64,000 bases of DNA from Candidatus Paceibacterota bacterium (GTDB lineage Bacteria; Actinomycetota; Actinomycetes; Nanopelagicales; Nanopelagicaceae): the NCBI GenBank assembly GCA_035530615.1, contig DATKUL010000003.1, positions 1 to 64,000 on the forward strand. The letters are read 5' to 3'. A program made the translations under genes and the position numbers. Position 1 is the stretch's first letter. The number at the start of each line of letters is the position of its first letter. Shown here piece after piece: positions 1 to 64,000 of this stretch. The notes below the pieces were generated by a model. It saw only the letters and a list, made by a program, of their open reading frames with translations. It was not told the DNA's origin and ran no database searches.

Positions 1-136
1 CCGTTAATTAATAGGGGTTAATTCGGCGCCGTTAATTAATAGGGGTTAATTCGGCGCCGTTAATTAATAGGGGTTAATTCGGCGCCGTTAATTAATAGGG
101 GTTAATTCGGCGCCGTTAATTAATAGGGGTTAATTC
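1..136. repeat. 28-bp tandem repeat, about 4.9 copies, hairpin-forming
   Basis: Exact copies start at 1, 29, 57, 85 and 113; the last stops after 24 bases. No mismatch is visible between copies. Each unit contains TTAATTAA and TAGGGG, and units meet at GGCGCC. Across a unit, CGCCG pairs with CGGCG and AATTAA pairs with TTAATT, with a 2-base bulge and a TAGGGG loop, so every copy can form its own hairpin. The array touches the first base of the window, so its true length is unknown and the edge could be an assembly break caused by the repeat. No reading frame is evident in it. Confidence 0.95.
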
Positions 137-211
137 CTGAAAAAGGCGTAACTGATCGAAACTTTCAAATCTCTGGCGATTGCAGAGGTGTGCTCGACTG
201 AAGCGACGACA

Positions 212-245
212 TGCAAAAACCCCTACCCATGATCTCGGGTAGGGG
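212..245 (-). terminator. Rho-independent terminator
   Basis: Perfect 9-bp stem CCCCTACCC/GGGTAGGGG (220-228 with 237-245), 8-base loop, followed on the minus strand by five Ts. It ends transcription coming from the tRNA-Arg side. Confidence 0.8.
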
Positions 246-505
246 CACGAATTACATTGCCTGGCTGTCAAAGCGAAGATTACACCCAACCTGGGTTAGG
301 AAAACATCCCACACGCCACTCTGTGATATCGCACGCTATCGTGCGATAGGAATAGTCACCTCCCTCACGAGGTTGGGCAACCCCCCGTCTAGGTAACACG
401 GGGGGCCGTAAATACCGGACAGCGTGTTCCGGCCCAAGAAGGGTCTAAATGTCCGATTTTCATCGGGGATTGGTGGCGAAATGGTGCCCACTTTTGGCCT
501 GAACC
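212..505 (-). ncRNA. Candidate structured non-coding RNA downstream of tRNA-Arg
   Basis: No credible coding frame covers this stretch, but the minus-strand RNA is densely structured. In transcript order: a hairpin CCGAT-GAAA-ATCGG with a GNRA-type loop (453-466); an outer stem TTGGGC/GCCCAA (431-436 with 373-378) enclosing CCGGA/TCCGG and the strong hairpin CCCCCCGT/ACGGGGGG; ACCTC/GAGGT; ATCGCAC/GTGCGAT; and finally a 9-bp terminator hairpin followed by TTTTT. I do not see hallmark sequences of tmRNA, RNase P RNA or SRP RNA. It may be cotranscribed with the tRNA-Arg that lies immediately upstream. Boundaries and existence as an RNA are inferred from base pairing only. Confidence 0.4.
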
Positions 506-507
506 GG

Positions 508-580
508 TGCGCCCGGAGGGACTCGAACCCCCAACCTTCTGATCCGAAGTCAGAAGCTCTATCCGTTGAGCTACGGACGC
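508..580 (-). tRNA. tRNA-Arg (anticodon TCG)
   Basis: Complete 73-nt cloverleaf on the minus strand. Acceptor stem GCGTCCG/CGGGCGC has one G-T pair, the T arm contains GGTTCGAGTCC, and the anticodon stem TCTGA/TCAGA carries the loop CTTCGGA, giving anticodon TCG for CGA codons. The discriminator is A and CCA is not encoded. It lies between the terminator of the secreted-protein gene at 697-1248 and the structured RNA candidate. Confidence 0.95.
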
Positions 581-623
581 TTGTTTGCCAAGGATACCTT
601 GATTAACAGGACTCGTTCGCCGT

Positions 624-672
624 TTAAAAAGAAGGCGTCACGCAGGATTTCTCCCACGTAACGCCCTCTTTC
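624..672 (-). terminator. Rho-independent terminator of the secreted-protein gene
   Basis: A 14-bp stem with two G-T pairs (629-642 with 657-670) is followed on the minus strand by TTTTT. It sits 25 bp after the stop codon of the gene at 697-1248 and isolates it from tRNA-Arg. Confidence 0.8.
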
Positions 673-696
673 TATAAATCTCTGCTGTCGTTCTCT

Positions 697-1248
697 TTAC
701 TTTGACGATCCCAATCCGTTGGGTGAACCTGCGGCCCATACATACTTGATGTGGTCGGGGTCCATCGCTTTATCGGAGATGACTTCATAGTTGCCCCATA
801 GGGAGTAACCGCCATCAACCCAGTAGGAACTGTTTTCGCCGGCGGAACCCACCCAAATTATTTTGATGTGTTCGCTCCAGCCGCTTCCGTCTTTAACGTT
901 GCCATTCCATTCATTGGTATCCCAAGCACCCGCACAGAAGGCAGGATCGTTGTAACCATTCGCATTGCAGGCATCCCACGCAGCATTCCACTTCATTACT
1001 AAGTGGTCATTTGCATAAGTTGGGTCGCCCCATACCTTTCCATTAAGAACCTTGTCCACGCCGTCAGCCGGGCCAGAGAAAATTCTGGCGCTGTAGTTAT
1101 ATCCATATTGATTGAAACCGCCAGCTGCTGATGCCTGTGGCAATACGCTACCGAGTAGAGCAGCGCCCGCGAGTGAAGCTATTGCCAGAGACTTAAATCC
1201 AATTTTGTTGCCTCTTACTTGCTTGAAACTGTCGTCACGATTCGACAT
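697..1248 (-). CDS. Small secreted protein of unknown function
   Basis: 183-residue protein. The start at 1248 is chosen because AAGGAGGAT lies 5 nt upstream; the frame is open further 5' but no good site precedes those starts. Residues 1-25 are basic and polar, then a hydrophobic stretch rich in Ala and Leu ends in QASA-AGG, a good signal peptidase I site. The mature part (about 140 residues) is rich in Trp, Gly, Asn and Tyr, with two Cys (around the motifs DACN and FCAG) that could form a disulfide, and the repeated style W-x-N-x-W. I do not recognise an enzyme family. It is a single-gene unit with its own terminator. Exported location is well supported; function is unknown. Confidence 0.85.
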   Translation of the reverse strand: MSNRDDSFKQVRGNKIGFKSLAIASLAGAALLGSVLPQASAAGGFNQYGYNYSARIFSGPADGVDKVLNGKVWGDPTYANDHLVMKWNAAWDACNANGYNDPAFCAGAWDTNEWNGNVKDGSGWSEHIKIIWVGSAGENSSYWVDGGYSLWGNYEVISDKAMDPDHIKYVWAAGSPNGLGSSK

Positions 1249-1310
1249 TCGATCCTCCTTAGGGGGTATCTGTACCCTAGCGGCAGAGCCTGCAATTCGG
1301 TAGATATCTC

Positions 1311-1336
1311 CAATTAAAAGAATCAATTAAAAGAAT
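1311..1336. repeat. 13-bp tandem duplication
   Basis: CAATTAAAAGAAT occurs twice head to tail (1311-1323 and 1324-1336) in the intergenic region between the secreted-protein gene and the ABC exporter. It is AT-rich and could be an upstream promoter element or a simple slippage duplication. Confidence 0.8.
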
Positions 1337-1383
1337 CTAGGGCTATCCCGTCATGTCCTACTCGGAAGTTAGACTTCCTGACT

Positions 1384-2310
1384 ATGTCGGTGAATTTGAT
1401 TGAAGTACGTGGACTTACAAAAAAGTACGGTGATTTCGTCGCTGTTGACGGAATTGACTTCAGCGTACGGAAAAGTGAGTCTTTTGGGCTACTTGGTCCC
1501 AATGGAGCTGGTAAGTCGACGACCATGCGGATCATCGCCGCTACATCACAACGCACCTCAGGTGATGTTCTAGTTCTTGGCAAAGATCCCGAAAAGGAAG
1601 GACCGCAGATACGCGCTCACCTTGGAGTGGTGCCACAGCAAGATAATCTGGATATTCAATTGACTGTGACTGAAAACCTCTACATCTACGGTCGCTACTT
1701 TGGTCTTTCAAAGAAGTTCGTCAAATCAAAAATCAATGACCTTCTCGAATTCGCCCAACTTGAAGAGAAACGCGACACCAAGGTTGAAGCGCTCAGCGGC
1801 GGTATGAAGCGCCGACTTACGATTGCTCGTTCACTTGTCAGCGAGCCGGACATACTTATTTTAGATGAGCCCACAACTGGTCTCGATCCGCAAGCGCGGC
1901 ACATTCTCTGGGATCGACTTTTCCGACTTAAAGAGGATGGAATAACTCTCCTCATCACGACCCACTACATGGACGAAGCCGAACAACTCTGCGACCGATT
2001 GATTGTGATGGATAAGGGCAAGATTATGGCGGAAGGCAGTCCCGCTGCATTGATCAAGAAGTACTCGACAAAAGAAGTACTTGAAGTTCGTTTCGGCTCC
2101 AACAGAAATGCCGAAATGGCAGCGGCAATGGAGCAACTCTGCGAGCGCATTGAAGTCTTACCTGATCGCATTCTTCTCTACACGGAGGATGCCGAAGAAG
2201 TGCTCGAAAATATTGTCGGGGCGGGACATCACCCAAATACATCGCTGGTGCGAAGGAGTTCCCTGGAGGATGTTTTCTTGCGTCTAACCGGCAGAAGTTT
2301 GATCGAATGA
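1384..2310 (+). CDS. ABC-2 type exporter, ATP-binding protein
   Basis: 308-residue cytoplasmic ATPase that powers the two membrane proteins encoded directly downstream. Walker A GPNGAGKST lies near residue 38, the Q-loop in VPQQDN near 83, the signature LSGGMKRR near 138, Walker B ILILDEPTTG near 157, and the switch His in LLITTHYMDEAE. This set and the roughly 80-residue C-terminal extension are typical of the DrrA/NodI group, which exports drugs, lipids or polysaccharide-type molecules. No clear Shine-Dalgarno precedes the ATG; TAGACT ends 8 nt upstream and may be a -10 box of a nearly leaderless transcript. The substrate cannot be told from sequence. Confidence 0.92.
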   Translation: MSVNLIEVRGLTKKYGDFVAVDGIDFSVRKSESFGLLGPNGAGKSTTMRIIAATSQRTSGDVLVLGKDPEKEGPQIRAHLGVVPQQDNLDIQLTVTENLYIYGRYFGLSKKFVKSKINDLLEFAQLEEKRDTKVEALSGGMKRRLTIARSLVSEPDILILDEPTTGLDPQARHILWDRLFRLKEDGITLLITTHYMDEAEQLCDRLIVMDKGKIMAEGSPAALIKKYSTKEVLEVRFGSNRNAEMAAAMEQLCERIEVLPDRILLYTEDAEEVLENIVGAGHHPNTSLVRRSSLEDVFLRLTGRSLIE

Positions 2311-3122
2311 TGAGCACACTAAAAGGAGAGCGCTCTATCCCACGATTTGGGGCGCTTTACGTCCTCGAAGCTCGAATGAAGTCAATGCTCAAGTTCTTCT
2401 GGGTTATCGCCTCAATAGCAATCCTCAACCCAGTTCTTTATCTCGTCTCCATTGGGCTCGGAGTTGGCACTCTTATCACCAACAACATTGGTCCCAACGG
2501 TATTGACGGCGTCTCTTACTTGACCTTCATCGCACCTGCTCTCCTAGCGACGAGTGCAATCCAAGGAGCAATGGATGAGGTAATTTTCCCTACCCTGGAT
2601 GGATTTAAGTGGGCGAGGATTTTTTACGGCATCAATTCCACTCCCCAAACCGGATCTACCATCGCTACTGGTGTCTTTCTGACTGCGATGGTGCGCACGA
2701 TTGGAAGCGTGCTGGCTTACTCTGGAATCTTGTATCTTTTTGGCGCCATGGATTCGCCCCACTCATATTTGGCAGTACCGATAGCTATTTTGGCAGGAGC
2801 AAGTTTCGGTGCTGTGATGCTGGCGCTCGCCTCGCACGTCACTAGCGAAGATATGTTCTTCACAATTGTTGGGCGCTTTGTCATTGGGCCAATGTTCCTC
2901 TTCTCTGGAACCTTCTATCCGCTCAATACTCTGCCCATCGGGCTCCAGTTCTTCGGTTGGATATCACCGCTCTGGCACGCAACTGAGCTAGGCAGATACG
3001 CGACCTACGCTCATCACATAAGTGCAACGATGGTGAGCGTCCATATTCTCTTCTTGCTCACAATGTTGGTACTTGGCCTGATTTTCGCTTTTAAGCAGTA
3101 CACCCGACGGTTGGCGAAATAA
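2307..3122 (+). CDS. ABC-2 type exporter, membrane subunit 1
   Basis: 271-residue integral membrane protein with about six hydrophobic segments, beginning with one at FFWVIASIAILNPVLYL near residue 30. The pattern FAPxL..S/TSAxxGAMDE (here IAPALLATSAIQGAMDE), followed by FLFSGTFYPL near residue 200, is typical of the NodJ/DrrB permease family. The start codon overlaps the ATPase stop (ATGA), so the two are translationally coupled. It is clearly related to the next gene (same IAPxLLATSA and FLFSGxFYPL motifs), so the exporter probably uses a heterodimeric membrane domain. Substrate unknown. Confidence 0.9.
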   Translation: MMSTLKGERSIPRFGALYVLEARMKSMLKFFWVIASIAILNPVLYLVSIGLGVGTLITNNIGPNGIDGVSYLTFIAPALLATSAIQGAMDEVIFPTLDGFKWARIFYGINSTPQTGSTIATGVFLTAMVRTIGSVLAYSGILYLFGAMDSPHSYLAVPIAILAGASFGAVMLALASHVTSEDMFFTIVGRFVIGPMFLFSGTFYPLNTLPIGLQFFGWISPLWHATELGRYATYAHHISATMVSVHILFLLTMLVLGLIFAFKQYTRRLAK

Positions 3123-3952
3123 TGTTGTTGAGCGCCGCGATCGCTATCGCAGAACGGCGAGCTGGCAAACTTGGAGATCGGTATTACGCCGGACGGTCGC
3201 GCGCAGTCGTTGAACGAAGTTATATAGCCTTCAAGTCCTCCACATGGTTTGTCATTCTCTCTGGGTTTGTCGAGCCCGTTCTCTACCTCCTCTCGTTTGG
3301 GTACGGTGTTGGACAGTTCGTCGGCACTATCGATTCAGGCACCGGAAAAATGGTCTCTTACGCCGCGTTTATCGCTCCAGGATTACTAGCCACGAGCGCA
3401 ATGAATGGAGCCGTCTACGATTCGACGTGGAACGTATTTTTCAAACTGCATGAGAGTCGTCTCTACCACGGCATGCTTGCAACTTCACTTGGTCCACTCG
3501 ATGTTGCCCTCGGTGAAATGGCTTGGGCGCTTCTCCGTGGACTCGTCTATGCCATGGGATTCATGATTGTAGTTGCGCCCCTTGGTCTCATTCCAAGTTG
3601 GTGGGGAATTCTTGCGATTCCCGCAGCAGTCTTAATCGCCTTTGGCTTCGCAGCATTTGGTATGGCTGTTACTTCTTACTTCAAGACATTTCAACAGATG
3701 GGCCTGATCAATATTGCACTGCTCCCAATCTTTCTTTTCTCTGGAGCTTTTTACCCGCTCACGGTCTTTCCGGGATGGACCCAAGCCTTAATCAAAGCAC
3801 TACCCCTCTGGCATGCAATCGAACTCATCCGAGGGCTCACTCTTGGGGCACTAAATATGGGGCTTCTCACGCACATTATCTACTTTCTCGTGATGATTGC
3901 TGGCGGTCTGTTCTTTACGACAAGGCGCCTCAACGCCCTCTTTATGCGCTAG
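3122..3952 (+). CDS. ABC-2 type exporter, membrane subunit 2
   Basis: 276-residue permease, paralogue of the preceding gene. It shares VEPVLYLLSFGYGVG, IAPGLLATSAMNGAVYDS and FLFSGAFYPL at equivalent positions and has about six membrane segments. The first ~35 residues are a basic amphipathic cytoplasmic stretch. Its ATG overlaps the previous stop codon by one base (TAATG), so it is the third cistron of the operon. It converges on the phospholipase-like gene, whose stop is 14 bp away. Probably forms the heterodimeric channel with the previous protein. Confidence 0.9.
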   Translation: MLLSAAIAIAERRAGKLGDRYYAGRSRAVVERSYIAFKSSTWFVILSGFVEPVLYLLSFGYGVGQFVGTIDSGTGKMVSYAAFIAPGLLATSAMNGAVYDSTWNVFFKLHESRLYHGMLATSLGPLDVALGEMAWALLRGLVYAMGFMIVVAPLGLIPSWWGILAIPAAVLIAFGFAAFGMAVTSYFKTFQQMGLINIALLPIFLFSGAFYPLTVFPGWTQALIKALPLWHAIELIRGLTLGALNMGLLTHIIYFLVMIAGGLFFTTRRLNALFMR

Positions 3953-3965
3953 CCAACAGAGTGAA

Positions 3966-4892
3966 TTAAGTGTTGTTACGTTTGAAGCCAACAGCTCTCG
4001 GACCGACAGTGCCTGCAACGGGTCTTTCATACTTAGTTTGAATGCCGGGCAAAACGGGGTTAGCATCGTAAAAAAAAGACCCAATTTGACTCACCGCCGA
4101 GAAATAGCGAAGCGCCCACTGATAGCAGGAACCCGCCGCAATCACGTCAGAGCCATTGAGCGGGAAATTCTTTTCGCAAATTTTCTGGAGATCCAATAAG
4201 AATTCTCCATCGACCATATTCCTTGAATACCGAAGGTAGTCAATCACTTTGCCAGTCCGAGGGTTCTTGATCGTGAAACCGCTATATCCAGCATCATGCG
4301 CATTACATGCCGGACGAAAATCTACGGTCTTGTTGCCAAGAGTCCGCTTATCTAGAAGCGTCTTCTCCCACTCGTCAATCTTCTTGTAACCTGTCTGGCC
4401 TCCGCAGCCATTGGAGACAAGGAATATTGGAACCTCTATAGCAATCCAACTTGAGTGAGAACAGGGAGCCTTCGGCGACGTATTGCCCCTCGCATCCTTA
4501 AAGTATGCACACACCAGGAAGGGACCGAAGTTCTTCTTCCCCTTCACAACAGGTGGATCAAAGACCGCTAACTTGGGATAGCCATCTGCTTTCAATGAAC
4601 TCACCTGACTATCTATAAGCACGCCGTCTGAGTATAAATTTAGGGTCGCTTGCACCTGTTGCGTTTTACCTTTATAAGACTCAAGCGCGTAATACTTCAC
4701 TGCGACTAACTGCCCCAATGGAACATATGCCTTCTTGGCACCATTTACATAGACCCCAGGCAGAATTTCAATCTCCATAGTGGGTACCGTGGGTGAAGCG
4801 GCCGGTGCAGCTGTTAAGAAACCAAAGAAGAGGAGAAAACTAGTTGACAGAACTGCAAATCGAAGAAGCCACGAAATCTTCCGCCGTTTCAT
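3966..4892 (-). CDS. Secreted phospholipase A2-like protein
   Basis: 308 residues. A signal peptide (RRK, then a hydrophobic stretch to about residue 32) is followed by a beta-rich N-terminal domain (about 35-155) and a C-terminal domain resembling prokaryotic secreted phospholipase A2. In that domain NGCGG (161-165) is followed by FRPACNAHDAGY (192-203), matching the CxxHD catalytic pair (His199, Asp200), and by VDGEFLLDLQKIC (about 227-239), matching the second conserved helix with Asp and Cys. This predicts calcium-dependent hydrolysis of phospholipid outside the cell; the calcium loop is less clear. The N-terminal domain is unfamiliar. No strong ribosome binding site (AAAAGAG 6 nt upstream). 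Confidence 0.7.
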   Translation of the reverse strand: MKRRKISWLLRFAVLSTSFLLFFGFLTAAPAASPTVPTMEIEILPGVYVNGAKKAYVPLGQLVAVKYYALESYKGKTQQVQATLNLYSDGVLIDSQVSSLKADGYPKLAVFDPPVVKGKKNFGPFLVCAYFKDARGNTSPKAPCSHSSWIAIEVPIFLVSNGCGGQTGYKKIDEWEKTLLDKRTLGNKTVDFRPACNAHDAGYSGFTIKNPRTGKVIDYLRYSRNMVDGEFLLDLQKICEKNFPLNGSDVIAAGSCYQWALRYFSAVSQIGSFFYDANPVLPGIQTKYERPVAGTVGPRAVGFKRNNT

Positions 4893-4964
4893 AATGAACT
4901 CTTTTCAAGGTGCGTACGTCGAACCCAACACCAATCACTTGAATTCTATGGCCGCACCATTCTT

Positions 4965-4994
4965 GAGTGAATAGTCCACGTCACTATTCCACTC
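4965..4994. other. Inverted repeat upstream of the phospholipase-like gene
   Basis: GAGTGAATAGT (4965-4975) pairs with ACTATTCCACTC (4983-4994) with one bulged base and a 7-base loop. It lies between the VanY-like gene and the phospholipase-like gene, both on the minus strand. No T run follows on either strand, so it is as likely to be an operator or RNA structure as a terminator. Confidence 0.5.
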
Positions 4995-5058
4995 TCCAGT
5001 CCTTATGGAAGTGGTACCACCCTATTTAAAGAACGATGAATATTGGCGATCCCTGAAG

Positions 5059-5706
5059 TTATTCCTCCTCAGCTGATGGATCAATCAGCCTTTGAGGACA
5101 CAGCTCCCCAGGGGTTGTGAGGCCCTCAAAATGCCACCATTCATTTTCGTAGGCACGACAGAGCCCATATATATACCCATTGACTTCCAACCACTTGGTG
5201 GAAACTGGATCGTTTGGGTAATTAATATCCAGCGCTAACCCCCACGGATGGTGCGAGATATTGGCGGGTAGAACCCATTTTGAGGCTTCGGCCTCAGATC
5301 CATATCTCTTCACTGCATTTCTAAATAGTCTCTCCTGGAGTGCGTAACTTCTATACCCGGAGGTGATGTGCAAGGGGAATCCTGCCTTCTTCCCAACTGC
5401 TTGGGCTGCCAAGAAGCGGATCATCAATTGTGGATTGACATCTGAAGGTGGTTGCGTCGGACGAACGATCGGTGCTGCACCAAGGCTCTGCTCGCCATCT
5501 AAACAACCGGAATCAACGTCCGAACTCCGCAGAACTTTTGTGCTCTCATTGAAACAGAGAAGGTGAATAATTGTCGGTGTCGGTGTCGGTGTCGGAGAAG
5601 CCACGCTTACTACTGAGTTGTCATAGGAAAGATTTTGTATATAGAAGAAAGCGCCGCCACCAATAAGAACCCACAAAAGTATAAATACAGCGACTCTGAT
5701 CTTCAC
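5059..5706 (-). CDS. VanY/peptidase M15-type D,D-carboxypeptidase
   Basis: 215 residues. One N-terminal membrane segment (about 5-26) anchors or exports the protein, followed by a TPTPTPT linker. The catalytic domain carries SGYRS, then SHHPWGLALDI (zinc ligands His and Asp) and EWWHFEG (catalytic Glu and third ligand His), the signature of the VanY/M15B family that removes the terminal D-Ala from peptidoglycan stems. Start is GTG. No ribosome binding site is present, but TAGAAT ends 7 nt upstream, so the mRNA is probably leaderless. It belongs to a run of cell-envelope genes between 3.9 and 7.7 kb. Confidence 0.85.
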   Translation of the reverse strand: MKIRVAVFILLWVLIGGGAFFYIQNLSYDNSVVSVASPTPTPTPTIIHLLCFNESTKVLRSSDVDSGCLDGEQSLGAAPIVRPTQPPSDVNPQLMIRFLAAQAVGKKAGFPLHITSGYRSYALQERLFRNAVKRYGSEAEASKWVLPANISHHPWGLALDINYPNDPVSTKWLEVNGYIYGLCRAYENEWWHFEGLTTPGELCPQRLIDPSAEEE

Positions 5707-5713
5707 ATGAGCA

Positions 5714-5719
5714 ATTCTA
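5714..5719 (-). promoter_or_regulatory. Predicted leaderless promoter, -10 TAGAAT
   Basis: TAGAAT lies 7 nt before the GTG start of the VanY-like gene, so transcription would begin at the start codon. No clear -35 is visible. Confidence 0.45.
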
Positions 5720-5812
5720 CTTCCCTAACCAGGTTGCGCTCTAAGAAGGTTGTGTGGCGGTCAAGTTGAGGGGTTCATTGATTTCAACTTTCACATCTGC
5801 TTTACTCCTCAG

Positions 5813-7099
5813 ATGCCACACCGACACTCCCTGCGCGTGGCGTTAGCGAGCATTATCATCGTCGGATTGATAAATGGCGTAGTACCTGAGGCCCAAGCAA
5901 AGACTCTCGTTGGCACGGCTTGTAGCAAATTGGGTGCAAAGACGGGTGATGGACCTAGCCGCACTGTGATTTGTGTAAAAAAGGGAAAGAAGAAAGTTTG
6001 GAAGGCTTTAATTCTCAAAAGAACAGATAAGCCTTCGAATGCACAACCCAGCTCAACAAAACCCTCGACCGAACCTTCAACGCAACCTTCTGAACAGCCG
6101 TCAAATAGTTCAGGATCGACTTGCCAGAAACTCCCCGAATTCACAGAGAACTTCATTGATCCTGCTTACGTCCGAGTTGTCACACCAATCGGTGAGCAAA
6201 CCGGCTCAGGCGGGGTGATCGCGGTCCGCTCTTACATACATCCATCAAATACTTTCCTTGGAAAAGAATTACCAATTTACGCACCAGTGGACATGACCCT
6301 ATCTATGGCGAGTTTCTACAAGCCACCCGGAGCTGCTGCGAATTACCAACCGGAATACTCGCTCTATTTCGAAGTCGGATGTGGCATCACCGTGAAGTTC
6401 TTCCACATCAAAGGCATCGTGGGCAAGGTTGCTACCGCTGTTCCATCGGAGCCCTCACCAAGTAGCGCCGGACAGGCGGTTGGTAAGACCCCCGTTAAAG
6501 CGGGTGAGCAAATCGGTTGGTACAAACTTGGAGAGGATAGCGTTGCCTTCGACTTCTGGGTCGACAACGAAACACACACCAACAATTTCATCGTCCCGTC
6601 CCATTTTGCGGAGAGCAATGCTCTTCATAGCGTCTGCCCTTATGGGTTTTACACCCCTGACAGGAAAGCTCTCTGGCTTGCAAAGTTAGGTGCACCTGGA
6701 AGTGACCCAATCTCAGGAACCGCATGTGGAGTTGTAACAGAAGGAGTTGAAGGTACTGCGGATGGCATGTGGTTCATTTCGCCGAACACTAAAACGGATC
6801 ACCTCACGTATGACGGCGCCTACCAATCTCAAATAATGTTTTCCGTTGATCCGAGTGGGATCCTCCGCATCGGCGGCTTGAATACATCCGGAACATTGAG
6901 TCAGATGATGGTCTCACCACAATCCTCAACTTGGCTCAAACCATCCGATGTCAAAGTTGGTTCGAGTCATTGTTGGTCGACCGATCTACAGTCGGTCGCT
7001 GTTAAAGTAATGGACAACAAAACAATGTCGGTAGTTGTTGGTACTGAGTCATGCTCGACTCTTCCCGATCCATCAACTGGGAAGACTTATTACCGCTAA
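5813..7099 (+). CDS. Secreted protein with degenerate peptidase M23-like domain
   Basis: 428 residues from the ATG at 5813; the frame is open upstream to a TTG at 5750, but the start at 5813 puts the basic MPHRHSLR directly before a hydrophobic signal segment ending AQA. After it comes a short module, C-SKLG...VIC-VKKGKKKVWK, then a Ser/Thr/Pro/Gln-rich linker (about 75-105). The central domain follows the LytM/M23 pattern: PIYAPVDMTLSMASFY, KFFHIKGI, AGEQIGWYKLG. The metal-binding H-x3-D and H-x-H ligands are not all present, so it is probably not an active zinc endopeptidase. The last 110 residues are a separate beta-rich region. It resembles the gene at 16473-17525. Likely acts at the cell wall; exact role unknown. 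Confidence 0.7.
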   Translation: MPHRHSLRVALASIIIVGLINGVVPEAQAKTLVGTACSKLGAKTGDGPSRTVICVKKGKKKVWKALILKRTDKPSNAQPSSTKPSTEPSTQPSEQPSNSSGSTCQKLPEFTENFIDPAYVRVVTPIGEQTGSGGVIAVRSYIHPSNTFLGKELPIYAPVDMTLSMASFYKPPGAAANYQPEYSLYFEVGCGITVKFFHIKGIVGKVATAVPSEPSPSSAGQAVGKTPVKAGEQIGWYKLGEDSVAFDFWVDNETHTNNFIVPSHFAESNALHSVCPYGFYTPDRKALWLAKLGAPGSDPISGTACGVVTEGVEGTADGMWFISPNTKTDHLTYDGAYQSQIMFSVDPSGILRIGGLNTSGTLSQMMVSPQSSTWLKPSDVKVGSSHCWSTDLQSVAVKVMDNKTMSVVVGTESCSTLPDPSTGKTYYR

Positions 7100-7165
7100 C
7101 AAAGCGTCAGTTATATGTGTGCTTGGACACGTTGACCAGCAAAATATGCGATCTGCCTTGAATAC

Positions 7166-7741
7166 ATGGGGGCAAACTTCTACTCTTTCAAGGTGCCCCT
7201 CATTAGTCGTAAGAACTTCCTCGCCGTGGCCGCCGTATCATTCCTCCAGACTCGATTCTCGATCGCCAATGCGGCCTCTGGTCCAAGTCTCAAACCTACC
7301 CGCCTCGGTCAGACAATCATTTGGCGTGGCAAGAAATACACTGCCGTTAAATCTGGCAAGAGAATTGTTTGGAGCAAAGGGGCACCACTCACTTCTAAAA
7401 AGACCGAAGCACCGTTGCCGATTATTGCAAACATCGACCTGGCTGCATCAAGTGAAGTCTCGGATGGCATGACGCAAGTTTTTTATCCGAAGCATCGGAA
7501 TGCCAGGGGGAAAGGATTTTTTGTTTCTCGAGAGAACGGCGTTTTAAACGCCTTCGGCACAATATGCACGCATGAAATGTGTCAGGTTCAAAACGGACTT
7601 CCACGATTGTTTTGTGCTTGTCATCATTCATTTTTCAATCGGATTACAGGATTCCCAGAAGAGGGACCCGCAAAGCGTCCTCTGCTAAATTATCCAGTCA
7701 AGGAAACATCCGGTCGCATTATCGTGACGGTGAATTTTTAA
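7166..7741 (+). CDS. Exported Rieske [2Fe-2S] protein
   Basis: 191 residues. SRKNFLAVAA resembles a Tat signal with Lys for the second Arg, and a hydrophobic run ends at SIANAA. Residues about 45-75 carry the same GKKYTAVKSGKRIVW style module found in neighbouring secreted proteins, but without its Cys residues. The C-terminal Rieske domain has CTHEMC and CACHHS, giving Cys/His ligands for both irons and the second Cys pair that forms the stabilising disulfide of high-potential Rieske centres. The cluster probably transfers electrons outside the membrane. No cytochrome b or oxygenase partner is nearby, so the partner is unknown. The precise start is uncertain because no ribosome binding site is evident. 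Confidence 0.85.
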   Translation: MGANFYSFKVPLISRKNFLAVAAVSFLQTRFSIANAASGPSLKPTRLGQTIIWRGKKYTAVKSGKRIVWSKGAPLTSKKTEAPLPIIANIDLAASSEVSDGMTQVFYPKHRNARGKGFFVSRENGVLNAFGTICTHEMCQVQNGLPRLFCACHHSFFNRITGFPEEGPAKRPLLNYPVKETSGRIIVTVNF

Positions 7742-7743
7742 TC

Positions 7744-7776
7744 AGGGTGGACACCGAGAATTCCGATGCCCACCCT
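7744..7776. terminator. Possible bidirectional terminator
   Basis: AGGGTGG (7744-7750) pairs with CCACCCT (7770-7776) between the convergent Rieske and permease genes. There is no strong T run, so confidence is limited. Confidence 0.4.
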
Positions 7777-7787
7777 TAACAGAAGTA

Positions 7788-9194
7788 CTACTTCTTGTAG
7801 CCGCCCTTACCCATGGGCTTCACTAGGAGGAGCGTTACCAATCCGAATACAACGCCAGCAACAGCGGCGGCAGGCAACGATGCACCCACAAGTGGGAAAG
7901 GTTCCTTGATCGCGTAACTGACCGGATTGAGTAGATACAGGTAGGTTGCAACTCCCGCCGCCATCGCGAGGATCGCAGCAGGGTTGATCCCAAACCAATA
8001 GCTATATGGTGCATCGGGACCTGATGTGTAGAGACCACGAATACTGATCTTCTGGCGACGCAAGAAGAAGTAATCCACGATTTGAATTCCACACAAAGGT
8101 GCAAAGAACACGCCAATGTAAGCAACGAAGGTACCAAAGTTATCAAAGACCCAGTTCGGGAAAAATAGGCCAATAACTACTACTGGGACGATCGATACAA
8201 GCAACGCAGTATTCCACGACAACTTTGCTAGGCCTGGTACGGCCTTAATGCCAACGGTGGACGCATAAATTCCTGCAGTTGCCGTTCCTAAATTGGCGGT
8301 GATAACAAAGAGCAATGCAATCGCACCGTAAAGTGGACCGCCAACATCAGCCAGCCAGCCGGCGGGATCGGAAGTCTCGAGCACCAAAATTGCGGCAAGA
8401 CCGACAAAACTCAAAACAGGCACAGGTAATCCCATACCAAGAATTGATGGAGCAGCAGCAATTGATGGAGTACGAGCTTCTCGAGTCATTGATCCGATGT
8501 ATGGCCACCAAGACAACAAACTGACAAGACCAATCTCAATTCCGTATTGGAAATCAAGTTGTTTGTCACTTGCATACGCCGGAAGTGCGGTACTCAGAGC
8601 ACTGCCTTCTTTCACAATTAACATGATGATCATCCACGCGCCGACTGCGACGATAGCGACAAACAGCCACATCGCTACCTTCTCAAGTCCATTTGCTCCG
8701 CGCTTGAGTGTGAAGAAGACAAAGAGACACGCTAGGACGGTGGTAACTGAGACAACCAGGTTCTGTTGGCCTTTATCGCCGATACCAAGCAAGATCATCA
8801 GAGCAGATACCGAACGCCCAAAGAAAATTATGAGCAGCGAATTCCAACCAATGATGGACAGGTATTGCAGAGGCACGGTTATTGCCCAGCCATTGTGACC
8901 AAATTGAGGCACGGCAGCTTTGATGCTGTCAACGCCAAAACGTGAAGAGGTTGGCACAACTGCAAGAGTTACTAGAAGCATGCCGATCATTGCGCCAGCA
9001 GTCATCGCCCAAAAACCAGGCCAAAGAGGCAAGTAGTAACCGACATATTCGCCAATGATGTAACACCATGTTGCTGATGCAGCAACCATTAAGACGATAA
9101 AAAGAGCCCGACTATTCCATCGTCGCTCGCTTGGCTTAAGTGGCCATGAGTCTTTGCCCAGGCTTGAATCTGCGGTTCTTAGGTCATCGCTCAT
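7788..9194 (-). CDS. NCS1-family transporter
   Basis: About 468 residues with some twelve membrane segments. The N-terminal region with GEYVGYYLPLWPGFW and the middle GLVSLLSWWPYIGSMTRE fit the nucleobase:cation symporter-1 family (cytosine, allantoin, hydantoin transporters). The ATG at 9194 overlaps the stop codon of the preceding 57-residue gene (ATGA); a GTG three codons upstream is the alternative. As third cistron after an aldehyde dehydrogenase and opposite a dimethylglycine dehydrogenase-type enzyme, it probably imports a nitrogenous compound for this pathway. Whether that is a nucleobase derivative or a methylated amine is not decidable from sequence. Confidence 0.88.
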   Translation of the reverse strand: MSDDLRTADSSLGKDSWPLKPSERRWNSRALFIVLMVAASATWCYIIGEYVGYYLPLWPGFWAMTAGAMIGMLLVTLAVVPTSSRFGVDSIKAAVPQFGHNGWAITVPLQYLSIIGWNSLLIIFFGRSVSALMILLGIGDKGQQNLVVSVTTVLACLFVFFTLKRGANGLEKVAMWLFVAIVAVGAWMIIMLIVKEGSALSTALPAYASDKQLDFQYGIEIGLVSLLSWWPYIGSMTREARTPSIAAAPSILGMGLPVPVLSFVGLAAILVLETSDPAGWLADVGGPLYGAIALLFVITANLGTATAGIYASTVGIKAVPGLAKLSWNTALLVSIVPVVVIGLFFPNWVFDNFGTFVAYIGVFFAPLCGIQIVDYFFLRRQKISIRGLYTSGPDAPYSYWFGINPAAILAMAAGVATYLYLLNPVSYAIKEPFPLVGASLPAAAVAGVVFGLVTLLLVKPMGKGGYKK

Positions 9195-9364
9195 GATGGC
9201 CACCCAAAGTTCCAGCCAATAAGAAGGGCAATCGCTGGAAACAAGATTCCCGAGCCGAGGACAACCATCCAGGCTGTTCTCGAAAACCCACCGGGATCAT
9301 TAGCAGGATCTTCATATATCTTGATTCTTTCTTCCAACTCCGTCGGAAGTTGCAGGTCTACCAT
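9191..9364 (-). CDS. 57-residue single-pass membrane protein coupled to NCS1 permease
   Basis: Starts MVDLQLPTELEERIKIYEDP and continues with a soluble acidic part of about 27 residues, then one hydrophobic segment around VVLGSGILFPAIALLIG, ending WNFGWPS. GGGAGGA lies 5 nt before the ATG, an excellent ribosome binding site, and the TGA overlaps the permease ATG. Position, site and overlap all support a real gene. It starts 26 bp after the aldehyde dehydrogenase stop, so the operon is dehydrogenase, small protein, permease. It may be an accessory subunit of the transporter, as small partner proteins are for some sodium:solute symporters. That role is inference; I do not recognise a family. 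Confidence 0.8.
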   Translation of the reverse strand: MVDLQLPTELEERIKIYEDPANDPGGFSRTAWMVVLGSGILFPAIALLIGWNFGWPS

Positions 9365-9390
9365 CTATTCCTCCCCATTCGTTGTTTTGG

Positions 9391-10908
9391 TCATCCTTCT
9401 TTGTTGGCGTTGTAACCTTCGGCATCTTTATAGGGGAACCACCAGAAATCCTGGATCTCTGCCTTGGGATCGATCATCACAAGTTTCGTTTGACGGAAAC
9501 TCTCCAACCCTTCCTTGCCGAGTTGACGACCGGAACCAGACAACTTACGGCCGCCAAAAGGTCCGGCGTCATTGTCAAGTAGAGGCGCATTAACCCAGAC
9601 CATTCCACTTTCTATCTCATTGACAGCTTGCATCGTCTCATCCAGGCGCGACGTATAAATATTTGCACCTAACCCGAATGATGAATCATTTGCTAACGCG
9701 ATGGCTTCATCGAGACTCTTGACTTTGCAAATGGGTGCTACTGGTCCAAACGATTCACCATGAAGGATGTCCATATCAGGTGTCAAGTTAGTTAAGACGG
9801 TCGCCTCTTGGAAAAAGCCGGCCTCCATACCTGCGACTCGACCCCCACCACATTCGACAACAGCACCTTGTTCGATCGCTCGGGCAATAATTTTCTCGTA
9901 ACGATCACGCTCGCGCTGATTAACCATCGGACCCATATCAACATTGTCTAGACCGTTGCCAATACGAACCTTCTTCGCCTCACGGACTAGTAGCGAAACA
10001 AACTCATCATGAATGTCCTCATGAACATAGAAGCGCTCAGCAGAAGTGCACACTTGCCCAGCATTGAGGAATGCAGCAAAAGAAGCAGCTTTCGCAGCAA
10101 CTTCCAATGGGGCGGAAGGCATCACGATAAATGGGTCATTGCCAGACGTTTCAATCATGTGTGGTTTAAAGGTTTCGGCACAAGCGCGAACCACAGCTTG
10201 ACCAGTTGGAACACTGCCAGTGAAGGCGATCATATTGGTCTTACTACTGGACACTAATTGCTGACCGACTGGACCGCCTCCTGTCACGCACTGAACAAGA
10301 CCAGCTGGTAAAGACTTAAACGATTCCATGAACTTCAATGTGCACAGACTTGTATGTTCTGATGGCTTAACCACAACTGCGTTTCCTGCAATTAATGCAG
10401 CAGCGGCTTCCCAGACCATAAGCACATACGGATAGTTGAATGGCAAGATGATGCCAACGACACCGAGTGGCTCCTTGAGGGTAAAGTGCATCTGACCAGC
10501 AACTGCGGGTCCAATGACATCTCCCATGTCGTGTCGACCAACTTCTGCATAGTAATCCAGAGCGGTGACTGACCAATCAACTTCGTCGGCACTTTCCTTA
10601 TAAGTCTTTCCCATCTCACGAGTGAGCATCTCTGCAAGTTGATGACGTGAGGCCCTGATATTACGCGCTACTTCGTGCAACGCCTCCGCACGGTGGAGTG
10701 CCGATTCTTTCCACCAAATCTTCTGAGCACGTCGTGCAGCATCAAGCACGTGATCTACTTCCTCTGGCAGACATTCAGCAACCGAGCCGAGGAGCACTCC
10801 TGTGGCTGGATCTTTTACTTCATAGGCTTTCTTACCTGCACTTGATTTGTGGACGCCGGACATGAAGTACGTGCCGCTGAGTCGTTCAAATTCCTTAATA
10901 GTTGACAT
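9391..10908 (-). CDS. NAD(P)-dependent aldehyde dehydrogenase
   Basis: 505 residues, full-length aldehyde dehydrogenase superfamily. Cofactor-binding segments ILPFNYPYVLMVWE and VVKPSEHTS are present, then FTGSVPTGQ, the general base Glu in ETSGNDPF (usually E-L-G-G) and the nucleophile Cys in GQVCTSAER. The C-terminal GPFGGRKLSGSGRQLGKEG is typical. It oxidises an aldehyde to the acid; closeness to betaine-aldehyde or succinate-semialdehyde types cannot be resolved here. First gene of a three-gene operon with the small membrane protein and NCS1 permease, divergent from the dimethylglycine dehydrogenase-type gene, so both likely act on one substrate route. No clear ribosome binding site. Confidence 0.92.
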   Translation of the reverse strand: MSTIKEFERLSGTYFMSGVHKSSAGKKAYEVKDPATGVLLGSVAECLPEEVDHVLDAARRAQKIWWKESALHRAEALHEVARNIRASRHQLAEMLTREMGKTYKESADEVDWSVTALDYYAEVGRHDMGDVIGPAVAGQMHFTLKEPLGVVGIILPFNYPYVLMVWEAAAALIAGNAVVVKPSEHTSLCTLKFMESFKSLPAGLVQCVTGGGPVGQQLVSSSKTNMIAFTGSVPTGQAVVRACAETFKPHMIETSGNDPFIVMPSAPLEVAAKAASFAAFLNAGQVCTSAERFYVHEDIHDEFVSLLVREAKKVRIGNGLDNVDMGPMVNQRERDRYEKIIARAIEQGAVVECGGGRVAGMEAGFFQEATVLTNLTPDMDILHGESFGPVAPICKVKSLDEAIALANDSSFGLGANIYTSRLDETMQAVNEIESGMVWVNAPLLDNDAGPFGGRKLSGSGRQLGKEGLESFRQTKLVMIDPKAEIQDFWWFPYKDAEGYNANKEG

Positions 10909-10936
10909 ATATTAACCCATTCTTTTTCATGAAAAT

Positions 10937-10950
10937 AAAGGTATACCTTT
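10937..10950. promoter_or_regulatory. Palindromic operator candidate
   Basis: AAAGGTATACCTTT is a perfect 14-bp palindrome 29 bp upstream of the aldehyde dehydrogenase start. A related half-site, AAAAGGTATAACC, ends just before the ATG of the divergent gene at 11107. Two similar sites in one divergent promoter region suggest a shared regulator. No regulator gene is adjacent. Confidence 0.4.
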
Positions 10951-11106
10951 GGGTTCTATGGCAACAGATTGCCACGCATGTAAACAAATGTAATAGCCTG
11001 TCGGTACGAGTGCAGGCACCATAAATGCCAAACAGCAATGTGCCCAAATACTAAGATAATTGGAGTATCCATTGGTCAATAAATGTAGAAATGAAAAGGT
11101 ATAACC

Positions 11107-13557
11107 ATGAGCGATTCGCGACTTCCAACAAAAGCTAGAGTTGTTATCGTCGGTGGAGGGGTTATCGGCACTGCCACGGCGTACCAACTGGCAAAACGCG
11201 GCTGGAATGACGTCGTCCTACTTGAGCGGAACACTCTGACTTCTGGTACAACATGGCATGCAGCTGGACTCATAACTCAAGCGCGACCAACTCATGGCAC
11301 CAGAGCCATCGTGCAACGCGGACTCGGAATTTTCAAATCGCTTGAAGCAGATACTGGTTTCGCTACTGGCTACGTTGAAACAGGAACAATCCATCTAGCT
11401 ATGAGCAGTGATCGCATGGACGAGCTCAAGCACATGGAGCTTTCTTCCATTTCAAGTGGTATCGAAGTGCGGCTACTCAACCCAGATCAAACGCTTGAGA
11501 CTCACCCGCTCTTGAATCCGGAAGGGATCGTCGGAAGCCTCTTCTACCCGCGCGACGGGCGGGGAAGTGCCACAGATACGACAATGTCGTTGGCACGTGG
11601 GGCAACCCAACGCGGGGCGGCAATTGTTGAGAATGTATTGGCCACTGGAGTTAGAGCCGCCAACGGCCGGGTGACGGGAGTCGAAACAACTGAGGGGTAC
11701 ATCGAGGCCGAATATGTCGTCAATGCCACTGGCATGTGGGGTCGTGAATTCGGCGAACTAGCTGGGGTGCAAGTGCCGCTGCAAGCACTTGCCCACTATT
11801 ACATCGTGACTGAGGGAATTCCGGAATTGCCACGGAACCTCCCAACAATCAAGAGCGCCGATGACTTCGCATACGTTAAAGACGAAGCTGGGGCTCTTCT
11901 AGTTGGCTTCTTTGAACCTGACAGTTATGCATGGGCATCATCGGGTATCCCAGTAACTAACGGCTTTATTCGACTACCGGAGGATTGGGATCACCTTGGT
12001 CCTTACTACGAGCGAATGATTTCACGTCTTCCAATCCTGGAAAATGCTGGAATCAAATTGCACTTTTCGGGTCCCGAGAGTTTCACTCCCGATGGCTTCT
12101 ATCATTTGGGTCCCGCCCCGAGGTTGACCAACTATTTTGTGGCGGCCGGCTTCAACTCCACCGGTTTTCTCTCTGGACCGGGAGCAGGAGCTACCCTCGC
12201 GGATTGGATTATCGACGGCCGATCGCCGCTTGACCTTCCAGAACTCGAACCATCACGGGTTCAACGCCATGAAACGAATCGGCGGTTCCTAGAAAAACGC
12301 GTGCTAGAAACTTTAGATACAGCCTACGGTGTGCATTGGCCATTTGAGCAACGAGAAAGCGCTCGCCCACTGCGGCAGAGTCCACTTTATGCTGAAACCG
12401 CTAAGGCCGGCGCGGTATTCGGCGAATTGCGAGGTTGGGAACGCGCGAACTGGTATTCCCAAAGTGCCGAAGATCGTGAATACGTCTACTCATTTGGCCG
12501 ACCGAATTGGTTTGAGGCATCTCGCCTTGAACATAACGCCGTGCGTTCAACGGTGGGGATGTTTGACACATCCTCATTCGGAAAATTATTGGTCCAAGGT
12601 CGAGATGCAGTAAAGGTGCTGCAAAAAGTATCAATTCGGAATGTAGATGTGCCCGTTGGCAAAGTTGTCTACACCCAATGGCTCAATAAACACGCCGGAA
12701 TTGAAGCAGATGTCACGGTGACACGTCTTGCCGAAGATGAGTTTCTGGTTCTCTCAGGACCTGCCACGGTGCTTCGCGATCTGGCATATCTCAAGCGAAA
12801 CATCACTTCGACGGATTTTTGCACAGTAGCCGACATCACTGGCTCCCTGGCGATGTTGGCTCTTATGGGACCAAATTCTCGCACCCTGCTCCAAACACTC
12901 ACCGATTGCGATCTATCCAACGATGCTTTTGCCTTTGGAAGTTCACGTGAGATAGACCTTGGTATGGGGTACGTACGAGCAACTCGGCTCACCTACGTTG
13001 GCGAACTGGGTTGGGAGTTATTGATTCCAACAGATATAGCTCGGCATATCTATTCCACGATAACCAACGCTGGGTCCGAGCATGGTCTGGTACACGCTGG
13101 CTACTACGCGATGGGTTCACTCAGATTAGAGAAGGCATACCGCAGTTGGGGGCATGACATTTCAAGTGCGGACGATCCAATCAGTGCAGGACTTGCCTTC
13201 GGGGTGGCGTGGGAGAAGGAAGGTGGGTTCATTGGATTAGACGAACTAACCAAGATTCGTAAAAATGGAACCGATCGTAGATTGATGCAATTTTTGCTTA
13301 ATGATCCTGAGCCACTCCTTTTTCACGACGAACCGATCTATCGAAACAGCATCCTGGTCGGACGCGTCGAATCCGCTCAGTATGGACACACTCTCGGCGG
13401 ATCTGTGGCGCTCAGTTGGATTACCGCACCGGGTATAGAAAGTGACGATTGGTTCAACGAGGGTGCATACGAAATCCAAGTTCCTGGCAGACGAGTACCA
13501 GCCACAGCTTCGCTTCGTCCCCTCTATGATCCGAAATCAGAGCGGATCAAGGCTTAG
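11107..13557 (+). CDS. Dimethylglycine/sarcosine dehydrogenase-type flavoenzyme
   Basis: 816 residues. The N-terminal FAD domain begins RVVIVGGGVIGTATAYQLAKRG with an acidic end at LLERN, followed by SGTTWHAAGL, whose His is the covalent FAD attachment position in dimethylglycine and sarcosine dehydrogenases. The C-terminal half (from about residue 440) is a folate-binding GcvT-like domain, ending with the KAYRSWGHDI segment and a GcvT C-terminal barrel. This architecture demethylates N-methylated glycine derivatives and can pass the one-carbon unit to tetrahydrofolate. Divergent from the aldehyde dehydrogenase and permease operon. Which methylated amine it uses is not known. Confidence 0.9.
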   Translation: MSDSRLPTKARVVIVGGGVIGTATAYQLAKRGWNDVVLLERNTLTSGTTWHAAGLITQARPTHGTRAIVQRGLGIFKSLEADTGFATGYVETGTIHLAMSSDRMDELKHMELSSISSGIEVRLLNPDQTLETHPLLNPEGIVGSLFYPRDGRGSATDTTMSLARGATQRGAAIVENVLATGVRAANGRVTGVETTEGYIEAEYVVNATGMWGREFGELAGVQVPLQALAHYYIVTEGIPELPRNLPTIKSADDFAYVKDEAGALLVGFFEPDSYAWASSGIPVTNGFIRLPEDWDHLGPYYERMISRLPILENAGIKLHFSGPESFTPDGFYHLGPAPRLTNYFVAAGFNSTGFLSGPGAGATLADWIIDGRSPLDLPELEPSRVQRHETNRRFLEKRVLETLDTAYGVHWPFEQRESARPLRQSPLYAETAKAGAVFGELRGWERANWYSQSAEDREYVYSFGRPNWFEASRLEHNAVRSTVGMFDTSSFGKLLVQGRDAVKVLQKVSIRNVDVPVGKVVYTQWLNKHAGIEADVTVTRLAEDEFLVLSGPATVLRDLAYLKRNITSTDFCTVADITGSLAMLALMGPNSRTLLQTLTDCDLSNDAFAFGSSREIDLGMGYVRATRLTYVGELGWELLIPTDIARHIYSTITNAGSEHGLVHAGYYAMGSLRLEKAYRSWGHDISSADDPISAGLAFGVAWEKEGGFIGLDELTKIRKNGTDRRLMQFLLNDPEPLLFHDEPIYRNSILVGRVESAQYGHTLGGSVALSWITAPGIESDDWFNEGAYEIQVPGRRVPATASLRPLYDPKSERIKA

Positions 13558-13725
13558 ACGCGAATAAGATGACTTGCTATAAACGAAATTCCTTACTTCC
13601 TCTACCGACCAACCCTGAACTTGAAGCACCTGACGCGCATAGTAGAGAACGGGATGGTTGGGCGAGTAACTACGGCCAGGAAGAAGTACTGCCGTTCGAC
13701 CGTTGCCGCCTTGATAGAAAGTCAC
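13537..13725 (-). pseudogene. Remnant of an alpha/beta-hydrolase N-terminus
   Basis: A 62-codon frame opening with GTG reads RTAVLLPGRSYSPNHPVLYY then ARQVLQVQGWSVEEV, which looks like the first strand, oxyanion loop and helix of an alpha/beta hydrolase (VLLPGRGYT...LLYYA...GW.V style). It then runs into the end of the flavoenzyme gene and stops. The catalytic Ser, Asp and His regions are absent. It occupies an otherwise empty 222-bp gap. The best reading is a 3'-deleted relic. The opposite-strand frame over the same bases looks like its shadow. Confidence 0.5.
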
Positions 13726-13779
13726 GCAAAGAGTGTATCGAAGCGTGGTATCGAGACTGGATTCATTGCGTGAATCTAA

Positions 13780-14739
13780 TTAAAGAGAGCGAAGCCACTT
13801 AACCTGATTCAGCCAATGATGCCCTTGGCCACCCTCATGAGCATTAAACCGAAAGACTTCAATTTTGGCATCGCCAGCATATGTGTTTTTTGCGGCAAAT
13901 ACCGTTGAGGGCGGACAAGTAGTATCCATCAGCGCCACCGAGAAATAGGCAGGCGCACTCGAACGACGAACAAAATTGAGCACATCAAAGTAATCCAAAG
14001 TATCGAAGGTCTCTGCGTACTTATCCCTATGAATAGATAGGTACTTGGCAATTTCCAGATACGGCCCCTGAACAGTGATATCTGCAGCTCTACGGAAATA
14101 CGAAAGAAAAGGTACCTCGGGCATCACAGCAAATAAATCTCCAACCAACCCGGAAACAGCGAGCGCCAAACCGCCACCTTGGCTGCCACCAGTCACCACA
14201 ATCTTGTCTGGCTCCACAATATCGAGCGATCTCACGGTGTCGATGGCAAGTACCGCATCGGTAAAAAGGCGTCGATAGTAATAACTCTCTTTTGCTTCAA
14301 TTCCTTTGGTCATAAACCCTGGATGGTGAGCATGACTTCCGTGGTTGTCATCTGTCTCTCCACCACTGCCCCACCCACTTCCTTGTCCTCGAGAGTCCAT
14401 GACGAAGTAGGCGAATCCAGCTGCCGGCCACTGGAGGTGTTCGTGTGGAAAACCTCGACCACCTCCGTAACCCAAGTACTCAACCACTGCGAACGTGGGT
14501 TTTGTGTTAACAGGAAGGATGTACCAAGCTTTGATCTGCTCTCCTTGATAACCGGAGAAGGTCACATCAAAAACTTCGAAGGCGGTAATCCCGTAATCAA
14601 CCTTCACTAATTTAGGTGGTTGCCACTTTGCGCGACTGGCCTCGAGCGTTTTCTCCCAAAATTCGTCAAAATCTTGAGGTAAGTGAATTTCAGGAAGAAA
14701 TCCTTCGAGTTCGGCTAACGGTAAATCAGAAATTGGCAT
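13780..14739 (-). CDS. Acetyl xylan esterase / cephalosporin-C deacetylase family esterase
   Basis: 319 residues from the ATG at 14739. The AXE1-family alpha/beta hydrolase fold is recognised by VEYLGYGGGRG (oxyanion hole region), VMDSRGQGSGWG, the nucleophile in TGGSQGGGLALA, Asp in ALMDTTCPPST and His in NAHEGG. It deacetylates sugars or related small esters. No signal peptide is seen, so it is probably intracellular. The chosen start is supported by TACAGT ending 5 nt upstream, a leaderless promoter pattern; starts further upstream would overlap the divergent acetyltransferase gene. It is next to a relic of another alpha/beta hydrolase. Confidence 0.85.
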   Translation of the reverse strand: MPISDLPLAELEGFLPEIHLPQDFDEFWEKTLEASRAKWQPPKLVKVDYGITAFEVFDVTFSGYQGEQIKAWYILPVNTKPTFAVVEYLGYGGGRGFPHEHLQWPAAGFAYFVMDSRGQGSGWGSGGETDDNHGSHAHHPGFMTKGIEAKESYYYRRLFTDAVLAIDTVRSLDIVEPDKIVVTGGSQGGGLALAVSGLVGDLFAVMPEVPFLSYFRRAADITVQGPYLEIAKYLSIHRDKYAETFDTLDYFDVLNFVRRSSAPAYFSVALMDTTCPPSTVFAAKNTYAGDAKIEVFRFNAHEGGQGHHWLNQVKWLRSL

Positions 14740-14744
14740 ACACG

Positions 14745-14750
14745 ACTGTA
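14745..14750 (-). promoter_or_regulatory. Predicted leaderless promoter, -10 TACAGT
   Basis: TACAGT ends 5 nt before the ATG of the esterase gene, consistent with transcription starting at or next to the start codon. Confidence 0.4.
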
Positions 14751-14776
14751 AACCGAAGGCATAGTTAGGGCAAATC

Positions 14777-15175
14777 ATGTGCGATCGACTAGAACTCGAA
14801 CTGATCAATAATCCCGACTATCCCTACACCCCAGCAACCGCGCACGCTCCGCCGACGTATGAAGGCACTATAGATCTCTGGAAGCCTGATAATCGGATTA
14901 TTGGAGCATTTAAAGAAGACCAACTAGTGGGAGTTGTAGCCGCATCCAAGGGAGCGAAAGAAGTAAATATTGATTTTGGAAGCGTGCGAATAGATCATCG
15001 GGGAAAAGGAGTGGGTTCTGCAATCGCTTCCCTAGCGATTATTACTTTCGCAAACCTAGGTGAGCGATTCTTCTCAACTGGGGGCGCAGCGGTGAACGAA
15101 GCAAGCCAAGGAACGGTCAAAGCACTTGGGTTTACAGTGGACGAGCGTTGGTTGAGTTACTCGAGGCCAGATTGA
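14777..15175 (+). CDS. GNAT-family N-acetyltransferase
   Basis: 132 residues. The central FGSVRIDHRGKGVGSAIAS is motif A of the GNAT fold, with R-G-K-G-V-G binding the acetyl-CoA pyrophosphate. A conserved-style C-terminal LGFTVDERW follows. It is short for the family but has the core elements. Divergent from the esterase, with 37 bp between the two starts. AGGGC lies 6 nt before the ATG. Substrate unknown. Confidence 0.8.
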   Translation: MCDRLELELINNPDYPYTPATAHAPPTYEGTIDLWKPDNRIIGAFKEDQLVGVVAASKGAKEVNIDFGSVRIDHRGKGVGSAIASLAIITFANLGERFFSTGGAAVNEASQGTVKALGFTVDERWLSYSRPD

Positions 15176-15238
15176 GAACGGTGACCTTTAGAATTGAAAT
15201 AATTCAGATCTAAGCATTTTTCGAAAGGAAAGAATCTC

Positions 15239-15829
15239 ATGCCGGCAGAAGTCGAGAGAATTGACCGTCAATTGGCTTACAAAAATCGTTGGATGACGGT
15301 TTGGGAGGATCAGGTCCTTTTCCAAAATGGCTCTGAAGGAATCTACGGTGTCGTAGATAAGCCGGACTTTTCCCTTATTGTTCCTTGGGACGGTTTAGGT
15401 TTCTATCTTGTAGAGCAATTTCGTTATCCAGTTGGTGGAAGATACTGGGAATTTCCCCAAGGTTCCCTTGAGAGTTCACCTGACATCGATGTGCTCGAAG
15501 TGGCCGAGGTTGAACTCAAAGAAGAAACAGGTCTCAGCGCTGAATCCTTCGAGGTTCTTGGAAGGCTTTTTGAAGCCTACGGATTCTCAAATCAAGGATT
15601 TACAGTTTTCCTTGCCACAGACTTAGTGCAGAATGAATCGAACCTAGAAGGATCTGAAATCGGAATGGTCTGCCGTCGCTTCGAGTTAGAAGAGGTTTGG
15701 GATCTCATTGAACGCGGATTAATGAGGGATGCACCGTCAATTGCAGCGCTTGCGTTGGTGTCTCGTCACCTAGCACCAAAAACCAGCCATGTCCCTACTC
15801 GCCCAAGTCTAAGTATTCACGATAATTAA
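15239..15829 (+). CDS. Nudix hydrolase, ADP-sugar pyrophosphatase-like
   Basis: 196 residues with AAAGGAAAG 7 nt before the ATG. The layout (an N-terminal beta region with VPWDGLGFYLVEQFRYP, then WEFPQGSLE) is that of ADP-ribose pyrophosphatase-like Nudix enzymes. The Nudix box VEVEL-KEETG keeps the three catalytic Glu residues but has Val in place of the usual Arg of REU, and two extra residues before it. Activity is likely but the substitution leaves some doubt. A GNAT gene starts 2 bp after its stop, so the two are cotranscribed. Confidence 0.82.
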   Translation: MPAEVERIDRQLAYKNRWMTVWEDQVLFQNGSEGIYGVVDKPDFSLIVPWDGLGFYLVEQFRYPVGGRYWEFPQGSLESSPDIDVLEVAEVELKEETGLSAESFEVLGRLFEAYGFSNQGFTVFLATDLVQNESNLEGSEIGMVCRRFELEEVWDLIERGLMRDAPSIAALALVSRHLAPKTSHVPTRPSLSIHDN

Positions 15830-15831
15830 CT

Positions 15832-16359
15832 ATGGGCGATCTTCGAATCCGCGCGGCTCGTGTGAGCGATGCAGAAGGTATTGCGAAAGTTCACGTTTAC
15901 ACCTGGCAAAATGCTTACCTGGGGTTAATTCCCGATTCCTTTCTTCAAGGGTTAAGCGTGGAGCAGAGAACTGCTACTTGGATCAAGAATATTGAGAATC
16001 CGCTGCCTAAGAGCCAGACATTGGTCGCTGAAGTAAGTGGAGAAATCGTTGGTTTCATTGGTGTAGGCGCGGACCGAGAAGAGGATCTTCCAAATCAAGG
16101 CGAGGTTTACGCGCTCTATGTGTTGTCCAACATTCAAGGACGCGGTATAGGAACCGCGTTAATGCGAGAAGGCCTAACAGCTCTCAAGACTGAGGGTCTC
16201 ACATGCGCTGTTCTCTGGGTACTTGAAGGAAATCTTCGAACTCGAACTTGGTACGAATCCCATGGATGGAAATCTACAGGGAGAAGCAAAATCGATCAGC
16301 GCGGAAGTTTTACGATGGAGGAAATTCAATATCGAATTGAATTCAAGCCCGATCATTAG
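15832..16359 (+). CDS. GNAT-family N-acetyltransferase
   Basis: 175 residues, full GNAT domain. LRIRAARVSDAEGIAKVHVY is the usual first strand and helix; VYALYVLSNIQGRGIGTALM is motif A with Q-G-R-G-I-G; VLEGNLRTRTWYESHGW is motif B. It resembles the RimI/PhiN1-like group that acetylates small molecules or peptides. Starts 2 bp after the Nudix gene and is followed by the tRNA-derived direct repeat at 16367. Confidence 0.88.
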   Translation: MGDLRIRAARVSDAEGIAKVHVYTWQNAYLGLIPDSFLQGLSVEQRTATWIKNIENPLPKSQTLVAEVSGEIVGFIGVGADREEDLPNQGEVYALYVLSNIQGRGIGTALMREGLTALKTEGLTCAVLWVLEGNLRTRTWYESHGWKSTGRSKIDQRGSFTMEEIQYRIEFKPDH

Positions 16360-16366
16360 TCACTAC

Positions 16367-16382
16367 GTGCGCCCGAAGGGAT
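16367..16382. repeat. Partial copy of tRNA-Arg 3' end (putative attachment site)
   Basis: The 16 bases GTGCGCCCGAAGGGAT are identical to 17564-17579, which is the 3' end (acceptor and T arm) of tRNA-Arg(ACG) plus one flanking base. Both copies have the same orientation, and the segment between them lies downstream of the tRNA 3' end and holds a single gene. This is the geometry left by site-specific integration into a tRNA gene. No integrase is present, so it would be a reduced remnant. Confidence 0.55.
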
Positions 16383-16472
16383 AAACCTGGGAAAGGGACA
16401 ATTTTTGAATTTCTTCATCACTGTAGGCGCCAAAAATGAAATCTAGATCAGTCAGCGGCTAATATATCCAGA

Positions 16473-17525
16473 CTATTTCTTGTACTTATAAGTGGTTGAT
16501 CGTTGTGCAGTCGGGACTTTGTATCCATTGCACTCAAATGGATAAGCAAGCACCCCTGGTTCAAACTTTGCTGTTGGGGAGAAGCACTTCCAATAGAAAA
16601 AAACATCCCCCTGGACCCAATGAAAATTAGGGTCCCCGTTTTTCACAACTGGACTAAATGAAACATCTCTAACTTTTATTTGGATAGGTGCCTGAGAATG
16701 GATACCCACACTTCCCGTGTATCCAATTAGTTGACCCCTGTTTAGCTTTCGTCCCAGCAGACCTTCGCAAGCTTTTGAGCCTTCAGTAGGTGGGGCCATA
16801 CCGTCGCTATCTGCATAAAACAATCGTCCAGCGGCTCTTGGTGTACCTGGGTAGAGCGGCGCATTGCTGCATAGTTTGTTCTTGTTCATGCCTCGAAGAA
16901 GTGGGGTGTTCTTAAGGTGGTAAATGCAAATTATTAGCCTAGGCCAGTCGCTACTGGTTGACTCAAAACAAAGCCTCAAATCATCAAATGGAGAGTACTC
17001 GACATTAACTTCACCAGTCTTTGGATCCGGACCTGGGTTTATCTTTGTGTCGGCACTTTGATTTTCGAAGCCGATGAGTTTCATGTTGATTGGAGCAAGA
17101 AGTGGCGAACCGACGGGAATTTCGACATTCACCCCAAGCTTTCCCGAATAGATGGGGATATCTGGTGTAAGACCAAACTTTGGTCCAAGCGTTACGAATG
17201 CTGGGTCCATGCCACCAAAAAAGACATCGCTATGATCGTTGATCCCTGCCATATCTTTAGGTGGAGACGTTAGAACTGAAACGATCTTCTTGGCCGAGGA
17301 GGGAGTTGGGTTCGGCGACGGAGCCGAAATCGCTTCTTTCCAAAACAACTTGCCGTTTACCAGAGTGCAGATTTGCAATTTATAATACTGGTTTGTCAGT
17401 GCCCCTATTTTGGTGCAAAAAATGGAAGGCATTTGTGTAGGCATGTCTTTTGCGAGCGCAGGAGTAATCGCCAATTCAGAAATCAGTAGAGTCACAACCG
17501 TAAAAACTAAGGATCTCAGTTTCAC
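16473..17525 (-). CDS. Secreted protein with degenerate M23-like domain (tRNA islet cargo)
   Basis: 350 residues, GTG start. A signal peptide ends PALA-KD, followed by the module FCTKIG...QICTLVNGKLFW and a short Pro/Ser linker. The main domain follows the LytM/M23 order: EIPVGSPLLAPINMKLIGF, LIICIYHLKNTP, NRGQLIGYTGSVGIHSQAPI. The usual G-H-x3-D and final HxH zinc ligands are not kept, so it is probably a non-catalytic wall-binding or regulatory relative. It is similar in order to the protein at 5813-7099. TAGAGT ends 6 nt upstream of the GTG and no ribosome binding site is seen. It is the only gene between the two copies of the tRNA-Arg 3' end. Confidence 0.75.
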   Translation of the reverse strand: MKLRSLVFTVVTLLISELAITPALAKDMPTQMPSIFCTKIGALTNQYYKLQICTLVNGKLFWKEAISAPSPNPTPSSAKKIVSVLTSPPKDMAGINDHSDVFFGGMDPAFVTLGPKFGLTPDIPIYSGKLGVNVEIPVGSPLLAPINMKLIGFENQSADTKINPGPDPKTGEVNVEYSPFDDLRLCFESTSSDWPRLIICIYHLKNTPLLRGMNKNKLCSNAPLYPGTPRAAGRLFYADSDGMAPPTEGSKACEGLLGRKLNRGQLIGYTGSVGIHSQAPIQIKVRDVSFSPVVKNGDPNFHWVQGDVFFYWKCFSPTAKFEPGVLAYPFECNGYKVPTAQRSTTYKYKK

Positions 17526-17531
17526 ATCTAG

Positions 17532-17537
17532 ACTCTA
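17532..17537 (-). promoter_or_regulatory. Predicted leaderless promoter, -10 TAGAGT
   Basis: TAGAGT ends exactly 6 nt before the GTG of the M23-like gene at 16473-17525. Confidence 0.4.
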
Positions 17538-17564
17538 TCTATGTGATTACAGAATTACTACTAG

Positions 17565-17637
17565 TGCGCCCGAAGGGATTCGAACCCCTAACCTTCTGAT
17601 CCGTAGTCAGATGCTCTATCCGTTGAGCTACGGGCGC
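17565..17637 (-). tRNA. tRNA-Arg (anticodon ACG)
   Basis: 73-nt cloverleaf. Acceptor GCGCCCG/CGGGCGC is fully paired, anticodon loop CTACGGA gives ACG (read as ICG), and the T arm contains GGTTCGAATCC. Its 3' end is duplicated at 16367-16382. Confidence 0.96.
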
Positions 17638-17673
17638 TGGTGCTTGGTAAAGCGAGTGAAGCCTACCCGTTTT

Positions 17674-18978
17674 TTATAGCCCGCCCAAACGGAGCAATTC
17701 CTGCTTATCTACAGCCTTTACTCGTGGCTTTCCGAGGGGTTCGCCCTTCGCAATTTCGGCATCGTTGATTAATTCCCATCGGGATTGGGTCACAATCTCG
17801 TGGTTGATAAGTAGTTCGAGAACATCACCCTTGTTCTTTGGGGTAGATGGAAGCGCTTCAACAAGTAGCTTCATAACTTCGCTGGCATCGCTCTTATTCG
17901 TTCCGATTACACCGGATGGTCCGCGCTTCGCCCAACCGACAACATACATATTCGACCCATTGATGCGACCTTCATCGTTTACGACCTTGCCGTTAGCAAA
18001 TGGAATGCCCTCAATCGAAGGAGCTTCATATCCAATAGCAGAAATTACCAGACCGCATTTTATAGTTTTGGTTTCGCCGGTTGGTACTACTTTGCCATCC
18101 ACGATCTTGTTAATACCAAGAACTATTTCTTCAACCTTCTCTCCGCCGTGAATTTCAAGCGGAGCAAGGAAGAATTGAAATTCAAATGTACGTTCGCGGG
18201 ATTTCGGCTCACTGTTTGCAATCAATTCCATCGCTGTCAGATTGCTCTTCACATCTTTCCCTGGATTTTCGCCAACTCTCGCGAGTGCGGCTGCAATCTC
18301 TACTTTGTCCATAATCACGTTGGTGTGCTCGAGTTTTGGAAGTTCCCGAAGTTCAGGAGCGGTGAATGCCGCGTGCTCGGGGCCGCGGCGAGCGCAGAGG
18401 ATCACCTTGCGGATAGCGCTCTTGCGAAGAACGTCGATTGCGTGGTCCGCGGTATCGGTCGTATCCAACTCCGCTGGTTCGAGGGCGAGCATTCGCGCGA
18501 CATCCATTGCAACGTTGCCTGCGCCGATAACGACTGCGGTATCGCAATCAACTGGAAATATGAGATCTTTAAAATCTGGATGGCCGTTATACCAAGGCAC
18601 GAAGTCGGCCGCAGAGAGTGAGCCAAAGAGTCCTTCGCCAGGAATGCCAAGTTTGCGACCGAGTGAAGACCCAGTTGCAATTACAACTGCGTCGTACCTA
18701 TCTACTAGTTCTTGCGTTGTGATATCGGTACCGAGTTCGACATTGCCAAAAAGCCGGAAATTGCCAGCGTTGGCGACCTTTTCGAAGACCTTGGAAACGG
18801 TCTTGATCTTTGGATGATCAGGTGCGACGCCACTTCGAACCAGGCCCCAAGGAGTTGGGAGGCGCTCAATCATGTCGATCGCGAAATCACGATCTTCGGT
18901 GGCTAGATTTTGTAGAGCTTGTGCTGCAAAGTACCCCGCAGGTCCTGCACCAACTATCGCTACCCGAAACGTTGTCAT
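17674..18978 (-). CDS. fprA: Ferredoxin--NADP(+) reductase, FprA/adrenodoxin reductase type
   Basis: 434 residues from the ATG at 18978, which has GGGAAAGG about 10 nt upstream; a GTG three codons earlier is less well placed. FRVAIVGAGPAGYFAAQAL binds FAD. TPWGLVRSGVAPDHPKIK is the characteristic adrenodoxin-reductase segment. VVIGAGNVAMDVARML is the NADP fold, and YVVGWAKRGPSGVIGTNK near the C-terminus completes the set. It moves electrons between NADPH and ferredoxin in the cytoplasm. Single gene on the minus strand. Confidence 0.92.
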   Translation of the reverse strand: MTTFRVAIVGAGPAGYFAAQALQNLATEDRDFAIDMIERLPTPWGLVRSGVAPDHPKIKTVSKVFEKVANAGNFRLFGNVELGTDITTQELVDRYDAVVIATGSSLGRKLGIPGEGLFGSLSAADFVPWYNGHPDFKDLIFPVDCDTAVVIGAGNVAMDVARMLALEPAELDTTDTADHAIDVLRKSAIRKVILCARRGPEHAAFTAPELRELPKLEHTNVIMDKVEIAAALARVGENPGKDVKSNLTAMELIANSEPKSRERTFEFQFFLAPLEIHGGEKVEEIVLGINKIVDGKVVPTGETKTIKCGLVISAIGYEAPSIEGIPFANGKVVNDEGRINGSNMYVVGWAKRGPSGVIGTNKSDASEVMKLLVEALPSTPKNKGDVLELLINHEIVTQSRWELINDAEIAKGEPLGKPRVKAVDKQELLRLGGL

Positions 18979-19177
18979 ATAGCGCACGCCTTTCCCGTAT
19001 TGCTACCAGAGTAAGCCTCTACCTTCAGGCCATTCGCGAATTCTATCGACTAGGAAAGTCCGTGATGATAGAGGTCTCGCTATGTTCTTCGTCTCTTGTG
19101 GCGAAAAGGAGACTTACCCTCTTCATGTCTCCCGCACCTTGCGTCCAGGGAGAGTCCGGGACAATTTCCAATTTCCT

Positions 19178-19483
19178 TTACGCTCGATTCCATGAATATT
19201 CTCTTTCAATCTTCGAAACCTGGACTTGATATTCCTCGTAAAAGTGCTCTCGTCCCAGTCTCTGTGCCTCTAGGTGCTCGTTTAATTGCTTCCAACGAGC
19301 AATCGCTTCCGCACTCTCAAAGTAAGAAATAGTCACACCTTTTCGGGACTCTGCATCACGGAAACCAATATGTCTTACATATCCGTCAATATCTTTAACC
19401 AACGCTTCCATTTTTTCTGACCACTCGGAATACAGGTCCTGTTCCTCAAGAGTGCGAATGGATGTAAATATGACTGCGTACAT
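19178..19483 (-). CDS. Antibiotic biosynthesis monooxygenase (ABM)-domain protein
   Basis: 101 residues forming one ABM dimeric alpha/beta barrel unit: YAVIFTSIRTL is the first strand, then GYVRHIGFRDAESRKGVTIS and YFESAEAIARWKQLNEHLEA. The spacing between W-K and H matches small quinol or heme-degrading monooxygenase relatives. The reaction cannot be assigned. AAGGA lies about 9 nt before the start. Confidence 0.82.
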   Translation of the reverse strand: MYAVIFTSIRTLEEQDLYSEWSEKMEALVKDIDGYVRHIGFRDAESRKGVTISYFESAEAIARWKQLNEHLEAQRLGREHFYEEYQVQVSKIEREYSWNRA

Positions 19484-19656
19484 GATTATTGTCCTTAACC
19501 CAGTTGGCTTGTAATTACGACTCGTATGAAATATTACCCATGAGCGAGATTAACAAAACGAAAAGGTCTCTTGCTTGGTGTTTATTACTTGAGCAAGAAC
19601 TAGGAAGGTTATATCTTCCTGAGCAGCAATGAATTACAGCCCCACGCTCAAACTGG

Positions 19657-19747
19657 CGGAGACGAGAGGATTTGAACCTCCGAGACCCTTTAACAGGTCT
19701 ACCTCATTAGCAGTGAGGCGCACTCGACCGGGCTATGCGACGTCTCC
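19657..19747 (-). tRNA. tRNA-Ser (anticodon GCT)
   Basis: 91-nt class II tRNA with a long variable arm. Acceptor GGAGACG/CGTCTCC, anticodon loop CTGCTAA (GCT, codons AGC and AGT), T arm GGTTCAAATCC, discriminator G. Confidence 0.96.
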
Positions 19748-19791
19748 GAGTACGAGGGGAGTTTACAGGTAAAAGGCGGTTGGATTTACTT

Positions 19792-21582
19792 CTATTGGAG
19801 GTTCTTCTCCAACGTTGCAAGTTGGTCGGAGAGTTCCGACGGCAGTTTCTCGCCGATCGTGCCAAACCACTCTCTTATGAGAGGTAATTCGTGACGCCAT
19901 TCGTCCTGATCGATATTGAGTGCGGCATCAAGTTTCTCAGTAGTGAGCTCTAAGCCATCAATATCGAGACCTTCGGTAGTTGGTACCAGACCAATTGCCG
20001 TCGACCTAGAGGAAATCTTGCCCTCAACCTGCTCAATAGCCCACTTAATGATGCGAGAGTTCTCGCCATAACCAGGCCAGAGGAAACTACCGTCTTTGTC
20101 ACGTCGGAACCAGTTGACGTAAAAAATCTTCGGCAATTTGGTGTTGTCGTGAATCTTTCCAAGATTGATCCAGTGCTTCAAGTAATCACCAACGTGATAA
20201 CCAATAAATGGAAGCATCGCGAATGGATCGCGGCGTACAACTCCCACAGCACCAGTCGCGGCCGCAGTTGTTTCGGATGAAAGAGTCGCACCCATAAAGA
20301 CTCCATGATTCCAATCGCGCGATTGCGTCACGAGAGGAATAGTGGTCTTACGTCGACCGCCCATTAAAATTACAGAAATTGGAACACCTTCGGGACTTTG
20401 CCACTCTGGCGCGATAATCGGACATTGATCGGCGGGAGTACAGAAACGCGCGTTTGGATGGGAAGACAATTCACCGTTGCCGGGTGTCCAGTCGCGGTGT
20501 TTCCAATCAATTAAATGTGCCGGTGGGGTCTCCGTCATTCCTTCCCACCAAATGTCGCCATCATCAGTGAGCGCGACGTTAGTGAAAATTGAATTTCCCT
20601 TATCAATCATTTTCATCGCATTGGAGTTGGTATTCCACCCAGTGCCTGGCGCCACGCCAAAAAATCCTGATTCTGGATTGGAGGCGTAGAGATGTCCATC
20701 ATCTCCGAAGCGCATCCAAGCGATGTCATCGCCAATTGTTTCCACTTTCCATCCTCGAACTGTCGGTTCGAGCATTGCAAGGTTTGTCTTGCCGCAGGCT
20801 GACGGGAATGCAGCAGCAAGGTAGTGAACGTTCCGCTCCGGAGTTGTCACCTTGAGAATAAGCATGTGCTCTGCAAGCCATCCTTCTTCGCGACCGATGA
20901 CAGAGGCAATACGAAGTGAGTAGCACTTCTTTCCAAGCAGAGCGTTTCCGCCATAACCAGATCCGTACGACCAGATCGCCAAATCATCTGGGAACTGAAC
21001 AATGTACTTAGTTTCATTGCAGGGCCACGGCACATCGCTCTGACCTGGATTGAGCGGAGCACCGACAGAGTGGAGCGCTTCAACGAATATTCCGGTTGAC
21101 CCGATCCGCTCCAGTGCGGCTGTTCCCATGCGGGTCATAATGCGCATTGATGCAACAACGTAGGCACTGTCGGTGATTTGAACGCCAAATTTTGAATGCG
21201 GTGAATTTAGGGGACCCATACAGAAAGGAATGACGTACATCGTGCGACCGCGCATTGAGCCGCGAAAGAGGTCGGTTAGAGTCTTCTTCATCTCAGTGGG
21301 CGCAACCCAGTTATTTGTTGGACCGGCATCGCTCTCGTTTTCCGAGCAGATGAACGTCCGATCCTCAACTCGGGCAACGTCACTTGGGTCGGAGAACGCC
21401 AAGAATGAATTCGGTTTCGCCTTCAACCGAACCATCGTGCCTTTGTCAACGAGCTCTTGAGTGATTTGGTTCCACTCATCCTCTGAACCCGTGCACCAAT
21501 GAATTGAATCTGGCTGGGTGAGTTGAGCAACCTCGTCCACCCATGCGTTCAGCTTGGTATTGGTCGTTGACATTATTGTCAT
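19792..21582 (-). CDS. pckG: Phosphoenolpyruvate carboxykinase (GTP)
   Basis: 596 residues, full length for the GTP-dependent class. It interconverts oxaloacetate and PEP with GTP/GDP for gluconeogenesis or anaplerosis. The hyper-reactive Cys P-loop [12 protein letters not shown], the nucleotide-binding IGDDIAWM and the [14 protein letters not shown] segment are present. GGAGG lies exactly 5 nt before the ATG at 21582, so that start is preferred to the ATG three codons on. Divergent from the aminopeptidase gene. Confidence 0.97.
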
Positions 21583-21731
21583 TAAAACCTCCGAAGTAGA
21601 TTTATTTCCAACTGTAGTTAGGGCATTCGGTCCGTACCTAAGCCAGCGACATTACCTGAATTTTTGAGTACTGATTGGTAGAGCCTAGGCTGTATTTCAA
21701 GCGCGTATTACGTATGTCACACCAAAAGTTG

Positions 21732-21737
21732 TACCCT
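21732..21737 (+). promoter_or_regulatory. Predicted leaderless promoter, -10 TACCCT
   Basis: TACCCT ends 6 nt before the ATG of the Xaa-Pro aminopeptidase gene, and no ribosome binding site is present. The same hexamer precedes crgA. Confidence 0.5.
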
Positions 21738-21743
21738 TAGCGA

Positions 21744-23189
21744 ATGAATGAAAAGGCAACGACGCCCGCAGTAAACGAACGTAACTATGACGAACCCGTG
21801 CAAGATGCTTATGCGGAGTTCATGAAAACAGGTTGGGCCGAGTCCCACCTCAATGGCCTGGCAGCGGCGCCCGCCGTCCCTTGGTGTGTTCCGCGTCGAG
21901 AAGCGCTCTCAAAAACTTTCCCTGGGATCCGCCTAGTTATTCCGGCAGGTAATTTTAAAGTTCGCAGCAACGACAGTGATTACAACTACCGCCCGTACTC
22001 TGCATTCGCCTATTACACAGGTGTGCATGGGATTGAGGCGATAGCTGATTCGGTTCTTGTTATGGAGCCAACAGATTCTGGACATTTACCTCTTCTATTT
22101 ATCCATCCTCGATCTACGCGCGATACGGATGCTTTCTTCCGTGATGCAAGGTATGGCGAACTTTGGGTGGGTCGACGGTTCACTCTCGATGAGGCGCAAG
22201 TTCGATATGAAATCGAAACTCGTCACCTCGACACTCTTGCAGCGCTACTTGAGGAGAAGAATGAAACCCTCCTTATCCGTGGGGAAGATTCCTCACTCGA
22301 CTCGAAAATTGCCGCTCATGATCGCGACAAGGAATTCCTCACCTTCGTATCAGAGGCCCGAATCATTAAAGACAAGTATGAAATTGATGAACTACAAGAA
22401 GCGTGCGATTCGACGGCCCGCGGCTTCTCCGACTTGGTTCGCGCTATCCCAGCTGCAGTAAAAACTCGCAAAGGCGAGCGGGTGATTGAGGCCGCTTTCT
22501 TCGGACGAGCACGCATCGAAGGCAACGACACTGGTTACAACACGATCGCGGCTGCTGGTGCACATGCCTGTGTACTCCATTGGATCCGCAACGACGGGGA
22601 TCTACGCCCAGGCGAACTCATTCTGGTTGATGCCGGTGTTGAACGAGAGTCGTACTACACCGCCGATGTGACCCGCACTCTTCCTATTAGTGGAAAATTC
22701 TCGCCAGCCCAACGTTCCCTTTACATGTTGGTCTATGAAGCACAGAAAGCAGGATTTGCCGCCGTTAAACCTGGTGCAGACTGGACATCCATAAATCTTG
22801 CAGCTCAGAAAGTATTGGCTCAAGGCTTGGTCGACATGGGAATCCTTACCATTAGCGCCGAAGAATCCTTAAGACCTGAAATGGGACTGCACCGCAGGTG
22901 GACATTGCACGGGGTTAGCCACATGTTGGGCTTGGATGTCCACGACTGCTCGCAAGCTCGGAAAGATCATTATTCAGAAGGCACACTCGAGGTGGGCATG
23001 GTTTTGACAGTAGAGCCCGGGCTCTACATCCAACCTGATGATGAACTCTTTGCGCCAGAATTCCGCGGCATCGGTATCCGTATTGAAGACGATGTTGTTG
23101 TCACAGAGGACGGTTGCAGAATCCTTAGCAATGGACTTCCGCGCCATCCGGATGAGATTGAGAAGTGGATGGGTACTTTATTAAGCTAG
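21744..23189 (+). CDS. pepP: Xaa-Pro aminopeptidase (M24B)
   Basis: 481 residues. The N-terminal domain (about 1-190) is the creatinase/prolidase-N type, with NYRPYSAFAYYTGVHG. The pita-bread catalytic domain keeps all five metal ligands: Asp in LVDAGVE, Asp in YYTADVTRTLP, His in HGVSHMLGLDVHD, Glu in TVEPGLYI and Glu in GIRIEDDVVV. It removes N-terminal residues before proline in the cytoplasm. Two ATG codons lie 4 nt apart; only the first is in frame and it has the leaderless -10 box. Confidence 0.95.
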   Translation: MNEKATTPAVNERNYDEPVQDAYAEFMKTGWAESHLNGLAAAPAVPWCVPRREALSKTFPGIRLVIPAGNFKVRSNDSDYNYRPYSAFAYYTGVHGIEAIADSVLVMEPTDSGHLPLLFIHPRSTRDTDAFFRDARYGELWVGRRFTLDEAQVRYEIETRHLDTLAALLEEKNETLLIRGEDSSLDSKIAAHDRDKEFLTFVSEARIIKDKYEIDELQEACDSTARGFSDLVRAIPAAVKTRKGERVIEAAFFGRARIEGNDTGYNTIAAAGAHACVLHWIRNDGDLRPGELILVDAGVERESYYTADVTRTLPISGKFSPAQRSLYMLVYEAQKAGFAAVKPGADWTSINLAAQKVLAQGLVDMGILTISAEESLRPEMGLHRRWTLHGVSHMLGLDVHDCSQARKDHYSEGTLEVGMVLTVEPGLYIQPDDELFAPEFRGIGIRIEDDVVVTEDGCRILSNGLPRHPDEIEKWMGTLLS

Positions 23190-23516
23190 CTGTATTCCAA
23201 TCCAAGCAGCGCCGATTCCGAACGTTAGAGATACAAACAGATTAAGCGCTGCACTTTTATATTGCTTCAGTTCAAAGGCTAGATAGAGATCCAGAATGAA
23301 AGTGGACCATGTGGTAAATGCGCCCGTAAAACCCAATCCAATAAATGCATGAAAATTTTCGCTAGAACCGATACTTAAACCAAGAATCAAAGACCCCAGG
23401 ACATTTATAAGAGTAATGCCATACGGATACTTGAGAAATCTACGTAAGTAAAGATCGAGCGCGTAGCGGGCGGGGGCTCCAATTCCGGCACCAATAATTA
23501 CGTATAAAGCTTTCAT
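23181..23516 (-). CDS. crcB: Fluoride ion channel FluC/CrcB, subunit A
   Basis: 111 residues with four membrane segments. GAGIGAPARYALDLYLRR near the N-terminus and LGLSIGSSENFHAFIGLGF then TGAFTTWSTFILDL are the family landmarks, with the Phe-box region in the third helix. It exports toxic fluoride. It overlaps the preceding crcB by 4 bp (ATGA). Two adjacent, divergent copies in Gram-positive bacteria usually form one heterodimeric channel. Converges on pepP with a 9-bp overlap. Confidence 0.9.
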   Translation of the reverse strand: MKALYVIIGAGIGAPARYALDLYLRRFLKYPYGITLINVLGSLILGLSIGSSENFHAFIGLGFTGAFTTWSTFILDLYLAFELKQYKSAALNLFVSLTFGIGAAWIGIQLA

Positions 23517-23848
23517 GCTCGCTCGGGTACTACTTTGCGAGAAAGAGGAATAACGACTGCAATCACCAACAAGCTAAGTAGAAGAGTTTGAATTATGTAA
23601 CCAACTCCTCCGCTCGAAGGTTCGACGCTTTGATATGCAAATGCCGAGAAGGTCGTTAGCCCACCACAGAAACCGGGAAGAAGTAGATGTCGCAATGCGT
23701 CAGTCCCGTGTCGCTCCATAAGAACGAGAAAGAAAGCGGCCAGTGCTACACCGATGAGGTTGGCAACAAGAGTTCCCACACGAGTCTGATCAAATTCGAC
23801 AGAAAGTGTCCAACGAACGAGTGAACCAGCGATACCACCCAATCCCAC
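23513..23848 (-). CDS. crcB: Fluoride ion channel FluC/CrcB, subunit B
   Basis: Four-helix CrcB protein: GLGGIAGSLVRWTLS, GTLVANLIGVALAAFF, LLPGFCGGLTTFSAFA. Coordinates use the GTG at 23848, giving about 111 residues, close to family length. The frame is open upstream to a TTG at 23992 inside the preceding holin-like gene, and family alignment suggests a few extra N-terminal residues, so the true start may be a non-standard codon near 23880. It is followed by its partner crcB with an ATGA overlap. Confidence 0.82.
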   Translation of the reverse strand: MGLGGIAGSLVRWTLSVEFDQTRVGTLVANLIGVALAAFFLVLMERHGTDALRHLLLPGFCGGLTTFSAFAYQSVEPSSGGVGYIIQTLLLSLLVIAVVIPLSRKVVPERA

Positions 23849-23877
23849 CCAAACGAAAGCGGACCAGCGGGTAGAAA

Positions 23878-24231
23878 TTAAAATGACGTTCTCTTGGAAT
23901 ATAGGCCGCGAAGAAGAGCGCTGACAATGCTGATCATTAAGCTTGCGAAGAGCGCTGACCAGAAATCCTTGATATCTAGCGCAGTGCTCCAACGCGCCGT
24001 CAGTGCGAGCATCGCGGTATTGATGATGAAGATGAAGAGACCAAAGGTAAGGATCGTGATCGGAAAGGTCAGCACCTTCACGATAGAGCCGAAAACGGCG
24101 TTAATGAGGCCGAAGAGAAGCGCCACCCACAAATAGGTGCCGGCACCTCCATTAACGGTGATTCCAGGGACAACGGCGGTTGCCGCCCAAATTGCTAAAG
24201 CAAGTGCGGCCCAACGAAGTATCAAACGCAT
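23878..24231 (-). CDS. Phage holin family 4 superfamily IV membrane protein
   Basis: 117 residues, four hydrophobic helices. LALAIWAATAVVPGITVNGG, then LFGLINAVFGSIVKVLTFPI and LTFGLFIFIINTAMLALTA match the widespread chromosomal family named after phage holins (PF04020 type). Its job in chromosomes is not established. It starts 3 bp after the sdhB stop and may be cotranscribed with the succinate dehydrogenase genes. Confidence 0.85.
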   Translation of the reverse strand: MRLILRWAALALAIWAATAVVPGITVNGGAGTYLWVALLFGLINAVFGSIVKVLTFPITILTFGLFIFIINTAMLALTARWSTALDIKDFWSALFASLMISIVSALLRGLYSKRTSF

Positions 24232-24234
24232 GTA

Positions 24235-25005
24235 TTAAACAATACCCTCACGTTTGCGAATTTTGGAGCCTAACCACCGAATTGGATCGTACTTTACGTC
24301 CACTACACGCTCTTTCATCGGAATAATTGCGTTGTCGGTGATTCGGATGTGCTCTGGGCAGACTTCAGTACAGCACTTGGTGATGTTGCACATCCCAAGT
24401 CCATGTTCTTCCTGAGCATTCTGCTTTCGATTGCGCAAGATATCAAGTGGATGCATGTCGAGCTCAGCCAGGCGGATGAAGAAACGAGGACCAGCAAAGG
24501 ATTTCTTGTTCTCCTCGTGATCTCGGATGACGTGACAGGTGTCTTGGCAGAGAAAACATTCAATGCATTTGCGGAATTCCTGGCTTCGCTCCACGTCCAC
24601 CTGCTGCATCCGATATTCACCAGGCTTGAGATCTGCCGGGCCTTCAAAGGCCGGAACTTCCATCGCCTTCTTGAAGTTGAAGGAAACATCAGTAACAAGG
24701 TCGCGAATGACAGGGAAAGCACGAAGAGGTGTAACTGTGATGGTCTCGTCCTCTTCAAACATGTTCATGCGGGTCATGCATGCAAGACGTGGCTTGCCAT
24801 TTATCTCCATAGAGCAAGATCCACATTTTCCAGCCTTGCAGTTCCAGCGGACTGCCAAGTCAGACATCTGCGTCGCCTGAACACGGTGGATAACATCGAG
24901 TATTACTTCGCCCTCATTGGCTTCCACTTCAACATCTTGAAGTCCGCCGTCTTTAGAGTCTCCGCGCCAGATTCGCAGTTTGACCATCTTCTTAATCGCG
25001 CTCAC
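24235..25005 (-). CDS. sdhB: Succinate dehydrogenase iron-sulfur subunit
   Basis: 256 residues. The N-terminal ferredoxin domain has CKAGKCGSCSMEINGKPRLAC for the 2Fe-2S cluster. The C-terminal domain has CIECFLCQDTC and CNITKCCTEVCPEHI for the 4Fe-4S and 3Fe-4S clusters. It carries electrons from the flavin to the membrane anchor in complex II. It overlaps sdhA by 4 bp (ATGA). The gene is third in the operon sdhC, sdhA, sdhB. Confidence 0.96.
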   Translation of the reverse strand: MSAIKKMVKLRIWRGDSKDGGLQDVEVEANEGEVILDVIHRVQATQMSDLAVRWNCKAGKCGSCSMEINGKPRLACMTRMNMFEEDETITVTPLRAFPVIRDLVTDVSFNFKKAMEVPAFEGPADLKPGEYRMQQVDVERSQEFRKCIECFLCQDTCHVIRDHEENKKSFAGPRFFIRLAELDMHPLDILRNRKQNAQEEHGLGMCNITKCCTEVCPEHIRITDNAIIPMKERVVDVKYDPIRWLGSKIRKREGIV

Positions 25006-26891
25006 TTGGCACCACCTTTCAAGGAAATCATTTCCTCTTCCGTAAAATATTTCTCTAACTCGTGCGGGTCAAAGAGGTCAAGAAGACGTTGGGGCATGCT
25101 TGGCAATTTTTCCTTAGTGACACTGATTTTGGAGCCATCCCACGTACAAATCGAGTTGACTTGGCGCCACTTCGGATTCATCGTTGGAAAATCTTCGCGG
25201 GTATGTCCCCCTCGTGATTCCTCTCGCTGGAGAGCTGCACGTGCAATGCATTCAGAAACCATCAGCATCGTCTCAAGGTCTAATGTGAGATGGAAACCAG
25301 GATTGAAGGCGCGGCCACCCTCAGGTTTTACTGTGGCGGCGCGAGTTCGGAAATCCGCTAATTTAACTAGGGCATCTTCCAATTCCTTTTTAGTTCGGAT
25401 GATTCCCACCAGATCATTGGTTACTTGCTGAAGCTCGGCATGAATCGTGTATGGATTTTCAGCTCCAGTGCGTGTGAATGGAGCGTTAAGTTTCTCGCTT
25501 GCACGCTTCACTGTCGCGTCAGAAACTGCATTGACCCTATTCTCCTTAACATAGGCAGATGCACCCAATCCTGCAAGACGGCCGAAAACCAAAATATCCG
25601 AGAGTGAATTGCCACCAAGACGATTGGATCCATGCATACCGCCAGCAGTCTCACCAGCAGCAAAAAGTCCAGGCACACCTATTGCTGCGGCCGTATCGGG
25701 ATCCACATCAATACCACCCATCATGTAATGGCAGGTGGGTCCGACTTCCATCGCTGTCTCCGTAATATCGACATCGGCTAACTCTTTAAATTGATGCCAC
25801 ATACTCGGTAATTTCTTCTTAATAACATCAGCTGGCATACGTTTGGACACGTCAAGAAAAACGCCACCGTGGGGTGAGCCACGACCCGCTTTGACCTCAG
25901 AGTTGATCGCCCTGGCTACTTCGTCGCGCGGAAGGAGTTCAGGAGGGCGGCGATTATTGGCTTGATCGTTGTACCAACGATCAGCTTCTGCTTCGTTATC
26001 TGCATACATCTCTTTAAATACGCTTGGAATGTAATTGAACATGAAGCGTTTGCCTTCAGAGTTGGTAAGAACGCCACCATCACCGCGGACGGATTCTGTA
26101 ACAAGCAAACCGCGTACAGACAGAGGCCAGACCATTCCTGTTGGATGGAACTGAACAAACTCCATGTCCTTCAACCGTCCGCCGACCTTAAGGGCTAGCA
26201 CATGACCGTCCCCAGTGCCTTCCCAGGAATTGCTTGTGACTTTAAAGGACTTTCCGATTCCACCTGTTGCCAGAACTACAGCGGTAGCTTCGAATAGAAC
26301 TTCGCTACCGGTTTCACGCCAATAGCCGTAAACTCCGGCAACTTTATCGTTCTCTTTCAGTATTTCAGTAACAGTTAATTCAGCAAATACTTTTATGAAA
26401 CTTTCAGCATCGCCGTGGTCACGGGCATCTCTTTGCTGAAGTGCGACGATTCTCTGTTGCAATGTGCGAATAAGTTCTAGACCGGTGCGATCACCCACAT
26501 GCGCAAGGCGTGGATACTCGTGGCCACCGAAGTTTCGTTGGCTGATTTTTCCTTCCGCAGTGCGGTCAAAGAGAGCGCCCCACGTTTCGAGTTCCCATAC
26601 CCGATCTGGTGACTCTTTGGCGTGCAATTCGGCCATTCTCCAGTGGTTCATGAACTTTCCACCGCGCATGGTGTCGCGAAAATGAACCATCCAGTTATCG
26701 TCAGAGTTGACGTTTCCCATGGAAGCAGAGACGCCGCCCTCTGCCATAACAGTGTGAGCCTTCCCGAAGAGTGACTTACAAATAATGGCTACACGAAGTC
26801 CGGCTTCACGCGCTTCTACTGCGGCACGAAGTCCGGCGCCACCTGCGCCAATAACAACGACGTCGTATTTGTGCTTCTCAATAGTGCTCAT
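25002..26891 (-). CDS. sdhA: Succinate dehydrogenase flavoprotein subunit
   Basis: 629 residues. VVVIGAGGAGLRAAVEAREAG binds FAD; AEGGVSASMG and the substrate-binding HPTGM and ARAALQREESRGGHTREDFP segments are typical. It oxidises succinate to fumarate. GAGGAG lies about 8 nt before the ATG. The long sequence and single cytochrome b partner fit the actinobacterial SdhA/B/C type with a diheme anchor. Confidence 0.96.
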   Translation of the reverse strand: MSTIEKHKYDVVVIGAGGAGLRAAVEAREAGLRVAIICKSLFGKAHTVMAEGGVSASMGNVNSDDNWMVHFRDTMRGGKFMNHWRMAELHAKESPDRVWELETWGALFDRTAEGKISQRNFGGHEYPRLAHVGDRTGLELIRTLQQRIVALQQRDARDHGDAESFIKVFAELTVTEILKENDKVAGVYGYWRETGSEVLFEATAVVLATGGIGKSFKVTSNSWEGTGDGHVLALKVGGRLKDMEFVQFHPTGMVWPLSVRGLLVTESVRGDGGVLTNSEGKRFMFNYIPSVFKEMYADNEAEADRWYNDQANNRRPPELLPRDEVARAINSEVKAGRGSPHGGVFLDVSKRMPADVIKKKLPSMWHQFKELADVDITETAMEVGPTCHYMMGGIDVDPDTAAAIGVPGLFAAGETAGGMHGSNRLGGNSLSDILVFGRLAGLGASAYVKENRVNAVSDATVKRASEKLNAPFTRTGAENPYTIHAELQQVTNDLVGIIRTKKELEDALVKLADFRTRAATVKPEGGRAFNPGFHLTLDLETMLMVSECIARAALQREESRGGHTREDFPTMNPKWRQVNSICTWDGSKISVTKEKLPSMPQRLLDLFDPHELEKYFTEEEMISLKGGAK

Positions 26892-26941
26892 CGATGGCTC
26901 CTCGAACTTGAATTAAATACTGCTAGATACATGATTGTGAA

Positions 26942-27742
26942 TTAAAAGAAGTAGAAGTTGGTGATGGATCCAGATGCGACAAAGCGAACATAAAGATCGG
27001 CAAAGGCAACTCCGAACAATGAAACCCAGGCGAAATTCGCATGGCGATGGTTCAAGATTGAAACCCAGGTCCACAATTTGTAACGAACCGGATGCTTGGA
27101 GAAATGCTTCAATCGTCCACCGATTGTGTGGCGACATGTGTGACAAGAAGCCGAGTACAACCAGAGCAGTGTCGCGTTGGCAAGAAGCACAAGGGTGCCA
27201 ACGCTCATGTGGCCCCATTGACCTTCACTATTTCTAAATGCTAAGAATGCATCAATCGTGAGAATCATGTTAAAGACAAGACCAGCTAGAAAAAACCACC
27301 GATGGCCATTCTGCAACACAAGTGGGGCTTTGGTCTCGCCGGTATATGTCGAGTGTGGTTCAGCAACAGCGCATGCAGGTGGTGACTGCCAGAAAGATCG
27401 GTAGTAAGCCTTGCGGTAGTAGTAGCAGGTCATCCTGAAGCCCAGCGGGAAAATCAAAATAAATAGCGCAGGCGATATGGCCATTCCAAAAAGAACAGCA
27501 GTCCCAAATGGATGCCCTAGCAGTGATCCATTTTCAGGACAGGCTGATGTAAGGCAAGGTGAATAAAAAGGAGAGATCAGCGGCTCAGCGAAATAGAACT
27601 TCGCCTCAAAAGCTCGAAATGTCGCATAGATAATGAAGGAGACAAGTACGGCTACCGTGATCGCCGGCTGTAGCCACCACCGATCGGTGCGCAAGGTTCG
27701 AGCCGAAATTTTGGCACGGGTAGCTGAAAAAACTCCAGACAT
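26942..27742 (-). CDS. sdhC: Succinate dehydrogenase cytochrome b subunit
   Basis: 266 residues with about five membrane segments and several His residues suited to heme binding (GHPFG, NGHRWFF, SASCHTCRHTIGG, LNHRHANFAW). CYYYRKAYYRSFWQSPPAC is characteristic of the actinobacterial b558-type subunit, which lacks a separate SdhD. It anchors complex II and reduces quinone. AAGGAGAT lies 6 nt before the ATG, so this is the first cistron of the operon. Confidence 0.92.
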   Translation of the reverse strand: MSGVFSATRAKISARTLRTDRWWLQPAITVAVLVSFIIYATFRAFEAKFYFAEPLISPFYSPCLTSACPENGSLLGHPFGTAVLFGMAISPALFILIFPLGFRMTCYYYRKAYYRSFWQSPPACAVAEPHSTYTGETKAPLVLQNGHRWFFLAGLVFNMILTIDAFLAFRNSEGQWGHMSVGTLVLLANATLLWLYSASCHTCRHTIGGRLKHFSKHPVRYKLWTWVSILNHRHANFAWVSLFGVAFADLYVRFVASGSITNFYFF

Positions 27743-27877
27743 ACAACATCTCCTTTTGCCCGGCTTTAAACGCGGGCGCTAGGGAGAAGTTTCCTGCGAA
27801 AACGCAGATGTGGCTAGGCGTACTCGCACGTATTTGCCTATGAAATCAACCACACTGGCTATTTCTTGAAAAAATGG

Positions 27878-27960
27878 CGGAGGGCGAGGGATTTGAACCC
27901 TCGAAGGTTTCCCTTGCCGGTTTTCAAGACCGGTGCACTCGGCCGCTATGCGAGCCCTCC
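27878..27960 (-). tRNA. tRNA-Ser (anticodon TGA)
   Basis: Class II tRNA with a long variable arm. Acceptor GGAGGGC/GCCCTCC, anticodon loop CTTGAAA (TGA), T arm GGTTCAAATCC, discriminator G. Lies between sdhC and the pheA-serS-HAD operon on the same strand. Confidence 0.94.
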
Positions 27961-27986
27961 GCGGCGTAATCTACCTGAAATGAGGG

Positions 27987-28799
27987 CTAACCAGGAAGTT
28001 GGAGCAATTCCTCCAAGATAACCGCAACTCCATCGTCAGTATGTGGAGGAGCTATATTTTTTGCATGGTTTTTGGCATCTGGATGACCATCGGCCATCGC
28101 ATATGAACGGCCAGCCCATCTCAACATTGAAAAATCATTGGGATTATCTCCAAATGCGACGCAGTCTTTTGCTTCAATCCCCAATCGGTCTGCCATCTTT
28201 GCCAATGTCTCTCCTTTTGAAACACCAATAGCTGATATTTCCAGAAGTGAGTCATGTGAATTGGAGTGCGTGACAGTGGCTATTCCATCTAATTCCTGAA
28301 GTGCGATGTGCAGCATCTCATCCGAGCTTAAATCTTGCCCGGAACAGCGAGCCAATAATTTGAGAGCGGGTTGCAACATAACCTCCTCAATGAGATCAAC
28401 GCCTTCATTATCCAATCCAACATCCCAACGAGGGATGTACGCCTTCTCTCGGTGATAAAGGGTACTTGTCTCTACCGAAAAAGAAATAGTTGGAATCTTC
28501 GCGCGAAGCTTCTGAACGCAATCCATCTGCGCATCTACCGAAAGAAGCCATTCTTCCAGAACTTGATCTTCCATCAAGTCATAGAGCATTGCGCCATTGC
28601 CGCAAATTGCCGATCCAATTCCGAATGCATCTTTGATCTCGGGCATCCAACGCGGCGGCCTTCCCGTCACAAAAAATATTTCGATACCCATTTCGTGCGC
28701 CTGTCGAAATACATTGATCGTGCGTTGAGATATCTCTCCGTAGTGTGCAACTATTGTTCCATCAAGATCTGTCGCAATTAGTTTTGGGCGAGAAGTCAC
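27987..28799 (-). CDS. Cof-type HAD-superfamily hydrolase
   Basis: About 270 residues from the GTG at 28799, which overlaps the serS stop (GTGA). Motif [12 protein letters not shown], motif [10 protein letters not shown], motif III Lys in [11 protein letters not shown] and motif [13 protein letters not shown] are intact, with the C2B cap between motifs II and III. It is a cytoplasmic phosphatase of sugar phosphates or similar. The frame is open far upstream inside serS, but family length supports the coupled GTG start. Confidence 0.9.
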
Positions 28800-30064
28800 A
28801 CCAACTCGAATCTCGTCATACCTAAAAACGGCTGGAGGGCTTTGGGAACATTGACGGTTCCATCGGCGTTTTGGTGGTTCTCTAAAATCGCCACAATCGT
28901 TCGTGGAACCGCCACGAGAGTGCCATTGAGAGTGGCGACGGGAGAAGTGTTCTGGCCGTCCTTCATCCGAATGTTCAATCTTCGCGCTTGGAATTCCGTG
29001 CAATTGGAAGTGCTCGTCACTTCTCGGTATGTGCCCTGGGTAGGTATCCAGGCTTCGCAATCAAACTTGCGAGTTGCACTTGATCCGAGATCGCCAGAGG
29101 CTACGTCGATAACCCGATATGGGATCTCCATTGCATTAAGGAAATCCTTCTCCCATTGAAGCAGTCGCTGGTGTTCGGCAACTGCATTTTCTGGCTTACA
29201 GAAAGAGAACATCTCCACTTTGTCGAACTGGTGGACACGGATGATTCCACGAGTGTCTTTGCCATATGTTCCAGCCTCACGCCGAAAACAGGTTGAATAA
29301 CCCGCGTAGCGAAGCGGCAACTTCTCTGCATCCAAAATCTCATCCATATGAAAGGCAGCAAGTGGAACTTCGCTGGTGCCTACCAAGTACACATCATCCT
29401 CTTCTAGATGATAAACATTTTCCGCTGCTTGGCCAAGAAATCCTGTTCCTTGCATGGCGGGAGGATTGACGAGAACGGGTGGGATTACCGGAATGAAGCC
29501 AGCTTTAACCGCACTTGAGATCGCGTAGTTAACCAGCGCGAATTCAAGAAGCGCGCCCACTCCAGTTAAGTAATAGGAGCGGGATCCAGCAACTTTTGCT
29601 CCCCGCTCTGTATCAATGGCGCCAAGAAGTTTCCCCAACTCAACGTGATCTCGCGGTTCGAATCCGTCTTTCGAGAAGTCGCGAGGAGTGCCGACGTGTT
29701 CGAGTACGATGAAATCTTCCTCACCACCAATGGGCGCCGCCGGATCTAATAGATTGGAGAGAAGCAGCGCTAGATCTTCTGACTTCTTCTCTGCTTCCGC
29801 CCGACATGTATCTGCAGCTTTCACTCGTGCTGAAAGTGCTTTACCCTCCTCCAGAAGAGCAGCCCTCTCATCGCCCTTTGCCGCTCCAACAGATTTTGAG
29901 AAGACATTCTGTTGCGCGCGAAGTGCTTCGAATTCGACAATCGCATCACGTCGAAGCGCATCCGCGGCAAGCACTTGATCCACAATTGAGGGATCTTCGC
30001 CCCGGCCCTTCTGTGACGCACGCACTACATCAGGATTCTCGCGAAGGAACTTGATATCGATCAT
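28796..30064 (-). CDS. serS: Seryl-tRNA synthetase
   Basis: 422 residues from the ATG at 30064, which overlaps the pheA stop codon (ATGA). It begins [17 protein letters not shown]. The N-terminal coiled-coil arm spans about residues 30-100; the class II core has [12 protein letters not shown], the motif 2 [17 protein letters not shown] loop and motif 3 [18 protein letters not shown]. It charges tRNA-Ser, two genes for which lie in this window. Operon order is pheA, serS, HAD hydrolase. Confidence 0.97.
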
Positions 30065-30891
30065 GTTGCTTGCCCCTCCCGTGGGTACGAACCTAAGAAG
30101 CGGATGTCTTCGCATATTTCACGAAGTCCGGCCAATGCCTTGTTTACCGCTGGGTCATTTATGTGACCCTCGGCATCAATAATGAAATGGTAGTGACCTA
30201 GTTCGAGCCCCGTTGGCCTGCTCTGAATGAAAGTCAGGTTCACATTCTGCTTGGCGAACTCAGTCAGCACTTCTAAGAGTGCGCCAGCATGATCCAGACC
30301 GATAAAGATCGCCAGCGAGGTCCGGTCATGGCCAGTCGGAGCAGGGAGATGCCCAGGTTTTGTGACAAGCACGAAGCGCGTGACCGCCCCATCGTTATCG
30401 CCAATATTATCGGAAATTATTTCGAGACCGTAGTGAGCCGCGGCCGCAGGGGCAGCGATGGCCGCATCAAACTCCCCGCGGGCGATTGACTCTGCCGCGC
30501 CCGCCGTCGAGGCAGTTGCAATCATTTCTGCGTGTGGGTAATTGCGTGCAATAAAAGATCGACACTGCGATTCGGCGTGCGGGTGTGTCGCAATCCGATT
30601 GATCACAGTTGTACCTGGCTTGACCATGAGTGCAAAGGCGACAGGGAGCGTCACCTCTCCAGCGATTATCAGCGGCTCTCCCGTTGCAAGTTCGTCCAGA
30701 GTCCGTGCAACCACTCCTTCAACGGAGTTTTCTATTGGCACCAAGGCATACTCGGCCTCACCATTGCGGACCGCGTTAAGTGTTGCAGTGACATTCGCAT
30801 AGGGAACCAGTTCATCGGTCGAAGTGGTGATCTTCTTAAGCGCTGCCTCCGTGAAGGTGCCAACTGGCCCGAGGTAGGCATAAGTGCTCAT
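30061..30891 (-). CDS. pheA: Prephenate dehydratase
   Basis: 276 residues. [15 protein letters not shown] opens the periplasmic-binding-like catalytic domain, and [10 protein letters not shown] contains the conserved Thr-Arg-Phe catalytic motif. An ACT domain (about 190-276) with [21 protein letters not shown] senses phenylalanine. It converts prephenate to phenylpyruvate. It is a monofunctional enzyme with no chorismate mutase domain. TATCCT ends 6 nt before the ATG, so the pheA-serS-HAD transcript is probably leaderless. Confidence 0.95.
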
Positions 30892-30894
30892 TGC

Positions 30895-31623
30895 TTAAGG
30901 ATAGCCGAGCACCATGCGAGCCTGCGCCGGCTTATTTGTGATCACAACATCGATATCACTGAAAGCACAGAATTCAACGTCTTTTGGATCATCAACTGTC
31001 CAAACAAAGAGGCGTTTGCCTCTCCTTTTAGCTCCGGTGATTATTTGCGGCCTCGCCTTTATCGTTTCAATGCTGGGGCCGAGAGTTTTAGCAGAGGAGA
31101 GATTCTCAAGTAATAGTCCTTTGATGCCATCAACCAACATCACGGTATTTGTCCCAATATGCTTCGAGGCGTATTGCACCGCAGTCCACGAAAAGGACAT
31201 GATAGAAACTTCAATTCCCGAATCATCTATCTTGGATTTATATGTATCCAATTCTTTCTTAATAACTTTTTCAATCTCATGCCCTGTTGGTACTGGGTGT
31301 TTAGTCTCAATGGCAATGTCTTTCTTATGAGCGATTGCGAGTTCAAGGTATTCCGTGAGGAGCATTACCTGCGGATAACGATCACGGATTTGCATATAGC
31401 TCAGGGCAGCAATATCTCCTTTGCTTCCAGCGGTGCGATCCATCGTGGAGTCGTGCCAGAGAATCGGGACTAGATCCTTGGTTAAGCGGACATCGCACTC
31501 AAAACCATCGGCTCCTTGCTCGATCGCAGCTTGATAGGCCGCTAAAGTGTGCTCCGGAAAATCACTAGAAGCCCCCCGGTGAGCATAAACCTTCGGCCTG
31601 TTGCTGGAAGCGCTCGCCATCAT
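30895..31623 (-). CDS. Glycerophosphodiester phosphodiesterase
   Basis: 242 residues. VYAHRGASSDFPEHTLAAY carries the catalytic HRG and Glu; GADGFECDVRLTKD carries the metal-binding E-x-D, and PILWHDSTMDRT the second catalytic His. The C-terminal RLFVWTVDD is also typical. It releases glycerol 3-phosphate from glycerophosphodiesters. No signal peptide, so it is cytoplasmic (UgpQ-like). The pheA start lies 3 bp past its stop. Confidence 0.93.
   Translation of the reverse strand: MMASASSNRPKVYAHRGASSDFPEHTLAAYQAAIEQGADGFECDVRLTKDLVPILWHDSTMDRTAGSKGDIAALSYMQIRDRYPQVMLLTEYLELAIAHKKDIAIETKHPVPTGHEIEKVIKKELDTYKSKIDDSGIEVSIMSFSWTAVQYASKHIGTNTVMLVDGIKGLLLENLSSAKTLGPSIETIKARPQIITGAKRRGKRLFVWTVDDPKDVEFCAFSDIDVVITNKPAQARMVLGYP
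30898..30903 (-). promoter_or_regulatory. Predicted leaderless promoter, -10 TATCCT
   Basis: TATCCT ends exactly 6 nt before the ATG of pheA. It lies in the 3' end of the upstream glycerophosphodiesterase gene. Confidence 0.5.
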
Positions 31624-31669
31624 CTACTTTGCCATCTCTCTCACAGTGGACACTATTGTAAGGTGAAGT

Positions 31670-32476
31670 ATGAAAACTAAGATTTTACTGGTTGGAATCG
31701 ATGGTTTGATCCTCAACAAAGCCCTCGATTCAGGTAAGGCGCCCACACTTTCTTCCCTTAGAGAGACCGGTCATTTCACCGAACTCACGATGAGTGTGCC
31801 GACTCTCTCCGGCCCGGGTTGGTCAACTCTTTTAACAGGATCGACACACGCCGAGCATGCGGTCCGCGACAACTGGTTTTCTGGGCACAATCTTCTTTCC
31901 CGACCCGATCTGCTCAGTCGTGCGTTCTATCAAGACCAATCGACTACTACTTTCGCAGCTGCGGGTTGGCCACCACTTGTAGATCCATCGGGTGTGGGAC
32001 CTGTCATCCATGAAAGACGGGAGCAAGCCCGCGCGGGTCAGCACCGAGTGATTTCGCGCGACGGAGAAACCTACGGTTACCAGAAAGTCGATTCCGAAAT
32101 AGCGAACATTGCCGTCCTTGCGATGGAAAAGTTCGGCCCTGATGTGAGTTTCATCTACTTCTGCGACGCAGACGAGGCCGGGCACGCTTATGGGGTTCTT
32201 GGCAACGAGTACCTCGATGCGATCGCGCGAGTCGATGAACACCTCACTCGACTTCACCAGGCACTCAATACACGAGCAGAGAACCTGAATGAAGAATGGC
32301 TACTTGTTCTCACAACAGATCATGGGCATGTAGATCAGGGCGGTCATGGAGGAGACAGCCCTCAAGAATTGGCATCATTTGTTATTGGAGTGGGAATCGG
32401 GCGAGAGAATCCACAATGGCCAACAGACTTTGCTCCTCACGAACTTATTTCCCTGCTCCTTGACGCCCGCGCTTAA
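31670..32476 (+). CDS. Alkaline phosphatase superfamily phosphodiesterase/nucleotide pyrophosphatase
   Basis: 268 residues. LLVGIDGLILNKAL provides the first metal-binding Asp. SVPTLSGPGWSTLLTGS holds the nucleophile (Thr or Ser after PT). YFCDADEAGHAYG and TTDHGHVDQGGHGG provide the remaining Asp and His ligands. This is the type I phosphodiesterase/NPP fold. AAGGTGAAG lies 2-10 nt before the ATG. No signal peptide. Substrate not known; the neighbouring glycerophosphodiesterase is divergent. Confidence 0.85.
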   Translation: MKTKILLVGIDGLILNKALDSGKAPTLSSLRETGHFTELTMSVPTLSGPGWSTLLTGSTHAEHAVRDNWFSGHNLLSRPDLLSRAFYQDQSTTTFAAAGWPPLVDPSGVGPVIHERREQARAGQHRVISRDGETYGYQKVDSEIANIAVLAMEKFGPDVSFIYFCDADEAGHAYGVLGNEYLDAIARVDEHLTRLHQALNTRAENLNEEWLLVLTTDHGHVDQGGHGGDSPQELASFVIGVGIGRENPQWPTDFAPHELISLLLDARA

Positions 32477-32537
32477 CCAGCGAACCATGTCCCCAGACCC
32501 ATGTATTTAGAGGTACTGCGATCGGAGGGCAATTTAC

Positions 32538-33587
32538 GTGCTCGCATTATTTAAGCCAAGTGGCGCACCAGGGCTCGAATTAACCGAACGACCCGAACCT
32601 GAAGCGGGAGATCACGAAGTAAAGATCCGCGTTCTTCGCACTGGAATTTGTGGCACGGATTTACATATTGAGTCATGGGATCCATGGGCAGCGGCCAATA
32701 TAAAAGCGCCAATGATTCCCGGTCATGAATTTTATGGCGAGGTTGTAGCTGTAGGGTCACAGGTTCGAGATGTAAAAGTTGGCGCGCGTGTATCGGGTGA
32801 AGGCCACATCGTCTGCGGAACCTGTCGTAACTGCCGGGCAGGACGACGTCACATGTGCATTCGTACTTCCGGCGTCGGGGTCAATCGCGATGGTGCCTTT
32901 GCTCAATTTATTGTCATCCCAGAATCAAATGTCTGGGTACATGGAGAAGGTGTGGATCCAGATCTTGGCGCGATATTTGATCCCTTCGGAAACGCAACCC
33001 ACACCGCCCTCAGTTTTCCCCTCGTGGGCGAGGATGTTCTCATCACTGGTGCCGGTCCAATTGGCCTAATGGCGGCGGCGATTGCCAGACATATTGGCGC
33101 GCGCTTCATTGTCGTGACCGATGTTTCAGCCCCAAGACTGGCGTTGGCGCAACGGATGGGTGCAGATCTCACTATAAATGTTGCACAGACGCGAATAAAG
33201 GATGCCCAAAAAATCCTCGGGATGCATGAGGGATTCGACGTTGGATTTGAAATGTCAGGGCATTCAAGCGCGCTTCCCGAGATGATCAACAACCTCAATC
33301 ACGGCGGTCGGGTTGCGATGCTGGGGCTGCCCACTGAGTCAATTGATGTCGATTGGGCAAAGATCGTGACGCACATGATCACAATCAAAGGCATTTATGG
33401 ACGAGAGATGTATGAAAGTTGGGTTGCGATGAGTGCAATGCTGCAATCGAGCACGTGGCTTCGCGAAGCGCTCTCTTCTGTGATTACCGATCGCTTCCCA
33501 GCCAAAGAATGGCAAAAGGGATTTGATGCCGCACGTGCTGGGACTGGCGGAAAAGTCGTGTTGAACTGGGAGGATCTCCATGTATGA
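32538..33587 (+). CDS. tdh: L-threonine 3-dehydrogenase
   Basis: 349 residues, zinc-dependent medium-chain dehydrogenase. [16 protein letters not shown] and [12 protein letters not shown] hold the catalytic Cys, Thr, His and Glu; [15 protein letters not shown] binds the structural zinc; [17 protein letters not shown] is the NAD fold. It oxidises threonine to 2-amino-3-ketobutyrate, the substrate of the enzyme encoded next. GTG start with GGAGGG about 9 nt upstream. Overlaps kbl by 8 bp. Confidence 0.95.
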
Positions 33588-34755
33588 AAAAATGAAGTCA
33601 CAACTGGAGAACACGCTTCGTGAGATTAAGGATGCAGGCCTCCTTAAAGGAGAGCGGCCATTTTCTTCATCACAATCATCGCACATTGAAGTCAATGGAA
33701 AAGATGTATTGAATTTCTGCGCTAATAATTATCTTGGACTAGCTAATCATCCAGAGATTATTGCAGCCGCTAAGAATGCGTTGGACGAGTGGGGATTTGG
33801 ACTTGCCAGCGTGCGATTTATTTGTGGAACGCAAGACTTGCACCTCAAACTCGAAGCGAAGGTCTCCCAATTTTTGGGAATGGAGGACACTATTTTGTTC
33901 TCCTCTTGCTTTGATGCAAATGGTGGAGTCTTCGAAGCACTATTTGGAAGTGAAGATGCGATCATCTCCGACGAACTCAATCACGCATCGATTATCGACG
34001 GCATCCGGCTCTCTAAGGCAGCGCGCTACCGTTACGCCAACCGGAATATGGGCGATCTTGAAGCCCAACTCATTGCAGCCAAAGATGCTCGGCAGCGTTT
34101 AATTGTCACAGACGGCGTTTTCTCCATGGATGGGTACTTGGCTCCTCTTCAAGAAATTTGCGATCTGGCAGATAGATACGGTTCACTCGTGATGGTTGAT
34201 GATTCACATGCGGTTGGCTTTATGGGAGAGCATGGGCGTGGCACCCCCGAATTCGCAGGGGTCGAGGGTCGCATTGATTTTGTTACCGGAACTTTTGGCA
34301 AAGCGCTCGGCGGGGCGGCCGGTGGTTACGTTAGTGGTCGCGCTGAAATCATCGCCCTACTTAGACAAAGGGCAAGACCGTACTTATTCTCTAATTCGCT
34401 GCCCCCTGTAGTCGTCGCGGGTACTCTGGCAGCAATTGAGCTCGCCGCCAATAGTGCAGATTTAAGAGCGCGTGTCTTTGAAAACGCAGCGTTATTCCGC
34501 GCAAGAATGCAGAAGGAGGGTTTCGACCTACTGCCTGGTGAACACCCGATCATTCCCGTTATGTTCGGTGACGCCTCCCTTGCTACCCGGATAGCTAACC
34601 GAATGTTGGAAGAGGGCGTCTATGTCACTGCCTTTAGCTACCCAGTTGTTCCAAATGGAAAAGCCAGAATTAGAGTCCAACTCTCTGCCATACATACAGA
34701 ACAGGACATCGAATCCTGCGTCCGTGCTTTTGTTACGGCGCGCGCAAATACATAG
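33580..34755 (+). CDS. kbl: 2-amino-3-ketobutyrate CoA ligase (glycine C-acetyltransferase)
   Basis: 391 residues, alpha-oxoamine synthase family of PLP enzymes. [15 protein letters not shown] near residue 47, [18 protein letters not shown] (PLP-contacting Asp and His) and the Schiff-base Lys in [15 protein letters not shown] are intact. With tdh it converts threonine to glycine and acetyl-CoA, which could feed one-carbon metabolism together with the dimethylglycine-type enzyme elsewhere in the window. Translationally coupled to tdh. Confidence 0.96.
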
Positions 34756-34801
34756 TCACCTATAAGGTACAAAGAATACGAGATCCGTCCGGGGAGTTGA
34801 A

Positions 34802-35779
34802 ATGAAGAAAGTAACACTTGGCAAAGAGAAACTTGAGGTCTCCCGAATCGGTCTGGGATGCATGGGCATGTCTGCCTTCTACACAGGTAGCGGGCAGGAC
34901 GATGAGGGAGCAATCAAGACTATTCATCGTGCCTTAGAACTTGGGATTACTTTTTTTGACACTGCCGAAATTTATGGCCCCTACACAAACGAAGAACTTC
35001 TTGGGCGCGCACTCGCAAAGCGACGTCAAGATGTAGTGATTGCCACCAAGTTCGGCACTCTGCTACACCGTAGTGACCACAGCCGTGGACTTGATGGCAG
35101 TCCGGAAAATGTTCGCCTCTCGATTGAAGGGTCTTTGAAACGGCTAAAGACCGACTACATCGACCTTTACTACCAACACCGGATGGATCCGAAGGTCCCG
35201 ATAGAAGAAACTATTGGCGCGCTAAGCGAATTGGTGCAAGCAGGAATGATTCGACATATTGGCCTCTCGGAGGCGGCGCCTGAAACCATTCATCGCGCCA
35301 ATTCCGTCCACCCGATAACCGCACTTCAAACAGAGTATTCGCTCTGGTCGCGAGAACCTGAAGCGGAAATCCTTCCATTGATACGCGAACTCGGCATCGG
35401 ATTCGTTGCCTACTCTCCCTTGGGAAGAGGCTTCCTAACCGGAACAATCCGTTCACTTGATCACTTTGATGCAGTAGATACTCGCAGGACTAGCCCGCGG
35501 TTTAAGGCTGAGAACCTGGAGGCCAACATCCGTATCGTGGAGGAAGTTGAAGTGGTAGCCGCCCAACTTGGAGTTAAACCAGGTCAAGTTGCCTTAGCGT
35601 GGCTACTCACGCGCGGAGATGATGTCGTCCCTATCCCAGGAACAAAGCGGATCAACTATCTTGCGGAAAATATTGCAGCCGAGTCTATTGAACTGACGCA
35701 GAACCAACTCGATACCCTCGATGCCCTGACTACTCCCATTGGGGATCGGTACGCAGATATGTCCACGGTGAATAGATAG
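34802..35779 (+). CDS. Aldo/keto reductase
   Basis: 325 residues. The catalytic set is Asp and Tyr in FFDTAEIYGPYTNEELLG, Lys in VIATKFGT, His in YYQHRMDPKVP. The NADPH-binding VPIPGTKRINYLAENI lies near the C-terminus. It belongs to the AKR13-like group of broad reductases. GGGGAG lies 6 nt before the ATG. Transcribed with the tdh-kbl direction but 46 bp later, so possibly separate. Confidence 0.92.
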   Translation: MKKVTLGKEKLEVSRIGLGCMGMSAFYTGSGQDDEGAIKTIHRALELGITFFDTAEIYGPYTNEELLGRALAKRRQDVVIATKFGTLLHRSDHSRGLDGSPENVRLSIEGSLKRLKTDYIDLYYQHRMDPKVPIEETIGALSELVQAGMIRHIGLSEAAPETIHRANSVHPITALQTEYSLWSREPEAEILPLIRELGIGFVAYSPLGRGFLTGTIRSLDHFDAVDTRRTSPRFKAENLEANIRIVEEVEVVAAQLGVKPGQVALAWLLTRGDDVVPIPGTKRINYLAENIAAESIELTQNQLDTLDALTTPIGDRYADMSTVNR

Positions 35780-35828
35780 GAATTCTTCATACCAGGCTAC
35801 GCCGAGTTTAAAAGGTAATAACCATCAG

Positions 35829-35911
35829 TGCGCGAGAGGGGATTTGAACCCCCACACCCTTGCGAGTACACGGACCTGAACCGTGCGCGTCTGCCGTTCC
35901 GCCACTCACGC
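35829..35911 (-). tRNA. tRNA-Leu (anticodon CAG)
   Basis: 83-nt class II tRNA. Acceptor GCGTGAG/CTCGCGC with one G-T pair, anticodon stem CACGG/CCGTG and loop TTCAGGT giving CAG, T arm GGTTCAAATCC, discriminator A. A tRNA-Leu also lies beyond the FHA genes in the mycobacterial version of this cluster. Confidence 0.95.
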
Positions 35912-35992
35912 CTTCTATGACCGAGATTATCACCATTAGGCTTAACTCCTAGGTTGCAAATGGGATGTATCGAGCAAGCGGAGAGGAGCACC

Positions 35993-36835
35993 GTGAGCGA
36001 GAAAATTGCCGCTGGTTTTGTAACTGCCGAGCGCTCTGTTGTGGGTCTGGTTCGATCCGGCAATGAAGATTCAGCATTAATTCATCCTTACCTCCTCGCT
36101 GTCGCCGATGGAATGGGAGGCCATGCAGGTGGGGAAGTGGCTTCTTCTCTGGCAGTAAAAACACTTGCCAAGTTGGCTCCTATCTTGGAGAAAGGAGGAA
36201 TCGATAACGATTCAATCGAAGATCTGCTTTTAAGCACTTTGGAAGAGATCGATTCAGAGATCGGACGAGTCGCTGATCGCAACGATGATCTAACGGGCAT
36301 GGGTACGACATTGAGTGCGCTCATGATGTACGGGAGAAAATCAGATAGGAAGGTAGCCCTACTCCATGTTGGTGATTCGCGATGTTATCGACTCCGCGGA
36401 AATACTCTGATACAGATAAGTCACGATCACACAGTTCTGCAAGAACTTCTTGATCAAGGGTCGATCTCTTCAGAAGAGGCCCATGAGCACCCGCAAAAAT
36501 CCTTTTTGACACAAGCCTTAATGGGTGATGGGCCTCTCTCTCCCGTTCTCATGATTTACCAAACTAATCCTAAGGATCGCTTCTTACTCTGCAGTGACGG
36601 CTTATCTGGCGTTCTAAGTGAGAAGGAAATCAAGAGTGGTTTAAAGATCCGTAATCGCGAGGATGCGCTCACTTTCTTGATGGATGCTGCTTATTCGGCT
36701 GGTGCACCCGATAATGTCACCGTGATACTTGCAGATATCGATCGCGAAAATGGTGAGCCCTCCTCAGCTCCGCTTCCAACTACATTTCCCGTGACATTCC
36801 TGGGTGCGGCCCTTGATAAAGAGGCAGAACGATGA
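35993..36835 (+). CDS. pstP: PP2C-family Ser/Thr protein phosphatase
   Basis: About 280 residues from the GTG at 35993, chosen because GAGAGGAG lies 5 nt upstream. All PP2C metal motifs are present: VRSGNEDS, VADGMGGHAGGEVAS, GMGTTLSAL, LHVGDSRCYRLRG, LLCSDGLSGVL and GAPDNVTVIL. Unlike mycobacterial PstP it ends soon after the catalytic domain and has no transmembrane or extracellular part. It overlaps the kinase gene (ATGA), so it should reverse PknB phosphorylation. The rodA and pbpA genes usually found between them are absent. Confidence 0.93.
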   Translation: MSEKIAAGFVTAERSVVGLVRSGNEDSALIHPYLLAVADGMGGHAGGEVASSLAVKTLAKLAPILEKGGIDNDSIEDLLLSTLEEIDSEIGRVADRNDDLTGMGTTLSALMMYGRKSDRKVALLHVGDSRCYRLRGNTLIQISHDHTVLQELLDQGSISSEEAHEHPQKSFLTQALMGDGPLSPVLMIYQTNPKDRFLLCSDGLSGVLSEKEIKSGLKIRNREDALTFLMDAAYSAGAPDNVTVILADIDRENGEPSSAPLPTTFPVTFLGAALDKEAER

Positions 36836-38418
36836 GCGCGCTTCTAGGAGGCAGGTACAAACTTGGAGAGATGATCGGCTCCGGTGGAATGGCCGATGTC
36901 TACATCGCTAATGACCAGAGACTCTCTCGGAAAGTTGCCATCAAAATTCTACGCAGCGACCTAGCACGCGACCCTTCCTTTGTTGCACGGTTTCGTAAGG
37001 AAGCACTCGCGGCAGCCGGATTGAACCATCCTGGAATTGTTGCAGTGTACGACTCAGGGGAAGAACCCGCTCCCTACATTGTTATGGAACTAGTTTCCGG
37101 CCACACGCTTCGGGAATTGATCCATCAAGGCGAGCGACTGCCTGTTGATCGGGCACTCGAAATCGGTGAAGGTATTTTGGCTGCTCTTGAATACTCGCAC
37201 AACTGCGGAATTGTTCACCGCGACATAAAGCCAGCCAACGTGATGATCACCGATCAAGGCGTCGTCAAAGTAATGGATTTTGGTATTGCACGCGCCCTCG
37301 ATGACATCGGAGCCACGCTCACTAGTACATGGAATGTTGTTGGTACAGCTCAATACCTTTCACCAGAACAGGCGATGGGTGAGGTGTCCGACTACCGAAG
37401 TGATATCTACTCGGTGGGTTGTTTACTTTACGAAGTGCTGGTAGGCAGGCCTCCTTATACGGGGGACACTCCAGTTTCGATCGCCTTTCAGCACGTTTCC
37501 GGGGAATTGATAAAGCCAAGCACTCTCAATGCGGAATTGCCTGCTGGTTTGAATATCTTGCTAACTGTTGCACTGGCAAAAAACCCCGCCGACCGATATC
37601 AGAGCGCATCACAGATGTTGGATGACATCAAGAACCTACGCGCCGGTCGAGTCATCACTACCAAGATTCCTCGCAAGAAAATGAGTAGGCGCAAATTAAT
37701 ATCTGCTGGCATTGGCGTGCTTCTCGTCGGGCTGCTGGTCAATTTTGGAGTCGGTGCCCTCAATAAATCGCAGGGCGAGAAAATGATTTCTCTACCTAAT
37801 GTGGTTGGCCTGACTCCAGAGGCTGCGCAAGCTCAACTCCTAGGTTTCGTCATCACCATACAACATGCTCATAGTCCGACTATTCCTGTGGGTAGAGTGA
37901 TTGACCAGGTACCTCTTGCGACAACTAAAGTTAAAGAGGGTACCGCAGTTGTATTAACAATCTCTGACGGAGTCGGCGACGCCACCGTACCCACTGATCT
38001 CATAGGGATGTCACTGTCGGATGCTCGTGCAAGTTTGGCGGCTGCTGGTCTTGTTATTTCGCAAACCCAAGCAGTTCCATCGGATAAACCACAGGGAACT
38101 GTCTTGAAAGTCTCTCCTGATGGTGGATCCATACTTCCTTCGGGTAGTGGAGTCACTTTGCAGATCGCAAGTGGCGATGTTGAAGTGCCGTTTTTAATTG
38201 GATTACAAGAAATTCCCGCTCGAACTGTTCTGGCGCAAGCTGGTTTCCTCGTGCGAACACTGGATGGAACCGATCTGTCGCAGCCAGCCGGCGTCGTTCT
38301 CGCACAGGCACCTGAAGCCGGAACTACTCAAACGATTGGATCTACAGTCACCATCACGATTAATCGCACTGAACTTGCCAGCCCAACCCCGATCGACACA
38401 ACTATTCCTACTAATTAA
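36832..38418 (+). CDS. pknB: PknB-type Ser/Thr protein kinase with three PASTA domains
   Basis: 528 residues. Kinase domain 1-270: Gly loop GSGGMADVY, VAIKIL Lys, HRDIKPANV catalytic loop, DFGIA, GTAQYLSPEQ activation segment. One transmembrane segment (about 290-307) is followed by three extracellular PASTA repeats (about 320-515), fewer than the four of mycobacterial PknB, and a Thr-rich tail. PASTA domains sense muropeptides or lipid II. It is the only kinase of the cluster here (no PknA), and in mycobacteria its targets include CwlM, whose relative is encoded at 56246-57379. Confidence 0.94.
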   Translation: MSALLGGRYKLGEMIGSGGMADVYIANDQRLSRKVAIKILRSDLARDPSFVARFRKEALAAAGLNHPGIVAVYDSGEEPAPYIVMELVSGHTLRELIHQGERLPVDRALEIGEGILAALEYSHNCGIVHRDIKPANVMITDQGVVKVMDFGIARALDDIGATLTSTWNVVGTAQYLSPEQAMGEVSDYRSDIYSVGCLLYEVLVGRPPYTGDTPVSIAFQHVSGELIKPSTLNAELPAGLNILLTVALAKNPADRYQSASQMLDDIKNLRAGRVITTKIPRKKMSRRKLISAGIGVLLVGLLVNFGVGALNKSQGEKMISLPNVVGLTPEAAQAQLLGFVITIQHAHSPTIPVGRVIDQVPLATTKVKEGTAVVLTISDGVGDATVPTDLIGMSLSDARASLAAAGLVISQTQAVPSDKPQGTVLKVSPDGGSILPSGSGVTLQIASGDVEVPFLIGLQEIPARTVLAQAGFLVRTLDGTDLSQPAGVVLAQAPEAGTTQTIGSTVTITINRTELASPTPIDTTIPTN

Positions 38419-38424
38419 GAATTT

Positions 38425-39057
38425 CTAGTTCTTAACAACTACTGGAGAAAGTCCTACTGATTTCTTCCTCGCGTTTTCATCTCCGCATTCGGTGAGCCAG
38501 TTAGCCATCATATGATGACCGAATTCAGTAAGTACTGACTCTGGGTGAAACTGAACGCCCTCGATCGGCAAAGTCTTATGACGTACCGACATGACAACAC
38601 CTGACTCCGTCTCACTAGTGACTTGAAGTTCTTCCGGCAAGGTCGCTCGCTCGACAGCAAGTGAGTGATAGCGAGTAGCTGTAAAAGGAGATGGGACATC
38701 GGTAAGCACGCCCACGCCGGTGTGGCTCACACGTGAAGTTTTACCGTGAAGTAATTCAGGGGCCTGTGAAACGGTCGCGCCAAAGGCGGTACAAATAGCC
38801 TGATGTCCTAGGCACACTCCAAAAAGTGGGATCTTGTGTTCGGCACAATAACTCACCATCGCCATACTGACGCCGGCGCGCTCTGGTGTTCCTGGGCCGG
38901 GTGAAATAAGAACTCCGTCGTATGAGCTAGCCATATTTACATCGATCTCGTCATTGCGAACAACTGTGCACTCGGCTCCGAGTTGTGCGAGATATTGAAC
39001 GAGATTGAATACAAAGGAGTCGTAGTTATCGATGACGAGAATCTTCCGGGCGGACAT
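38425..39057 (-). CDS. trpG: Anthranilate/aminodeoxychorismate synthase glutaminase subunit
   Basis: 210 residues from the ATG at 39057, starting MSARKILVIDNYDSFVFNLV. Class I glutamine amidotransferase: oxyanion PGPGTPE, nucleophile Cys in FGVCLGHQAI and His-Glu in VQFHPESVLTEFG. It supplies ammonia to a chorismate-using partner for tryptophan or folate synthesis; the partner (TrpE or PabB) is not in the window, so pabA is an equal possibility. The same gene lies beside pknB and crgA in mycobacteria. Confidence 0.92.
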   Translation of the reverse strand: MSARKILVIDNYDSFVFNLVQYLAQLGAECTVVRNDEIDVNMASSYDGVLISPGPGTPERAGVSMAMVSYCAEHKIPLFGVCLGHQAICTAFGATVSQAPELLHGKTSRVSHTGVGVLTDVPSPFTATRYHSLAVERATLPEELQVTSETESGVVMSVRHKTLPIEGVQFHPESVLTEFGHHMMANWLTECGDENARKKSVGLSPVVVKN

Positions 39058-39129
39058 GGGAGCAATTCTCTCGCATCTTGACCACCTCGCGCTTGGGAGG
39101 CCAGATATTAAGAATCTATCTCCCCGTGT

Positions 39130-39135
39130 TACCCT
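39130..39135 (+). promoter_or_regulatory. Predicted leaderless promoter, -10 TACCCT
   Basis: TACCCT ends 5 nt before the crgA ATG; no ribosome binding site is present. Confidence 0.45.
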
Positions 39136-39140
39136 CTGAT

Positions 39141-39398
39141 ATGCCAAAATCGAAACTCCGTAAGAAAGATAAGAAGACCATCCCTGCAGAGTTGCTCCAT
39201 CCGGTAGCCCTGCCCACAGAGAGCCCCCGTTGGCTCGCCCCGGTGATGGTTGCAGCTTTTCTCGCGGGCCTTATCTGGATTGTGATCTTCTATGTCACCT
39301 CCACGAACTATCCCATCCCAGGGATCGGCGCATGGAACATGGTGGTGGGCTTTGGCTTTATTGGGGTGGGCTTCACCCTGGCTACCAAGTGGCGTTAA
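39141..39398 (+). CDS. crgA: Cell division protein CrgA
   Basis: 85 residues from the ATG at 39141, which gives the family's usual length. A very basic N-terminus (KSKLRKKDKK) is followed by SPRWLAPVMVAAFLAGLIWI, the motif TSTNYPIPGIGAWN, and a second helix VVGFGFIGVGFTLATKWR. It helps place the divisome and links FtsZ with wall synthesis enzymes in actinobacteria. Divergent from trpG. Confidence 0.93.
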   Translation: MPKSKLRKKDKKTIPAELLHPVALPTESPRWLAPVMVAAFLAGLIWIVIFYVTSTNYPIPGIGAWNMVVGFGFIGVGFTLATKWR

Positions 39399-39454
39399 AG
39401 AGGTAAATTACACGCTTGTAATTCTCCACATAGGGGATAACTCCTGTGGATAAC

Positions 39455-39997
39455 TCAGTTCTTGACGCGAAGAATCACATTGGTGGCGATCAGCCCACCG
39501 ATCAGCCCACCTAGGTGAGCGTGCCAGTCAATTCCGGGCAGAAGAAAAGCCATCGCAAAGTTAATTCCAATGATGACCAGAATGCTTTTTACATCAGCCC
39601 CGATCCTCTTTGCCACTAAAGCAAAGGCGCCGAAGAGCCCAAAGAGTGCCCCTGAAACGCCTACCGAGAGCTGATAGGCGGGGTTGAGATAGAGCGAAGT
39701 CAGTGAGCCGGCAACCAGTGAAATGAAAAAAATGGCGAGGAATCGAGTCCTACCAAATAATTGCTCAAGTGGGTTGCCGAGAACTAGGAGTGCGTACATA
39801 TTGAAGCCGAGATGCATGAAGCCCCCATGAATAAGGGCAACCGTGATTACTCGGTACCACTCGCCAGCAGCTACACCATGCCCGTCGATTGGTCCTTTGA
39901 ATAGCCCTAAATCAATCTCAAGAGTAGGTACAAATAACTGAAGCAGGTAGAACCCACAGATTATGGTTATGAGCCCGGTGGTGGCGTTTCGCTTCAC
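39455..39997 (-). CDS. Rhomboid family intramembrane serine protease
   Basis: About 180 residues with six membrane segments. VGVSGALFGLFGAF carries the catalytic Ser and GIDWHAHLGGLIGG the catalytic His; HGGFMHLGFNMYALLVLG in loop 1 is also typical. The GTG at 39997 is preferred because AAGG lies 4 nt upstream; a TTG at 40012 is possible. It cleaves membrane protein segments; substrates are unknown. 18 bp after ppiA, same strand, likely cotranscribed. Confidence 0.9.
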   Translation of the reverse strand: MKRNATTGLITIICGFYLLQLFVPTLEIDLGLFKGPIDGHGVAAGEWYRVITVALIHGGFMHLGFNMYALLVLGNPLEQLFGRTRFLAIFFISLVAGSLTSLYLNPAYQLSVGVSGALFGLFGAFALVAKRIGADVKSILVIIGINFAMAFLLPGIDWHAHLGGLIGGLIATNVILRVKN

Positions 39998-40015
39998 GCT
40001 ACCTTCACCCAACCA

Positions 40016-40531
40016 TTAAGAGATGGTGACGGAGTTAATCGTTATAGGTGTAGCTGGACGATCTTGTCCGTCAGTCTTTGCTTGCGCAATTTTGTCCACA
40101 ACGGCCTGGCTCGCGGCATCTTTTACTTCACCGAAGATAGTGTGTTTACGGTTCAGCCACGTTGTTGGTGCCACTGTAATGAAGAACTGTGAACCGTTGG
40201 TTCCAGGACCGGAGTTGGCCATTGCCAAAATGTACGGGCGATCAAAAACTAATTCGCCGTGGAATTCATCCGCGAATTTGTAGCCTGGGCCGCCAGTACC
40301 GCGACCTAGTGGATCTCCACCTTGAATCATGAACCCCTTGATGACGCGGTGAAATACCGTGTTGTCGTAAAGGTTGGCGGTCGTCTTTTCGCCATTACGC
40401 GGATCGGTCCACTCGCGGGCACCGGTTGCAAGTTCAATGAAGTTCGCCACCGTCTTAGGGGCGTGATTGGGGAATAGTTCGATGACGATGTCACCCAATG
40501 AGGTGTGCAGGGTTGCTGAAGTATTTGTCAT
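40016..40531 (-). CDS. ppiA: Peptidyl-prolyl cis-trans isomerase, cyclophilin type
   Basis: 171 residues, one cyclophilin domain: FHRVIKGFMIQGGDP with the catalytic Arg, NGSQFFITVAPTTWLN and HTIFGEV. No signal peptide, so it is a cytoplasmic foldase. The ATG begins a single base after the 3' discriminator of tRNA-Ala, leaving no room for a leader. The mRNA may therefore be released from the tRNA precursor by 3' processing, giving a nearly leaderless message. Confidence 0.95.
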   Translation of the reverse strand: MTNTSATLHTSLGDIVIELFPNHAPKTVANFIELATGAREWTDPRNGEKTTANLYDNTVFHRVIKGFMIQGGDPLGRGTGGPGYKFADEFHGELVFDRPYILAMANSGPGTNGSQFFITVAPTTWLNRKHTIFGEVKDAASQAVVDKIAQAKTDGQDRPATPITINSVTIS

Positions 40532-40532
40532 G

Positions 40533-40605
40533 TGGAGACTAGGGGAATCGAACCCCTAACCCCCGCCTTGCAAAGGCGGTGCTCTACCAATTGAGCTAAG
40601 TCCCC
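40533..40605 (-). tRNA. tRNA-Ala (anticodon TGC)
   Basis: 73 nt. Acceptor GGGGACT/AGTCTCC with one G-T pair, anticodon loop TTTGCAA giving TGC, T arm GGTTCGATTCC, discriminator A, CCA not encoded. It lies between tRNA-Ile and ppiA. Confidence 0.96.
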
Positions 40606-40619
40606 GTGGTCAACGGGAG

Positions 40620-40694
40620 TGGGCCTTGGAGGACTTGAACCTCCGACCTCTTCCTTATCAGGGAAGCGCTCTAACCAGGCTGAGCTAAAGGCCC
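40620..40694 (-). tRNA. tRNA-Ile (anticodon GAT)
   Basis: 75 nt. Acceptor GGGCCTT/AAGGCCC, anticodon stem CTTCC/GGAAG with loop CTGATAA giving GAT, T arm GGTTCAAGTCC. It follows gyrA by about 50 bp, as in mycobacteria. Confidence 0.96.
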
Positions 40695-40746
40695 CAAAAC
40701 CTGCGTAAGGCTACAGGTAATTAGAGGTAGACCCCAAACCGCGTTT

Positions 40747-43218
40747 TTACTCTGATTCCACCTCCGCGCTCTTGGTGACAGAGAGTACCTGAACCCCATC
40801 ATCCAAATTGACCAATCTCACGCCCATTGAATCCCGGCCAGTTTGGCGAACTTCTGAGGCGGGGGTCCGCATGACGGTTCCTGCGGATGTAATAGCCAGT
40901 ACCTCGTCCTCTTCTCGAAGGACCAGGGCGCTAACCAGAACCCCGCGCGAATCCTCATCAATCTTGGCCGCCTTGATTCCAATGCCGCCTCGTCCTTGCA
41001 CCCGGTACTCGTCCAGCGGTGTCTTCTTTCCGTAACCGCCATCGGTTGCGGTGAAGACGAGAAGGTTTGAATCCTGGGTATTGATTCTTGCCATAGTGAG
41101 AAGTTCGTCGCCCTCGCGGAATTTCATTCCGATCACACCGCTAGTTGATCGACCCATCGGGCGAAGAGCGTCGTCATCTGCCAGGAAGCGCAATGCCATG
41201 CCTTTTTTGGAGACCAGAAGTAATTCATCTTTCCCATTGACGAGGGCAGCGCTGACAACTTCATCGCCTGTTCGCAGGGAGATCGCAATCAATCCACCTG
41301 CACGAGGTGAATCATATTCACTCAATGCGGTTTTTTTGATGAGACCATTTTTAGTTGCGAGAACGAGATATGGCTGAACTCCGTAATCTTTAATGGAAAG
41401 AACTTGTGCGATCTGCTCATCCGGCTTGAAAGCCATGAGGTTGGCGACATGCTGTCCGCGCGCATCACGACCAGCGTCTGGCAATTCATGAACTTTTGAT
41501 CGATAAATACGGCCCTGGTTGGTGAAAAATAGGAGCCAGTCATGCGTCGAGGCAACAAAAAAATGATCGACCACATCATCTTGCTTTAAAGAAGCGCCTC
41601 TGACTCCCTTACCGCCACGTTTCTGCGAACGATAGAGCTCGGCACGTGTTCTTTTTGCATACCCAGTGTGAGTAATAGTGACGACGGCATCTTGATCTGG
41701 GATCAAATCTTCAGCCGAAAAATCACCTTCGCTAGCAACGATTTGAGTGCGCCGTTCATCTCCGTATTTTGTGACCAAATCTGAAAGCTCTGTTTTGATA
41801 ATTTCACGTTGCTTCTCATCGCTAGCCAGAATTGCTGTGAGCTCAACTATGTCAGCCATAAGACCGTCGTATTCGTCATTGATCTTCTGACGTTCGAGGG
41901 CCGCAATCCGGCGAAGTTGCATATCCAAAATGGCATTGGCTTGAATCTCATCAACTTCTAACAATCTCATCAATCCGGTTCGTGCTTCTTCTGGCGTTGA
42001 GCTAGCGCGGATCAGCGCGATAACGGCGTCGAGTGCGTCGAGGGCTTTGAGATACCCGCGAAGGATGTGGGCTCGTCGCTCTTTCTCAGCCAAGCGGTAT
42101 TTTGTCCGTCGGACAATTACTTCGACTTGGTGCTCGATGTAATAACGAACGAATTCATCCAGACGTAAAGTGCGAGGAACCCCATCGACAAGCGCCAACA
42201 TGTTTGCACCAAAGGTGTCCTGCAATTGGGTCTGCTTGTAAAGGTTATTGAGTACAACTTTTGGAATTGCGTCATTTCGGAGCACGACAACGAGCCGTTG
42301 TCCTAATCGCTCGTTTCCTTCATCGCGAACATCTGCGATGCCTTTAATTTTCCCATCTTTAACCAGTTCGGCGATCTTGAGCGCTAAGTTGTCTGGGTTT
42401 ACTTGGTACGGCAACTCAGTGACCACTAAACATGTGCGTTTGTTAATCTCTTCTACATTGACCACCGCCCGCATGGTGATTGAGCCGCGACCTGTACGGT
42501 AGGCAGTTTCTATTCCAGTACGACCGACAATTAGCGCGCGCGTTGGAAAGTCTGGACCTTTTACAATCTTTAATAGTTGTGTGAGGAGTTCGTCGGATTT
42601 CGCCTCCGGATGCGCAAGAGCCCAAGCAACACCTTCGGCGATTTCTCGCAGGTTGTGGGGTGGGATATTTGTAGCCATTCCAACTGCGATTCCGGCACTG
42701 CCATTAACCAGCAGGTTTGGAAAACGACTGGGTAGGACATCTGGTTCTTGTGATCTGCCATCGTAGTTTGGGGAAAAATTGACCGTGTCTTCATCGATAT
42801 CCCGCATCATCTCCATGGCGATGGGAGAAAGACGAGCTTCTGTATAACGCATTGCCGCGGCTGGATCATTTCCAGGAGAGCCAAAGTTGCCATTGCCATC
42901 AACGAGTGGATAACGAAGTGACCAGGGTTGAGCGAGTCGGACAACAGTGTCATAGATAGCACCGTCACCATGCGGGTGGTAATTACCCATGACATCTCCG
43001 ACGATACGAGATGACTTGTAGTAACCCTTGTCAGGACGGTATCCGCCGTCATACATAGCATAAAGAACTCGGCGGTGAACTGGCTTTAGACCGTCGCGAA
43101 CATCGGGAAGAGCTCTACCAACAATGACACTCATCGCATAATCGAGATAAGAGCGTGCCATCTCCACTTGGAGGTCGACAACTTCTATCCGGTCAAAATC
43201 TTTGCTGAGCTCGTCCAT
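40747..43218 (-). CDS. gyrA: DNA gyrase subunit A
   Basis: 823 residues. The quinolone-resistance region [13 protein letters not shown] leads to the catalytic Tyr in [10 protein letters not shown]. The C-terminal pinwheel includes a GyrA box of the form [10 protein letters not shown]. It cuts and rejoins DNA to introduce negative supercoils. AAGGA lies 5-6 nt before the ATG. It follows gyrB by 25 bp and is cotranscribed. The DUF3566 gene that follows gyrA in mycobacteria is absent. Confidence 0.98.
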
Positions 43219-43243
43219 TGTTTTCCTTTGACTTGAATCTCTG

Positions 43244-45226
<1,983 letters not shown>

Positions 45227-45256
45227 TTAGCCTAAACTTGCCTTGCGCTAACCCAG

Positions 45257-45310
45257 CCTCAATTGAGGAAAAGGGCTCCAGCGACCTTCTAGGGAGATTA
45301 TCCCTGGAAG
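45257..45310. other. Hairpins in the gyrB upstream region
   Basis: CCTCAATTGAGG (45257-45268) is a perfect 12-bp palindrome, and CTTCTAGGGA pairs with TCCCTGGAAG (45286-45310, 5-base loop). Both would lie in the gyrB 5' leader if transcription starts near a TAGGAT box further upstream. The rest of the 227-bp gap to the DUF721 gene shows no gene. Confidence 0.4.
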
Positions 45311-45432
45311 TACCTGCTCATCCTAGCCTGAAAATGGAATCTGTGTAGCGCAAACAAGCCGTAGAGGCGGTATTGGGGACGAGAAATCACCAGGTGTGAA
45401 GGGTTCCTCTTAGAAGTTGCTTTTTCGGGCTT

Positions 45433-45894
45433 TTAACCGTAGGTGTCCCTGGGTCCACGAGCACCGCGGATTGTCCGAATTCCTTTTTTCCAGGAAGGCC
45501 CGTGGGGGCCAATCACGGTTATGGATTCCACAAGAGCGCCGGGGGCGCTGCGCTGAATTCTCTCTAAGAGGTCGGGTCCAATAAGGCGAAGTTGAGTAGC
45601 CCAGGCTGTCGAAGCGGATTGGATTGTTAAAACCCCATCTAAAAGAGAGATTGGATTGGCGTGGAGTGAAATCTCATTTCCGACAATCTCTTCCCATGTG
45701 GAGAAGAGAGTGCCCTCCGCAATCCCTGTATCCCAATTCCGTTCTTTAATGAGGTTACTTAAAAGGTCTTTTAATAATTGTGGGTCGGTTGTTGTGCCTG
45801 TGCTCTCTCGTATTTCTTTTTTACGTATTTTTTTATTTGTTTGGCCGGTTTTAAAAGACTTGAAAAGATCTAAGGCAAGATCGCGTTTTGCCAT
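45433..45894 (-). CDS. DUF721 (DciA-like) protein
   Basis: 153 residues. A basic, Lys-rich N-terminal half is followed by a domain with TLFSTWEEIVGNEISLHANP and LTIQSASTAWATQLRLIGPDLL, typical of the DUF721 family. The best-known members, DciA, help load the replicative helicase. It lies between recF and gyrB in most actinobacteria. It overlaps the recF stop by one base (TAATG). Confidence 0.85.
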   Translation of the reverse strand: MAKRDLALDLFKSFKTGQTNKKIRKKEIRESTGTTTDPQLLKDLLSNLIKERNWDTGIAEGTLFSTWEEIVGNEISLHANPISLLDGVLTIQSASTAWATQLRLIGPDLLERIQRSAPGALVESITVIGPHGPSWKKGIRTIRGARGPRDTYG

Positions 45895-46988
45895 TAAGTC
45901 CTCACATCCATCACTTGACCAAGTTGGACATAGAGCCGTTCTGTCTCAAGTCCCACAGGAAGATCACTTTCAACGGCGGTGGTGATAATCGTCTGCTCTG
46001 CAACTTGTGTTGCCTGCATAAGTTGCGCCCTTCGGAAGGTGTCTAATTCAGAGAACACGTCGTCGAGAATAAGTATCGGCTCCGCTCCCTCGTTTCGCAA
46101 GAGGTTGAATGCACCAAGGCGTAACGAGATCGCTATCGACCAAGACTCTCCATGGCTGGCGTATCCTTTGGCGGGAAATTCTCCAAGTTGTAAGTGTAGG
46201 TCATCTCTATGCGGACCGATTAATGTAACCCCCCGCTCCACTTCTTGGTACTGGACCTCTTCTAACCGTAAGGCGAGAATCTCTCTGTTCTGCTTGAGAT
46301 TATTAGAGAGTTCATTGGTTGATGACTTGTATGAGATAACTAAAGGGCGAACTTCATTAAGGTTTGCATAATTTTCCGAAGTTAGTGGGTTAAGTAATTC
46401 ACAGAGATTTATCCGTTCGGTCGTTAAGACAGAGCCAACCGAAATAAGTTGCTCATCCCATGGGATAAGTGCACTTCTTGGAGCTCGCGTTTTTAGTAAT
46501 GCATTACGTTGTTTAACAATTCTTTCGTAATCGCTGATAACACCCGCTAGACGCGGAGACCTTGTTATAAGAAGGCGATCAAGAAAATCTCTACGGTTAG
46601 ATGGATCGCCACGGATTAAATCTAGGTCTTCTGGTGAAAAGTAAACACTTTGACAGGCACCTAGAATTTCTCTCTGGCTACGTACCGGGTTCTGGTTGAG
46701 CCGGGCACGATTTGCTTTCTGCACATTTATTTCAAGATCTACTTGGAGTTTCCGTTCTTCTCGCTCGATTTCTGCTCGGATGATTGCTTGATTAGAGCCC
46801 AGGCGAATAAGTGGTTGATTGTGCGAGACACGGGGGGAGGTAAGAAAAGACAGGTAAATAATAGCCTCGGCAATATTGGTTTTACCGGATCCATTATCCC
46901 CAATAAATGTCGTTGCCCCAGGATTAAGATTTAAGTCTAGTTGCGAGTAAGACCTAAAATCTTTGAGAGATAGATGATTTATACGCAT
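45894..46988 (-). CDS. recF: DNA replication and repair protein RecF
   Basis: 364 residues, SMC-like ATPase. Walker A is FIGDNGSGKTNIAEAI. The signature region is near ESWSIAISLRLGAF, and Walker B ILILDDVFSELD follows. It loads RecA at gaps in single-stranded DNA. Located 4 bp after dnaN and overlapping the DUF721 gene, as part of the dnaN operon. Confidence 0.96.
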   Translation of the reverse strand: MRINHLSLKDFRSYSQLDLNLNPGATTFIGDNGSGKTNIAEAIIYLSFLTSPRVSHNQPLIRLGSNQAIIRAEIEREERKLQVDLEINVQKANRARLNQNPVRSQREILGACQSVYFSPEDLDLIRGDPSNRRDFLDRLLITRSPRLAGVISDYERIVKQRNALLKTRAPRSALIPWDEQLISVGSVLTTERINLCELLNPLTSENYANLNEVRPLVISYKSSTNELSNNLKQNREILALRLEEVQYQEVERGVTLIGPHRDDLHLQLGEFPAKGYASHGESWSIAISLRLGAFNLLRNEGAEPILILDDVFSELDTFRRAQLMQATQVAEQTIITTAVESDLPVGLETERLYVQLGQVMDVRT

Positions 46989-46992
46989 TCAT

Positions 46993-48123
46993 TTATGAGG
47001 CGTAGCGCATCGGCATAAGTAGATAGCGGTAGTTTTCAATCGGCTCGCTATCTTTGCCAGCCTTACCTGTGAGGATTGCCGGCTTATTAGAGCCCGTGAA
47101 AGAAATCTGCACAAATGGTGTACCTACAGCTTGTAGTCCATCGGCTAAGAAAACTGGGTTGAAAGCAATACTAATAGGTTCGCCCGTGAGTGAAATTTCG
47201 AGTGCTTCTGTCGCTTGCGCTTCTTCACCAGCTCCAGCTTCTAACTCCAAGGTTGACCCTGCAAAAGAAAGGCGGAGTGGAACCGTCTTGTCAGTCACGA
47301 GGGCAACCCTTCGGACAGAATCTAAAAATTGTGCGACCTCTACCACTGCCGTTGTTGTGATGTTCTGCGGCAGTAGGTGGCGATATGGAGGGAAGATTCC
47401 ATCCAACATCCTAGAAGTCATGGATTTGCCGTCACTTACAAAACCAGCCAACCTGTCGTGTGAAGTCGGAGAGGTGAGAGATATAAAAACATTTTTTGCA
47501 CCAGTGAGAGACTTCGTCGCATCGGCCAATGTTCGTGCACGTAGTAGTGCCACTAATTCTAAGTTTGGTTGGGTGGCTTGCCATTGGACTTCACGCACTG
47601 CCAGGCGATACCGGTCAGTGGCAGCCAATGTCATAGTGTCTTGAGTTATTTCGACATGGATTCCTGTGAGTGTAGGAAGTGAGTCGTCACGCCCCGCAGC
47701 GATCGCCACTTGAGCAACTGCTGTTGCGAAAAGATCGCCGGCGATAATTCCGGTTGTTTCAGGAATTTCTGGAAGGTTTGGGTAATCGTTTAAAGAAAGT
47801 GTAGGTAGTGTGAATTTTGCTGTTCCGGATGTAACAAGCACCCGTGATCCTTCCAATTGAACCGTGACTGGTTTGTTGGGAAGAGAGCGGGAAATTTCCG
47901 CTAGTAGTTTGCCTGGAACGAGAACTTTTCCGCTTTGGTTTACGTCCGCGTTGAAATTTGCCTTACTAGATGTTTCAAGGTCTGAGCCTGAGAGAAAGAC
48001 TTGACCGTTGTCAGCTTCTATAACAATGCCTAAAAGGGCGGTCATAATCGGCCGAGTGGAAAGACTCCGAGACACCCAGTTCACGCCGTCTGCTAAAGCA
48101 TGTTGCTCGACGGTAAATTTCAC
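46993..48123 (-). CDS. dnaN: DNA polymerase III beta sliding clamp
   Basis: 376 residues in three clamp domains. It begins MKFTVEQHALADGVNWVSRS and ends with the clamp-typical YRYLLMPMR. GTG start with AGAGG 6 nt upstream. The GTG overlaps the stop codon of a 24-codon open frame with its own good ribosome binding site, which may couple translation. First gene of the dnaN-recF-DUF721 run. Confidence 0.97.
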   Translation of the reverse strand: MKFTVEQHALADGVNWVSRSLSTRPIMTALLGIVIEADNGQVFLSGSDLETSSKANFNADVNQSGKVLVPGKLLAEISRSLPNKPVTVQLEGSRVLVTSGTAKFTLPTLSLNDYPNLPEIPETTGIIAGDLFATAVAQVAIAAGRDDSLPTLTGIHVEITQDTMTLAATDRYRLAVREVQWQATQPNLELVALLRARTLADATKSLTGAKNVFISLTSPTSHDRLAGFVSDGKSMTSRMLDGIFPPYRHLLPQNITTTAVVEVAQFLDSVRRVALVTDKTVPLRLSFAGSTLELEAGAGEEAQATEALEISLTGEPISIAFNPVFLADGLQAVGTPFVQISFTGSNKPAILTGKAGKDSEPIENYRYLLMPMRYAS

Positions 48124-48194
48124 GCCGCACCTCTCGTCTCACTTAGTAGCTCGCCAACCTCAATCCGAGGAGCGTGTCCTTTAAAGTCTTTCAT
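48120..48194 (-). CDS. Possible 24-residue leader peptide coupled to dnaN
   Basis: ATG at 48194 with GGAG 6 nt upstream opens a 24-codon frame (MKDFKGHAPRIEVGELLSET and four more residues). Its TGA overlaps the dnaN GTG (GTGA). The peptide is mixed in composition with no recognisable domain. The good ribosome binding site and exact overlap argue that it may be translated to deliver ribosomes to dnaN, but chance is not excluded. Confidence 0.35.
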   Translation of the reverse strand: MKDFKGHAPRIEVGELLSETRGAA

Positions 48195-48522
48195 AAAGTT
48201 CTCCACCTTCAACCTTTAAATAGATATAGATAGTCGTAGTAACCAGAGCCTTTTCTTGTGGATAAAAGGAAAAACCCTGGTAAAGCCAGGATTTCTAACT
48301 TTAAACCTGTTGAAAACCCCTTCCATCCTCTGGACAAATAAGTGCCTTATTCCATACAACTGCGGTTAAATGAGTGGTTTTGGGAAGTTAGGAGTAAATA
48401 ACCCACAAAAAGAGAGGGTTTATCCACGGTTATCCACAACTTTTACACAACCTGGGGGTAAATACCTCTAAACAGGACATCTCCACCAAATCACCCACTT
48501 AAAGAAGCCTTTAAAAGCCATT
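48195..48522. other. Probable oriC, dnaA-dnaN intergenic region
   Basis: Gene-free stretch holding DnaA boxes: TTATCCACA on the minus strand at 48257-48265, TTATCCACG at 48420-48428 and TTATCCACA at 48430-48438 on the plus strand. An AT-rich run near 48205-48240 (TTTAAATAGATATAGATAG) could be the unwinding element. In actinobacteria the origin is normally here. There are fewer clear boxes than in mycobacteria or streptomycetes. Confidence 0.65.
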
Positions 48523-49929
48523 TTAACCATTTTTAGTCTGTTGTTTAATCCGGTTGGTGAGTTCAGTGACCTGGTTATAAATCGACCGCCGCTCCGCCAT
48601 AAGTTGGCGAATTTTCCGGTCAGCATGCATCACGGTTGTGTGGTCACGACCGCCGAAAAGTTGCCCTATTTTAGGAAGAGAGAGTTCGGTCAGCTCGCGG
48701 CAGAGGTACATCGCAATTTGGCGGGCGTTGACCAAGACTCGGGAACGGGAGGTTCCACAAAGGTCGTCTAATGTCAGGCTGAAGTAGGCGGCTGTCTGAG
48801 CCATGATGGTTGCACTTGTGATTTCAAGCGATGATTCGTTAGGGATTAAATCCTTCAACACAATTTCAGCAAGTGATAAATCAACACTCTGCCTATTTAA
48901 ACTAGCGAAGGCAGTTACTCGGATCAGCGCACCTTCCAGCTCGCGGATATTTGTAGAGATTTTACTCGCTATATATTCCAGAACGTCATCTGGAGCATTC
49001 AACTTATCTTGCGCAGCCTTCTTGCGAAGAATAGCAATACGCGTTTCTAGCTCTGGGGGTTGAATATCAGTAATTAAACCCCATTCAAAACGACTACGTA
49101 ACCGATCTTCTAAGGTTGTTAGTTGTTTCGGTGGCCTATCACTTGAAATAACTATTTGTTTATTTGCGTTATATAACGTGTTAAATGTATGAAAAAACTC
49201 TTCTTGGGTACGTTCTTTATTCTCTAGAAATTGAATATCATCCACAAGAAGCACATCTAGATCCCGATAACGCCTCTGAAAAGCAGAGGCTTTATCGTCA
49301 CGGATGGAGTTAATGAAATCATTGGTAAACTCTTCACTAGAGACATAGCGAACTCGGACGCTGCCATACAGTTCTTTTGCATAAGCACCAATTGCGTGGA
49401 GCAGGTGCGTTTTTCCTAGCCCAGACTCCCCGTAAATAAAAAGTGGGTTGTAGGCCTTTGCGGGGGCTTCTGCCACTGCCACTGCGGCCGCGTGTGCAAA
49501 ACGGTTAGAAGCGCCTATAACGAAAGTTTCAAAAACATACCGGGGGTTCAATTGAGAGACTTCATTACTCGATTGCGGGGCTCGATCGTCACGACCAGTT
49601 CCAACCTTCGGTGCAATAAACTCAATCTCAATGTCAGGTTGTGGTGGATTAGGGAGTTCTAAAGCCTCATCGACCGTGACTGCGATATTAGTTTTCTCCC
49701 CCAGTTCTCGAGAGAGGACCTCGCCCACAATGGCCCGTAGACGGGTCTCAAGTACGTCTTTCGCGAAAGCATTCGGGGCGGCGACTAAAAGGTTGGTGAT
49801 CCCATTGCCCTTGATAAGGCCCAGTGGTTTGGTGAGAGAGAGGAAAGCCCGATGTTGGGGGGTATCAATCTCAACATCTGTAATAACCCGGGACCAGAGA
49901 GCGGTTAGGTCGTTTTCTACCAGGGTCAT
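48523..49929 (-). CDS. dnaA: Chromosomal replication initiator DnaA
   Basis: 468 residues. Domain I (1-80), a short linker, AAA+ domain III with Walker [17 protein letters not shown] and Walker [14 protein letters not shown], and domain IV with the box-binding signature [15 protein letters not shown]. The start of domain III is [24 protein letters not shown] lies about 8 nt before the ATG. Four DnaA-box-like sites lie in its upstream region, so autoregulation is likely. Confidence 0.98.
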
Positions 49930-50198
49930 CTGCCAGCCTCTCGAGAACTATCCACAATGTTATCCACAAGCTGTGGTCTAAACCCAAGGTTGAGCCTCAG
50001 ACGGCCTGTGGAGAGGTTGAAAAATAGAGGGGAACTGGAAGAAAAGCAAGTAGTTATCCACAACTCTGACCGTTCAATAAGAGCCTCCACTGTATAAGAG
50101 CCCGAAAAGTCTCAGTTTGACCCTGTTATCCCCAGACCTCTACCGTTACCTCCTCATTCTCATTAATTGATTAACAGACGAATTTTCAAGGAGTTCTC
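49930..50198. promoter_or_regulatory. dnaA-rpmH divergent promoter region with DnaA boxes
   Basis: Boxes on the plus strand: CTATCCACA 49948-49956, TTATCCACA 49960-49968, TTATCCACA 50054-50062 and TTATCCCCA 50126-50134. The region serves divergent promoters for dnaA and rpmH and may contribute to origin function. Confidence 0.6.
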
Positions 50199-50336
50199 AT
50201 GACTAAGCGCACCTTCCAGCCGAACGTACGTCGGCGAGCGAAGAAACACGGCTTCCGCGCCCGTATGGCCACCCGAGCCGGACGAGCTGTACTTGCCGCC
50301 CGCCGCGCCAAAGGTCGCGTCCGAATCTCCGCGTAA
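50199..50336 (+). CDS. rpmH: 50S ribosomal protein L34
   Basis: 45 residues, very basic: [20 protein letters not shown] and onward to RVRISA. Full length for L34. AAGGAG lies 6 nt before the ATG. It starts the rpmH, rnpA, yidD, yidC, jag, rsmG, parA, parB run found next to the origin in most bacteria. Confidence 0.98.
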
Positions 50337-50345
50337 CTAATTCTT

Positions 50346-50702
50346 GTGCTACCCCGTAGTGCACGGCTAACTTCGCCAAATGATTTTGCGCGAGCAACCA
50401 AAAGTGGTTCTCGCGCATCAAGTAAGTTTCTTGTCGTATACCTTTATCTGGCGGCGACAGAAACTTCAGTTAAGTGCGGCTTAATTATTAACAAAAGCGT
50501 GGGAGGTTCGGTGGTGCGCCATAAAGTTGCCCGCCAAATTCGACACAGACTTCAAGCGCACCTTCCCCAACTTCCACCTGGGTCGCTACTTGTAGTCAGA
50601 GCCCTACCAGGAGTGGTGAAGGTAGATATTGGTGGCGAACTTTCTCGTCTTATTCCAAAAGTAATTGAGAAAGCCTTAAATACCAAAATGGTCTTCAAAT
50701 GA
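50346..50702 (+). CDS. rnpA: Ribonuclease P protein component
   Basis: 118 residues, GTG start 9 bp after rpmH. LPRSARLTSPNDFARATKSG opens the domain, and the basic KSVGGSVVRHKVARQIRHRL is the RNA-binding RNR-type segment in its actinobacterial form. With RNase P RNA it matures tRNA 5' ends. It overlaps yidD by 4 bp (ATGA). Confidence 0.95.
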   Translation: MLPRSARLTSPNDFARATKSGSRASSKFLVVYLYLAATETSVKCGLIINKSVGGSVVRHKVARQIRHRLQAHLPQLPPGSLLVVRALPGVVKVDIGGELSRLIPKVIEKALNTKMVFK

Positions 50703-50974
50703 GAAAGTTGGCAGTGGGCCTTATTGGCCTTTACCAAAAATGGATCTCTCCTATGTTTCCGCCGCGCTGTAAATACTACCCGTCTTGCTCATCTTATGCG
50801 GCGAGTGCGATTTCAATATACGGATTGAAAGGGCTAGCGATGGCCGTTTGGCGGTTGGTGCGTTGTAATCCATGGTCCCACGGTGGGGTTGATTATGTTC
50901 CAACCAAAAAAGTGAAAACAGACGTTTCGCAATCACATAATAATTTACATATTAGCGGGGGCGCCACTCGATGA
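50699..50974 (+). CDS. yidD: Membrane protein insertion efficiency factor YidD
   Basis: 91 residues. The family signature FPPRCKYYPSCSSYAASAI with three Cys, then RLVRCNPWSHGGVDYVP. It is a small membrane-associated protein assisting YidC. It overlaps both neighbours by ATGA, so it is tightly coupled to yidC. Confidence 0.95.
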   Translation: MRKLAVGLIGLYQKWISPMFPPRCKYYPSCSSYAASAISIYGLKGLAMAVWRLVRCNPWSHGGVDYVPTKKVKTDVSQSHNNLHISGGATR

Positions 50975-51891
50975 GTTCTATCTTAAATCCCTTATATATC
51001 GCTGTTTCTTGGGTCATTGTATCGATCCATAAATTGGTCTCCCCAATCTTCTCTCCCGACAGCGGGGTATCTTGGGCGTTATCAATTATCGGTCTGGTTA
51101 TTTTGATCCGAATAATGCTGATCCCACTTTTCGTTAAACAAATTAAGAGTCAGAGAGCATTAACCGCACTCCAACCTCATCTCAAAGCGATTCAGACCAA
51201 ACACAAGGATGATCGCCAGAAACAATCCGAAGAGATGATGAAGCTTTACAAAGAGCATAAAACAAATCCATTAGCATCATGTTTTCCAATTCTGGCTCAA
51301 GCGCCGATCTTCTTTGCGCTTTTTACTGTTCTTAATGGAATCGGAAAGAATCCGCCACAAGCTCATGGAGTGCTGACTCAAGCTGACGTAGTGAACGCCG
51401 CGCACGCAACAATTTTTGGTGCTCCAATATCTGCAACGTTTTTAGGGTCTTCAAACGGAACCGTCAAACTCGTAACCGTGGTTTTGATTATCTTTATGTC
51501 GGTAACAACTTTCACCACTCAGCGCCAGTTGATGATGAAAGGTATGCCGAAGATGGATTCAAGCAACAATATGATGTTGCAACAGCAAAAAATTATGTTA
51601 TACGCGTTCCCATTAATTTTTGCAGTCTCTGGGGTAAATTTTCCCATCGGTGTTTTAATTTATTGGTCCACCACCAACCTATGGACATGGGGCCAGCAGT
51701 TCTATGTGATTAAAAGAAATCCAACTCCCGGATCTCCTGCCTATCTAGAACTTGAAGCAAAGAAGGCGCGAAAGAGTGGAATACCCCTCTCTGAGACCGG
51801 TTCAGCAGATTCAACGCAAGTGATTGAGAGCCCTGAGGTTAAAGGTCAACGCCAGCAACCAAACCGAAAAAAGCCAAAGAAAAAGAAATAG
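50971..51891 (+). CDS. yidC: Membrane protein insertase YidC
   Basis: 306 residues of the Gram-positive/actinobacterial Oxa1 type without the large periplasmic domain. First segment near ISWVIVSIHKLVSPIF, then WALSIIGLVILIRIMLIPLF with the conserved Arg of the hydrophilic groove. A cytoplasmic coiled hairpin (KTKHKDDRQKQSEEMMKLYK style) and FPIGVLIYWSTTNLWTWGQQ follow. The tail is Lys-rich and ribosome-binding. Confidence 0.96.
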   Translation: MSSILNPLYIAVSWVIVSIHKLVSPIFSPDSGVSWALSIIGLVILIRIMLIPLFVKQIKSQRALTALQPHLKAIQTKHKDDRQKQSEEMMKLYKEHKTNPLASCFPILAQAPIFFALFTVLNGIGKNPPQAHGVLTQADVVNAAHATIFGAPISATFLGSSNGTVKLVTVVLIIFMSVTTFTTQRQLMMKGMPKMDSSNNMMLQQQKIMLYAFPLIFAVSGVNFPIGVLIYWSTTNLWTWGQQFYVIKRNPTPGSPAYLELEAKKARKSGIPLSETGSADSTQVIESPEVKGQRQQPNRKKPKKKK

Positions 51892-51892
51892 T

Positions 51893-51942
51893 AAATCCGA
51901 CAAATAGGTTTAAACCACAACAAATCCGACAAATAGGTTTAA
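51893..51942. repeat. Two 21-bp direct repeats between yidC and jag
   Basis: AAATCCGACAAATAGGTTTAA occurs at 51893-51913 and again at 51922-51942, period 29. The first copy runs into the palindrome GGTTTAAACC. They begin at the yidC stop and end before the jag ribosome binding site. Confidence 0.9.
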
Positions 51943-51962
51943 GAAGTAAATAAGGAGTGAAA

Positions 51963-52493
51963 ATGAGCGAGGCAGTTGAAGAGAAGGCATCTGAAGTTAC
52001 AGAGGAAAGCATTAATGAGCCGGGGGAAGTCTCCCTGGTGGCCAAACTTGAGGAAGAGGGCGATATAGCTGCCGATTACCTAGAGGCCTTGCTCGATATC
52101 GTCGATCTAGATGGAGATATTGATATTGATGTTGAAAACGATCGGGCAGCCCTCGCGATCGTCGGAGGAAAGCTCAATCACCTGGTGGGAAACCAAGGTG
52201 AAGTACTTGACGCACTCCAAGAACTCACTCGGTTGGCGGTTCAAACATCTACCGGTGACCGTAGCCGCCTCATGTTGGATATTGATGGGTATCGTGCTGG
52301 CCGCAAGGCTGAACTTCGAAAACTGGCTCAGGAGAGCGCGGATGAAGTCACCTCCACCAAGAACTCACTTAAATTGGCGCCAATGAACGCATTTGAGCGA
52401 AAGATTATCCACGACACCATTCAGAGCTTGGGTCTCACTAGTGAATCTGAGGGTGAAGATCCAGATCGCTGCGTCATCATCTTTCCTAACTAA
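51963..52493 (+). CDS. jag: Jag/KhpB family RNA-binding protein
   Basis: 176 residues from the ATG at 51963, chosen for AGGAG 5 nt upstream. An acidic N-terminal third is followed by a KH domain (IVGGKLNHLVGNQGEVLDAL with the GxxG loop variant) and an R3H domain with MNAFERKIIHDTIQ. It binds RNA and is encoded between yidC and rsmG in actinobacteria. Confidence 0.93.
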   Translation: MSEAVEEKASEVTEESINEPGEVSLVAKLEEEGDIAADYLEALLDIVDLDGDIDIDVENDRAALAIVGGKLNHLVGNQGEVLDALQELTRLAVQTSTGDRSRLMLDIDGYRAGRKAELRKLAQESADEVTSTKNSLKLAPMNAFERKIIHDTIQSLGLTSESEGEDPDRCVIIFPN

Positions 52494-52536
52494 CTCTCTT
52501 ATAGGTTGAGCACTACTAGGAATTGGCGAAGAGCAC

Positions 52537-53139
52537 GTGGTTGAGAACGAGGAAGAGCCGATTGTTTCACGTGAAACTTTGATTGCTCGGTACTTTCCTG
52601 GGCGAGAGGAAGAAATCTCCCACTACGCGACATTCCTCCGCACAGAGGGAATCGAGCGTGGGCTTATTGGTCCACAGGAGGGTGAGCGGATATGGGAGCG
52701 CCACATCTTCAACTCCCTGCCGGTCTCTACCCTTATCCCCGCCGGGGCTACAGTTATTGATATTGGGTCAGGAGCGGGTCTGCCTGGTATTCCCCTTGCT
52801 CTCTCACGCCCAGATATCTATATGACCTTGATTGAGCCCCTCCAACGGAGAGTTGATTTTCTCAATGAGGCAGTGGCTGGTTTAAATATCATAGTTTTAC
52901 GAGGACGAGCTCAAGACTTCTCAATAACCGCCGATGTCGTAACAGCGCGCGCGGTGGCTCCGCTGGAGAAATTGGCAAAAATAACCCGTCCCTTAATCAA
53001 AAAAGGGGGTCTGCTATTGGCTATTAAAGGGGAGAGCGCGGCAGATGAGGCCCTTACAGTGAGAGGCGCCGAACTCCATGAAATTAAGCTCGCTGGTATG
53101 CCTCTCGGGCGGGTTATTTCCCTCCGAAAGCCTGGTTAA
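52537..53139 (+). CDS. rsmG: 16S rRNA (guanine-N7) methyltransferase RsmG
   Basis: 200 residues, GTG start. VIDIGSGAGLPGIPLAL is the SAM-binding motif; LIEPLQRRVDFL follows with the acidic end of strand two. It methylates G527 (E. coli numbering) of 16S rRNA. Its N-terminal codons for VSRET are spelled by a parS sequence. Confidence 0.95.
   Translation: MVENEEEPIVSRETLIARYFPGREEEISHYATFLRTEGIERGLIGPQEGERIWERHIFNSLPVSTLIPAGATVIDIGSGAGLPGIPLALSRPDIYMTLIEPLQRRVDFLNEAVAGLNIIVLRGRAQDFSITADVVTARAVAPLEKLAKITRPLIKKGGLLLAIKGESAADEALTVRGAELHEIKLAGMPLGRVISLRKPG
52563..52578. promoter_or_regulatory. parS: parS site inside rsmG
   Basis: TGTTTCACGTGAAACT matches the consensus TGTTTCACGTGAAACA at 15 of 16 positions. 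ParB loads here to spread on DNA and form the partition complex. Confidence 0.9.
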
Positions 53140-53148
53140 CTAGCCCCT

Positions 53149-54069
53149 GTGACGGATTCACGTGAAACAGATACCTTAACTCGTTCAGTTATTGGGGTTC
53201 GTCGACTCAAAGAGGCTTTTGCACAACCTTCCGCCCTGCGGATCTTCTCTGTCTCCAACCAGAAGGGCGGAGTTGGAAAGACGACGACGACCGTCAATAT
53301 CGCCGCCGCCCTAGCCATGGGGGGTCTGCGCACCCTGGTGATTGATCTTGACCCACAAGGAAATGCCAGCACAGCCTTGGGGGTTGAACATCAAGCAAAT
53401 GAGGGTATTTACGAAGTGCTTATGGGCGTCACCTCCATTACGTCTGTTGTGCAGAAGGTGGCCGGTTTTCCGCACTTGGAATGTGTTTCCTCCAATACCG
53501 CACTGGCACAAGCGGAAATCAATCTTGTTTCCATGGTTGCGCGTGAACTTCGCTTAAAGGAGGCGATTACAGAACTCGTTGCAGCGCGCGCGAGTGCCGG
53601 GATTCCTTACGACTATATCTTTATTGATTGTCCACCAAGCCTGGGCCTTCTTACAGTCAATGCTCTTGCCGCAGCGCAGGAGTTGCTCATTCCAATCCAG
53701 TGTGAGTACTACGCCTTGGAGGGGTTAACCCAACTATTGGAGACGTACGCAATTGTTCGCAAGCGCCTCAACTCTGAATTGAAATTATCAACGATCGTGC
53801 TCACTATGTTTGATGGACGAACCCGTCTGGCAAATGACGTGGCAGCAAGTGTGCGCTCGCACTTCCCGCAAGAGCTTATTGATATTCCAATTCCGCGAGC
53901 CGTACGAATTTCTGAAGCGCCCTCATACGGGCAAACCGTTATGACATATGACCCGGTTTCTCCAGGCGCAATTGCTTATATGCAGATTGCCAAAGAAATT
54001 TCCGAACGCGGTAAAGGTTTTGATTCAAATGTGGTCAGCGTCAATTATTCAAAAGGAGAGAGCGCATGA
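53149..54069 (+). CDS. parA: Chromosome partitioning ATPase ParA (Soj)
   Basis: 306 residues, GTG start 9 bp after rsmG. A deviant Walker [21 protein letters not shown], is preceded by a 40-residue extension; Walker A' is [15 protein letters not shown] and Walker [13 protein letters not shown]. It moves ParB-parS complexes apart. Overlaps parB by ATGA. A parS sequence lies in its first codons. Confidence 0.96.
53154..53169. promoter_or_regulatory. parS: parS site inside parA
   Basis: GGATTCACGTGAAACA matches the 16-bp parS consensus at 14 positions and encodes the DSRET of the ParA N-terminus, about 590 bp from the rsmG site. Confidence 0.8.
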
Positions 54070-54929
54070 GTGTTAAGCGCGGTGGACTAGGTACAAACCT
54101 CGATGCATTAATTCCGACTTCTTTAACGATTGCTGGCGCGGAAGTTGCGCAACAGAATGAAGTGCCGATTGATTCCATTTCGCCAAATCCTAAGCAGCCA
54201 CGAAGAGTTTTTGATGAAGACACTTTACGAGAGCTAACCGCCTCTATTCAAGAAGTGGGATTACTTCAACCACCTGTTGTACGCGAAATTTCATACGGTC
54301 GCTACGAACTGATTATGGGTGAGAGGAGATTCCGCGCTGCCAAAGCAGCTGGTCTTAAATCTATTCCCGTCATCATTCGTCAAACCTCTGACGATGAACT
54401 TCTCCGCGAAGCGCTCATCGAGAATATTCACCGCAGTCAACTAAATGCGTTAGAGGAAGGCGCGGCATACTCACAACTTTTGGATGATTTTGATTGCACA
54501 CACGAAGAATTAGCGCGACGTTTGGGAAAATCACGACCTCACTTAACAAACACAATGCGTCTATTAAATCTTCCACCTACCGTGCAGAGAAAAGTAGCGG
54601 CAGGCGTGCTTTCCGCTGGCCATGCACGTGCACTTTTAGGCTTAACTGATGAAAAAGAAATTGAAAATCTTGCCAACCGAATTGTTTCTGAGGGTTTAAG
54701 TGTGAGAGCGACTGAGGAGATCATTGCAACTGGACTTGCGCAAACAAAAGTAAAGAGAAGAGCAAGTAGTAGTAACAATTTGCATATGACCGATGTTGAG
54801 GAAGACCTCTCTGACTATTTTGATACGAGGGTTGGAGTGCAATCGGGTAAATCCAAAGGGAAAATCGTGATCGAATTTTCTGGCACTTCAGATCTCAACC
54901 GAATTGTTTCTCTCATTAAGAAAAAATAG
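54066..54929 (+). CDS. parB: Chromosome partitioning protein ParB (Spo0J)
   Basis: 287 residues. An N-terminal [14 protein letters not shown] ParA-interacting stretch is followed by the CTPase/spreading domain with [12 protein letters not shown] and [13 protein letters not shown], then a helix-turn-helix near [19 protein letters not shown] and a C-terminal dimer domain. It binds parS sites, two of which are upstream in the same operon. It converges on the aminotransferase gene. Confidence 0.96.
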
Positions 54930-54930
54930 A

Positions 54931-56199
54931 CTACTTATTGATTTCAAAAGCACTGCTTCGCCGGGAGATTTCTTCCTTAACGACGTTACTCAATGCCTTC
55001 ACTCCTTCACGGATTCGCTCAGGCGTTGGATGGCAGTAGGACAGCCGCATTGCCCAACTCCCGAACCCATCAGCATAAAAGGCGGTTCCCGGCACGTAAG
55101 CAACTTTCGCAACAATCGCCTTTGGCATCATTAGCTTCGTATCAATTTCCGGAGGTAAGTTAACCCAGACATAGAATCCACCTCCAGGCTTGGTCCACGT
55201 TGCAGAGGCAGGGAAGTACTCCTCAAGAGATTCCAGCATTGCGTCCCGACGAACTTTGTAGAGTTGGCAGAAAGAAGCGATCTGATCCCGCCAAGGTTGA
55301 TCGGCCAAATAATTTGAAATCGTAAGTTGTGTGAAATTTGAAGGGCAGAGAATGGAAGACTCGCTTGCGATAACTAGTTTCTCCTTGAGTGATGGAGGAA
55401 CCAAAGCCCAACCAACCCGCAGGCCGGCGGCAATCGTCTTCGAGAACGACCCAAGGTAAATGACATTCTCGGTGTCTTCAGCCCTCATCGCATTTGGCGA
55501 AGGTCGGTCAAAACCAAGCAGACCGTACGGATTATCCTCAACTACAAAGATTTCCTCTGCGCGACAGATTTCGAGTATCTCAGTCCGTCGATCCGCTGGA
55601 AGAAGTACACCGGTCGGGTTTTGGTAATTAGGAATTAGATAAAGAAATTTGATCGTGCGGCCACTGGCTCGCACCGAACTTATTGCTTGACGGAGGGCTT
55701 CTGGGACTAAACCTTGACCATCGAGTTCGACATGCACAACTTGTGCCTCATATTGATGAAAGGTGCCGAGAGCTCCAACATATGAAGGAGCTTCTACAAG
55801 GACGACATCGCCTGGATCGATAAAAATACGTGAAATGAGGTCGAGCGCCTGCTGCGATCCGGTAGTGACAATGACATCGTCAGGGTTGGCTCGAATTCCT
55901 TCGAGAGCCATCACTTCACATATTTGTTCCCGTAATTTTGGATGACCCTGTCCGCTTCCGTACTGCAGAGCTTCAGCACCATTTGTGAGAATCAATTTAC
56001 TGACGACTGATGCCATCATCTCCATGGGCAATGCAGATAAGTTCGGCATGCCGCCGGCCAACGAGACAATTTCTGGCCTGGATGCAACAGCGAAGAGTGA
56101 ACGAATTTCACTTGGTTGCATTCCCGCAGCGCGAGAGGCAAAACGCTTCTCTAGATACTGAGGGTCTCCAGATTGATAACGAGCCGTCGGGTTGGACAT
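54931..56199 (-). CDS. PLP-dependent aminotransferase, class I/II
   Basis: 422 residues. TTGSQQALDLISRIFIDPGD, the NPYG segment and the Schiff-base Lys in LGSFSKTIAAGLRVGW are typical of the 2-aminoadipate/valine-pyruvate-like subgroup that also forms the C-terminal domain of MocR regulators. There is no GntR DNA-binding domain here. The amino donor and acceptor cannot be assigned. It sits between parB and the cwlM-like gene. Confidence 0.88.
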   Translation of the reverse strand: MSNPTARYQSGDPQYLEKRFASRAAGMQPSEIRSLFAVASRPEIVSLAGGMPNLSALPMEMMASVVSKLILTNGAEALQYGSGQGHPKLREQICEVMALEGIRANPDDVIVTTGSQQALDLISRIFIDPGDVVLVEAPSYVGALGTFHQYEAQVVHVELDGQGLVPEALRQAISSVRASGRTIKFLYLIPNYQNPTGVLLPADRRTEILEICRAEEIFVVEDNPYGLLGFDRPSPNAMRAEDTENVIYLGSFSKTIAAGLRVGWALVPPSLKEKLVIASESSILCPSNFTQLTISNYLADQPWRDQIASFCQLYKVRRDAMLESLEEYFPASATWTKPGGGFYVWVNLPPEIDTKLMMPKAIVAKVAYVPGTAFYADGFGSWAMRLSYCHPTPERIREGVKALSNVVKEEISRRSSAFEINK

Positions 56200-56245
56200 T
56201 CCGCAAGTCTCCCATACTTAAATGGAGGCGCGACGACCTAAAGAG

Positions 56246-57379
56246 TTACTTGCGAAGCCCCGCCTTCTGAAGATCGGAAATTCTCAACGTTCCTGTCTTA
56301 GCATCATCTTCGGATGCTAGGTAAAGACGTTGAATCGCAATCACTATTGCCTCAGCCAGGACATCTCGAAAATCAGAACGCTCTAGTCGCGAGGCATCTC
56401 CGCGGTTGGTGAGATACCCAAGATCAATACGCACAGTTGGGGATTTGGTAAGCCGCAATAAATCCCACGTTTTGGGATGCGTGCGGCAGTTGAGGAGATC
56501 GGTACGGGCGCATATTTCTCGTTGAACCAATGAGGCAAATCGTTCACCAACAACCGAGTGGACACCGTGCGTCTCGCTGCCGTAGTAATACGTTGCGACT
56601 CCATGTGCATTTTCGTTTTTGTAGGAATCTGCATGGAAAGAGAGAATGAGATCTGCCCCAGCCTGATTTGCAAAAGCAATTCGCTCGGACTCACTTGGCT
56701 CATTCTGTGCCCCCCGTGTGAGAAAGACACTCACTCCTAGAGCTAGAAGTCGACCTTCTAGTCTTTGGGCGACGTCGTACACTGTTGTGGATTCATTAAT
56801 ACCATGGGCACTGACGCCGCGATTCTTTCCTCCACCGCTGGGATCTAAAACAATTACTTTATTAGCAAGGGAAGGACCTCGGTCATGCTGCATCGCGCTC
56901 TCACGCAAGATAGAGGGGGTACCTCCCGAGACGGTTCTTGTGAGGCGGATGAGCGCTGTGATTGTGGCGGGCCCACATTTTCCATCAGTTGTGACGCCAA
57001 CTGACTTTTGAAATTCACGTACCGCATTCTCTGTCTTTACTCCATATACGCCATCAACTCGACCGCAATCAAATCCCATGTCGGTAAGGCGGGCTTGTAG
57101 GGTCGCAATGTCGTCGCCACGAAGAAATGGAGGTTGTTGGAGATAAAGCGAACGGTCGCCAAGTTTCCACTGCGCCTCTTCAAGAGCCCGCATCGTTACA
57201 GAGTTCACGACGCCCGTGATATCGAGGCCGCGATTTTGTTGGAAGGTGCGAATTGCATTGACGGCGCTTTCATCTATTGACGGCGGGTGCACGACCAATA
57301 AACCCAACCGATTGAGAATGTTTATAACATGGGTCACATCGTCAGCAGTGGAATCTTTGCCGATCAAACGATCATCCAT
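56246..57379 (-). CDS. cwlM: CwlM-like protein: two peptidoglycan-binding domains plus degenerate amidase_3
   Basis: 377 residues, no signal peptide. Two PG_binding_1 domains (about 10-75 and 82-148: FQQNRGLDITG, FDCGRVDGVYGVKTENAVREF) precede an amidase_3 fold (about 173-360). The usual DPGHGG zinc motif reads DPSGGG (179-184), so the first His ligand is lost, and the terminal catalytic Glu region reads VRIDLGYLTN with Asp. Glu196 and the His of LILSFHADS remain. This fits the mycobacterial CwlM model of a cytoplasmic PknB substrate regulating MurA rather than an active amidase. Position beside trxA-trxB agrees. TAGGGT ends 7 nt upstream of the ATG. Confidence 0.85.
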   Translation of the reverse strand: MDDRLIGKDSTADDVTHVINILNRLGLLVVHPPSIDESAVNAIRTFQQNRGLDITGVVNSVTMRALEEAQWKLGDRSLYLQQPPFLRGDDIATLQARLTDMGFDCGRVDGVYGVKTENAVREFQKSVGVTTDGKCGPATITALIRLTRTVSGGTPSILRESAMQHDRGPSLANKVIVLDPSGGGKNRGVSAHGINESTTVYDVAQRLEGRLLALGVSVFLTRGAQNEPSESERIAFANQAGADLILSFHADSYKNENAHGVATYYYGSETHGVHSVVGERFASLVQREICARTDLLNCRTHPKTWDLLRLTKSPTVRIDLGYLTNRGDASRLERSDFRDVLAEAIVIAIQRLYLASEDDAKTGTLRISDLQKAGLRK

Positions 57380-57386
57380 CCTGAGG

Positions 57387-57392
57387 ACCCTA
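57387..57392 (-). promoter_or_regulatory. Predicted leaderless promoter, -10 TAGGGT
   Basis: TAGGGT ends 7 nt before the ATG of the cwlM-like gene; no ribosome binding site is seen. Confidence 0.4.
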
Positions 57393-57452
57393 ACTATTTA
57401 AGCAAACCACAGAGCATTTCATTTAACGTAAGAGCGAACTCTCAGACCAATT

Positions 57453-57770
57453 CTAAAGAAAATTTGCGAGATCTTTGAGAAGTGCCGGCTTGGGCTTAGC
57501 TCCGATAATTGACTTAACAATCTCCCCATTAACAAAAACCGCAAGAGTTGGAAGCGAGGTGATCCCATATTTGACGGCGATCCGAGATTCTTCATCGGTA
57601 TTCAATTTCACTACCTTCAATTTACCGACGTACTCTTTGGCAATCTCTTCCAGAATAGGAGCAACTGCGCGGCAAGGCCCACACCACTCAGCCCAAAAAT
57701 CCACAAGTACTGGCGTAGAACTCTTTAAAACCTCTGCATCAAAAGTTGCGGTTGTTACTTCTTGTGCCAT
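57453..57770 (-). CDS. trxA: Thioredoxin
   Basis: 105 residues, active site WAEWCGPCRAVAP, cis-Pro in SLPTLAVF. Full length. It reduces protein disulfides in the cytoplasm and is itself reduced by the TrxB encoded upstream. AGAGGA lies about 7 nt before the ATG. Confidence 0.97.
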   Translation of the reverse strand: MAQEVTTATFDAEVLKSSTPVLVDFWAEWCGPCRAVAPILEEIAKEYVGKLKVVKLNTDEESRIAVKYGITSLPTLAVFVNGEIVKSIIGAKPKPALLKDLANFL

Positions 57771-57844
57771 TCTTATTCCTCTCGCGATTCCAAATACCTA
57801 GGATACTGGTGCAAATCCAATCTTGTCCGAATGAAACCAGCGAC

Positions 57845-58783
57845 TTATCTGTGTGAGAGGAATCGCTCGGCATCTAGAGCTGCTTGACAACCAGAACCTG
57901 CGGCCGTGATCGCTTGGCGATACACATGGTCAACCAAATCCCCACAAGCAAAGATACCTTCTTGATTGGTAAGCGTTGATCGATCAATTACTTTCACATA
58001 ACCTTCGTCATCGGTTTCGATCTGGCCCTTAACAAGTTCACTGCGTGGATCGTGCCCAATTGCAACAAAAAGTCCAGAGAAGGCCCGCGTCGTGAGTTCG
58101 CCAGTTACAGTGTTGCGAAGTTGTAATGAATCCACTTTGTTCTCACCAAGGACATCGACCACCTCGTGATTCCAAAGGAATTCAATTTTCGGGTTTGCAA
58201 ACGCACGCTCGGCCATAATCTTGGATGCGCGAAGCGAATCTCGACGATGGATAAGAACTACCTTGGAGGCAAAGCGCGTAAGAAATGTTGCTTCTTCGAT
58301 AGCCGAATCTCCGCCACCGACAACAGCAATCTCTTGATTGCGGAAGAAGAAGCCGTCGCACGTTGCGCACCATGAGACACCTCGTCCAGAAAGGCGCTTC
58401 TCATTAGGAAGTCCAATCTCCCGAAAGGCAGACCCCATAGCGAGAATTACCGCACGAGCATGAACTATGTTTCCAGAACCATCCTTGAGCACCTTAGTCT
58501 TTGACGCAAGATCCATCTCGACAATGTCATCAGTGATCAACTTCGTGCCGAAGCGTTCTGCTTGCTTCCGCATCGATTCCATGAGATCTGGACCCATCAC
58601 ACCTTCAATGAACCCTGGAAAGTTTTCAACCTCAGTTGTATTCATTAAAGCGCCACCGGCAGTGACCGAACCTTCATAGAGGACTGGAGATAGTTGGGCA
58701 CGCGCGGCATAGATTGCGGCCGTGTAGCCAGCTGGTCCCGAACCGACAATGACTACATCGTGGATCTTCTGATCAGAGTTCAT
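57845..58783 (-). CDS. trxB: Thioredoxin reductase
   Basis: 312 residues from the ATG at 58783, starting MNSDQKIHDVVIVGSGPAGY. The FAD fold, the redox pair WCATCDGFFF, the NADPH motif VVGGGDSAIEEA and the C-terminal GIFACGDLVDHVYRQAITAAG are intact. It reduces thioredoxin with NADPH. TATAAT ends exactly 6 nt before the ATG and there is no ribosome binding site; the further upstream TTG would overlap this box. Confidence 0.96.
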   Translation of the reverse strand: MNSDQKIHDVVIVGSGPAGYTAAIYAARAQLSPVLYEGSVTAGGALMNTTEVENFPGFIEGVMGPDLMESMRKQAERFGTKLITDDIVEMDLASKTKVLKDGSGNIVHARAVILAMGSAFREIGLPNEKRLSGRGVSWCATCDGFFFRNQEIAVVGGGDSAIEEATFLTRFASKVVLIHRRDSLRASKIMAERAFANPKIEFLWNHEVVDVLGENKVDSLQLRNTVTGELTTRAFSGLFVAIGHDPRSELVKGQIETDDEGYVKVIDRSTLTNQEGIFACGDLVDHVYRQAITAAGSGCQAALDAERFLSHR

Positions 58784-58789
58784 AATGCT

Positions 58790-58795
58790 ATTATA
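58790..58795 (-). promoter_or_regulatory. Predicted leaderless promoter, -10 TATAAT
   Basis: Perfect -10 consensus TATAAT ending 6 nt before the trxB ATG. This is the clearest leaderless promoter in the window. Confidence 0.6.
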
Positions 58796-58813
58796 ACAAT
58801 ATTCCAAAAAAGT

Positions 58814-60475
58814 TTATTCCCGCGGTTCGGCATTTGGCTTACGGCGAGTGCTGAGCATTCGGTTGAATTGATTTGCCACTAATCCCCGAGTAATTACGAT
58901 TTCATGTATATGCATAGCGCGGGCGACAAAGTAATACCCAAAAAGGCTAACCACCATCACGAAAAACAATTCCGAGACTCTCGCAATAGTTGAAGAAGCA
59001 TCAACCCAAGAGAAATATTGAGTAACTCCAAAGATTGGGACCATAGCGATTAGGGCAGAACCCCAAAGGCGTAGATGCTGCGAGAAAAAATCACTAATTA
59101 AAATTGGTCCAACGTGTCTCTTCAAAAGTGCAAGTGTGACAAGAAGCCCCACGATATAACTAATTGAAAAAGCTAAACCAAGTCCGACTGTTACCCATTT
59201 ACTACTGAGTACATTTAAAGAAAGGTAGGAAAGAGCGACGGAAATAATATTAATAATCAGAATAGAAAGTACTTGCGTCCTGGTATCTTCAAACGCATTA
59301 AATCCTCTTATGAGGATAATGTTTATGCTAAATGCAACCAAACCAACTCCGAGCGCAGAGAGCACATTTCCAATGTAGACAGCGTCGGATTTTGCGATTC
59401 CAAAGAAGAGAACGCGAGTTATAAGTGGTCCAAACAAAAGGAAGGCGACCCCACTGGGAACTGTAAGAACACCTACCATCTTGATTGCGCGAATCAACTG
59501 TTCGCGCACCTCAGTACGTTTATTGTCAATTGCCAATTTAGACAAATGAGGAAGCAGTGCAGTAACGAGTGAAATCGTAACTATCGAGTAAGGAAGCATC
59601 ATAATAAGGAAAGCGTTGCTAAAAGGCGTGAAGCCAACTCCCGTTTTTACCCCCTCTTGCGCAGATCGAACCGCAGCGCTGGTTGAAACATTGACGGTTA
59701 CTAGATAACCAAGTTGTGAAATAAGGACGTAGATAAGGGTCCATCCTGCTAGAGAGAAAGACCTCCCCAATCCTTGCAAGCCGAACTTAGGCACAATTCT
59801 TAGGCCGGTTCGTTTCACAACAGGGATCAAAATAAGTGCCTGTATCACTACCCCAAGGGTTGTTCCCCAACCCAAGAATTGTGTTTGCTGAGTTGAAATT
59901 GAATCTATAGTCAGATGGGGCGACTGTAGAAGGACTGTTAGGAAGATTCCGATCACAACCAGATTATTTACAATTGGCGCCCACATTAAAGGCGCAAAGG
60001 ATCCCTTAGCGTTCGCCACTTGTCCCAACATAGTAAAGAGCCCTAAGAAAAATATTTGCGGCAGGCAGAATCGAGTGAAGTCCACTGCCAGTTGAAACTC
60101 TTTCTCAAAGCCAACATTGGAAAATTCTGGGGCGTAAATTCTTACAAGTGCGGGAGCGAAGAGAATTCCTAGGAGAGCCAGCATGAACAGGATTGAGCTG
60201 ATAGTTGTTACTAAACGAGAGGCAAATGCTTCCCCCCCGTCTTCATCAGCAAAAGAACGAACAAGTTGTGGAACAAAGATTGCTGTAAGCGCACCGCCAA
60301 TAAGTAGGTTGTACAAGATGTTTGGCATGGTGTTTGCCACGTTGTACGTGTCAGCCAGGAGGGCAGTGCCAAGAACAGCCACTGCCAAGATGTTTCTTAC
60401 AAATCCAGTGAGACGCGAGAAAATCGTTCCAAGTGCCATCACGCTCGAGGCGTGGAACATATCGGCCGGTTTCAT
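58814..60475 (-). CDS. murJ: Lipid II flippase MurJ (MviN)
   Basis: 553 residues from the ATG at 60475, which overlaps the previous stop (ATGA). About fourteen membrane segments. SSVMALGTIFSRLTGFVRNI opens the family, followed by NTMPNILYNLLIGGALTAIF and FVPQLVRS. It flips lipid II across the membrane. It lacks the long intracellular pseudokinase tail of mycobacterial MviN, which agrees with the absence of FHA genes here. Confidence 0.93.
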   Translation of the reverse strand: MKPADMFHASSVMALGTIFSRLTGFVRNILAVAVLGTALLADTYNVANTMPNILYNLLIGGALTAIFVPQLVRSFADEDGGEAFASRLVTTISSILFMLALLGILFAPALVRIYAPEFSNVGFEKEFQLAVDFTRFCLPQIFFLGLFTMLGQVANAKGSFAPLMWAPIVNNLVVIGIFLTVLLQSPHLTIDSISTQQTQFLGWGTTLGVVIQALILIPVVKRTGLRIVPKFGLQGLGRSFSLAGWTLIYVLISQLGYLVTVNVSTSAAVRSAQEGVKTGVGFTPFSNAFLIMMLPYSIVTISLVTALLPHLSKLAIDNKRTEVREQLIRAIKMVGVLTVPSGVAFLLFGPLITRVLFFGIAKSDAVYIGNVLSALGVGLVAFSINIILIRGFNAFEDTRTQVLSILIINIISVALSYLSLNVLSSKWVTVGLGLAFSISYIVGLLVTLALLKRHVGPILISDFFSQHLRLWGSALIAMVPIFGVTQYFSWVDASSTIARVSELFFVMVVSLFGYYFVARAMHIHEIVITRGLVANQFNRMLSTRRKPNAEPRE

Positions 60476-61563
60476 TTTCGCGACCTTCTGACTCTCCGAA
60501 TGATTTGAGCTAGGGCTGCTAGTAGAAGAAGTACCGCTGCGCCTGTCGTGAACCATGCCACAGCCGGACTGATAACAGAGAGATTAAGAGTGAGAATTAC
60601 GGAGTCCCCAACAGATTTTCCGGCTGAGTTTTTGAACTGAGCGAGAACTGCCGTCGAACCTGGAGCTATGACGGTAAAAGGAACTGAGATCTGAGTCTTG
60701 GAATTGGCTGGCAAAATGATGTGCTTGTCACCGACAGTGCGAATCCGAAAATTTAATGGAGTGAGTTGGAGTGAGACCGTCACCGGAGAGGCGAAGTCAT
60801 TCACTAGAGTGATCGGGACGTTTTCATGTTGGGATGTCAGGCGGTATTTACCGGGAACAATTCTCAATTTATGGCGGGTATTTGCTACCGCCTCATTAGC
60901 GTTTGAAGCAAAGTAGTGCTGTTCTTGTGCACTCATTCCAGTAGCGAGCAAAATGCCTAATTTCGAGCGCAAAAGATCTAATTGCTCGGCCGGTACAACC
61001 GTTGAAAATAAAGCAATTGCTCGTCGATTGGTGGTGTACGAAAGGGTTGTATTGGCGGGGATATAGGTCTTATGAGAGGCCCATCGAAAGCTTCGATTAA
61101 TTCCGATCTCACGACCAAGGACACGCGCAAGTCTTTTCTGACTAGTTTCGTAGTAGTAGGTGAGTTCAGTTGGAGCAAGGCGTTTAGTCATGGAAATATC
61201 AGGGTGTCCATATGGAAGTGCAAAAATCAGATCCGCAGCACTGATGAGCTTGAATTCAGTCAGCCAATCTTGCGCGATCGGATCTGTTTGAGCCATGAAG
61301 GAAATCTCTTCAATAAGGGCAGCATCAATCATCCACCGACGTGGTTGCGCAACGGGATTGAAAACCAATTGCCCTAACTGTCCATTGGGGAGAAGTGAAA
61401 CTGTCAATTCATTATTAAGAGCCACTCCGAGCAGGTCGCTGTGTGGGGAGTTAATAAGTATTACCGTATTGCTTGCCGCCATTGCCGGCGTCGCTGAGAG
61501 AAATGGGACACAAGCAAGAAGCATAAGAAGTACTCCCGAGATTACCTTGCCTCTCCTTCTCAT
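60472..61563 (-). CDS. DUF6049-like secreted/membrane-anchored protein
   Basis: 363 residues. A signal peptide ending PAMA-AS is followed by an extracellular part that includes a beta-sandwich-like segment (about 240-330: VPITLVNDFASPVTVSLQLT) and a C-terminal membrane helix (VAWFTTGAAVLLLLAALAQII) with a basic tail. Position between the Nudix gene and murJ matches the DUF6049 protein of mycobacteria, though that is about twice as long. Function is not established; a role in wall assembly with MurJ is inferred from conserved linkage. Confidence 0.72.
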   Translation of the reverse strand: MRRRGKVISGVLLMLLACVPFLSATPAMAASNTVILINSPHSDLLGVALNNELTVSLLPNGQLGQLVFNPVAQPRRWMIDAALIEEISFMAQTDPIAQDWLTEFKLISAADLIFALPYGHPDISMTKRLAPTELTYYYETSQKRLARVLGREIGINRSFRWASHKTYIPANTTLSYTTNRRAIALFSTVVPAEQLDLLRSKLGILLATGMSAQEQHYFASNANEAVANTRHKLRIVPGKYRLTSQHENVPITLVNDFASPVTVSLQLTPLNFRIRTVGDKHIILPANSKTQISVPFTVIAPGSTAVLAQFKNSAGKSVGDSVILTLNLSVISPAVAWFTTGAAVLLLLAALAQIIRRVRRSRK

Positions 61564-62174
61564 TTCGGCAAGTCACCGTTTCGCGCGATCAATTTCTTCT
61601 CATCGGGGTAGGCCAGGCGATCAATTATCTCATGGAGTGGAAACCAGGAGACTTCATCCACTTCGGTTACTTGAGGCGCCAGAATTCCGCCCAATTCTCG
61701 GAAGAGATAGTGATGAACCGTTTTATGAATGCGCTTCCCGCCTGCCATAAACCAGAAATCAATAATTCCTAAAGCGCGGGAAATTTCAGATTCAATTCCC
61801 GTCTCTTCCATGACTTCTCGCAATGCTGCTTGCTCGGGAGTCTCGCCCGCCTCTATGTGCCCCTTTGGGAGAGACCAAAGGAGCCGAACGCGGGCATTGT
61901 CTTTCTGATCAATCCGACCGATAAGCAAGCCTTGGGTTCCAGAAGAATCGATCACCAAACCGCCGGCGCTTACCTCATCAATTCGCTTGGTGTGGGTTGA
62001 AGCGGTACGAGAATCCCCTTTTGCAGGTCGATGATGGGCCGGATTGGTGGCAGGTTTGAGCGGTAGCGCTGGTTCATTCTTCAAATCAGGAGATTGGGGG
62101 GAGCGATTGGCGGGCCTTCTGCGCCGCCTCTTCTTCTTGGTACTTTCGCTGCCCGCACCAGGTGCAGGGATCAT
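61560..62174 (-). CDS. Nudix hydrolase (MutT4-position)
   Basis: 204 residues. A basic, Pro-rich N-terminal 70 residues (KKKRRRRRPANRS) precedes a Nudix domain with LPKGHIEAGETPEQAAL-REVMEETGIESE, a complete Nudix box. Substrate unknown. It is the first gene of an operon with the DUF6049-like gene and murJ, each joined by ATGA. TACGCT ends 6 nt before the ATG. Confidence 0.9.
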   Translation of the reverse strand: MIPAPGAGSESTKKKRRRRRPANRSPQSPDLKNEPALPLKPATNPAHHRPAKGDSRTASTHTKRIDEVSAGGLVIDSSGTQGLLIGRIDQKDNARVRLLWSLPKGHIEAGETPEQAALREVMEETGIESEISRALGIIDFWFMAGGKRIHKTVHHYLFRELGGILAPQVTEVDEVSWFPLHEIIDRLAYPDEKKLIARNGDLPK

Positions 62175-62180
62175 GAAGTA

Positions 62181-62186
62181 AGCGTA
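62181..62186 (-). promoter_or_regulatory. Predicted leaderless promoter, -10 TACGCT
   Basis: TACGCT ends exactly 6 nt before the ATG of the Nudix-DUF6049-murJ operon. Confidence 0.4.
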
Positions 62187-62206
62187 CTGCTCTAGCCTTA
62201 TCCATT

Positions 62207-63640
62207 ATGACTAGAGCGCTGGGTGCCGCAGAGGAACTTGCTATTAGATCTTTGATTGAACGGGCTCCCTTGGCGAGTTCTTTAGCGGATGCCTTTAAGA
62301 GTGCCGGCTATCGCCTAGCGCTAGTCGGAGGCTCAGTAAGGGACGCAATTTTGGGCCGACTTGGAAATGATCTTGATTTCACGACCAATGCTCCCCCAGA
62401 GGTGACGAAAAAGATTCTTAGCCGATGGGCCGAGAATATTTGGGATACTGGAATTGCCTTTGGAACTGTGACAGGAAAACGCGGTGAGACCACCGTTGAG
62501 GTTACAACCTATCGAAGTGAAAGTTATGACGTCGATAGTAGAAAGCCAGAGGTGAAATATGGGCAATCTCTCGAAGGTGATCTTTCGCGTCGCGACTTCA
62601 CAGTGAATGCAATGGCCCTGGAATTAACCCAGGGGGCGCCAATCTTTGTGGACCCGTTTAACGGACTAGAAGATTTAGCGAATCGTCTGCTTCGCACGCC
62701 GGGACGAGCAGAAGATTCCTTCTCCGATGATCCACTACGCATGATGCGTGCGGCGCGTTTTGCCGCACAACTTAATTTCATTGTTGCAGAGGATGTCATG
62801 ACGGCGTTAAAAAATATGGCTGGAAGAATTTCAATCATTTCCGCAGAACGCGTGCGCGATGAATTCTCCAAGTTACTTCTTTCAAAGAATCCCCGTATTG
62901 GAATAACCATACTGGTGGAAAGTGGTTTGGCAGACATTGTCCTTCCGGAAATTCCGAAATTAAAGTTGGAAATCGACGAACACCATCACCATAAAGATGT
63001 GTACGAACATTCACTTACCGTTCTTGACCAAGCAATCGCGCTTGAATATCGCATAGGCGGAGAAAACTTGGTGAGTCGTCTTGCTGCTCTATTACACGAC
63101 ATTGGCAAACCGAAAACCCGCAGTCATATTGCAGGTGGAGGCGTATCCTTTCATCACCATGAAGTTGTGGGTGCACGGCTTGCGAAGGAACGACTCAAAG
63201 CACTTAGATTTGATGGGAAGACGATTGATGATGTATCAACACTCATTGCGCTCCATTTGAGATTTCATGGTTATGGGCAGGGGGAGTGGACTGATTCTGC
63301 TGTAAGACGATACGTCCGTGATGCTGGCGATTTACTAGAATACTTACACGTGCTCACGCGCGCAGACTGCACCACTCGAAATAGACGCAAAGCAGAATCT
63401 CTAGCTGCCACTTACCTAAGCCTGGAAGAGCGCATTGACGTCCTTATGAAGCAGGAGGAATTGTCAAAGATCCGACCTGATCTAGATGGCGGAGAAATAA
63501 TGAAGATTCTTGAGATAAAATCTTCACCTGTCGTCGGTGAGGCACTCGCTTTTCTGCTTGAGCTGCGACTAGAGCGCGGACCTTTAGACAAAGAAAAGGC
63601 GAAAGAAGAATTGATTAACTGGTGGGCCAAGCAGCGTTAA
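62207..63640 (+). CDS. pcnA: CCA tRNA nucleotidyltransferase with HD domain
   Basis: 477 residues. Class II nucleotidyltransferase head LVGGSVRDAILGRLGNDLDF, the RRDFTVNAMAL motif, the ADPLRMMRAARFAAQL-like segment (here DDPLRMMRAARFAAQ), then an HD domain with HHHHKDVYEHSL and LLHDIGKP. It adds or repairs CCA ends; needed here because the tRNA genes in the window do not encode CCA. Divergent from the Nudix operon; overlaps the convergent MFS gene by 26 bp. Confidence 0.95.
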   Translation: MTRALGAAEELAIRSLIERAPLASSLADAFKSAGYRLALVGGSVRDAILGRLGNDLDFTTNAPPEVTKKILSRWAENIWDTGIAFGTVTGKRGETTVEVTTYRSESYDVDSRKPEVKYGQSLEGDLSRRDFTVNAMALELTQGAPIFVDPFNGLEDLANRLLRTPGRAEDSFSDDPLRMMRAARFAAQLNFIVAEDVMTALKNMAGRISIISAERVRDEFSKLLLSKNPRIGITILVESGLADIVLPEIPKLKLEIDEHHHHKDVYEHSLTVLDQAIALEYRIGGENLVSRLAALLHDIGKPKTRSHIAGGGVSFHHHEVVGARLAKERLKALRFDGKTIDDVSTLIALHLRFHGYGQGEWTDSAVRRYVRDAGDLLEYLHVLTRADCTTRNRRKAESLAATYLSLEERIDVLMKQEELSKIRPDLDGGEIMKILEIKSSPVVGEALAFLLELRLERGPLDKEKAKEELINWWAKQR

Positions 63641-64000
63641 AGCGTGCAGGTCGCAACAAAACGGCGAATGAGAGTGTGTACACGAGAGAAATCAGCCCAA
63701 TGACAATTGTTGATTTACCAGAGAAAGGCAGGATTAATGCCGCTAACACTGCCCCAGAGACAATTGCCCCGTTCACGAGCACGTCATAGACGGCAAAGAC
63801 GCGCCCCCGGAAAATGTCATTTATTTTTGCTTGAACTAAAGCGTCATTGGTGACTTTGAGGCTTTGTCCAAAGAGGCTGGTGAAAAAAGCTGCGATATAA
63901 AGGGTTAGTGGGCTAAAGGAGAGAATGAGTACGAGCGGCGATATTGCACTTGCCGCCATCATGTATCTAATCCAGGTATATCTACCATAGCGATCAACCC
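63615..64000 (-). CDS. Major facilitator superfamily transporter, C-terminal part (partial)
   Basis: The frame stays open to the window edge; the visible part reads DRYGRYTWIRYMM, then three or four hydrophobic helices (ISPLVLILSFSPLTLYIAAF, GAIVSGAVLAALILPF, STIVIGLISLVYTLSFAVLL) and a loop KINDIFRGRVFAVYDVLVNG typical of the second half of an MFS carrier. The N-terminal half lies outside the window. Substrate unknown. Confidence 0.75.
   Translation of the reverse strand, partial: VDRYGRYTWIRYMMAASAISPLVLILSFSPLTLYIAAFFTSLFGQSLKVTNDALVQAKINDIFRGRVFAVYDVLVNGAIVSGAVLAALILPFSGKSTIVIGLISLVYTLSFAVLLRPARFNAAWPTS

Follow-up and report, generated by a model that had tools for sequence, protein, structure and literature searches.

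Additive flexible genomic islands with repeats of tRNA fragments are known from 'Ca. Actinomarinales' (PMC7771536). The passages on the additive island fGI-2 of 'Ca. Methylopumilus' describe a repeat that consists of the final 20 nt of a tRNA-Lys and, among its small insertions, no bona fide integrons; the same source describes tycheposons as cargo transposons of 4–200 kb with an xerD-type recombinase (PMC10872708). The arrays reported below are a variant of these known tRNA-targeted additive islands. As in the passages on the Actinomarinales islands, they consist of small cassettes at tRNA genes of streamlined aquatic actinobacteria, with expansion from the tRNA side and cassettes common to different genera. 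Unlike the islands as described there, they have a composite site of about 36 bp with a constant cassette-derived half, form long series, use tRNA-Arg as the anchor and also lone tRNA-end anchors, and carry defence-like genes, toxin-antitoxin pairs and small enzymes (PMC7771536). Compared with fGI-2, the tRNA and the phylum are different, and the passages on that island describe no conserved extra half-site (PMC10872708). Set against the passages on known islands, three features appear to be additional, namely the constant second half-site, the long series and the lone anchors.

The window, i.e., the whole 64,000-nt stretch of DNA analysed, covers the first 64 kb of contig C3 in a genome of 2.16 Mb and three contigs (G000). 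On its minus strand, tRNA-Arg(TCG) is followed by the stretch under study (505–212), closed by a terminator-like hairpin, and then by a satellite (Table 1). The stretch lies directly behind the anchor, which is the position of a first cassette, and its first 125 nt are common with the first cassette at the atpC anchor of G005, a genome of the same genus. Most probably, a small mobile cassette has been inserted at the 3' end of tRNA-Arg(TCG), and the minus strand from 505 to about 212 is its non-coding end on the anchor side. Here, as in an additive island, the tRNA gene is intact and the downstream DNA is empty or different in relatives; moreover, a direct repeat of the tRNA end stands at the far end of the insert (assuming the contig join discussed below), and cassettes are exchanged between genomes with their boundaries at the repeats.

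Table 1. Features of the window and their coordinates.
Feature	Coordinates	Strand	Remarks
tRNA-Arg(TCG)	506..580	-	anchor of the cassette series; ARAGORN; Rfam RF00005, 69.1 bits
Anchor core GTTCGAGTCCCTCCGGGCGCAC, covering the T arm and the 3' strand of the acceptor	507..528	-	last 16 nt match the right half of the site
First cassette, anchor-side end	382..506	-	also in the first cassette at the atpC anchor of G005; 148 nt at 78% when the core is included
GTGCCCACTTT, the cassette-derived half-site GTGCCCAGTTT in inverted form	484..494	+	same place in G005
GAAA-tetraloop hairpin	453..466	-	2 of 5 pairs broken in G005
GC hairpin GCCCCCCGTGTTACCTAGACGGGGG	382..405	-	identical in G005 and the proteobacterial MAG contig L061
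Perfect 9-bp palindrome hairpin TATCGCACG-ATAG-CGTGCGATA	327..348	-	folding
Intrinsic-terminator-like hairpin, then TTTTT	219..246	-	first terminator behind tRNA-Arg on this strand
28-bp satellite	1..136	.	resumes at the C1 contig end
Degenerate cassette site behind the second tRNA-Arg	16367..16391	-	
tRNA-Arg(ACG), second anchor in the window	17564..17637	-	ARAGORN

A search covering 41 relatives, 395 class genomes and 296 family genomes yielded a single extended relative of the stretch, at positions 8525–8672 of contig C92 of G005. Beyond short chance matches, no DNA relatives were detected in phages, plasmids and the 395 class genomes. The G005 match starts inside a tRNA-Arg 3' end (GTTCGAATCCCTTCGGGCACACC) which belongs to no tRNA gene and stands as a lone 22-bp core close behind atpC, an equivalent anchor. 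Lone anchors also occur behind atpC in G000 and G017 (GTTCGAATCCCTTCGGGYGCAC; that of G005 reads GGGCACAC). It was this copy at a tRNA-Arg 3' end that brought the site GATTCCCAGTGCCCAGTTTCATCCCTTCGGGCGCAC to light. The short similarities among these loci share this motif, the right half of which is the tRNA-Arg 3' end and the left half non-tRNA sequence. A pattern search allowing up to 3 mismatches located it at 23 places in 8 of the 21 genomes of the genus, and the reversed pattern, used as a control, at none. Alignment of the sites shows conservation over about 36 bp, beyond which the flanks are unrelated on either side. At E ≤ 1e-4, a sequence-only model located the site at 67 or more places, distributed over 16 of the 201 genomes of the family, a lower bound owing to the stricter filters of Infernal that were applied; G000 has 16 sites, G017 has 17, and some lie in two further genera.

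In each site, the half derived from the cassette (GATTCCCAGTGCCCAGTTTC) precedes the half derived from the target (RTCCCYYCGGGCGCAC). Where the array stands at tRNA-Arg(TCG) in G000 and G018, the right half of the site resembles that tRNA (GTCCCYYC); sites elsewhere mostly have ATCCCTTC there, the sequence of tRNA-Arg(ACG). This distribution fits a right half that would be taken from the target. An exception, against the simplest form of this reading, is the tRNA-Arg(TCG) array of G002, which carries an ACG-type site. The site had no exact-pattern match in viral contigs and no blastn match in phages; blastn against plasmids returned two weak Sinorhizobium matches over 69% of the site. A conserved hairpin within the site looked unlikely by eye on 24 aligned copies, and the site core was not found in the literature searched.

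The sites lie about 0.4–1.5 kb apart and enclose cassettes of one or two genes. Their cargo includes GNAT acetyltransferases, NUDIX hydrolases, NERD proteins, SDR and WG-repeat proteins and tRNA-Val genes, as well as toxin-antitoxin pairs (PIN with a ribbon-helix-helix partner; YefM-YoeB); SIR2 and GmrSD proteins form the cargo at the present locus. At the second anchor of the window, a single gene (16473–17525) occupies the space between tRNA-Arg(ACG) and the site at 16391. For a NUDIX cassette shared by G005 and G000, the alignment spans the distance between the sites with an offset of 0–1 bp at both ends; several other shared cassettes have one or both of their ends within about 20 bp of sites. 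Another cassette, with a 250-aa gene, is preceded by the intact tRNA-Arg(TCG) in G018 and by an internal site in G000, and a site closes it in both; therefore, the tRNA 3' end and the internal site act as equivalent entry points. The tRNA-Val genes (GAC, AAC) lie inside arrays at L117 6971–7045, 8174–8247 and 17986–18060 and at L119 7490–7563, and similar copies occur in different arrays of one genome.

In this genus, the cassettes follow one another from a tRNA-Arg 3' end or from a lone core made of its last 22 bp. In the mechanism proposed here, a circular cassette bearing a single site would recombine with the tRNA core, which would leave the tRNA intact on the left and a composite site on the right. 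Repeated insertions would build the series, with the presumably newest cassette next to the tRNA. The hairpins would be local to this first cassette: the terminator at 219 would stop read-through from the tRNA, and the GC hairpin would form part of the leader of the cassette itself.

The 28-bp satellite (GGCGCCGTTAATTAATAGGGGTTAATTC, rich in TTAATTAA) is present at both contig ends, in the window and at the end of C1 (L059 19662–19926), and probably caused the assembly break. Since the two ends have it in common, C1 very probably joins C3 here, as judged from the shared satellite together with synteny in G017. The latter genome has the same genes on either side of tRNA-Arg(TCG), those of window 698–2156 on one side and the BNR gene of C1 on the other, with the tRNA and the BNR gene adjacent; G000 therefore has at least 9 kb extra between them, representing either a gain in G000 or a loss in G017. 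As the assembly is interrupted by the satellite, the first cassette cannot be read through in full; it probably runs on into C1 in the order SIR2, site, GmrSD, site. In the stretch of C1 past the satellite, two sites, one of them degenerate, bracket SIR2 and GmrSD. Assuming the C1–C3 join, C1 569514–569549 (degenerate) and C1 567265–567301 are the direct repeats of the tRNA end. The former (L059 17650–17615) is most likely the right end of the first cassette, an assignment made by position that needs the contig join. The SIR2-domain gene (L059 17743–18987) and the GmrSD/DUF262 gene (L059 15509–17311; PADLOC HEC-06) are each bracketed by tRNA-Arg or cassette sites and represent defence-like cargo. 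A tRNA-Asp(GTC) gene, possibly a decaying copy, adjoins the satellite on the island (L059 19256–19329).

The preliminary description of this locus had presented a densely structured, possibly new RNA between tRNA-Arg(TCG) and a strong terminator. Both flanking elements are real: the tRNA was recovered by ARAGORN and Rfam, and the terminator-like hairpin ends in a T run. The stretch between them is indeed structured. The minus strand of 505–205 folds at −127.1 kcal/mol compared with −101.3 ± 5.3 kcal/mol in shuffled sequences (z −4.84; none of 100 as good); some structure is seen on the plus strand too (z −2.56). At least six hairpins had been counted and can be drawn, of which only three perfect ones exceed chance when the fold is dissected; they make up the folding excess, i.e., the hairpin at 404–382, the palindrome at 348–327 and the terminator at 246–219, with minus-strand z scores of −2.5 for 404–378, −2.9 for 377–320 and −3.9 for 249–205. 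The part at 505–405 shows nothing unusual (z −1.14, with 26 of 200 shuffles folding equally well), and it contains both the hairpin at 432–415 and the GAAA hairpin. The latter was correctly spotted and is probably incidental, given its broken pairs in G005. A long-range stem that had been placed one base off does exist, TTGGGC at 437–432 pairing with GCCCAA at 378–373; its 3' strand lies outside the region common with G005, where the stem was not seen.

As a conserved structured RNA, the stretch 505–212 is not supported. In the G005 copy, 7 of the 25 pairs with both sides inside the shared region are broken, including 2 of 5 in the hairpin at 432–415 and 3 of the 4 basal pairs of the GC hairpin, which is itself kept letter for letter. 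The sole two-sided change, C-G to T-A, falls in the otherwise broken hairpin at 466–453, so that the covariation proposed as a check yielded, from this single relative, no compensatory support for the pairing. The 3' flanks of other tRNA-Arg genes read in the genus are unrelated sequence. Known structured RNAs were rejected as well, since no covariance model matched (tmRNA, RNase P, SRP, 6S or any other Rfam family): cmscan of the window, and of 1–700 at E up to 5, returned the tRNA and chance matches only, which agrees with the earlier statement that no hallmark of tmRNA, RNase P or SRP RNA is visible. A scan of the G005 and L061 counterparts gave nothing in the relevant stretch. The claim that no coding frame fits was borne out likewise, and a coding stretch was rejected: no long frame is kept in the G005 relative, where the alignment has a 1-nt indel and the stops differ between frames.

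The 24-nt GC hairpin is found in identical form in the window, at L033 8649–8672 and at L061 6180–6203, i.e., in two actinobacterial genomes and on one contig of a MAG labelled as a proteobacterium. A hairpin search of the genome contigs returned G005 and this proteobacterial contig, and exact and relaxed searches of viral contigs returned nothing. L061 shares those 24 nt alone, with unrelated flanks; there, the hairpin stands ahead of a small ORF and then a GIY-YIG/NUMOD3 gene. It also precedes a small ORF in G005 (78–92 aa, after the shared 125 nt), and no credible ORF lies before the terminator in G000. The small ORFs of G005 and L061 show no detectable kinship, and no viral relatives of them were found. 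The sequence of the hairpin loop was not met with in the literature searched. Two further candidates were dropped. An IS21-type terminus, hinted at by a AAATGGTGCCCACTTTTG repeat, was compared with weak IS21-like matches in the genus, none of which has this end. The inverted half-site at 484–494, considered as a general left end, occurs behind 2 of 45 anchors, those of G000 and G005, and is absent behind the others.

Two other readings concern the transcript. A discrete small RNA of about 190 nt, acting in trans, would start near 405 with the GC hairpin at its 5' end and finish at the terminator at 219. The identity of the hairpin at 404–382 in three genomes, the folding of 404–250 (z −3.3) and a loose −35/−10 pair (TTGGGC-17-TATTTA at 437–409, with the −35 conserved in G005) speak for it. 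However, a scan for consensus promoters found no promoter, the supposed start falls within a run of C, and G005 and G000 part directly after the hairpin, which occurs in no other member of the genus and, in G005 and L061, stands ahead of small ORFs rather than an RNA gene. Such an RNA is thus very unlikely, and the novelty once suggested for it does not hold, with conservation in one relative only and a structure that is not preserved. The second reading, also raised in the preliminary description, takes the stretch as merely the 3' trailer of the tRNA-Arg precursor, cut by RNase Z/E and ending at the terminator at 219. It remains tenable because the first terminator behind the tRNA sits there; the strand is that of tRNA-Arg, and no consensus promoter lies in between. 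Yet it overlooks the end of the mobile cassette and leaves unexplained why 125 nt are shared behind the G005 core, which belongs to no tRNA gene. As a full account it seems rather doubtful; as a statement on transcription, it is compatible with the cassette end.

A conventional integrative element, prophage or IS ending here, whose own integrase or transposase would lie past the satellite, has to be weighed against the cassette end too. The 3' ends of tRNA genes are usual integration targets, an integrase stands next to tRNA-Arg(TCG) in G013 with a 44-nt duplicated core, and IS copies lie beside tRNA genes in the genus. Against this, no integrase or transposase was found among the ORFs listed and scanned in the last 20 kb of C1, the sites of G000 differ from the 44-nt duplication, and the full-length PF00589 tyrosine recombinases of G000 are only one XerC-like and one XerD-like protein, two further matches being relics. 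Overall, such an element is unlikely. In G013 (L009, L032), where the integrase is adjacent and the duplicated tRNA end is on another contig, this same tRNA does carry a conventional integrative element. Elsewhere in the genus, in L024 and L081, tRNA genes are directly followed by IS-like ends in which TGCTTGACAG / GTCAAGCATCAG motifs are repeated.

In layout, the cassette arrays resemble integrons, without qualifying as such by the tests applied. As in integrons with attI and attC, one-gene cassettes follow one another from a fixed anchor, each with a short recombination-like site. Unlike in integrons, the site is about 36 bp long with the tRNA end as one half, and no integron integrase was found; the attC boxes RYYYAAC/GTTRRRY are absent from the 24-site consensus. 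Compared with the integron integrase model, for which the cut-off is 265, the XerC- and XerD-like proteins of G000 reached 106 and 131 bits. From their translations, the neighbours of the XerC-like gene include that of ribosomal protein S2, and those of the XerD-like gene include ParA-like and alanine dehydrogenase-like genes. The XerC/XerD pair or parts of it are present in all other genus members, with extra integrases in some; in the array-rich G000 and G017, the tyrosine recombinase search detected no extra intact integrase. A tRNA-anchored integron-like system, in which the tRNA-Arg 3' end would be attI-like and the ~36-bp site attC-like, served by XerC/XerD or a recombinase in trans, can tentatively be proposed as one possibility. 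The arrays resemble tycheposons in having cargo beside tRNA genes in streamlined aquatic bacteria, and differ from them, as those are described, in that their units measure about 0.4–1.5 kb and carry no tyrosine recombinase (PMC10872708); in the last 20 kb of C1, as far as assembled, none of the ORFs was identified as an integrase.

The analysis removes a false lead, the supposed new structured RNA. It raises the question of which recombinase moves cassettes without a dedicated integrase, and the defined site provides a sequence signature for finding such cassettes and their boundaries. In place of that RNA stands a testable account of how a bacterium with a small genome may gain accessory genes, including defence-like and toxin-antitoxin genes, cassette by cassette at a tRNA gene.
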